36,368 bases of DNA from Bacteroidota bacterium. Its GTDB lineage: Bacteria; Bacteroidota; Ignavibacteria; UBA10030. The notes beneath the pieces were generated by a model. That model ran no database searches. It was not told the DNA's origin and saw nothing but the letters and a program-made list of their open reading frames with translations. The position numbers were made by a program, and so were the translations under genes. Of this stretch, positions 1 to 36,368 are shown piece by piece. Positions within the stretch are counted from its first letter, which is position 1. Every line of letters starts with the position of its first letter. The DNA is taken from NCBI GenBank assembly GCA_016928255.1, contig JAFGLB010000149.1, positions 1-36,368 on the forward strand, given 5' to 3'.

Positions 1-103
1 ACTGTGAATAATGACACCCTAAGGTACGGATGCGCTTCTTTATTTTCTATTAACTTACACTATTTACACATATTTTGAATGTAACTCAATTTGAGAGTGC
101 ATA

Positions 104-2089
104 ATGAAAACATTTTCTTTGATTCTCCTACTTACAGTTCAAATAACTGTTTATGCTCAATATCCGGAATTAGCCCAAACTCCTCCAATGGGCTGGAACT
201 CCTGGAATGCATTTGGTCTGGATATCAATTCAGAGATTGTAAAAGCAGTAGCTGATTCAATGGTGAGTAAAGGTCTCGCTGCTGCCGGTTATCAGTACAT
301 TGTCATTGATGACGGCTGGCAGATTGGACGAGAAAAGACCGGAAAAATCATTGCCGACTCTATCCGTTTTCCAGAGGGAATTAAATATCTGGCTGATTAT
401 GTCCACTCCAAGGGATTGAAATTCGGTATTTATACCTGTTGCGGTACGAAAACCTGCGGCGGACGTCCTGGAAGTTTTGGCTATGAATCCATCGATGCAC
501 AAACGTATGCTGAATGGGGTGTGGATTTCATCAAGGAAGATTGGTGCTTTACAGATGGATTAGATACACGAACCCAATACAAAATAATGAGCGATGCAAT
601 AAGAGCAACAGGGAGACCTATGTTGTTAAGTTTATGTGAATGGGGCACTACAAGTCCATGGGAATGGGGCAAAGGGATAGGAGCGATGTGGCGCACTACC
701 AATGATATACAGGATTGTTTTGATTGTGTAAGAAATTGGGGAGGCATGGGATTTGTTCCAATCCTTGAAAAAAATATAAACTTAGCGCCATATGCCGGTC
801 CAGGTCACTGGAACGATCCCGACATGCTTGAAGTGGGCAATAAAGCGTTGAGTCCAATAGAATGCCGTTCACATTTTGCAATGTGGTGCATGCTGGCGGC
901 TCCTCTGATAGCTGGAAATAACATAAGTACAATGAATGATACAATAAGAGATATTCTTACTGCACCGGAGATTATTGCGATTGATCAAGACCCGCTTGGT
1001 ATCCAGGGAACGAGAATCAGAAACAACGCTGGATTACAGGTTTGGCAAAAGCAGCTCCATGACGGTTCGATAGCTGTTGCTCTGTTTAATATTACAAAAT
1101 CTAAAGCCCGAATGTCTGTTACACTTGAAGAGATAGGATTTCAAAAAGGAATTGCAAGCAGTGTGCGTGATCTATGGAACAGAAAAGACCTTCCCGCTAT
1201 CACTGATATTTTTAAGACTGAAGTGGAATCTCATGGTGTTGTGGTTGTAAAAATAAAAGGTAAGAAAGGAATTGCTTCGAAGCTGAAGTTTGAAAACTCT
1301 TCAATAAAAATTAACAAAGGCAATCATCAATTAATACAATTGACGGTTCTCCCCTCGACAACTCCGCTGACTGTTGTTTCCACCGATGAAAATATTTTAT
1401 CAGTATCGCTTGCAGGAGTAAACCTTTACAAAATTTCAGCATTGCAGGAGGGTAATTGTACATTAAAAGCATCTACAACTGATGGTACGTTGAGCACTAT
1501 ATGTAATGTGCATATAGTGCCCTCGAACATTCCATCTCCCTGGAAATGTGATGATATAAATAACAATAAAGCTTCTTTTGTTTATGAAAAAGGCGTCTTT
1601 ACTATTGAAGGCGGAGGCGGAGATATATGGGGAGCAAGTGATCAATTTGCATTCCTTTATAGAAAAACAGAAAAAGATAATATTATTTCAGCACGTGTTA
1701 TTTCTCAAACCAATACCGATCCATGGGCAAAATCGGGATTGATGTTCAGAGAAAATACTGCACCTAATAGTGCTTTCGTAATGTTGTGTGCAACACCTGG
1801 AAATGGTATATCGCTGCAATGGCGGGAAACTACCGGCGGTACCTGCAATAAAAAGGATCTTGGTGCCGTATCATTACCGGTATATTTTAGACTTTCCAAA
1901 ATAGGTTCAAAATTTTTGGCTTACAGATCAATTGATGGAAAGCAGTGGAATACAATAGGTGATATTAAATTGAACAATGCGTTTCCCGAGAAATATCTTT
2001 CCGGGCTGGAAGTGGCTGCACATAATATCAATATGTTGAATATTTCAAAATTCGATCATGTAAAAGTTGAACCTATAGTTGAGAAGTAG
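104..2089 (+). CDS. Secreted GH27 alpha-galactosidase-like enzyme with C-terminal accessory domains
   Basis: Likely removes terminal alpha-galactose (or a related sugar) from plant glycans outside the cytoplasm. A signal peptide covers residues 1-19. The GH27 barrel spans about residues 25-390 and shows the family hallmarks TPPMGWNSWN near the start, VIDDGWQ, and the nucleophile in VDFIKEDWC (Asp146). Asp201 in RTTNDIQD aligns with the family acid/base. NDPDML follows at 237-242. Residues about 395-475 look like a bacterial Ig-like (BIG2) domain. Residues 480-655 resemble a concanavalin-fold domain (DUF1349-like). The nucleophile motif has Glu where GH27 proteins usually have Tyr (KYD), so specificity may differ from the textbook enzyme. 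The next two genes are also secreted glycosidases on the same strand. Family assignment is firm; substrate is inferred. Confidence 0.92.
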   Translation: MKTFSLILLLTVQITVYAQYPELAQTPPMGWNSWNAFGLDINSEIVKAVADSMVSKGLAAAGYQYIVIDDGWQIGREKTGKIIADSIRFPEGIKYLADYVHSKGLKFGIYTCCGTKTCGGRPGSFGYESIDAQTYAEWGVDFIKEDWCFTDGLDTRTQYKIMSDAIRATGRPMLLSLCEWGTTSPWEWGKGIGAMWRTTNDIQDCFDCVRNWGGMGFVPILEKNINLAPYAGPGHWNDPDMLEVGNKALSPIECRSHFAMWCMLAAPLIAGNNISTMNDTIRDILTAPEIIAIDQDPLGIQGTRIRNNAGLQVWQKQLHDGSIAVALFNITKSKARMSVTLEEIGFQKGIASSVRDLWNRKDLPAITDIFKTEVESHGVVVVKIKGKKGIASKLKFENSSIKINKGNHQLIQLTVLPSTTPLTVVSTDENILSVSLAGVNLYKISALQEGNCTLKASTTDGTLSTICNVHIVPSNIPSPWKCDDINNNKASFVYEKGVFTIEGGGGDIWGASDQFAFLYRKTEKDNIISARVISQTNTDPWAKSGLMFRENTAPNSAFVMLCATPGNGISLQWRETTGGTCNKKDLGAVSLPVYFRLSKIGSKFLAYRSIDGKQWNTIGDIKLNNAFPEKYLSGLEVAAHNINMLNISKFDHVKVEPIVEK

Positions 2090-2256
2090 ATCAGATGGTG
2101 AAAATGATGTAGAACATAAAATACCCTCCACGGGCAATAAAATGCTTTGGAGAACATCTTACAAAATTCCATTGTTTGTTTGAAAACAAATAATGAAATT
2201 ATTCAGTAGTAACATGCTATAACATCTTATTAGATATGATTAAAACAGGAATAAAT

Positions 2257-3786
2257 ATGAATCGCACATTGCCTCTTGTTCTATTTATTATGGTCATATT
2301 AGCCATTTCGATTGCACTTGCTGAAGATCCGGTGATAGGGAAAATAGCACGCTATTGTAATCCTTTGCCGATGATTACTGCATTGGGAAGTAGTGCATCC
2401 GGAGATGTCACAGTTATACGAGAGCAGGGCAAATATTATATGTATTGCACAGGCGGCGGTGTGTGGATTTCGGATGATATGCTCAGTTGGTCCTTCCAGC
2501 GCGTTGATAACGTTCCAGTTGCACCCCATGTTGCAAAATACAACGGCAGTTTCTATATGTGCGGCAATGACGGGCCTGTTTTCAAAGCAGATAATCCATT
2601 AGGACCCTTTGTCAGCATCGGTGAATGGAAAAACACTCCGGATGTTAAAGGCGGCTGGAATGGCCCTTTTGATGTGGATATTTTTATCGACGACGACAAT
2701 ATACCGTATCTCTATTACCCCGGTCGTGGAGTCAGCGGAATATATGTCGTGCAACTCGACCCGAACGACCTCAGCAGGTTCGCCGGTCCTGTTAAACATC
2801 TCTTCGGATTTAACAGCGATCATGTTTGGGAACGTTACGGTGAAATGAACGAGTATACAGATGTTGCGTGGATCGAAGGTCCATGGCTTCAGAAACACAA
2901 CGGTATATATTATCTGCAATATTCGGCTTCAGGAACGCAGTGGAAGACTTATGCCGAAGGATATTACACAGCCAAGTCTCCTATGGGACCATTTACATAC
3001 GCACCAAACAATCCTTTGCTGCGAAGAACGGATGGTATCGTTACCGGTCCAGCTCATGGCAGTATTGTCGAAGGACCTGACGGTAATCTCTGGCAATTTT
3101 ACACGATTGTCCTTTCAAATCCGCCGGGCGGACGGCGTATCGGGATGGATCGCGTAACTTTCGATAAAGATGGTAATATGTCGGTTAAGGTTACCGACAC
3201 ACCCCAATGGGCACCTAATGCAGTCAGCGATCCGATGAAGGGTAACAGCGGTTCAATCCCCGTGACAATCAACAAAATACGTGCGATGAACGCTCTCTCA
3301 AAATTTTCTTCACAACAGTCGGGGCGGGATGCTGCATATGCTGTAGACAACTCCAGCGGCACCTGGTGGGAACCTGTACCTGAAGATACACTGCCGACTC
3401 TAATGATAGAGCTTTCTCCTGCTACACGGTTTGATGTTGTGCAATTGTTCAATATAGATGCCGTTCGTCTTATGTTTAACAGCGGGAGACGGGGTTTTGG
3501 AAGACCTTTAGCAGCAGGCACGGCACAACTCTCACCAGATATTTATCAGTATAAAATTGAAGTATCAATAGACGGAGAGACGTACCTGACAGCTCTTGAC
3601 CAAACAAAGAATATAATTTCGCGAAATACAATTTTTGAAGAAATTCCACCGGTGAAATGCCGCTTTGTCCGATTGACAATCACGAACTGGCCGCGGACAA
3701 CACCGCTGGGAATTTTAGAGTTCACTATTTTTGGCAGACCGGCAGAGTCTTTACCTGCTGATCAACCAATACCAATTGTGCAGTAA
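2257..3786 (+). CDS. Secreted GH43-type glycosidase with C-terminal discoidin (F5/8 type C) domain
   Basis: Predicted inverting glycosidase of the five-bladed propeller type, probably an arabinofuranosidase, xylosidase or galactosidase acting on plant polysaccharide. The frame opens at 2236, but the ATG at 2257 has an AGGA ribosome site just upstream and leads straight into a signal peptide, so I chose it. Residues below count from 2236. The GH43 triad is visible: Asp57 in SGDVTV (base), Asp146 in FDVDIFIDDDN (pKa modulator) and Glu214 in AWIEGPW (acid). About residues 350-500 form an F5/8-type carbohydrate-binding domain (RDAAYAVDNSSGTWW). It lies 146 nt after the GH27 gene and before another GH43-fold enzyme, so the three may be co-expressed. 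The subfamily, and so the exact linkage cut, cannot be read from the sequence. Confidence 0.88.
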   Translation: MNRTLPLVLFIMVILAISIALAEDPVIGKIARYCNPLPMITALGSSASGDVTVIREQGKYYMYCTGGGVWISDDMLSWSFQRVDNVPVAPHVAKYNGSFYMCGNDGPVFKADNPLGPFVSIGEWKNTPDVKGGWNGPFDVDIFIDDDNIPYLYYPGRGVSGIYVVQLDPNDLSRFAGPVKHLFGFNSDHVWERYGEMNEYTDVAWIEGPWLQKHNGIYYLQYSASGTQWKTYAEGYYTAKSPMGPFTYAPNNPLLRRTDGIVTGPAHGSIVEGPDGNLWQFYTIVLSNPPGGRRIGMDRVTFDKDGNMSVKVTDTPQWAPNAVSDPMKGNSGSIPVTINKIRAMNALSKFSSQQSGRDAAYAVDNSSGTWWEPVPEDTLPTLMIELSPATRFDVVQLFNIDAVRLMFNSGRRGFGRPLAAGTAQLSPDIYQYKIEVSIDGETYLTALDQTKNIISRNTIFEEIPPVKCRFVRLTITNWPRTTPLGILEFTIFGRPAESLPADQPIPIVQ

Positions 3787-3877
3787 TTTAATTTTCTTTT
3801 GTGTGTGTTGTTTCTAATGCATTATTAGAAAAAATATTTTTTTGAATTTAATGAGACTGATGGAAAGGTTTTTTATT

Positions 3878-6016
3878 ATGAAAACAACTGTATACTTATG
3901 GTTTTCTGTAATCGTACTGTTTTGTGCAGGCATTCAAATAATGTTTACTACCGGGACTCTACAAGCCCAATCCGTCGAGGCCGTAACAATCGGGACTGAA
4001 GCTCCCAAGAGTCCCTTTCGTATGCCGCTCAAATGGGAATCTACCAGTATACTTGTAAGTCCTGTTTCGGATGAAAAGCACACGATAGTCTCCGTCAAAG
4101 ATCCAACTATCGTACGTTATAACAATTTGTGGCATATCTATGCGACAGTTTATTCGACGTCATCCAGAACCTGGAGTATGGTGTATTTGAATTTTAAAGA
4201 CTGGTCTGATGCCCCTAAAACCAAACTGACTCATATCGATGTGAATCCCAATTTAACTGGTTATCACTGTGCTCCTCAATTGTTTTATTTTCGGCCGCAT
4301 AAAAAGTGGTATTTAATTTTCCAATCACAACAGCCGCAGTATTGTACAACTGATGATTTATCAAAACCGGAGACTTGGACAAAACCGCAGGATTTTTTCG
4401 AAACCAAACCAGCCGGGGCCCCACATCTCTGGATTGATTACTGGGTGATCTGTGATGATACACATGCGTACTTATATTTCACCGGCGATAATGGACGCTT
4501 ATATCGGAGTCGAACCAAGATCGAGAATTTTCCCAGGGGCATGAGCAATCCGGAAATCTGCATTGAAGGTGAACGTTTCGATGTCTTCGAAGGTAATATG
4601 ACCTATAAGGTCAAAAATACTAATACATATCTGACTCTGGTAGAAGCCATCGGTCCGGCACGTTACTATCGTGCCTGGATCGCCGACAGTTTAAATGGTG
4701 AATGGAAGCCTATTCCTGATGCCGCTACTTGGGACAAACCTTTTGCGGGGATCAGCAATGTAACCTTTTCTGAAGGTGTGACTCCATGGACTGAAGATAT
4801 TAGTCATGGAGAGTTGATTCGCGATGGATATGATGAAACAATGACCATCGATCCTGACAACCTTAAACTTCTATTTCAAGGGCGTGATCCAAAGAGCGGC
4901 GGAGAATACAACCTATTACCTTATCGTCTCGGTTTGCTGACCATCAAAAAATCAGAAACAGAATCTTTCAATAATACTGGGCTCACACAACCTCAAAAAG
5001 GGAAAATCGAGATCGTACACCGGCTTGCAATGCCGGAAAACAGCCGTCAATTGCAGGAAAAAGATTTTGGTGGTTATTTGATGGTTTATTTTAAAGATCA
5101 GACTCAGTCCGCTTATATGGCTGTCAGTCGTGATGGTTATACTTTTACCGATCTTAATAACGGTCAACCCATATTTGAAGGATCTCAATTAGCTGAGCAG
5201 AAAGGCGTCCGCGATCCGCATATAACTCGTGGGCCGGACGGAGGTTTCTATCTTGTTATGACTGATCTGCATATATTTGGCCAGAAAGCCGGTTACCGCG
5301 ATACGCAATGGCAGCGTCCTGAAGAGAAATATGGCTGGGGTAATAATCGGGCTATAGTAATGATGAAGTCCTTCGATCTTATACATTGGACAGTCTCCGA
5401 TTTCCGTGTGGATACAGCTTTCCCGGAACTCGGCGATATTGACTGCGCCTGGGCACCCGAGACGATCTACGACGCAGCCGCAAAAAAGATGATGGTCTAT
5501 TTCACTATTCGGTACGGCAATAAAAATGCTAATATCTATTACTCCTATGCGAATGAGGCATTTACGAAACTGGAGACTACGCCGAAAATGATCCCTGACA
5601 TTGGCGGCATCGATGGTGATATCACAAAGGTAGGCGAAAAATTCCATTTATATTACGTTTCTGATGCCAGGATTTTACACGCTGTTTCAAATCAGATAAA
5701 TAAGGGATACCGCTCTGAACCGCAGCGTATTGATCCAGAAACCGTTCCCACTGAAGCACCGAATTTATTTAAACGGCTTGGTTCAGAGACTTATGTACTG
5801 ATGTATGATGTATACGGCGGCCGGCCTAACAATATGGGATTTAGTGAAACTACGGACTTTGTGACCTATAAGCACATAGGACGTTTCAACGAAGGCGCAA
5901 TGAAAGGAACAAATTTTTCACGTCCCAAACACGGTGCAGTGACTTACCTGACTTTGGATGAATTGAAAAAAATCACTCAACATTGGCATGTGGATATTAA
6001 GCTGGATAAACCATAA
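3878..6016 (+). CDS. Secreted two-domain GH62-GH43 enzyme (arabinofuranosidase type)
   Basis: Predicted to remove arabinose side chains from arabinoxylan. The frame extends back to a TTG at 3842, but the ATG at 3878 has an AAGG site about 10 nt upstream and starts a clean signal peptide, giving 712 residues. The first domain (about residues 40-350) matches GH62: SVKDPTIV (base Asp codon at 4100), HIYATVYSTS, SMVYLNF, APQLFYF, WYLIFQSQ, WVICDD and FEGNMTYKV (acid Glu codon at 4589). The second domain (about 365-705) is GH43-like: RDPHITRGPDGGFYLVMTD, DCAWAPETIYD and DGDITKVGEKFHLYYV. Two full propellers in one chain account for the length, about twice a single-domain enzyme. GH62 is known mainly from fungi and actinobacteria, so this may be a transferred domain. 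Convergent with the ABC-F gene downstream. Confidence 0.88.
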   Translation: MKTTVYLWFSVIVLFCAGIQIMFTTGTLQAQSVEAVTIGTEAPKSPFRMPLKWESTSILVSPVSDEKHTIVSVKDPTIVRYNNLWHIYATVYSTSSRTWSMVYLNFKDWSDAPKTKLTHIDVNPNLTGYHCAPQLFYFRPHKKWYLIFQSQQPQYCTTDDLSKPETWTKPQDFFETKPAGAPHLWIDYWVICDDTHAYLYFTGDNGRLYRSRTKIENFPRGMSNPEICIEGERFDVFEGNMTYKVKNTNTYLTLVEAIGPARYYRAWIADSLNGEWKPIPDAATWDKPFAGISNVTFSEGVTPWTEDISHGELIRDGYDETMTIDPDNLKLLFQGRDPKSGGEYNLLPYRLGLLTIKKSETESFNNTGLTQPQKGKIEIVHRLAMPENSRQLQEKDFGGYLMVYFKDQTQSAYMAVSRDGYTFTDLNNGQPIFEGSQLAEQKGVRDPHITRGPDGGFYLVMTDLHIFGQKAGYRDTQWQRPEEKYGWGNNRAIVMMKSFDLIHWTVSDFRVDTAFPELGDIDCAWAPETIYDAAAKKMMVYFTIRYGNKNANIYYSYANEAFTKLETTPKMIPDIGGIDGDITKVGEKFHLYYVSDARILHAVSNQINKGYRSEPQRIDPETVPTEAPNLFKRLGSETYVLMYDVYGGRPNNMGFSETTDFVTYKHIGRFNEGAMKGTNFSRPKHGAVTYLTLDELKKITQHWHVDIKLDKP

Positions 6017-6173
6017 TAACTATTCAGATAAGCAGAAAATATTTTGCTGCCGCTTTTCGAGGTAAAGATCTCTCGCTTCCGGGCCGTTTATTATACATCA
6101 GATATCTAATGTTCGAGATGGCGGCAAATACCATTAATAAAAAACCATCATTCGTTTACTTGATACGGTAAAC

Positions 6174-6192
6174 ACACTCGGTTATTGAGTGT
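6174..6192 (-). terminator. Possible short hairpin after the ABC-F gene
   Basis: A 6-bp stem (ACACTC/GAGTGT, 7-nt loop) lies directly after the TGA stop of the minus-strand ABC-F gene. No T-run follows, so termination is uncertain. Confidence 0.25.
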
Positions 6193-6193
6193 C

Positions 6194-8134
6194 TCACAAT
6201 TGAATTTTCTCGAGCTGTTCCGATATATTCCCCCAGCGCCAGTAAGCATCTTCCAGCTGTTTACGGATTGATTTGTAATCTGCGGATACAGTTTTCGCTT
6301 CGTCGCCTCTTTTATATAACTCCGGATCCGCAAGAAGAGTCTCAATTTCGGTCTTCTTCTGTTCACATAGGCCGATTTCAGCTTCGACTGTTTCCAACTG
6401 CTTTTTTAATGCGCGAATTTCTTTTTCCCTTGCCCTCTTTCGCTCCTGCTCCTCCTGCCGGGCAGTATGCGCCGCCGATTTTAAACTTTCCGCCTGTTTG
6501 ATGTTATAAGCATCCTGCAAGATTGTGCTTTCCTGCTTTTTCTTTGTAAAATAATCGGACATAGTACCGAGATACAGCCGCATCGAGCCTGGGCTAAGTT
6601 CCAGTACCTTGTTTATGACAGGCTCGAGAAAAGCACGATCGTGCGAAACGATAAGAAATGTTCCTTCGTACTCCTCGAGTGCGTTTTGCAGAACTTTCTT
6701 AGAGCGCATATCGAGATGGTTTGTAGGCTCGTCCATTATCAAGAAATTTGCAGGACGCAAAAGCATGCGTGCGAGAGCCAGTCTGCTTTTCTCGCCGCCT
6801 GAAAGGACTGAAACGTGTTTGAATACATCGTCGCCGTGAAAAAGAAAAGAACCAAGCAGTGTCCGCAGCTGCGTTCTTGTTTCGTTAGATGCAAATTCTT
6901 CAACTGTCTGAAGAATATCCTTTGTAAGATCGAGCTCGTCCGCTTGATCTTGGCCGAAATAAGACAATAGAACATTGTGCCCGATTATCCGTTCGCCTTT
7001 CTCAAAAGATTCTTCGCCTGATATAATGCGGACCAGCGTAGATTTCCCTGCACCGTTCACACCTACTACAGCAATACGGTCGCCTCGTTCCACTTTAAAA
7101 TCCAGATTGCTGAAAACCTGCAGTGAATCGTAACTCTTATGTATTTCCTGCAAATCCATTACCACACGGCCGCTCATTACCGGATTGGGAAATCTGAATC
7201 GGAGCTCTTCTTCTTCCTTTTCCACTTCAACTATTTCCATTTTCTCCAGCATCTTAACGCGGCTTTGCACCTGCCGGGCTTTTGTGGCTTTATAACGGAA
7301 CCGGTCAATAAATTCTCTTGTGTGCTTGATCTGCTCCTGCTGGTTACGCTGTTGACTCAAAAGAAGTTCGCGCCGGACCAGCCTCTCTTTTTCATAGAAA
7401 GAATAATTACCCGCATATTCTTCAAACCTTCCGGCCGAAAGGGCGAATGTGCGTGCAGTTAAATTATCAAGAAAAGCACGGTCGTGCGAAACAAGTATAA
7501 TTGCCCCGTTATACTGGCGCAGGTATTCCTCAAGCCATTGAAGAGATTCGAGGTCGAGATGATTTGTAGGTTCGTCGAGAAGTAAAAGATTCGGTTCCTG
7601 CAGCAGAAGCTTTGCCATTGCTATACGCATCTGCCATCCGCCGCTGAATTCTTCCGTCAACCGGTAAAGATCTTTTTGTGAAAATCCAAGTCCGTTCAAA
7701 ATACGTTCTATCTTCGAACGCATACGGTATGCATCAAGATCTTCCAGCTTGTGCTGTAATTCACCGCAGACCTCAAGAATTTCTGTGTACTCATCGCTTT
7801 TCGGATCAAGTCCTGCAAGAGAATCCTGTGCTTCGCTTAATTTTTGCTGTGCGCTGATAATATCTTCAAATGCAGTCTCTGCTTCTTCGTAAAGAGTCTT
7901 GCCGTGCAGGGCAATTGTTTCCTGCTGGAGATAACCGACAGTTACGTAATGGGCTTTATTAATAGAACCTTCTTCTCCTTGCGAAAAACCAGAGATGATA
8001 CGGAGCAGTGTGGTTTTACCGCTGCCGTTAGAGCCGACCAATCCAATTCGGTCGCGCGGGCCGATTGTAGCGGAAATATCCCGGAAAAGCGTTCGTTCTC
8101 CGAATTCGAGTGTAATATGTTCAAGGGACAGCAT
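6194..8134 (-). CDS. ABC-F family ATPase (ribosome-associated, Uup/EttA/YheS type)
   Basis: Soluble protein with two ATP-binding cassettes and no membrane segments, typical of ABC-F proteins that act on the ribosome during translation. Domain 1 has Walker A GSNGSGKTT near residues 35-43, the signature FSGGWQMR, and Walker B LLLLDEPTNHLD. The linker (about 240-310) is charged and helical, as in the P-site tRNA interaction motif region. Domain 2 has GVNGAGKST, LSGGEKSRLALAR and FLIMDEPTNHLD. The last 110 residues are a Lys/Glu-rich coiled coil as in Uup-like members. The ATG at 8134 starts directly with the first cassette (MLSLEHITLEFGE). Length 646 is normal for the subfamily. Which ABC-F class it belongs to, housekeeping or antibiotic-protective, cannot be decided here. 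Confidence 0.93.
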   Translation of the reverse strand: MLSLEHITLEFGERTLFRDISATIGPRDRIGLVGSNGSGKTTLLRIISGFSQGEEGSINKAHYVTVGYLQQETIALHGKTLYEEAETAFEDIISAQQKLSEAQDSLAGLDPKSDEYTEILEVCGELQHKLEDLDAYRMRSKIERILNGLGFSQKDLYRLTEEFSGGWQMRIAMAKLLLQEPNLLLLDEPTNHLDLESLQWLEEYLRQYNGAIILVSHDRAFLDNLTARTFALSAGRFEEYAGNYSFYEKERLVRRELLLSQQRNQQEQIKHTREFIDRFRYKATKARQVQSRVKMLEKMEIVEVEKEEEELRFRFPNPVMSGRVVMDLQEIHKSYDSLQVFSNLDFKVERGDRIAVVGVNGAGKSTLVRIISGEESFEKGERIIGHNVLLSYFGQDQADELDLTKDILQTVEEFASNETRTQLRTLLGSFLFHGDDVFKHVSVLSGGEKSRLALARMLLRPANFLIMDEPTNHLDMRSKKVLQNALEEYEGTFLIVSHDRAFLEPVINKVLELSPGSMRLYLGTMSDYFTKKKQESTILQDAYNIKQAESLKSAAHTARQEEQERKRAREKEIRALKKQLETVEAEIGLCEQKKTEIETLLADPELYKRGDEAKTVSADYKSIRKQLEDAYWRWGNISEQLEKIQL

Positions 8135-8235
8135 TGTATATTAATATATTGAAAAGTCTCCGAGTAGAAAAATTCATTCTCGCGGATAACAATAATTATT
8201 ATTCAAAAAATACCGGGTAAATTGCATCGATGCGG

Positions 8236-9198
8236 TTAACGCACGCGGTTTCTGAAATTCTTATTCTCAAGGAAATATAGAATTTCATCTATACTGAATT
8301 GAGATTTACGCTGGACGGCTTCTTTCGTGTTGAAGGCATTGTGGGGAGTGAATAGAACGTTCGGATATTGCAATAACTCCTTTATCATCTGCGCTTCCGG
8401 ATAAGTGTTCGGGTGCTTGCTTCTGAGAGCAACTGCTATATTTGGCTCGCTTTCGTAAACATCAAGTCCGAGTCCGCCTATATGATTTTCTTTTACTAGT
8501 CTTGCTAAATCGGCAACAGGCGCATGCTCTCCGCGTGCTATGTTGACAAATACGATTCCCGGATGCGCATGCTTGAAAAGGTTGTAGTCAAAATAGCTGT
8601 GATTGTCCTGGGTCAGGTTCATTGCGCAAATAACGGCATTCGCCCATGCGAAGCCTTCTTCTTTGGTTACGTAGTATACTTCTTTATGGCGCTGTACAAT
8701 ATCGACGCCGCGGACGTTCATACCGAGAGCAGAACCGATTTTTACTATCTCACTGCCGATGCGTCCGACGCCTACGACCAGAAGATTCTTTCCGGCGCAT
8801 TCTCCGCCTGTAAGTCCGTCGCGGTCGAAATTATTGAATTGAGCCATCTGCTGAGGAAGCCGGCGCATTAATGACATCATAAGCATAATTGCATGCTCGG
8901 CAACGGCGCGTGTCGCATATTCTTCCAGGTAACCGCAGGGAAGGGGCTTGCGGATTGTCTCAAGGTATTTCTTCAGATGGTCGTAACCGGTGCTCCGGCT
9001 TTGCACTCCATCCAGTTTATCCGACCATTCTGCAGGAATAACCGATTGTGTGCGGATACTGATAAGCCGTGCCGGAGGTGCTTTATGGCCGATTTCCTGA
9101 ATTGTCTTATCGGTCATTTCATAAGAGAAACGGCTTCCGATAAAAGTCTTCAGTGATTTTTCCTCTTCCTCGAAAGCTTCGTAGAAAAAGACGTCCAT
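8236..9198 (-). CDS. D-isomer-specific 2-hydroxyacid dehydrogenase
   Basis: NAD-dependent oxidoreductase interconverting a 2-keto acid and a D-2-hydroxy acid. The nucleotide-binding site reads VVGVGRIGSE followed by an Asp in GVDIV, which favours NAD over NADP. The catalytic set is present: Arg in NIARGEH, Glu in DVYESEPN and His in TPHNAFN. The split catalytic domain surrounds the Rossmann core as expected. The frame can be extended to a TTG at 9213, but the ATG at 9198 gives the natural N-terminus (MDVFFYEAFEEEE) and 320 residues, a normal family length. The gene stands alone between the ABC-F gene and a tRNA. The substrate (lactate, glyoxylate, phosphoglycerate or other) cannot be told from sequence alone. 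Confidence 0.88.
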   Translation of the reverse strand: MDVFFYEAFEEEEKSLKTFIGSRFSYEMTDKTIQEIGHKAPPARLISIRTQSVIPAEWSDKLDGVQSRSTGYDHLKKYLETIRKPLPCGYLEEYATRAVAEHAIMLMMSLMRRLPQQMAQFNNFDRDGLTGGECAGKNLLVVGVGRIGSEIVKIGSALGMNVRGVDIVQRHKEVYYVTKEEGFAWANAVICAMNLTQDNHSYFDYNLFKHAHPGIVFVNIARGEHAPVADLARLVKENHIGGLGLDVYESEPNIAVALRSKHPNTYPEAQMIKELLQYPNVLFTPHNAFNTKEAVQRKSQFSIDEILYFLENKNFRNRVR

Positions 9199-9228
9199 GA
9201 TATCAATCGGCAATTATTTAAAATTCAG

Positions 9229-9253
9229 AAAAGAAAAACCTCGTAATACGAAG
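9229..9253 (-). terminator. Rho-independent terminator after tRNA-Leu
   Basis: Read on the minus strand just after the tRNA: a small hairpin with arms CTTCG and CGAGG and a 5-nt loop, followed by TTTTTCTTTTC. Position and T-run fit termination of the tRNA transcript. Confidence 0.5.
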
Positions 9254-9262
9254 TCGTTTTAG

Positions 9263-9346
9263 TGCCCGAAGGGGGACTTGAACCCCCATGGCCTTGCGGC
9301 CACTAGCTCCTGAAGCTAGCGCGTCTGCCAATTTCGCCATCCGGGC
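9263..9346 (-). tRNA. tRNA-Leu (anticodon CAG)
   Basis: An 84-nt cloverleaf can be folded by eye on the minus strand. The 7-bp acceptor stem pairs GCCCGGA with TTCGGGC (one G-T pair) and ends in a discriminator A. The anticodon stem-loop has loop TTCAGGA, with the anticodon CAG at 9310-9312. The long variable arm (TGGCCGCAAGGCCA) marks a class II tRNA, as in leucine tRNAs. The T arm contains GGTTCAAGTCC. The 3' CCA is not encoded. A TATAAT-like box sits about 10 nt upstream and a terminator follows. Confidence 0.96.
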
Positions 9347-9355
9347 GATGAACAT

Positions 9356-9361
9356 ATTATA
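9356..9361 (-). promoter_or_regulatory. Candidate -10 box of tRNA-Leu
   Basis: The minus strand reads TATAAT about 10 nt before the first base of the tRNA, where a -10 box would sit. The surroundings are AT-rich, and no good -35 box lies 16-18 nt further upstream. Confidence 0.35.
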
Positions 9362-9629
9362 TATATAAGTTAGAAAAAATTTTCCACAGGTTCAACTGTA
9401 TATGACAGTCAGCATTTATTGAGTTTGAATCTCCTTTTATCTAAATTTTACTTAAATATATAATTATTGCCGCTTCCAAAAAAAATCTTATGTTCTATAA
9501 GCAAGGTTTAGAAAAAACAACACTAGTGCTCGTTTCCTTTTAATTATAACCTTAATTTATGTGCAATATTACTTATTTGGAAACGGCATTAGAATCTATC
9601 TTCTAAATCTTTTTTTACACTCGAATGCC

Positions 9630-9786
9630 CGTCTCGTTTTGATAAAACGAGACGAGATCGCGTTCTGTGCAACAGATCGGATTTTAATCGGGAGTTTTAT
9701 ATTCGGGATACCCGCTTATGCCAAAAGCATGCCTCCGGCAAAATCCGCAGGTATTACATAGGGACTTGGATAAGCGGCTTTTTTTT
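9630..9786 (+). ncRNA. Candidate structured RNA or repeat element ending in a terminator
   Basis: Four structures occur in a row. A perfect 11-bp hairpin with loop GAT spans 9630-9654. A short hairpin TCTGT/ACAGA follows. An imperfect CCTCCGG/CCGCAGG hairpin lies near 9732-9751. An outer pair CCGCTTAT (9712-9719) with ATAAGCGG (9770-9777) is followed at once by CTTTTTTTT. The outer stem plus T-run looks like a terminator enclosing an inner hairpin. It ends about 95 nt before the CE15 start codon, so it could be an independent small RNA, a leader attenuator or a mobile repeat. I do not recognise a named riboswitch. Confidence 0.4.
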
Positions 9787-9881
9787 GATAGTTTCTACCG
9801 TCTTCCAATTATGAAAAATACTCTTTACATCTATAAATCTGTCATTTGGATTCTCTGTCCAGCTATTGAAAAGGATCATTA

Positions 9882-11237
9882 ATGAAAAACTTATTCAAAA
9901 TCTTTGCATTACTTATGATAGTCCTGTTTCCGGTGAATGCGCAATTCGTATTCGATCCGCAAAAAATGGACAGCATAAGAAAATCAACGAACGAAGATTA
10001 TCGGTTAATGCTGCAAATGCTCGGAATAGATTCAACAAGGCCTGGACCTTCAGGAAATCCGAAAGACCATAACGCTGCAAATACCAACGAATCGAAAGCT
10101 GCGACATATACTTCACTTCCGGATCCATTAATTTTAAACGACGGAAGAAAAGTGAAGGATGCGGAAACCTGGTGGAAAAAAAGACGCCCGGAGATAGTTG
10201 AGTATTTCGACAGAGAAATTTATGGACGGGTTCCTAAAAATGTACCCGGCGTTTCTTGGGAAATCGTAAAAACAAAAGAAGATACTATAGGAAATATTCC
10301 AGTCGTGGTTAAAGAACTGTTGGGACATGTCGATAACTCCTCATTCCCATCTATCACTGTCGATATACAACTGACACTGACAATTCCGGCAGATACTAAA
10401 GGACCTGTCCCGATTGCAATGGAATTCGGTTTCATCCTGCCCCCGGGCTTCAAATTACCTGAACCCCCTCCTGGTGTTCCAAAGGATCCGAACTGGCAGC
10501 AGCTGGTATTGGAAAAGGGATGGGGATACGCAATACTCGTTCCAACAAGCTACCAGTCTGACAATGGAGCCGGACTTACTAAAGGAATTATTGGACTGGT
10601 GAATAAAGGTGAACACAGGAAACCCGACGACTGGGGAGCATTGCGTGCCTGGGCATGGGGTGCAAGCCGCGCGCTGGATTATTTCGAAACCGATAAATCT
10701 GTGAATGCAAAACAGGTCATAATAGAGGGACTCTCCAGGTACGGTAAAGCTGCGATAGTTACAATGGCATATGATCAGCGATTTGCAATAGCTTTTGTCG
10801 GATCTTCAGGCGCGGGAGGAGTAAAAATTCTGCGCCGCAATTACGGGGAGCAAGTTGAAAATCTTGCGTCGTCCAGCGAGTATCATTGGTTTGCAGGCAA
10901 CTTCATTAAATATGCAGGTCCTCTAAAGAGTAACGACCTTCCAGTCGATGCTCACGAATTGGCTGCATTGTGCGCCCCGCGTCCAATTTTTATCAGCAGC
11001 GGTTCTTTTGAAGTCGAAGGAGGATGGGTAGATGCAAAAGGAATGTTCCTCGGAGGCGCATATGCAAGTCCGATCTATGAACTATTAGGAAAGAAGGGAT
11101 TGGGAACATACGATTTTCCTCCAATAGAAACTGCATTGACTAACGGCGAGATTGCATTCCGTCAGCATAAAGGAGGACATACAACTGGACCCAACTGGCC
11201 GGAGTTTTTAAAATGGGCAGATAAATATTTAGAATGA
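9882..11237 (+). CDS. Secreted CE15-type glucuronoyl esterase
   Basis: Predicted to cleave ester bonds between 4-O-methyl-glucuronic acid of xylan and lignin alcohols. A signal peptide spans residues 1-20, and an AAGGA ribosome site precedes the ATG. The alpha/beta-hydrolase domain covers about residues 110-450. The nucleophile is Ser285 in EGLSRYGKAA, which fits the CE15 G-x-S-R-x-G-K pattern, although the Cys usual in GCSR is Leu here. His433 in KGGHTTGPNW is the catalytic His. Other family features are VGSSGAGG, SSEYHWF and CAPRPIFISSG. Residues 25-85 are a low-complexity linker. Loss of the GCSR cysteine, which can form a disulfide in some members, is notable. The next gene is also a secreted carbohydrate enzyme candidate, so both may work on glucuronoxylan. 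Confidence 0.87.
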   Translation: MKNLFKIFALLMIVLFPVNAQFVFDPQKMDSIRKSTNEDYRLMLQMLGIDSTRPGPSGNPKDHNAANTNESKAATYTSLPDPLILNDGRKVKDAETWWKKRRPEIVEYFDREIYGRVPKNVPGVSWEIVKTKEDTIGNIPVVVKELLGHVDNSSFPSITVDIQLTLTIPADTKGPVPIAMEFGFILPPGFKLPEPPPGVPKDPNWQQLVLEKGWGYAILVPTSYQSDNGAGLTKGIIGLVNKGEHRKPDDWGALRAWAWGASRALDYFETDKSVNAKQVIIEGLSRYGKAAIVTMAYDQRFAIAFVGSSGAGGVKILRRNYGEQVENLASSSEYHWFAGNFIKYAGPLKSNDLPVDAHELAALCAPRPIFISSGSFEVEGGWVDAKGMFLGGAYASPIYELLGKKGLGTYDFPPIETALTNGEIAFRQHKGGHTTGPNWPEFLKWADKYLE

Positions 11238-11481
11238 AAATCGTTTTTTTGTCCACAAGATTTGGTATTAAATATAGCCTCATTTGGGAGACGAAGCGTT
11301 ACGATTTTGTGAAATATGTTCAATGATCGCGGAGCAGGTGGTTGATCTCTAAACCGCTCACTGCTTTATAATTGGTGCATGTAATAATCCAAACGAATAT
11401 GCACATTCCATAGAAATTGTTACGATTACGGTTGGTAAATATTTTCTATGCTATTAAACAATAACTAAGCATCTTTCAATT

Positions 11482-13641
11482 ATGAAAAAACATATGTTAT
11501 TTATAATTCTCTTATTAATCGGATTAGTATTTCCGGCTAATTCACAAACAGTTCAGATACAGTATAATGTATCCGTACCGCAGGCGAAATATGCAGCTGG
11601 AGTCCTGCAAAAAAGTCTGGAGAAAAAAGGGTATACGATAAAAGAAAAACAGGCTGATTATGTTATAGATATAATTGTGAATACTGATGACCTTACCGCT
11701 GAGTCATACACAATCCTTCCTGAAAATAAAAAAATTATCATAAAAGGCGGCGATGGCAGAGGTGTTATTTACGGATGTCTGTCACTCGCAGAAGATTTGC
11801 GTAACGGTATAATTCTGCAAAATATCAGGCCGAGAACCGAAGCACCAAGATTATCATTCCGCACTATAAAATTTGACCTTCCCTGGGATACTTACCGGCA
11901 TAGTCATGCCTTAAATTTGCATCAGGAAACCTGCCGTGATCTGAACTACTGGGAAGTTTTCCTCGATATGATGGCGGAAAACAGGTTCAACACACTCACG
12001 CTCTGGAACCTGCATCCTTATCCGTTTATGATAAGACCGAAAAATTTTCCGGAAGCCTGCCCGTTCAACGACGAGGAAATGAAAAAATGGACCAAACTGT
12101 TCAGCGGAATTTTTCGAATGGCACGCGAACGCGGCATAGATACTTACATGGTGCCTTTTAATATATTTGTGAGTCCTGAGTTTTCCCGCGCACATAATGT
12201 CGCAATGGATAACCTGGATCATGAACATTTTGTAAAAGGCGATACTTCTGAAATTATTAAACGCTATACGCGGGAGTGTGTTACACAGATACTTCAGGAT
12301 TATCCCGAACTCACCGGGATGGGACTTACGCTTGGTGAAGGTATGGGAGGTATGACTCCGCAGGAGCGCGAAAACTGGATGCAGGAAACCATTATCAAAG
12401 GTATGAGTCTTGCCGGCCGCAGATCAAAGCTCATTCATCGAATTCCTTTTTCAAGCACTACCGGATCCTTGGGCCCGACCAGCATCGAAACCGAACAGAT
12501 AACAAGGGAAGGAATAGAAAAAGAAGGAGAATTGGACTTTATCGAAGGCCCGGTCTGGGCGGATCTAAAATTCAACTGGTCGCACGCTCATTCAACAACA
12601 AAATTGATAAAAGTGCATGGCGGGAAACTGTACGGAACATATTTCTATCCCGAGCCGAAGAATTATAAGATTGTATGGACGGCACGCAACGAGGATTTCT
12701 TCTGCCTTCGCTGGGGTGTACCGGATTTTATCCGCGAACACATTAACAGCAACGCGCATAGTTATGTAGGAGGTTATATAATCGGATCTGAGACTTATAT
12801 ACCTGCGAAGGATTACTTTACAAAACCGGGAATAAAGGTAAGCTGGAAATATGCATTTCAGCGGCAGTGGCTGTTTTATAAATTATGGGGAAGATTGCTT
12901 TATAATCCGGCAACACCCGACAGCGTGTTCAAAGAAGAATTTATTCGGCGTTATGATAAAAAAGCTGGTATTCTGCTTGAAGCCAGTTCGCTTGCCGGAA
13001 AAACACCTTTGCGTCTGGCATCATCATTCGATTGCGGCTGGGATTTTACTCTTTATAGCGAAGGATTCATGGCTCTGAACAATGAAACCAGCAGAGTGGA
13101 ATATATTTCAGTCGATCGGCAAATCAATCAGCCGCCTCTCGATACGAATTATATATCTGTGAAGGAATATGTAAAAGGAATTGAGTCGGGAAAATCCATC
13201 GTGAGTGATAAAATTACTCCTCCTATTTTAACTCAAATGCTCCATCAGGATTGTACCAAAGCTCTTGATCTGATTAAGAAAATAAAAAACAGTAATAATA
13301 ATGATCTAATTCAAGAAGTCGCAGATATAAAAGTCTGGGCAAATATGGGTTTATATTTTGCTGAAAAACTGAAAGGCGCTGTTGCATTGGAGACTTATCG
13401 TGTCATAGGGGGAGAAGAAAATAAGCAAGCGGCAGTGAAGCATTTGGAAAGAGCTTTGAAATTCTGGGATATTGTAATTGGTATAACCCGCCCGATTTAT
13501 AACGACATGCCGCTGGTGCATTACAGCTCGCAGGACGGCAAGAACTGGAAAGAAAATGTTCATCTTCGTTTTCACTGGGAAAAGCTGAGATCCGAAGTAG
13601 CAAAAGATATAGAAATTGCAAAAAATTGCAGACGCAATTAA
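11482..13641 (+). CDS. Secreted glycosidase-like protein, alpha-glucuronidase-like (family uncertain)
   Basis: Signal peptide at residues 1-22. Residues 23-125 resemble the small alpha/beta domain that precedes the barrel in GH20, GH67, GH84 and GH115 enzymes (KKIIIKGGDGRGVIYGCLSLAEDL). Residues about 135-470 look like a TIM barrel (NRFNTLTLWNLHPYP, GMGLTLGEGMGG, DFIEGPVWADLKF, LYGTYFYPEP). The C-terminal 220 residues are mostly helical. A glutamate in TLGEGMGG or DFIEGP could be catalytic, but I cannot assign it. Downstream location next to a glucuronoyl esterase makes an alpha-glucuronidase role plausible. That is inference, and I do not match it to a specific GH family with certainty. The 244-nt gap upstream shows no clear signal. 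Confidence 0.65.
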   Translation: MKKHMLFIILLLIGLVFPANSQTVQIQYNVSVPQAKYAAGVLQKSLEKKGYTIKEKQADYVIDIIVNTDDLTAESYTILPENKKIIIKGGDGRGVIYGCLSLAEDLRNGIILQNIRPRTEAPRLSFRTIKFDLPWDTYRHSHALNLHQETCRDLNYWEVFLDMMAENRFNTLTLWNLHPYPFMIRPKNFPEACPFNDEEMKKWTKLFSGIFRMARERGIDTYMVPFNIFVSPEFSRAHNVAMDNLDHEHFVKGDTSEIIKRYTRECVTQILQDYPELTGMGLTLGEGMGGMTPQERENWMQETIIKGMSLAGRRSKLIHRIPFSSTTGSLGPTSIETEQITREGIEKEGELDFIEGPVWADLKFNWSHAHSTTKLIKVHGGKLYGTYFYPEPKNYKIVWTARNEDFFCLRWGVPDFIREHINSNAHSYVGGYIIGSETYIPAKDYFTKPGIKVSWKYAFQRQWLFYKLWGRLLYNPATPDSVFKEEFIRRYDKKAGILLEASSLAGKTPLRLASSFDCGWDFTLYSEGFMALNNETSRVEYISVDRQINQPPLDTNYISVKEYVKGIESGKSIVSDKITPPILTQMLHQDCTKALDLIKKIKNSNNNDLIQEVADIKVWANMGLYFAEKLKGAVALETYRVIGGEENKQAAVKHLERALKFWDIVIGITRPIYNDMPLVHYSSQDGKNWKENVHLRFHWEKLRSEVAKDIEIAKNCRRN

Positions 13642-13708
13642 CCTTGTCAAGGTTTCAAACCTTGACAAGGTTGATTAAAAGATCTGGCAATGCCATGGCT
13701 GCGGTAGA
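13638..13708. repeat. 71-bp palindromic repeat, copy 1
   Basis: Two adjacent palindromes, AACCTTG-T-CAAGGTT (13640-13654) and AACCTTG-A-CAAGGTT (13658-13672), are followed by a conserved tail ending in GCGGTAGA. The element matches the copy at 15910-15980 at 69 of 71 positions. It begins just before the stop codon of the preceding gene ends. A 12-nt palindrome and TTAGGCAT follow. Confidence 0.9.
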
Positions 13709-13866
13709 TCTGATCAGATGTTATTAGGCATTAGAATTTATCATTTTCTAAATTCATGAAAGTAGTATATACAAAATTACATATCCAAATGGAAAGACAC
13801 TTGTCTGTTCTCCTGCGATGTGTAAACAAGCAGACAGGGCGGGCCAAGGAGATAAAGAAAAAGGGT

Positions 13867-13896
13867 TTGACTTACCTGTTCGATAGTATTTAAACT
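13867..13896 (+). promoter_or_regulatory. Weak sigma-70-like promoter candidate before the 13934 gene
   Basis: TTGACT at 13867-13872 and TAAACT at 13891-13896 are separated by 18 nt, about 38 nt before the ATG at 13934. The -35 matches 5 of 6 consensus bases and the -10 matches 4 of 6. Confidence 0.25.
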
Positions 13897-13933
13897 CCGG
13901 CAGAACCGTCATCTATTAGGCATTACGAAAAAT

Positions 13934-14476
13934 ATGAAAACGAAATATAGAAATATCGTAAAAGTCACTTTTATTATCGCTATTGTATTATTTTGTTTTA
14001 TGATATATAATTTCTTTTGTGAGGTTACTGTTATCAATAAGCTTCTTTATGGTGAATTACAGAGCAGATCAATCATTTTCAAGGACAATGTTACCGTTCC
14101 ATTATTTATTGATGTTCAATTTAGTCCGATTTATTCTTGGTTGAACTCTGGCTTTAATTCTTATATTATCCAGTCATTACAAACCCAAAGACCGTTTGAG
14201 AATTTGAAAATTATTGCGCGTAAGGATGCAGTTCCAATTAGAGAATTCATGGGCCATATTCATACCGATGGTGCCGCTGGTTATAAAGATGCAGAGTCAG
14301 GTGAGATGGGTGAATCCATTTCTATTGGTCCGATTTATTGGGTTCATCCATTCAAAGTCAAAGTTCGTTGTTCATCATATGTAAATCCATTGTGGGGCGG
14401 GTCTAGTGAGTTAATTATGGCTTTAGGCTTCGATGGATGGAAACAGTTGGGTGTAGATAATAATGCAATCTACTAA
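13934..14476 (+). CDS. Hypothetical single-pass membrane protein
   Basis: I do not recognise a family. Residues 8-28 form one hydrophobic segment (VTFIIAIVLFCFMIYNFF), probably a membrane anchor with the rest outside the cytoplasm. The remainder is a 150-residue soluble domain with HIHTDGAAGYKD in the middle and a hydrophobic, Trp-containing C-terminus (WGGSSELIMALGFDGWKQLG). No catalytic motif is evident. Base composition is more AT-rich than the glycosidase genes upstream. It is the first of three small membrane-protein genes lying between the two 71-bp repeats, with no clear ribosome site. Confidence 0.6.
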   Translation: MKTKYRNIVKVTFIIAIVLFCFMIYNFFCEVTVINKLLYGELQSRSIIFKDNVTVPLFIDVQFSPIYSWLNSGFNSYIIQSLQTQRPFENLKIIARKDAVPIREFMGHIHTDGAAGYKDAESGEMGESISIGPIYWVHPFKVKVRCSSYVNPLWGGSSELIMALGFDGWKQLGVDNNAIY

Positions 14477-14553
14477 TTGTGACGCCTAAATTCTATTTAT
14501 CTGATTGAATTTTGCAAATGCGCAAATAACTGAATAAATAAATGGAAAAATAA

Positions 14554-15108
14554 ATGCAAACATTCATAACGTTTTCTTTATTGATACTAATATTTTCAGT
14601 TCTATCTTACTTAGCGAAATCACCTCCGAAGTATATAGAAGTCGAGGATGGTATACTGCTTACTTATCCTAAAACTTTTATGATTATTTTTGTCGTTTGT
14701 TGCGGCATTTTACCGCTTGGTCTTTGTTTAGGCCTTTTATTGAAGATAGGTCTGAATTCGAATGGTGAAATAGTAGGTTTTACGATCGCAGTAATTTTAT
14801 TTTTATCTTTTTCTATTTTAGGATATCTAAAGTTAACACATGATAAGATAATGGCGACATCAGACGGTATTTTTGCGGACTATCTTTTTCGTTCGACTTA
14901 TTCATTTTATTGGAAAGAGATATCAAAAGTGACATATTCTAATTATGGACGGCAATTGATTTTTGAAACTGCAGATAAGAGAAAGTTAAAGATCAGCATC
15001 CTTTTCAAGGGATTCCCGATATTATGCCAATTGGCGGCTACTAAGTTACCCCAGAGTATTTACCTCGAAGAACTTGAAAAGGCGAAAAAGGGGAAAATAT
15101 TTATTTAG
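14554..15108 (+). CDS. Hypothetical membrane protein with a possible PH-like C-terminal domain
   Basis: Not assigned to a named family. One hydrophobic segment lies at residues 1-18 and two more at about 40-65 and 72-95. After these, the chain reads DKIMATSDGIFADYLFRSTYSFYWKEISKVTYSNYGRQLIF in separate strands. This arrangement resembles bacterial PH-like domains that follow two membrane helices, but similarity is by pattern only. A GGA-containing site precedes the ATG. It lies 77 nt after the previous gene and 32 nt before the next, so the three are probably one transcript. AT-rich like its neighbours. Confidence 0.6.
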   Translation: MQTFITFSLLILIFSVLSYLAKSPPKYIEVEDGILLTYPKTFMIIFVVCCGILPLGLCLGLLLKIGLNSNGEIVGFTIAVILFLSFSILGYLKLTHDKIMATSDGIFADYLFRSTYSFYWKEISKVTYSNYGRQLIFETADKRKLKISILFKGFPILCQLAATKLPQSIYLEELEKAKKGKIFI

Positions 15109-15140
15109 TCTAAAATTTCTAAATACGTGAAAGGCAATTT

Positions 15141-15836
15141 ATGCAATGTGCATACTGTGGAAAGCAAATTGAATCATCAGCTCCTATTTCGGAAGATGGA
15201 CTCTATTTTTGCAATCCCCTACATCGATTTTCGTATAAAGAATCGCGAGGGATTAATAGTTCATCTGAAACTTTAAAACCAAAAGATACATCGATTTCTA
15301 AAATTGTGAATTCTCCCGTTGATGATTTATCCGAAAAAAAGGACGTCAAAAACAGAGTCGGCACAGCAATAGGTGTTTTAGTCGGTCTCGCAGCAGGTTC
15401 ATATTTAGGAGTGGCAGGATTTGTTCCTCTTATTTTATTTGTCATTTTCAATCTAGTTTTAAAAAAGAATATTACACTCGAGCCAAATAATAAACTCGCC
15501 ATAATAATACAGAGTTCTCATGTCGGTTGGATGTTAATCGGTGCTCTTATACTTAATGCTTGGTCTGAGATGTTTTTTGATATTATAGTTCTTTCTATTG
15601 GTGTATTATGGCTATTTTTACATTTTAGCATTATTCCGATTATTCTGTTGTCAATATATCATATTATCTTGATTTATCTTGGTGCTATAATGCTTTTACA
15701 AACAGAAGTAGGTTCAGAAAGTTTTAAGGCTTTGATAGTGCATATTATACTCCGATTATTCGCATTGTTCTTTATGAGTATGAGCTATATCAATTATAGA
15801 AAGAAAACCGCAGGCCAAACAAATGCATCAATTTAA
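15141..15836 (+). CDS. Membrane protein with N-terminal zinc-ribbon-like segment
   Basis: The N-terminus carries MQCAYCGKQI and then DGLYFCNPLHRF, a CxxC plus C-x(3)-H arrangement that could bind one zinc ion. Residues 35-75 are polar. From about residue 75, four or five hydrophobic segments follow, including one with small residues (VGTAIGVLVGLAAGSYLGVAG). The chain ends in a basic tail. No enzyme motif is visible, and I do not know its function. An AAAGG site lies about 9 nt before the ATG. The second 71-bp repeat starts 74 nt after its stop. Confidence 0.6.
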   Translation: MQCAYCGKQIESSAPISEDGLYFCNPLHRFSYKESRGINSSSETLKPKDTSISKIVNSPVDDLSEKKDVKNRVGTAIGVLVGLAAGSYLGVAGFVPLILFVIFNLVLKKNITLEPNNKLAIIIQSSHVGWMLIGALILNAWSEMFFDIIVLSIGVLWLFLHFSIIPIILLSIYHIILIYLGAIMLLQTEVGSESFKALIVHIILRLFALFFMSMSYINYRKKTAGQTNASI

Positions 15837-15909
15837 AAAAGATATTTTGAGGTTAGTTATAGAAAGTTGGATAAAAACTTTATTGGGAAGGTTGTATAAC
15901 TAATTAAAT

Positions 15910-15980
15910 TTAACCTTGTCAAGGTTTCAAACCTTGACAAGGTTGATCAAAAGATCTGGCAATGCCATAGCTGCGGTAGA
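15910..15980. repeat. 71-bp palindromic repeat, copy 2
   Basis: Same orientation as copy 1 and differing at two positions (T to C after GGTTGAT, G to A in GCCAT-GCT). It is followed by a different hairpin, CTACTGAAGG/CCTTCGATAG (15987-16009), and again by TAGGCAT, so the element may extend beyond the 71 bp with a variable hairpin in between. Confidence 0.9.
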
Positions 15981-16050
15981 CTGAGTCTACTGAAGGGATA
16001 CCTTCGATAGGCATAATCAGATTATAAACAGCCATCCAAAGGAAATAAAA

Positions 16051-16488
16051 ATGATAAGACATCTTTTTTGTCTCAGTTATATTGTTTGTTTCATTTGTAC
16101 TGGTTGTTCTACAAAATCAATCGTACATCAGAGATCACTCATTCTCACAGAAGATACGGCGATTTATTCTGATGATGATTGGTCTATAATAATAGAAGCT
16201 GGTTCAGATGACAAGGATTTACAGTCACCACAACCAATTGAACAAATCAATCCAATCTATCCTGAAGAAGCAAAAAAACAAGGTATTGAAGGGGAGGTTC
16301 AAATTAAAATTTTGGTAATGAATGATGGATGTACCAAAAGAGGTAAGGTTTTGAAGACTACAAATCAAATATTTAATAAAGCGGCCTTATCTGCTGGAAT
16401 GCAATGGTCCTTTAAACCAGCAGAAGTCAGAGGTAGAAAAATCAATGCTTGGGTATTGATTCCATTTAAGTATAGGCTAGACAATTAA
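16051..16488 (+). CDS. TonB C-terminal-domain lipoprotein
   Basis: A lipoprotein signal ends in ICTGC with the lipidated cysteine at residue 19, so the mature protein should be membrane anchored. Residues about 65-145 match the TonB C-terminal fold: PIEQINPIYPEEAKKQGIEGEV, IKILVMNDG, FNKAALSAGMQWSFKPAEVRG and VLIPFKYRL. This domain contacts TonB-dependent receptors in true TonB proteins, but many small lipoproteins of this lineage carry it without the transmembrane Pro-rich part and have unknown roles. A full-length TonB would have a cytoplasmic start, a helix and a Pro-rich spacer, and none is present. AAAGGA precedes the ATG. Confidence 0.82.
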   Translation: MIRHLFCLSYIVCFICTGCSTKSIVHQRSLILTEDTAIYSDDDWSIIIEAGSDDKDLQSPQPIEQINPIYPEEAKKQGIEGEVQIKILVMNDGCTKRGKVLKTTNQIFNKAALSAGMQWSFKPAEVRGRKINAWVLIPFKYRLDN

Positions 16489-16512
16489 TCTATGCCTGCC
16501 CAAAGATCATTC

Positions 16513-16805
16513 CAGCTCCATAGGAGCTGAATGTTTGTAGAAATTAATAACGATTAAGAAAAGAACACCGTAGGTGTTCAATTCCTACGGAGTTGTCTGA
16601 AAATTTTTAAGCAGATATTTACAGATATTAAACGCCTACGGCGTTTATACATAAATTTGTCTTTTGATTGATCATTCAACTTGTCGTAGGGGCGTTTGAA
16701 TAGAAATTTACTATCCTTTATATTGCGGCAGGCGAATGATTGCGTCAAGAATAATAAAGCCGACGTCAACGACGTCGGCTACAGTTGCTAAACCTTGACA
16801 AGGTT
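16513..16805. repeat. Cluster of five short-loop hairpins
   Basis: Between two convergent genes (16489-16824) lie CAGCTCC-ATA-GGAGCTG (16513-16529), GAACACC-GTA-GGTGTTC (16563-16579), TAAACGCC-TAC-GGCGTTTA (16629-16647), AGCCGACGTC-AAC-GACGTCGGCT (16758-16780) and AACCTTG-A-CAAGGTT (16791-16805). All stems are perfect. Loops are 3 nt, except 1 nt in the last. The last hairpin is the same palindrome as in the 71-bp repeats. No protein-coding signal is seen here. Confidence 0.85.
16688..16708 (+). repeat. 21-nt sequence repeated at 21708
   Basis: AGGGGCGTTTGAATAGAAATT, less its last base in the quoted 20-nt run, recurs at 21708-21728 with two changes (CG to TA). It lies inside the hairpin cluster. 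Confidence 0.6.
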
Positions 16806-16824
16806 GATGTTTAGAAAGGAAAAT

Positions 16825-17274
16825 TTAAATTTCTGCCAGGTAATCTGTTGAGCAGAATCCTTCGGTACCGTCAGCGGCTTTTATATAATACCAGCCGTTG
16901 TACATTTTTTTAATAAGCTGTACCTGCGAATTATGAGCTGCTTTTCCGATAATATCGAAATTAGTACCCGGACCTTTACGGATATTCAGATTTGAACTCT
17001 TCGTTGCTACTCTCATCATTATATTATTCGCACGAAGGTCTTCCACTTCGAGATAATTTTTTATTTCAGTTACGCCGGGAGCTTTTTTCAGAGCTGCGAT
17101 TGCTGCTTCAGCTGTTACCCCGTCAGCGACTGTTCCTGTAATGGAAAGTACTCCGTTTTCTAATGAACATCCCAGGTTGGGGATGTTTATTCCCGCGGCA
17201 TTAAGCAATGTTACATAGCTTGCTTTTTCCTGCGGTGTAGTGATGGCTTTCGCCAGATTATCAAATAGACCCAT
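16825..17274 (-). CDS. BON and bacterial SH3 domain protein
   Basis: Residues about 25-75 form a BON-type alpha/beta domain (LLNAAGINIP, LENGVLSITGTVADGVTAEA, KKAPGVTEIKNYL), which in other proteins contacts membranes or small ligands. Residues 85-149 form an SH3b domain (NLNIRKGPGTNFDIIGKA, VQLIKKMYNGWYYIKA, GFCSTDYL), a fold that often binds cell-wall peptides. It has no signal peptide, like E. coli YgaU (BON plus LysM), which is cytoplasmic and potassium-binding; a similar role is possible but not shown. The gene follows the small lipoprotein gene on the same strand after 34 nt, so the two may be an operon. Function is uncertain. Confidence 0.82.
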   Translation of the reverse strand: MGLFDNLAKAITTPQEKASYVTLLNAAGINIPNLGCSLENGVLSITGTVADGVTAEAAIAALKKAPGVTEIKNYLEVEDLRANNIMMRVATKSSNLNIRKGPGTNFDIIGKAAHNSQVQLIKKMYNGWYYIKAADGTEGFCSTDYLAEI

Positions 17275-17308
17275 ATATATTCTCTTGATTATTGTGAATG
17301 AAGAATTG

Positions 17309-17677
17309 TTAAATAGGCTGCAGCGTAGTCATGAAATCGGGAGTATCCAGAGTAAGGTTCTCTTTGGTTACAATTGCATCCATGTTCATACCTTTCTCTG
17401 TTATTACCGTCAGTTTATTATTCTCAAATTTATATGTTCCTGATTCAATGACATTCCCGCCCGACTTCATAGTATACTTGTTGTCTTCGAATGTCATTTC
17501 AACATTCATCAGATTGGATTTTAGTGCCTGGAAAAGACTGTCATTATATGTTCCTTTCGAAACTACGTTTGTCACTTTCCATGTGTTAACGATAAGTTTG
17601 TTGGGCCCCTTTGAACAGCTGGCAAATGTAATTATTAATGCCAATAGCAGGACGGGCAATAAATATTTGCTTTTCAT
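17309..17677 (-). CDS. Small lipocalin-like lipoprotein
   Basis: A signal peptide ends in TFASC, with Cys21 as the lipidation site. The mature part of about 100 residues is rich in beta strands and has the pattern of lipocalin-like domains common in this lineage: NTWKVTNVV near the start, then MTFEDNKYTMKSGG, SGTYKFENNKLTVITE. A GAGGAG ribosome site lies before the ATG and a sigma-70-like promoter about 55-85 nt upstream. Ligand and role are unknown. Confidence 0.75.
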   Translation of the reverse strand: MKSKYLLPVLLLALIITFASCSKGPNKLIVNTWKVTNVVSKGTYNDSLFQALKSNLMNVEMTFEDNKYTMKSGGNVIESGTYKFENNKLTVITEKGMNMDAIVTKENLTLDTPDFMTTLQPI

Positions 17678-17732
17678 AAGCGGTCTCCTCGTTTGTTTAT
17701 TTAAAAAAGGTTAGCTACAAAAAGATGATATA

Positions 17733-17761
17733 ACAATAAGCCTATGTCCTATAAAAGTCAA
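17733..17761 (-). promoter_or_regulatory. Sigma-70-like promoter of the 17677-16825 gene pair
   Basis: On the minus strand TTGACT (17761-17756) and TATTGT (17738-17733) are separated by exactly 17 nt, about 55 nt before the lipoprotein start codon. The match is 5 of 6 and 4 of 6 to the sigma-70 consensus. Confidence 0.4.
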
Positions 17762-18006
17762 GAAGTATAAAAAATCACGTTTTACAGCCTTTTTATTAGT
17801 ATTTTACGGTAATATCTAAATAGAACTCTTCAACGAGAAATCAATATTTTGATTATAAGTGGAGGTGAAATATATCGAAACAAAAACAGGAGAAAATCCG
17901 TATAATAAAATAAACATGATTATTAATAATTAAATACCCAACCTTTCTACTATCAGTAAAGTCCAATTCCTAAACAAATTTTTCACCGAATTTAGAAAAG
18001 ATCACT
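17762..18006. other. Divergent intergenic region before the DUF5916 gene
   Basis: Together with the promoter above, this makes a 329-nt gap. It is AT-rich with no coding frame. A consensus TATAAT occurs at 17901-17906, about 100 nt before the DUF5916 start, but lacks a recognisable -35 box. I see no other structure. Confidence 0.5.
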
Positions 18007-20679
18007 ATGCGTTTAATATTCTGTTCTCTCCTGATTATCATTGTGGTTAATATTCCTGTTAATGGAGCTGTCCCCGAATTTATAAAAAACATTGGAGCTG
18101 TCCGGCTTACCGAGACTATTCAGGTAGACGGAATATTATCCGAAACGACTTACCGCCGGGCGGGAGTAAAAGAGTTTTATCAGCAAAATCCTGACCAGGG
18201 CCAGCCCGTAACCGAGGAGACCGAAGTGTGGGTAGCTTACGATGATGCAGCTTTATATATCGGAGCCTTGATGAAAGATACACACCCGGACTCAATTGAA
18301 GCTCGGCTTTCACGTAGGGATAATGATGTCGGCGGTGATAAATTTGCCGTTGCTATAGATTCCTATCATGACAAACGCATTGGATATTACTTTATAATTT
18401 CTGCGGCAGGAACACTCTTTGATGGAATTCTGTATAATGATGATTATGATCAATCGGACGGTTCTTGGAATGCTGTCTGGGAAGGTAAACAGCAGCTGCT
18501 CACTGATGGATGGTCTGCAGAAATGCGTATTCCTTTTTCGCAGCTGCGGTTTGAGGAAAAAGAAAATTATACATGGGGTATTGCATTCTTAAGATGGATA
18601 GGACGCAAAAAAGAAGAATCATTCACGGTCTATACTCCTCGTAATGAAAGCGGATTCATATCTCGGTTTTCAGAACTTACAGGCATAGAGAATATTACTC
18701 CGCCTTCCCGCTTTGAGATGACTCCATATATGACCGGAAGAGCCGATTACTTGGATCATGAGTCAGGCGATCCTTTCAATTCAGGTTCAAAATATAAACC
18801 TGATTTTGGAATCGATTTTAAATTCGGACTCGGCAGTAATCTTACTGTGGATGGAGCAATTAATCCTGATTTTGGCCAGGTGGAAGTCGATCCTGCAGTT
18901 GTAAATCTATCCGATCAGGAAACATATTTTGGCGAGAAACGCCCGTTCTTCCTTGAAGGAATGAATATATTTTCTTTCGGTTACGGCGGGGTGACAAGTT
19001 ACTGGACTTTCAACTGGTCAAATCCAAATATATTTTACAGCCGGCGTATCGGCCGTGCTCCTACGAGAGGATTGCCGGATAATGATTTCTCTGAAACGCC
19101 GCAGGGAACTCGTATACTGGGTGCAGCTAAACTTACGGGAAAAGTTCTTGACGGTTGGAATATCGGAATTATTGAAGCTGTGACAAATCGAGAATATGCG
19201 CAGATAGCAAAGACGGGAGTTAAAAGTGAAGTGGAAGTGGAGCCGCTGTCTTCGTATACTATTGCGCGTATACAGCGTGATTTTAATGAAGGGAAACAGG
19301 GAATAGGCTTGCTGGCAACAGCAGCACATAGATTTTTTAAAGATGACGGAGTAAAATCTGCCGTGAATTCAGATGCTTTTATCGGAGGATTAGACGGCTG
19401 GACAGCACTTGATTCTGCTAAAGAATACATGATCTCGGGATGGACCGTATTTTCGCATGTTGCTGGTTCGAAAGAGCGCATGCTCGATCTACAGCAGGGT
19501 TGGCCTCATTACTTCGAACGTCCTGATGCGAGTCACCTTTCAATCGACAGTTCCGCAACATCTATGTCCGGATATGCCGGAAGGTTCACGCTAAATAAAG
19601 AAAAAGGCAGGGTTATGCTGAATTCTGCTTTTGCATTCATCAGTCCGGGTTTTGAATTAAATGATCTTGGGTATTTTACTCGTACGGATATTATTAATTA
19701 CCACATTGCAACCGGATACAAGTGGAACGAACCGACCGATTACTATCGCAAAATCGAACAATTTCTGGCTTATTTTGCAAGCAGTGACTTCAGGGGCAAT
19801 TATACAGTGCGAGGCCTATGGGGAAGAACAAATTACCAGTTTACAAATTATATAACTCTCGGTCTTTATTACGATTACATTTTTGAAAGAGTAGATAATC
19901 AAAAAACACGCGGTGGTCCGTTAGTGCTGAAACCGGCAGCATATGAATATGGATTTGAATTCTATACGGACAACCGCAACGATTATATCGGAGAAGTGTA
20001 CTATTATACTTACCATGGCAAAGATGGCACGAATCGGGATCTGGAATTGTATCTTACTATGCGTCCTTCTTCGAGCGTGTCTGTGACGATCGGTCCCGGT
20101 TATGCATATAACACTCTCAAATCACAGTGGGTTGAAAGCAGTAATAATCCGTTCAGCGATCCGCTGGCAGTATCCACATACGGCAAAAGATATATTTTTT
20201 CTGATTTGAATTATAAAGAATTATCGGCGCAGATTCGTGTTAACTGGACATTAACTCCGACTTTAAGTTTACAGATGTTCGTTCAGCCGCTTTTTGCCAC
20301 CGGGGACTATACAAACTTTAAGGAATTCGCCCGGCCCAGGACGTTTGATTTTAACGTATTCGGAAAGAACGGTTCATCGTTTGCAGATTCCATTTTCGGC
20401 GACGGCAGCAGGAAAATTTATCTTGATCCGGATGGATCCGGGCCGGCCTCTGTAATTTCCATGGATCACCCGAATTTCAGCAGGGTTTCATTGCGAGGCA
20501 ATGCGGTGCTGAGGTGGGAGTATATGCCGGGATCGACTTTGTATTTTGTATGGACACAAAGCAGGTATGAGAAGGTTCTGGACGGAGCATTTAATGTTAA
20601 AAATTCTCTTGACCGCCTTGGAAACATAGAAGCAGATAACATCTTTATGATTAAACTGACTTACTGGTTGGGTATGTAG
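18007..20679 (+). CDS. DUF5916 protein: CBM9-like domain plus outer-membrane barrel
   Basis: Signal peptide at residues 1-20. Residues about 35-220 form a carbohydrate-binding family 9-like beta-sandwich (IQVDGILSETTYRRAG, EVWVAYDDAALYIGALMKD, DKFAVAIDSYHDKRIGYYFIISAAG, WSAEMRIPFSQLRF). Residues about 230-890 match the DUF5916 region: PYMTGRADYL, DFGIDFKFGLGSNLTVDGAINPDFGQVEVDPAVVNLSDQE in pieces, and EKRPFFLEG. They then run as alternating aromatic strands to an aromatic, hydrophobic end (KLTYWLGM), typical of outer-membrane barrels. Length 890 is usual for the family. The family is widespread in Bacteroidota and often near hydrolases, but its molecular role is not established. It has no obvious operon partner here. 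Confidence 0.9.
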   Translation: MRLIFCSLLIIIVVNIPVNGAVPEFIKNIGAVRLTETIQVDGILSETTYRRAGVKEFYQQNPDQGQPVTEETEVWVAYDDAALYIGALMKDTHPDSIEARLSRRDNDVGGDKFAVAIDSYHDKRIGYYFIISAAGTLFDGILYNDDYDQSDGSWNAVWEGKQQLLTDGWSAEMRIPFSQLRFEEKENYTWGIAFLRWIGRKKEESFTVYTPRNESGFISRFSELTGIENITPPSRFEMTPYMTGRADYLDHESGDPFNSGSKYKPDFGIDFKFGLGSNLTVDGAINPDFGQVEVDPAVVNLSDQETYFGEKRPFFLEGMNIFSFGYGGVTSYWTFNWSNPNIFYSRRIGRAPTRGLPDNDFSETPQGTRILGAAKLTGKVLDGWNIGIIEAVTNREYAQIAKTGVKSEVEVEPLSSYTIARIQRDFNEGKQGIGLLATAAHRFFKDDGVKSAVNSDAFIGGLDGWTALDSAKEYMISGWTVFSHVAGSKERMLDLQQGWPHYFERPDASHLSIDSSATSMSGYAGRFTLNKEKGRVMLNSAFAFISPGFELNDLGYFTRTDIINYHIATGYKWNEPTDYYRKIEQFLAYFASSDFRGNYTVRGLWGRTNYQFTNYITLGLYYDYIFERVDNQKTRGGPLVLKPAAYEYGFEFYTDNRNDYIGEVYYYTYHGKDGTNRDLELYLTMRPSSSVSVTIGPGYAYNTLKSQWVESSNNPFSDPLAVSTYGKRYIFSDLNYKELSAQIRVNWTLTPTLSLQMFVQPLFATGDYTNFKEFARPRTFDFNVFGKNGSSFADSIFGDGSRKIYLDPDGSGPASVISMDHPNFSRVSLRGNAVLRWEYMPGSTLYFVWTQSRYEKVLDGAFNVKNSLDRLGNIEADNIFMIKLTYWLGM

Positions 20680-20758
20680 TAAATACTTTCCTGTAAATTA
20701 GTAAAATGATAATGCTATACATTATAGGGAGTAATTGATATTGCTAATTATAAAGAAA

Positions 20759-21703
20759 ATGATAAGAAAAGAAGCATTATTGAGTCTACTATTTGTAATT
20801 TTGTTCTATTTTAATTTAAGAGGACAAGTGCATGTTTACAATTTAGCTGATGATTTTTCAGAATATTACAAACTATATGAAGATGTATCTGATGAATTAA
20901 AAGTTGAAAAATTTAAAACGGAAGTTTATAACAATGCGCCCATGGTCTATGAAAATATATATAATGATATAAAATGGATTGGGCAAAAACCAAGGGGCAG
21001 AATACTTTTGTCGGTAAATAATTTCGTAACTATAGAAAATAAATATTCAGAATTAAGTAGATATTTGGATACTCTGTTTGATTATTCATTGTTGTCCTTC
21101 CAAAAAGAATTTACTGATTTTAAACCTGATTTTGATGTTTATATTTTGCATAGTTTAGGAATACGTGCTGGGGGATTAGTAAAGATTCAAGATGAAAATG
21201 TATTAATGTTTGGTGTAGACCAAATTGCAAAGCATTTTGACTTTCAAAACTATACCCCGTTTTTTCATCATGAATTGACTCATATATATCATTCCCTGTA
21301 TTACACACCTATTGAAGATGGTAGATATTCAAAAGGAGCATTATATAATCATTTATGGAGAGAGGGGTTGGCAGTTTATATAAGTTCAGTTTTAAATCCT
21401 GATGCCAGTGATAAAGAAGTATTTATGCATGACAGTCTTCCTCAAAAAACGGATAAAGTATTAAAAATCATAGCACAAGATGTTATTAAAAATTTATATT
21501 CTACCGATAAAGAATTAATCAGAAAATATTTTTGGGAATCTTCTACAGACACTGTTATTCCTAAAACAGCAGGTTATTATTTGGGATATATTTTAGCTAA
21601 AGAAATAGGTAATGAATATTCTTTAAATGAGCTAATAAAACTTAAGGAGGATGCATTCGTTCATAAATTTGAAATAATTTTAAATAACATTTGTAATCAA
21701 TAA
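20759..21703 (+). CDS. Secreted HExxH metallopeptidase-like protein (unclassified)
   Basis: The frame extends to a TTG at 20735, but the ATG at 20759 begins a good signal peptide (MIRKEALLSLLFVILFYF), giving 314 residues. Counting from that ATG, HHELTH carries the zinc-binding HExxH at residues 171-175, and a further Glu in WREGLAVYIS at residue 202 fits a gluzincin third ligand. Such a His-Glu...Glu layout with an EGLA segment occurs in DUF2268-like and related predicted zinc proteases. No family name is certain. The gene is clearly more AT-rich than the DUF5916 gene upstream, with many AAA, AAT and TTA codons, which may mean a separate origin. Confidence 0.65.
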   Translation: MIRKEALLSLLFVILFYFNLRGQVHVYNLADDFSEYYKLYEDVSDELKVEKFKTEVYNNAPMVYENIYNDIKWIGQKPRGRILLSVNNFVTIENKYSELSRYLDTLFDYSLLSFQKEFTDFKPDFDVYILHSLGIRAGGLVKIQDENVLMFGVDQIAKHFDFQNYTPFFHHELTHIYHSLYYTPIEDGRYSKGALYNHLWREGLAVYISSVLNPDASDKEVFMHDSLPQKTDKVLKIIAQDVIKNLYSTDKELIRKYFWESSTDTVIPKTAGYYLGYILAKEIGNEYSLNELIKLKEDAFVHKFEIILNNICNQ

Positions 21704-21906
21704 CAATAGGGGTATTTGAATAGAAATTGCTCCCTATGACACGGAATATAGCGCATCCAGCATCGCTTCTGGATAATCTGTATTGAATGCATAAACTTGT
21801 GCTGTCAATTATCCTGAACCACACCGGGTAAGAAAAGGCGGTACGTATCATATACTAAACGTTTTGCTTACAGCATTATTCCGTTTAATTCAAAATCTTT
21901 ATACCT
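21704..21906. other. Intergenic region with a repeated segment and a hairpin
   Basis: Contains the second copy of a 21-nt sequence also at 16688 (here 21708-21728) and a hairpin ATCCAG/CTGGAT with an 8-nt loop at 21755-21774. It lies between convergent genes, and no coding potential is seen. Confidence 0.5.
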
Positions 21907-24000
21907 CTATTTATTAAGTTCTTCCAAAGCGAGTTTTGTTGAATTGAGTAATTCCTCGCTGCCGACAGGGAGTCCGGTAGCATTTTTCATCCATAAATCA
22001 GGAGCTATTGAACCGGATTTTATTATACGCTCCAATTCAGCGCCGATGTTTCCGCTTTTCTGTATCTGGGTTTCAATCTGGCTGGAAATCAGATGGCCGA
22101 TGGCATAATCCGGAATGTAAAGAAATGAGTGAATTATATGTGAATAAATTGCCAGCAGTACAACATCCTTCTTATTGAACACCGGGGTATAATATGTGTT
22201 CCATATATTTTTTGCGATTTGGAGCATTGCTGATTTCAATTCAGCCGGAGTTGCATTCGGATGATCGTACATCCAATGCCAGATTTCCATATCCACAAGC
22301 GAAACGCCGGCAATTTCATAAACCATCCAAAAATCATATACTCGTTTAAGAGCTTCTTTCTGAGGATCGGGAGCCGACATGCCGAGCAAGTCAAGATCAT
22401 GCGCCTGAAAAACAAACGCGACAGCTTCTGTAAAAGCGGTATTCGGCACGCCGTTAAGAAAATAATGATCCATATCGTTTAATGATAGTGTTTGTTCAAC
22501 ATTGTGTCCCATTTCATGTACGGCAATATTAAAACCTTTATAATCCATGCCTTCTTTACTCACGCGGGTGCGTAAATGCGCTTTGGCTGAACGCATTGCA
22601 GCACCTGCTGCATGTCCCGATCCGCGGGCCGGGTCGACCATGATATTACCGGTGATATATTCGGCACGGTCTTTACTGAAGCCGAGTTTCAAAAGCATAT
22701 TCGGCATATCCGCTTTATAAGCTTCTGCTGTCGGATATTTTTTTCTGACAATTTCATCAAGCTGGGCTTCTGAATATTTTCCTTTCGGCCGGAATCCGTT
22801 ATACCATATATCGTACGGTTCAAGAGGCCTGCCGAGCCTTTTTTCAATAAGCTTGGCAACTTTTGGAACCAGCGGAGATTTTAATACAGACTCGAGCATG
22901 GATTTAACCCTGTCTTCCGGGATTTCCCGGTTCTCATTGAACTGACGTGCGATAAGAGTAGGAGCGGTGGGCGAGTAAGGATCTTCTTTCTTCACGGCCT
23001 GGAATGCTTTCAGTAAAACCGCATAACGAGTGTCAGGTTCAGGCGAATTGTTGATCTTTTGATCCGGTACGGGCGCAGTGTTAAAATCAATTACAGCTGC
23101 CGGCTTGACTTCGTTTGTATATGGATTCCAATCTACACCTGGATTGTTAACGACAATTTCGGGAATAGTCTGCGTTACGATTCGCTCCATTACCTGCGCA
23201 ATCATTTTTTGTTTTTCGGGTCCGTTTTCCCTGTCGTTATAGTCGGCCTTCAATTCATCACGAAGGTTCCAGTGTGAAAGCAGCCGCATTTTCGGAGGGA
23301 ATAGACGTTTGTCTTCCGAGTCGATCAAGTGATGCATATAAATATTGTATTCGGATATGTACTGATCTGTAACTGCCGAGGCTTCTGCGACAGCCTGATT
23401 TACTTCGGCGGGAATTCGTCTTGAAAACCCTTGTGCAAGTCTTGCTTCCGCCCATTCTCGTCGCGACCATTTATCGCCGTTGGTCAGCCGTTCTTCCAGA
23501 GTGGTAAGAGGAAAATTAAGCAGCACGATGAAAGCCAGTTTATTTTTTAAAAAATCGTCGTTGATATGTGACCCCGGCGAATATGCGGCGAATATTTCAT
23601 CGAAAGGGTAAATGGGACCGTGGTCAAGGTCAGATTGTTCTCTGAATGCAAGTCCGATTTCATTCATATGTCCGGCGAGTTTTTCAAACAGGTATTCGAA
23701 GCGGTTGAACATAACATCCAGCGTAGCCTGGTCACCTGCAAAATTCGTACGTATAAAATTTTCGAATGCATCAGGACCGCCGTCTGCCTCTTGCCAGAAA
23801 TCGGCCGCTTGCCTGATTCCCCTCTGCAGCCGCGCTTTCTGGGATTCGCCGTACTTTTCTGTGAGTTCTTTTTCAAGTTTTAATTGTGATTCCTTTATCC
23901 AGAAAGGATGTGCTGTCTGTGCATTCATATGTATACCTGTGTTTAAAAAAAAGAATATTACAGCGAGAATTATTAGAGAGATACTATAAGTTTTGGGCAT
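21907..24000 (-). CDS. Secreted zinc metallopeptidase, M3-like
   Basis: A signal peptide occupies about residues 1-28, preceded by a strong AAGGAG ribosome site six nt before the ATG. The catalytic core has HEMGH at residues 495-499, whose two histidines bind zinc with Glu496 as base. A downstream Glu in NTAFTEAVAFVFQ is the likely third ligand. The mostly helical 697-residue chain and the HExGH form resemble M3-type oligopeptidases, but the HExGHxxH third residue of thimet peptidases is not seen, so the family label is tentative. The conserved YDIWYNGFRPKGKYSE and GNIMVDPARGSGHAAGAAMR blocks precede the active site. Probably digests peptides in the periplasm or outside the cell. Confidence 0.8.
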   Translation of the reverse strand: MPKTYSISLIILAVIFFFLNTGIHMNAQTAHPFWIKESQLKLEKELTEKYGESQKARLQRGIRQAADFWQEADGGPDAFENFIRTNFAGDQATLDVMFNRFEYLFEKLAGHMNEIGLAFREQSDLDHGPIYPFDEIFAAYSPGSHINDDFLKNKLAFIVLLNFPLTTLEERLTNGDKWSRREWAEARLAQGFSRRIPAEVNQAVAEASAVTDQYISEYNIYMHHLIDSEDKRLFPPKMRLLSHWNLRDELKADYNDRENGPEKQKMIAQVMERIVTQTIPEIVVNNPGVDWNPYTNEVKPAAVIDFNTAPVPDQKINNSPEPDTRYAVLLKAFQAVKKEDPYSPTAPTLIARQFNENREIPEDRVKSMLESVLKSPLVPKVAKLIEKRLGRPLEPYDIWYNGFRPKGKYSEAQLDEIVRKKYPTAEAYKADMPNMLLKLGFSKDRAEYITGNIMVDPARGSGHAAGAAMRSAKAHLRTRVSKEGMDYKGFNIAVHEMGHNVEQTLSLNDMDHYFLNGVPNTAFTEAVAFVFQAHDLDLLGMSAPDPQKEALKRVYDFWMVYEIAGVSLVDMEIWHWMYDHPNATPAELKSAMLQIAKNIWNTYYTPVFNKKDVVLLAIYSHIIHSFLYIPDYAIGHLISSQIETQIQKSGNIGAELERIIKSGSIAPDLWMKNATGLPVGSEELLNSTKLALEELNK

Positions 24001-24059
24001 AAAACACTCCTTGAATATTCAAAAATAAAATTCTCGATCCGTGTAAATTAGGCTTTTAC

Positions 24060-24464
24060 TCATTTTAAATTCTTGGTAATGTAAGGAATATACAGTCTGT
24101 CTGTTCCGAGTACGTGCGAAGAAAACCACTTTTCCAGATAGTAGAGGAGTTCTTTCATCGATTCACCTTTGCCGTTTTCAACTTTTAAAGCGAGGTCAAG
24201 TGTTTTCATGATAAATTCCACATGTTCCATTATATGCTGATCCATGTCAGGGAACTTCGCCTGCAGCATATATTGTTCTTCTGTTGCAAAGTGTGTGTAT
24301 GCGTAATGAATAAGTGAAGAGAGTGCTGTTTTGAATTTTAAAGCATCATATTCATCTCTCTGGTCTTCGAGCAGTTTATTGATGGTGTTGACAAGCGTTC
24401 TATGCTGGTCGTCAATTTCCCTGATGCCCACGGAGTATTTGTCATTCCATTCTATTATTTTCAT
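24060..24464 (-). CDS. Bacteriohemerythrin 1
   Basis: A 134-residue single-domain protein that should bind O2 or sense it with a di-iron centre. All expected ligands are visible: His in IDDQHRTL, HFATEE (His and Glu), DQHIMEH (two His) and SSHVLGTD (His and Asp). Length fits single-domain bacteriohemerythrins. AAGGA lies before the ATG. A second, similar gene is just upstream with 17 nt between, so this is a tandem duplicate pair in one transcript. The soluble, unfused form suggests oxygen storage or delivery in the cytoplasm rather than signalling. Confidence 0.92.
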   Translation of the reverse strand: MKIIEWNDKYSVGIREIDDQHRTLVNTINKLLEDQRDEYDALKFKTALSSLIHYAYTHFATEEQYMLQAKFPDMDQHIMEHVEFIMKTLDLALKVENGKGESMKELLYYLEKWFSSHVLGTDRLYIPYITKNLK

Positions 24465-24481
24465 TTTTAAGATCCTTTTTA

Positions 24482-24898
24482 CTATTTAAATCCTTTTTCC
24501 ATAAAACTTTTTTGATAATCCCGGTCGGTTCCCAGGATGTGTTTTATGTACCAGCTCTTAAGGAAATCGAGTATCTTTTGTTCAATACCGGGAACTTTAT
24601 TCTCACAATCGCGCGCAAGTTCTATTACCTCGGATAGGAATTCATTATGTTCCTTTTGATGGGCGTCTAATTTCGGATATTCTGCTTCCCTCATGTATCG
24701 TTCTTCAGTCGCAAAATGTACTTTAGTATAATCGATAAATTGAGAGAGTGTCGCGATAAAATATTTACCTTCTGTTTGATAGTTGCGCGATGTAAAAAGT
24801 CTGCTTACAATGTCGAATAATCCCCGGTGCTGGATGTCTATCTCTTTTACACCGATGTTGTATGAATCTTCCCATTCGAGAAATCGCATGTTTTTCAC
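24482..24898 (-). CDS. Bacteriohemerythrin 2
   Basis: A 138-residue homologue of the adjacent gene with the full ligand set: IDIQHRGL, HFATEERYM, DAHQKEH and IKHILGTD. The two differ most in the first half and in the third helix, which suggests an old duplication, not a recent one. A GGAGTG site precedes the ATG. Probably first gene of the pair, sharing its role in O2 handling. Confidence 0.92.
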   Translation of the reverse strand: MKNMRFLEWEDSYNIGVKEIDIQHRGLFDIVSRLFTSRNYQTEGKYFIATLSQFIDYTKVHFATEERYMREAEYPKLDAHQKEHNEFLSEVIELARDCENKVPGIEQKILDFLKSWYIKHILGTDRDYQKSFMEKGFK

Positions 24899-24999
24899 TC
24901 CATGTTTATATGTTATTTCATTCTAGAAGTAAAATGATTTCGTTCGTACTGCATACGGCAGCAGGTGTACGCAGGGATTTGCTCCGATCATGAATATTT

Positions 25000-25470
25000 T
25001 TACCAATTCATTTTCTGCCGGAAATTTGTAATTTGCTGCAAATGGGAATTTCCATGATTGGAATATGTCCTTAATACATCCAACATGGATATTTTTCCGT
25101 TCTCAAGATGAATTCCTTCTTTTGTCCAGGCCTGTTCAGGCAGAGCACGCAGGAATATGACCCATCGACGGTGCAGGCCTTCGAGAAGAATTAATGTCGG
25201 TTCGAGCGGACTGTTTTTACCGTCGGCAAGAACAGCCCATTGATCCTGATCGTACGGTTTCAGTATAGGTTTTTGTTCGGTAGCGACCAGTTTCATTCTG
25301 CCGTATGCATTGATATTGGCATCGGCTATATGATGAGCGATTTGACGTATGGTCCATTTACCTTCGCCGACCGGTGTGTCCAGCTGACTGTCAGATAGTC
25401 CCTGAACGGCATTTTTTAATAATTCCGGAAGCCGCTCTATGGCTTCGATATAATTTTTTTGTTCTGTCAT
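25000..25470 (-). CDS. DinB/YfiT-like protein (putative thiol transferase)
   Basis: A 156-residue four-helix DinB-superfamily protein. The metal-binding histidine pattern is visible as IAHHIADANINAYGRMK in the first half and SNHGNSHLQQI near the C-terminus. GEGKWTIRQI is typical of the YfiT branch, whose characterised members transfer bacillithiol to electrophiles. Whether this organism makes bacillithiol cannot be seen here, so only the fold is firm. AAGGA precedes the ATG. The transglutaminase-like gene ends only 12 nt upstream, so the two are probably cotranscribed. Confidence 0.85.
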   Translation of the reverse strand: MTEQKNYIEAIERLPELLKNAVQGLSDSQLDTPVGEGKWTIRQIAHHIADANINAYGRMKLVATEQKPILKPYDQDQWAVLADGKNSPLEPTLILLEGLHRRWVIFLRALPEQAWTKEGIHLENGKISMLDVLRTYSNHGNSHLQQITNFRQKMNW

Positions 25471-25482
25471 TAAGTATCCTTT

Positions 25483-26115
25483 TTACGGTTTAAATAAACC
25501 TGATTGTTTGGAGCCGAGAAGGCCCGCTTTATATGAACGTTTATCTACATGTGTTAGTTTCCGGGCCATATCCGAAGTTATGATACGGTATTTGCGAGTA
25601 TCTTCCAATGCATCGCCGATAATATCCATTGCATTATCTTCTGTAAGCCAGTTGAATTTTTCAAAACGATTCAAGTCCAGCGGTGCGGTGTAACCAAGCA
25701 GTGTCCGTTCGCCTTTAATGTTAAAATAAGATTCAAAATATGACATTACAAGTTCACGGAGACTTTTATATACGGGTTCCCTGTACCTGAGACCTGTAAA
25801 ATTTGATTTTGCTACCGCACCCCAGTATTGTCCTCTTTTAAATATTGCCAGGATATGGTCGTCGTCGTTTTCATTTGGCAGCAATTCTACAATAAGCGGA
25901 ATATGGCCGATCGTCTGCAAAGCTGCGGCGGCAAATATCGCACCGTCGTAACAGTGGGCTTTACGGTCTTTAAGAACACTGCGCGGACATCTGTAGCGTT
26001 CCTCGTCGCTGTATATGATCGAGTCCAAATAATCCTGTATTTTCAAAGGAGAAGTAAGCTGAGAAAATACACGAAGCTCCTTTTTATTGAGGTGAGACCG
26101 GTTTCGACTTGTCAT
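25483..26115 (-). CDS. Transglutaminase-like protein
   Basis: The frame could begin at a TTG at 26178 (231 residues), but the ATG at 26115 (210 residues) follows a purine-rich stretch and I prefer it. KAHCYDGAIFAAAAL holds a Cys in a helix start, followed by DDDHILAIFKRGQYWGAV with His, and then a polar residue in KSNFTGLRYREPVY. This Cys-His-Asn/Asp order and spacing fits a transglutaminase/protease core. Many such proteins are of unknown substrate. No signal peptide is seen, so it is probably cytoplasmic. It sits between a DUF3795 gene and the DinB gene in a compact minus-strand row. Confidence 0.65.
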   Translation of the reverse strand: MTSRNRSHLNKKELRVFSQLTSPLKIQDYLDSIIYSDEERYRCPRSVLKDRKAHCYDGAIFAAAALQTIGHIPLIVELLPNENDDDHILAIFKRGQYWGAVAKSNFTGLRYREPVYKSLRELVMSYFESYFNIKGERTLLGYTAPLDLNRFEKFNWLTEDNAMDIIGDALEDTRKYRIITSDMARKLTHVDKRSYKAGLLGSKQSGLFKP

Positions 26116-26201
26116 TTGGTTCCCATGCCTTTTTGTTCCCTTTTTTCTGCCGATAAAATATGGTAATTCAGACTTCAATAAAAGGAAATTATCAAGCGAT
26201 T

Positions 26202-26564
26202 CTATTTTAAAAAATTCCTTGTTTCTTCCAGGCGTATTTTCGCCTGTGGATCTTTTAAGAAGAAAGTCTGAAGTATTTCACATGCATATTCCCTGCAACA
26301 TGCACAGTTCCGGACGGATTTCAATTGTGCGCAGTTTCTTATACGGCAATCCTTGCAGCCCGCGAAAATTCTCCCGCCGTCAGTCATGCATCCGTCGCAG
26401 TCGGTAACATTTGCCGGTTCAAATTTTATATCATAATGTTCCGTTATCAATTGAGCTATTTCCGCTCTTTTATCCTCCTGCTTCTGCTTGTCCGGTTCTC
26501 TTGTGGCTAAATATATGGGGCAGGTACTGCAGAGTATTCCACAATAAGAAAGCATATTTTCCAT
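26202..26564 (-). CDS. DUF3795 cysteine-rich protein
   Basis: A 120-residue protein with many cysteines: YCGILCSTCPIYLAT near the N-terminus, then DCDGCMTDGGRIFAGCKDCRIRNCA and NCACCREYACE. This matches DUF3795, a family likely to bind zinc or iron-sulfur through these residues. Biochemical function is not known. It is on the same strand as its neighbours and ends 86 nt before the preferred start of the transglutaminase-like gene (23 nt before the alternative TTG). Confidence 0.87.
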   Translation of the reverse strand: MENMLSYCGILCSTCPIYLATREPDKQKQEDKRAEIAQLITEHYDIKFEPANVTDCDGCMTDGGRIFAGCKDCRIRNCAQLKSVRNCACCREYACEILQTFFLKDPQAKIRLEETRNFLK

Positions 26565-26608
26565 ATTTGTTAGATAATGCCTTTTTGCCGCCGGTTCAAT
26601 AAAAAGGT

Positions 26609-27016
26609 TTAAGCTGCCTGTTTATTTTTTTTATTCTGGATTATTCCGATAACAAACATTGTCAGGCAGGCACCGAATAGAAAACTTGAAATTAATGCAT
26701 AAGATAGAGTTGAAGATTTTATTTTATACCAATTATTGATTCGGGCAGTTATATCGCTTGAGGAAACAGGTGCCGTATTTTCCCGGCTTATTAATAAATT
26801 TTCGTTTGATATCCGGCTTTGCAGTGATTCGCCTTTGATGAATAATTCAAATGAATTGCCGGTTTCATCCAGCTTTAACGGCATTGTATTTGCAGTCCAC
26901 CAAATATTTTCATCGGCACCGAAAGCGCTGTATAACTGGACAGCAAGAATACTGCCGATGATAAAAATGCCTGTCAGGCCGATATGTATCAATGTACGGG
27001 CTTCTGTCTGTATCAT
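26609..27016 (-). CDS. Hypothetical two-helix membrane protein
   Basis: No family recognised. Hydrophobic segments lie at about residues 10-32 and 103-127, with about 70 soluble residues between them and a Lys-rich tail (KNKKNKQAA), predicting both ends inside and the loop in the periplasm. A very strong AAGGAGG ribosome site precedes the ATG. It is 41 nt downstream of another small membrane protein gene and follows the DsbD gene, so it may belong to the same redox operon. No cysteines suggest a direct thiol role. Confidence 0.6.
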   Translation of the reverse strand: MIQTEARTLIHIGLTGIFIIGSILAVQLYSAFGADENIWWTANTMPLKLDETGNSFELFIKGESLQSRISNENLLISRENTAPVSSSDITARINNWYKIKSSTLSYALISSFLFGACLTMFVIGIIQNKKNKQAA

Positions 27017-27057
27017 TATTATCCTCCTTGAAACATCAGATTAATATTTTGTGATTG

Positions 27058-27285
27058 TTAAAAATATCTATTTGACAGGATTGGAATGATGAAATAAGCC
27101 AGACTCATTCCAGCGAATGTGAAGCCTGCAAGCGCTACAACAGACCAGAAGGCCATCATCAGTTCGCTGTCTTCTCTTTTGGCGTTTTTTAAAGCGAGAT
27201 AAATAGCTATGCTCCCGATGACAAAACAGACGCTGGATATGGTTCCAAATACTATGAGCAGCAGGCTGTCAGACATAACATACAA
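27058..27285 (-). CDS. Small two-helix membrane protein
   Basis: A 75-residue protein (or 72 if it starts at the fourth codon, also ATG) with hydrophobic segments at about residues 6-32 and 43-69, joined by a charged turn (LKNAKREDSE). No domain is recognised. It lies 48 nt after the DsbD gene and 41 nt before another membrane-protein gene on the same strand, consistent with an operon. Its length and two-helix hairpin shape are like small subunits or accessory proteins of membrane complexes, but this is only a comparison. Confidence 0.6.
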   Translation of the reverse strand: MYVMSDSLLLIVFGTISSVCFVIGSIAIYLALKNAKREDSELMMAFWSVVALAGFTFAGMSLAYFIIPILSNRYF

Positions 27286-27333
27286 AGATACAGAAATAAG
27301 AATGCCGAAGCAAAAACCGGAAAGATGTCCGGA

Positions 27334-29115
27334 TTAAAGATCATGCAAAGCGGCTTGTTTTAGTTTTTCGAGAAATTCGTCGGGCGGTACATAGCCGACA
27401 ATTCGTGAGTTTATAGCTTCATTTCCGTCGGCTCGTATGAAAACTATTGTCGGGACGCCGGAGATATTAAATTTTTTTCTCAAAATTTCGGATTCTGGCG
27501 AATCAAATTGAGTCAAATCTACTTTTAGACGGCTTAAATCCTTCGTTGCTTCGATCACTCTCGAATCTGTCCATGTATTGCGGTCAAGTTCAAGGCATGG
27601 TATGCACCAATCGGCCGAAAAATCAAGAATAACCGGCATACTGTTTTCTTTTGCTTCGATCAGATTCATTTCTGAATATTTTTCCCATGTGATTCCGGGT
27701 TCTTCGATACTGCCGGTATAATACGTACCCAGCAGTATTGCAGCTATTCCGAAAATCCACTGAACTTTTTTTAGCGGCGGCGTGTTCTTGCCGGAGTTGT
27801 CGATAAATCCGAGGTATATTCCGCCAATAACGAGTACGAGAGGGATTACATAAATAGTTTCTTTTGGTGCTATCGCCAGTGCAAGATAGAATAAAGCGAC
27901 ACCGGTTAGAATAACGCCGAATACATGTTCGATCCAGACAAGCCATGAGCCTGACCGGGGTATTTTTTTTATTAATCCGGAAAAAGTACCAAGTATAAGG
28001 TAAGGCAATCCGAGTCCCATAGAAAGAATAAAGAAAATCCAGAATCCGAACAACGCATCTCCTTTTGCCGCAACGAGCGTCAGAAGTGCGATGACTGGCG
28101 GCCCGACGCAAGGTGCTGCGAAAACACCCACGACCAGACCCGAAAGATACAATGCAATAAATCCGGTGCCGCTTATTCCGCCGAGCCTGCTTGTCAGCCA
28201 GTAAGGCATCCGGAAATTGTACAGGCCGAACGAACTCAATGCCAGGGCAAGCAGCAGTACAGCAATTGCACCCAGGATCCATGGACTTTGCAGCCAGCTT
28301 CCGAATAAACCGCCGCCGAGCGCTGCTGTTACTCCAAGCACACTGTACATTGATGCAATACCGAGGACATAAATGAGTGCTTTTAGAAAAATTCGTATAG
28401 TATTTGTTTCCGATTGTGAGCCAAATAATGAAATTGTCACAGACAGCATCGGATACACGCATGGTGTAAGATTAAGTGCCAGTCCGATGAGGAAGATAGC
28501 AAAGAAAGCGATCAATGCTCCTTTTTCATCGAACACAGCAGCAAGTTCATTCTTCACCGGGACTTCCGCATATTCAGCCGGTTTGTAATTGGCAAAAATT
28601 TCCTGGTACTGTTTTCCAATAATTTCGTCCGGACCGGCGATGTGTACAGGAATATTCAGCACAATGGTTGACGGTGCGAGACAGATATGATCGTTGCATG
28701 CCTGAATTGTTATGCTTGCTTTTATAGTATCGGCAGAAGGAGAAAGTTTATCCGATAATTTTATCGATGCAAAAATAAATACTGTATCCTCGTACACATC
28801 CAGCGGCTGTTCGGCAAATGCGAATGAAGCGAGTTTCCCGGGCGGGTACTGGACATCTGTAATAATTACCCCTTCTTTTTCTTCAAGGCTGAAGGTTGTC
28901 CCGATTAAATATTCAAAAGTAGGACGATGCGAGTTGATATGCCAGCTTTTTTCTATGCTGAGACGGATTGCAGCTTTTATCGTACTGCCCGCCTGTGCTT
29001 TATCCGATGAGAGTAAGGCAGCAGATTCCACTTTGCCTCCGGACGAATGCAGTTGATAAGAAAAAACAAACGCCGGCTGAATAAGAATTATAAACAGAGA
29101 GAGGAAAAATCTCAT
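27334..29115 (-). CDS. dsbD: Thiol:disulfide interchange protein DsbD-like
   Basis: Carries electrons from cytoplasmic thioredoxin across the inner membrane to periplasmic thiol proteins. A signal peptide is at residues 1-19. The periplasmic N-terminal domain (about 25-160) contains the Cys pair in QACNDHICLAP. Residues about 195-460 form the membrane core with LTPCVYPMLS and FAAPCVGPPVIALL, whose cysteines are the redox pair of the CcdA-type core. The C-terminal thioredoxin domain has DFSADWCIPCLELD. All three redox modules are therefore present. Its start codon lies one nt after the stop of the TlpA-like gene upstream, so they form an operon. Two small membrane proteins follow. Confidence 0.93.
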   Translation of the reverse strand: MRFFLSLFIILIQPAFVFSYQLHSSGGKVESAALLSSDKAQAGSTIKAAIRLSIEKSWHINSHRPTFEYLIGTTFSLEEKEGVIITDVQYPPGKLASFAFAEQPLDVYEDTVFIFASIKLSDKLSPSADTIKASITIQACNDHICLAPSTIVLNIPVHIAGPDEIIGKQYQEIFANYKPAEYAEVPVKNELAAVFDEKGALIAFFAIFLIGLALNLTPCVYPMLSVTISLFGSQSETNTIRIFLKALIYVLGIASMYSVLGVTAALGGGLFGSWLQSPWILGAIAVLLLALALSSFGLYNFRMPYWLTSRLGGISGTGFIALYLSGLVVGVFAAPCVGPPVIALLTLVAAKGDALFGFWIFFILSMGLGLPYLILGTFSGLIKKIPRSGSWLVWIEHVFGVILTGVALFYLALAIAPKETIYVIPLVLVIGGIYLGFIDNSGKNTPPLKKVQWIFGIAAILLGTYYTGSIEEPGITWEKYSEMNLIEAKENSMPVILDFSADWCIPCLELDRNTWTDSRVIEATKDLSRLKVDLTQFDSPESEILRKKFNISGVPTIVFIRADGNEAINSRIVGYVPPDEFLEKLKQAALHDL

Positions 29116-29116
29116 A

Positions 29117-29605
29117 TTATTTTAACAATGATTTTAATTTCTTTATCAGATCCTCTTTTGGAAGATATCCGGTTTGCACCCCCGCGACATATCCTTTTTT
29201 ATCTATAATGAAAGAGGTCGGAATAGAATTAAAGCCGCCGTATTGCCGGACAATATTTTCAGATCCTAATACTACAGGATAATTAATTTTTGCTTCTTTC
29301 ATATACGGGGCTACTTTTACCCAGCCTTCTCCATCCAGCGCGATACCTATAATTTCAAATCCTTTCGATTTGTATGAGTTGTATACTTCAATAAAATCCG
29401 GTATCTCTGCGCGGCACGGAGGGCACCATGTAGCCCAAAAATTTATTAGAACAACTCTTCCTCTTAAATTTTCCAGCTCAATTATTTCTCCGTCCTTTGT
29501 TTGAAGTGAAAAGTTCGGAGCTTTTGTTTTTTTCGATGTTTGCGAGGCAGATATACTAATAATGAAAACTGTTAATACGAATAAAATACTTAAACTGCGT
29601 TTCAT
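29117..29605 (-). CDS. TlpA/ResA-type periplasmic thioredoxin
   Basis: Signal peptide or anchor at residues 1-22. The thioredoxin fold follows, with the active site INFWATWCPPCRAEIPDF and the cis-Pro loop SIPTSFIIDKKG. Such proteins reduce periplasmic disulfides, for example in cytochrome c maturation. An AGAGAGGA site lies about 9 nt before the ATG. The next gene encodes DsbD, its likely reductant, so the pair is functionally coherent. Confidence 0.92.
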   Translation of the reverse strand: MKRSLSILFVLTVFIISISASQTSKKTKAPNFSLQTKDGEIIELENLRGRVVLINFWATWCPPCRAEIPDFIEVYNSYKSKGFEIIGIALDGEGWVKVAPYMKEAKINYPVVLGSENIVRQYGGFNSIPTSFIIDKKGYVAGVQTGYLPKEDLIKKLKSLLK

Positions 29606-29808
29606 GACGGTGATTCCTCTCTATTGATTAAAGTCGTACCTCATATAAATAACCGCTAAATTGGATATGAAGTTCCGCCTCTTAACCTGTTGAAAATAGC
29701 AAAAATTCGTTTGAATTGATATTTTTTATAGATTATTGTTTATGATTTTATTATTTATATCCATATAGTTTGCTTTTAATCCAATAAACGTCAATATTTT
29801 TCTAAACT

Positions 29809-30756
29809 ATGGAAAAACCTCTGTATATCATAGGCATAGACGGCGGCGGTACAAAAACTACGGCCATACTATGCGCACTTGATGGTTCAATACTTTCAGA
29901 GGCTCAAGGAGCGCCGACTAATTTTCAAATCATCGGTATTGAACGTTCAGGCAATACCATTCTCGACCTCATTAACACCTGCTGCCGTTCTGTTGGATGC
30001 AGCGTTTCGCAAATCGGTGCAATTGTGGCCGGCCTGGCCGGTGCCGGGAGACCGGGCGACAAGCAGAATATCCACGATGGGATAATTGAATCGGCCCGTT
30101 CGCGGAACCTGACAATCAATAATCTGGTTATAGAGAGTGACGCCCGGATCGCACTGGAAGGGGCTTTCAGCGGAAAACCGGGACTGATCGTCATAGCAGG
30201 AACAGGATCGATAGTGTTCGGGAAAAACGAGCAGGGTAAAATATTCCGTGCAGGCGGATGGGGAAGATTGATCGGAGATGAAGGCAGCGGATATACGATC
30301 GGCCGCCAAGCTTTCCGCGCAGTAGCGAAATCACTTGATGATAATAGAATCAAAACCAAATTATCGGCTCTTTTTGATAAAAAATTCGGATTGAATTCCC
30401 AGGAGACGATTATCGATTCTCTTTATAAAGATAATTTCGATATTGCATCTGTAGTACCGGCAGTTATTGAAGCCGCATCCGGAGGTGACAGGACGGCGAA
30501 AAGAATTTTGGATAATGCAGCTTGTGAATTGGTGGAACTAATCGAGATCGCACTTTACAAGATGAATAAAAAAGTCAAGAAATCCACAAAAAGGCCTCTT
30601 GCATTCATCGGCGGTTTGACGGCTGATGATCATTATTACCTGCGAAAAATTAATTCGGTTATCAGGAAAAAGAATCTGCCTGTTACCATAAAAAAAGCCG
30701 ATTCATCGCCGGTTGTGGGTGCGTCTGTTATGGCAATTAATATTCTGAATCATTAA
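29809..30756 (+). CDS. BadF/BadG-type sugar kinase (N-acetylglucosamine/muramic-acid kinase-like)
   Basis: ASKHA-fold ATPase, 315 residues. Phosphate-binding motif 1 is [10 protein letters not shown] at about residues 9-18. [11 protein letters not shown], the second phosphate loop [11 protein letters not shown], the segment [14 protein letters not shown] and a late [11 protein letters not shown] complete the family pattern seen in GlcNAc kinases and MurK-type MurNAc/GlcNAc kinases. The exact sugar is not readable from sequence. It is the first gene of the plus-strand cluster, divergent from the TlpA-DsbD operon across a 203-nt AT-rich gap, and 41 nt before the GT2 gene. The context of an AmpG-like permease and a SpoIID-like protein favours an amino-sugar substrate freed from peptidoglycan. 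Confidence 0.88.
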
Positions 30757-30797
30757 TTCGATCTTCCATCGTTACTCAATATTTCTATTCAGGCGTT

Positions 30798-32270
30798 ATG
30801 AACAAACTCACAGTAATATTGCAATATCGACCGGCTCCCGAGTTTGAATTGAATCTTAATCGTCTTGCCGACTCTCCGTTAGTGGACAAGGTACTCGTTC
30901 TTTGTGATAAGAAACTTGATAATCTGCATCAAAAATGTGAAGCATTCAAAGCCGAATCGATAACGGCCGGCAGAGTATTCAACATCTTATCTCAAAAGAT
31001 CAGGACTAATTATTTTTTATTACTATTGCACCCGCATAGGATTGAACTCGGACAGAATGCCCTGCAGCGGATGATGGATGTGGCGGAACAGACGCGGGCA
31101 GGAATGGTTTACTCGGATTTTTACGAAATAGATAATAATGAACGCAAAGAGCATCCGCTGAATGACTATCAGCTCGGCAGTGTTCGCGACGGATTCGATT
31201 TTGGACCTCTTCTTCTCTTTTCGACTGCTGCCGTAAAAAAAGCGCTGAAGAAATACGGGAAAATTGAGAATTCTGCTTATACCGGAATATATGATCTTAG
31301 ATTAACGGTTGCTGTTGATAATACCATTTTTCATATAAAAGAATTTCTTTATTCAAGAATAAATTCCGTCTCTCAAAATCGTGAAAGCCAGTTTGATTAC
31401 GTGGATCCGGGCAACAGAAAAATACAGAAGGAGATGGAGGCGGCCGCCGTAAAATATCTGAAAAACATTGGAGCTTACCTTAAGCCAAAATTTGATAAGA
31501 TACCGAAATATGAAATATCTTTTCCTGTAGAGGCAAGCGTCGTTATTCCGGTCTTTAATCGGCTGAATATTGTCGGGGATGCGGTCAAAAGTGTTCTGGA
31601 GCAGAAAACAGATTTTTCATTCAATTGCATTGTTGTCGATAATTATTCTACAGACGGCACGACCTACCTGCTTCGCGAGCTGGCAAGAGGGCACGAACAG
31701 GTTAAGCTTATAATTCCTCAGCGTACCGATCTCGGTATAGGCGGATGCTGGAATGAAGCGGTTTTTTCAAGATATTGCGGGCGTTATGCAGTGCAGCTTG
31801 ATTCCGACGATCTCTACAGCAGTCCCGGCACTCTTCAGAAAATTATTAATGAATTCCATTCTCATAGGAATTATGCGATGGTGATAGGTTCGTACAAATT
31901 GGTAAACATGAAGCTTGAAACACTGCCTCCGAGTATAATTGATCACCGTGAATGGACTCCGGCTAACGGAAGAAATAATGCACTCCGGATAAACGGACTG
32001 GGTGCGCCGCGCGCGTTCAATACTGCAGTATTGCGTGATGAAGGCGGATTTCCTAATGTCAGTTACGGTGAAGACTATGCCGTTGCACTCCGCCTGTCGC
32101 GAAAATACCAGATAGGAAGGATTTACGAGCCGCTTTACCTTTGCAGGAGATGGAAAGGCAATTCGGATGCGGCGCTGTCTCTGGATAAGAAAAATTTATA
32201 TAATGAGTATAAGGATATGATAAGAACAGTAGAAATTCTCGCACGCCGCAGCCGATCCGGGAAAAAATAA
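30798..32270 (+). CDS. Two-domain GT2-like glycosyltransferase
   Basis: A soluble 490-residue protein with no membrane segment. The C-terminal half (about 245-490) is a GT-A fold: [32 protein letters not shown] and the metal-binding LDSDDLY (Asp335-Asp338), then [11 protein letters not shown]. The N-terminal half (about 1-240) looks like a second, degenerate GT-A domain with YSDFYE (Asp107) in place of the DxD. The donor and acceptor sugars are unknown. Its stop codon overlaps the ATG of the GNAT gene (TAATG), so it is translationally coupled. In this cluster a transfer to a nucleotide sugar or lipid made from salvaged sugar is possible, but this is inference. Confidence 0.85.
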
Positions 32271-32794
32271 TGAGAATTAATTATCGCCGATGGGAATTGA
32301 AGGATGTCGAACGCATTCGCCGATTTTTGTACGATACATGGCTGGATACTTACGGCGGATTTATACCTCACGGGGATATTAAACAATATCTCGGGGACAA
32401 TTATAACGAATATGCTTTGCGGTCGTTTTTTACTGACCAGAATACAGTCGGATTCATTGCCGAGGTTGACGGTGAATTGGCGGGATATGAAAAAACATTT
32501 TTTGATAGAAAAGAAGATAGGTTGTATGTCCAGCAGTTGTATATCCTGCACCAGTATCAAGGAATGGGGCTTGGAAGACAGCTGATGGCGTTTGCAGCTG
32601 ATCATGCTTTGACATATAATCTTGATCGTGTATGGCTGAGTGTAATGGCGAATAATACTCCAGCTTTGTTATGGTACCAAAATATGGGATATCAGATCAA
32701 AGAGAAAACGCCTTTTACACTGGGAAAAACGACTGTAGAGCATTATATCGGTTATGTGCCTGTCAACGATATTTTTCAACTATGCGAAAAGTAA
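32270..32794 (+). CDS. GNAT family acetyltransferase
   Basis: A 174-residue N-acetyltransferase. The acetyl-CoA site is LYILHQYQGMGLGRQLMAFA (motif A, QGMGLG), preceded by the strand DRLYVQQL and followed by WLSVMANNTPALLWYQNMGY (motif B). It begins in the stop codon of the GT2 gene. Substrate is unknown. In this setting it could acetylate a sugar amine or a peptide, but many GNATs in operons act elsewhere. Confidence 0.9.
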   Translation: MRINYRRWELKDVERIRRFLYDTWLDTYGGFIPHGDIKQYLGDNYNEYALRSFFTDQNTVGFIAEVDGELAGYEKTFFDRKEDRLYVQQLYILHQYQGMGLGRQLMAFAADHALTYNLDRVWLSVMANNTPALLWYQNMGYQIKEKTPFTLGKTTVEHYIGYVPVNDIFQLCEK

Positions 32795-33824
32795 ACTCAA
32801 TATATTAAAACAGACTGTGAATTCTATCGGTAATTCTTTCATCTCTAAAAAGACTTATGCAGTTTTTAATAAAGCGGGCAGCAGCGGTTCGCTGGCTGAA
32901 CTTTGCAATACTCTCCTCGAGCAGCAGAAAAAAGACTGGCCGCAGTTAGATGAAGGGTATAATGCATTAGCCTCAGTGCGGCTTCGAAATATCTGCTGCG
33001 ACGGCTTTTCTGCCGCCGTTCAATTCAATCCCGGACGTATAAAAAGTACAGCAGCCGATCTTGATCGAAAGACTGTCAGGGAACGTAAATGCTTTCTGTG
33101 TCCCGAGAATTTGCCGGAGCTGCAGAAAGGGATCCTTTATCGCAATGAATACCTGCTGCTTTGCAATCCCGCTCCCATATTTGACAGGCACCTGACTTTT
33201 TCCAGTATAAGTCATGTTCCGCAAAGATTGGAATCCAATTTGGAAATTCTTCTGAACCTGGCAAAAGATCTCAATCCAGAATACACTGTCTTTTATAACG
33301 GTCCGAGATGCGGTGCATCGGCACCGGATCATTTTCATTTTCAAGCAAGCCCCCGGTGTGCTTTGCCTGTGGAGCGCGATGCCGTGGATATGAAAAGGCG
33401 GAAACCGTTATATTATAATAAACACGTTGCCGGATGTATTTTGTTGAATTACGGGCGCACAGTTCTTATTATCGAATCCACCGATAAACCGCGGCTGCTT
33501 GAATTTATATCTGATCTGCTGAAAACCTGGAAAAGAAATCAAAACATTGAAGATGAATCGATGATGAATATTCTGTGCTCATACCAGGAGGATTTGTGGC
33601 GGCTGATCGTAATGCCGAGGAGCAAACACAGGCCGTATGTTTTTTCTCTGGAAGAGGAGAAACGCGTGGTTGTGAGTCCCGCCGCCGTCGATATGGGCGG
33701 CCTCATTATTATGCCGCGTGAAAAGGATTTTATTCTGGCAGATGCGAAGCTTATAGAAAATATATATTCTGAGGTAACGGAGCCGCCGGAAATGATAGAA
33801 AGAATTCTAGGACAATTGAAGTGA
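32754..33824 (+). CDS. DUF4922 protein, GalT/Ap4A-phosphorylase-like nucleotidyltransferase
   Basis: Predicted to transfer or release a nucleotide through a histidine intermediate. KCFLCPENLPE has a CxxC (Cys113, Cys116) as in GalT-type zinc sites, followed by IFDRHLTFSSISHVPQ and then DHFHFQASPR, an HxHxQ motif with His193, His195 and Gln197. In GalT and Ap4A phosphorylase the second His is the nucleophile. The start is uncertain: ATG 32754 overlaps the GNAT gene by 41 nt, and a GTG at 32817 lies after it. The recognisable domain begins near residue 48 (SLAELCNTLLEQQ). Its last codons overlap the start of the SpoIID gene by 4 nt. The natural substrate of DUF4922 is not known. Confidence 0.87.
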   Translation: MCLSTIFFNYAKSKLNILKQTVNSIGNSFISKKTYAVFNKAGSSGSLAELCNTLLEQQKKDWPQLDEGYNALASVRLRNICCDGFSAAVQFNPGRIKSTAADLDRKTVRERKCFLCPENLPELQKGILYRNEYLLLCNPAPIFDRHLTFSSISHVPQRLESNLEILLNLAKDLNPEYTVFYNGPRCGASAPDHFHFQASPRCALPVERDAVDMKRRKPLYYNKHVAGCILLNYGRTVLIIESTDKPRLLEFISDLLKTWKRNQNIEDESMMNILCSYQEDLWRLIVMPRSKHRPYVFSLEEEKRVVVSPAAVDMGGLIIMPREKDFILADAKLIENIYSEVTEPPEMIERILGQLK

Positions 33825-35155
33825 TTTCAGCAGAACCGGTCATTACAGTCGGGATTATCCAGCATGCGAAGGCGATTGAGGGAATCTTTCATGGTTTTTT
33901 TGAATTGCCGAATTCAGTGCGTCTTCAGGGACCTTTTACCGTATCCTGTTTAAACGGCTCGCTCGTTTTTAAAGATAATGAAGATGTGGAAGTAATCCGA
34001 AGCAGGCAGATCACCTGCCTGGCATTAAATAAAGCAACTTTCACACTGCGTGATGTTTCAATTGGAATCAATTTTCATTGGGAGCGTAAAGAAAACCAGT
34101 CGTTTGAGGGAAATTTGTTTTTTTTTCCGGATTCAGATGAAACTATATGTGCTGTAAATAAAATTGGAGTTGAAAAGTATCTTGAGAGTGTTATATCTTC
34201 GGAAATGAGCGCTGAAGCGCCTGTTGAACTTCTCAAAGCGCATGCTGTCGCTTCAAGAAGCTGGCTGGCTGCTGCACTTGAACGCAAGGTAAAAAAGAAA
34301 GATGTCGGCCAGCCGCCGGGACAATTTGCAGCGGCCGAGGATGAAGTAATAAAATGGTATGACCGGGAGGATCATGCTTCGTTCGATGTATGCGCGGACG
34401 ATCATTGCCAGAGGTACCAGGGTATTACTAAAGTAATTTCAGGCAGTGTGGAAGAAGCTGTTGCAGCCACGCGCGGCCAGTTTATTTTATTTAATAACGA
34501 AATATGCGATGCCCGTTTTTCCAAGGTATGCGGCGGCAGAACTGAAGTATTCGAAAACACATGGGAACCTGCATCCGTTCCGTATTTACAGTCCGTCTCT
34601 GATTCGAAGCAAAATCATCCCCGAATTTCCAATGAATCGGATGCCGAATGCTGGTTCATGTCTTCTCCCGATGTTTTCTGCAATACGACAGACGGAAAAA
34701 TTATTAAAAGTGTTTTGCCGTCTTTCGACCGGGAGACAGCAGATTTTTTCCGCTGGAGAGTTGAGTATACACAGGAACAGCTTGCCGAAATTATCCAATC
34801 CAAGTCCGGAATTGATTTTGGAATAATAACGGATTTGGAACCGCTTCTGAGAGGGCCTTCCGGACGAATATGCAGGTTAAAAATTATCGGCACAAAACGA
34901 ACCGTAACTGTCGGAAAAGAACTGGAAATACGCCGCTGGCTGTCCAGTTCTCATCTTTATTCGAGTGCATTCATAATAAAAATAGAACGTGATAAAAATG
35001 ATGTACCGGTGAAATTTATTTTCAACGGTGCCGGATGGGGGCATGGTGTCGGAATGTGTCAGGTAGGCGCGGCGGTAATGGCGATAAAAGGTTTTAAAGC
35101 TGAAGAAATTCTGAAACACTATTTCTGCGGAGTTGAACTTAAAAAATTGTATTAG
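33821..35155 (+). CDS. SpoIID/LytB-domain protein without a signal peptide
   Basis: Starts with GTG inside the TGA of the previous gene (GTGA), so it is translationally coupled. There is no hydrophobic N-terminus (MISAEPVITVGIIQHA), unlike the usual secreted or anchored SpoIID proteins. The SpoIID core (about 110-440) has YLESVISSEMSAEAPVELL with Glu128 at the place of the catalytic Glu of SpoIID lytic transglycosylases. KAHAVASRSW, CADDHCQRYQG, CGGRTEVFENTW and a C-terminal GAGWGHGVGMCQVGA complete the family pattern. SpoIID cleaves peptidoglycan glycan strands. A cytoplasmic form would need imported fragments, and the AmpG-like gene 44 nt downstream could supply them. Confidence 0.88.
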   Translation: MISAEPVITVGIIQHAKAIEGIFHGFFELPNSVRLQGPFTVSCLNGSLVFKDNEDVEVIRSRQITCLALNKATFTLRDVSIGINFHWERKENQSFEGNLFFFPDSDETICAVNKIGVEKYLESVISSEMSAEAPVELLKAHAVASRSWLAAALERKVKKKDVGQPPGQFAAAEDEVIKWYDREDHASFDVCADDHCQRYQGITKVISGSVEEAVAATRGQFILFNNEICDARFSKVCGGRTEVFENTWEPASVPYLQSVSDSKQNHPRISNESDAECWFMSSPDVFCNTTDGKIIKSVLPSFDRETADFFRWRVEYTQEQLAEIIQSKSGIDFGIITDLEPLLRGPSGRICRLKIIGTKRTVTVGKELEIRRWLSSSHLYSSAFIIKIERDKNDVPVKFIFNGAGWGHGVGMCQVGAAVMAIKGFKAEEILKHYFCGVELKKLY

Positions 35156-35199
35156 TATAGGCGCGTTTCAAGAGTATTCATTATTAAAAAATAGCAGGC

Positions 35200-36368
35200 A
35201 TGAACAAGCAAAAGAATAGAAGTCCATGGCTGTGGGTGCCCTCGCTATATTTTACCGAGGGTGTGCCGTATGTGATGGTTATGACTGTCGCCGTCATTAT
35301 GTACAAGAAGCTGAATATCTCGAATACAGATATCGCGCTCTACACAAGCTGGCTTTACCTGCCGTGGGTGATTAAACCGCTATGGAGTCCTTTCGTTGAT
35401 ATATTCAGGACTAAACGGTTGTGGATTGTTTTAATGCAGTTATTAATCGGAATTGCGCTGGCCGGAGTTGCATTAACTATTCCTGCATCAAATTTCTTTA
35501 AACATTCACTCGCTGTTTTTTGGTTAATGGCATTCTTTTCTGCGACGCATGATATTGCAGCAGACGGATTTTATCTGCTCGGCCTGAGCGAATCCAACCA
35601 GGCGGCGTTTATTGGAGTTAGAAGCACGTTCTATAAAATTGCAATGATAGCGGGTCAGGGGGGACTGGTTGTTTTGGCGGGAGCGCTGGAACCTGTTTTA
35701 GGGATACCGCAAGCATGGTCGGTAACATTCTATATTTTGGCGGCAATTATTCTTCTTATTTTTTTATACCATCATTTTATGCTTCCCTACCCGGTTTCCG
35801 ATAAATCAACGCGCGGTAAAGAATCAAAAAATATAATTTCTGAATTTATTAATACCTTTGTTCTTTTTTTCAGGCGAAAAGATATTTGGATAATTCTTCT
35901 TTTTCTGCTCTTATACAGGTTTGCCGAGGCACAGCTGGTCAAGCTCGTTTCGCCGTTTCTGCTTGACGGGCGCGAGAAAGGCGGACTCGGCTTAAGTACC
36001 GGAGAGGTCGGTATCGTTTACGGCACAGTGGGTATACTGGCCTTGACAGCCGGAGGACTTTTAGGCGGTTATGTTATTTCTAAAAAAGGCCTACGCAAAT
36101 GGCTGTGGCCTATGATTATTATAATAAATATTCCGGATTTGGTGTTTGTATATCTGTCGTATTTCCAGCCTTCTGATTTTTTTATAATCAACATTGCGAT
36201 AGCTTTTGAACAGTTTGGATACGGATTTGGTTTTACCGCTTATACTATGTATATGATATTCGTTTCGCAGGGTGAATATAAAACCGCACACTACGCAATC
36301 TGTACAGGAATAATGGCTCTGGGTATGATGCTGCCGGGAATGATAAGCGGAAAAATTCAGGAGCTTAT
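35200..36368 (+). CDS. AmpG-like MFS muropeptide permease (3' end outside window)
   Basis: An uninterrupted frame of 389 complete codons runs from the ATG at 35200 to the window edge without a stop. The protein has about eleven hydrophobic segments so far, with no signal peptide. It shows the AmpG/MFS pattern WLWVPSLYFTEGVPYVMV, DIALYTSWLYLPWVIKPLWSP then FVDIFRTKR (MFS motif A-like loop), ATHDIAADGF, GVRSTFYKIAMIAGQGG, and a second half beginning with RFAEAQLVKLVSPF. AmpG proteins import anhydro-muropeptides (GlcNAc-anhMurNAc with peptide) driven by the proton gradient. This member is like the Bacteroidota type with a longer first loop. It is the last visible gene of the cluster. Confidence 0.88.
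   Translation, partial: MNKQKNRSPWLWVPSLYFTEGVPYVMVMTVAVIMYKKLNISNTDIALYTSWLYLPWVIKPLWSPFVDIFRTKRLWIVLMQLLIGIALAGVALTIPASNFFKHSLAVFWLMAFFSATHDIAADGFYLLGLSESNQAAFIGVRSTFYKIAMIAGQGGLVVLAGALEPVLGIPQAWSVTFYILAAIILLIFLYHHFMLPYPVSDKSTRGKESKNIISEFINTFVLFFRRKDIWIILLFLLLYRFAEAQLVKLVSPFLLDGREKGGLGLSTGEVGIVYGTVGILALTAGGLLGGYVISKKGLRKWLWPMIIIINIPDLVFVYLSYFQPSDFFIINIAIAFEQFGYGFGFTAYTMYMIFVSQGEYKTAHYAICTGIMALGMMLPGMISGKIQEL

Follow-up and report, generated by a model that had tools for sequence, protein, structure and literature searches.

Direct repeats around three orphan membrane-protein genes of a Bacteroidota bacterium are probably tailed REPINs of a RAYT-associated family

The window analysed here, a stretch of 36,368 nt from a Bacteroidota bacterium, contains two 71-nt direct repeats that bracket three orphan genes. 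We consider it probable that these repeats are two related REPINs positioned where genes end, within a variable region, that one was probably copied from the other, and that they belong to a family scattered by a transposase of the RAYT type. REPINs are REP doublets that form hairpins (PMC3116915).

The repeats, at 13638–13708 and 15910–15980, are identical at 69 of 71 positions (97%, two mismatches); the 36-kb window has no other pair of long direct repeats. Both copies begin with TT, continue with AACCTTGTCAAGGTT-TCA-AACCTTGACAAGGTT, which forms a 33-nt hairpin, and end with a 36-nt tail (Table 1). Past the 71 nt the two copies diverge, so that each is followed by a different hairpin, and TAGGCAT stands after both. 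A repeat search and folding thus agree with a preliminary description of this DNA, which had reported the pair, its internal palindromes and the differing hairpins with TAGGCAT. The start of the first REPIN falls within the stop codon of the upstream glycosidase-like gene, which ends at 13641. In Rfam, the only match in the window was a tRNA (9263–9346); weak matches to the hairpin fell far under their cut-offs.

Table 1 Repeat elements, leader and orphan genes in the window
Feature	Positions	Strand
REPIN 1: inverted 15-nt REP palindromes AACCTTGTCAAGGTT and AACCTTGACAAGGTT, 3-nt loop	13640–13672	.
Copy 1 tail, 36 nt, GATYAAAAGATCTGGCAATGCCATRGCTGCGGTAGA, common only to copy 2	13673–13708	.
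Leader: hairpin ATCTGATCAGAT and two TATTAGGCATTA copies (ends 13733 and 13925)	13709–13933	+
Orphan gene 1: 180 aa, one N-terminal membrane helix	13934–14476	+
Orphan gene 2: 184 aa, about three membrane helices	14554–15108	+
Orphan gene 3: 231 aa, N-terminal CxxC cysteine pair, about six hydrophobic segments	15141–15836	+
REPIN 2: sequence same as REPIN 1, 76 nt 3' of orphan gene 3	15912–15944	.
Copy 2 tail: first 36 nt match copy 1, the whole a multi-arm fold	15945–16020	.
Lone REP palindrome of the same family as REPINs 1 and 2	16791–16805	.

The hairpin is a dispersed element of this genome, in which the 33-nt sequence gave 34 BLAST matches (both strands counted). Its half-palindromes were found 53 times with at most one mismatch, a modest number, against 0 for a reversed control pattern, and the gap between the halves differs from place to place. 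All 21 hairpin places examined lie outside ORFs, mostly no more than about 25 nt from the end of a gene and usually from its 3' end; on C199, C42, C166 and C69 a REP overlaps the stop codon of an ORF, some of these ORFs being only putative genes. The REPs are also clustered, with at least eight pairs within 2.5 kb where 0.6 are expected, as counted among the places listed in a fragmented assembly. What lies between other REPIN pairs of the genome is a transposase gene, a gene that by eye resembles those of MATE-type transporters, or nothing. The bases adjoining the hairpin vary among copies and a GTAG-type guide tetranucleotide is not present at its foot, which excludes canonical GTAG REPs but not an atypical class.

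Exact copies of the palindrome were likewise present in Kaistella, Chryseobacterium, Epilithonimonas, and Frigoriflavimonas; viral contigs gave no exact match to it. A literature search found no mention of the 15-nt palindrome, and the hairpin is an element of a known class, the REPIN, that apparently has no name in this lineage. The preliminary description, which proposed a genome-wide copy count, had held that a common intergenic element would speak against gain of the segment. The answer differs for the two halves of the repeat, as the hairpin is dispersed and intergenic (the 53 half-sites above) and the tail was found in this pair alone. A cluster of other palindromes (CTCCATAGGAGCTG, CACCGTAGGTGTTC, and CGACGTCGGCTAC) was seen at 16500–16800 of the window, between the TonB-like and BON/SH3 genes; these are possibly other REP-like families.

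The link to a RAYT comes from another contig of the same genome (G000:C149:3395–3886), which carries a Y1 transposase (RAYT) gene matching Pfam PF01797 above the cut-off. This gene lies between two 63-nt composites of the same palindrome, which are 94% identical and in direct orientation. The same palindrome stands on both sides of a related RAYT in Kaistella sp. SH40-3 (L062) and adjoins the RAYT on one side in K. jeonii (L059), while among RAYT relatives from the same genus, family, and order, gene-specific palindromes of their own flank about 17 of 30 loci, by our reading. Dispersal in the genome, together with RAYT flanking here and in relatives, identifies the hairpins as REP doublets. 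Judged by sequence, the 33-nt hairpins are REPINs of the kind spread by RAYTs, and this RAYT is their putative mobilizer. Two further arrangements were observed at such loci. In Kaistella sp. SH40-3 (L062, ~2286–3214), a REPtron consists of the RAYT and three REPINs, one of them within the RAYT gene, and is flanked by 59-bp direct copies, 92% identical, of the 3' end of the host gene. On C149, a gene of about 228 codons (G000:C149:3988–4674, L081) lies between the second REP composite of the RAYT and another REPIN.

Compared with the published REPINs (PMC3116915), the elements described here likewise consist of an inverted pair of short palindromes and are dispersed, intergenic, and RAYT-linked, but they have no GTAG foot, a low copy number, and a private 36-nt tail. 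A second described system may be compared at the level of the transposase: TnpAREP subclass 2.6 of Bacteroidetes is associated with atypical structures without a GTAG foot (PMC6006769), and in both cases a Y1 gene is flanked by palindromes lacking the canonical foot, with palindrome copies elsewhere in the genome. However, the motifs of the subclass are NH[LIV]H and YIH[QN]NP (PMC6006769), whereas the C149 RAYT carries NHYH and YVHLNP; this is not an exact match, and the C149 RAYT may belong to this subclass or to another. The repeats also resemble BIME-type composite REP elements, in which REP palindromes recur as one unit with further short sequences, but there are only two copies of the present composite.

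The tail is what sets the pair apart from the rest of the family. Its 24-nt core was found, at up to three mismatches, nowhere beyond these two copies in the own genome and five congeners, and none of 84,980 species genomes (the own genome maybe not among them) contained a 23-nt core exactly. A single exact viral match to the tail core (L040), located inside a GNAT-acetyltransferase-like gene, was taken as chance. Other REPINs of the genome likewise share a private tail, another one of about 50 nt that follows the REP on C188 (two copies), C211, and C30; the two on C188 lie 375 bp apart and are 92% identical over 91 nt, with no gene between them. Such sharing suggests that REPINs are copied with adjoining DNA, and this would explain the 71-bp pair without cargo; we infer that the tails are co-mobilized. 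As DNA, the copy 2 tail folds well (z −3.4), unlike that of copy 1 (z +0.6), which makes copy 2 more likely the older of the two.

The genes between the repeats comprise three open ORFs with a GC content of 0.33–0.34, compared with 0.41 for the window; codon usage does not set them apart. Their GC content, hydrophobic segments, and lack of family matches bear out their earlier characterization as small, AT-rich, unrecognized membrane-protein genes. Nothing significant was found for them with Pfam, NCBIfam, PADLOC, or PHROGs models. No relative of orphan gene 1 was detected in 394 other genomes of the phylum, nor of genes 2 and 3 in 60 related genomes, and searches of plasmids (genes 1 and 2) and of viral contigs (gene 2) gave none either. 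Since no relatives were found in the genomes searched, the three genes look lineage-specific among these genomes. Their arrangement suggests a co-transcribed membrane-protein operon. Single-sequence structure predictions for the products of orphan genes 2 and 1 had mean pLDDT values of 54.8 and 39.0, respectively, too poor for a fold search, and the C-terminal part of the gene 2 product is perhaps beta-rich in a low-confidence model. Upstream, TTAGGCATTA occurs exactly at 13724 and 13916, so a short leader sequence does recur just before gene 1, as had been noted; a repeat of at least 11 nt in this 225-nt leader has P ~0.013 by Markov sampling, which is at most suggestive. A 45-codon reading frame between the two TATTAGGCATTA copies had no matches.

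In the mechanism we propose, this REPIN family would be scattered by a single-strand transposase of the RAYT type, encoded at another locus of the genome, and the REPINs would settle in intergenic DNA, mostly against the 3' ends of genes. One copy of the pair would have been made from the other, REPIN and tail together, by RAYT action or by local duplication. As a result, near-identical direct repeats would come to flank an unrelated three-gene orphan operon without being dedicated cassette ends. The repeats could in principle permit RecA-dependent or slippage loss of the 2272-bp (2.27-kb) segment; a literature search on recombination between REPs found nothing on point. Two observations count against this explanation: the tail, in the own genome and five congeners, is unique to the pair, which makes the pair more special than a plain REPIN, and the enclosed genes show the lineage specificity that cargo would have.

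The preliminary description had seen in the segment a cargo unit gained or moved by recombination between the repeats. A circle with the three genes and a single copy of the 71-bp repeat could have integrated into a resident copy by homologous recombination, which we judge unlikely. Near-identical direct repeats and the absence of the genes from relatives would be expected from such an event, and copy 2, with its complete, better-folding tail, would resemble a resident site that had kept its original right flank. However, neither an empty site, nor a circular form, nor a second copy of the segment was found in the own genome or in relatives, no genome compared sharing the flanks, and REPIN pairs elsewhere have similar repeats without such cargo. 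The AT-richness, moreover, runs on past the right repeat into the TonB-like gene (16051–16488, GC 0.34); as the AT-rich stretch crosses copy 2, it does not delimit a unit between the repeats. The comparison of the locus in relatives that had been suggested did find the genes missing, but the glycosidase-like gene on the left and the BON/SH3 gene on the right are missing as well, in five of five congeners, so that gain between the repeats is inseparable from general turnover of the region. What stands of the cargo claim is that the genes are lineage-specific, which fits gain at some time. Half of each repeat is a dispersed REPIN, and given the extent of the AT-rich stretch and the equally variable flanks, it is doubtful that the repeats mark the limits of acquired DNA or that repeats and genes move together. 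Further along the window, a very AT-rich gene (20735–21703, GC 0.275) was observed in this contig of 0.41 GC; a protein that by eye is similar to its product, with an HExxH-like motif, is encoded on G000:C66 at ~27.5–28.5 kb (L080).

Direct transport of the genes by the RAYT, which would cut at the outer tailed REPINs and move the whole operon segment as single-stranded cargo in the manner of IS200/IS605, appears very improbable. The RAYT gene itself lies between direct composite repeats, and the gene-end copies around the Kaistella SH40-3 REPtron would also suit movement of a larger unit; yet, according to a published report (PMC6006769), REPtrons do not seem to move as whole units, and no second copy of the segment was found in the own genome or relatives. 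We found no report in the literature of a gene-cargo role for RAYT systems. An integron-like array of cassettes, in which the repeats would serve as attC sites, was tried and rejected, and we give it hardly any credence. The conserved arm, variable hairpins, and TAGGCAT do resemble the plan of an attC site, and an integron-integrase-like C-terminus is encoded at a contig edge (G000:C42:5–202, L078). But neither sequence nor folds revealed a pair of RYYYAAC/GTTRRRY boxes where the tail folds have their base, shuffled sequences fold at least as well as the copy 1 tail, the dispersed palindrome makes up about half of the repeat, and no match exceeded the integron-integrase cut-off, the best one being cut by the contig edge. 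That C42 match scores 109 bits over 65 model positions, and its TAA stop overlaps a REP of the present family.

With the repeats read as tailed REPINs, a striking repeat pair finds its explanation in an established class of small mobile DNA, and a specific pairing of palindrome and RAYT is provided for a lineage in which REP elements seem little described. If it were true that the segment moved with its repeats, RAYTs would carry genes as well as hairpins.
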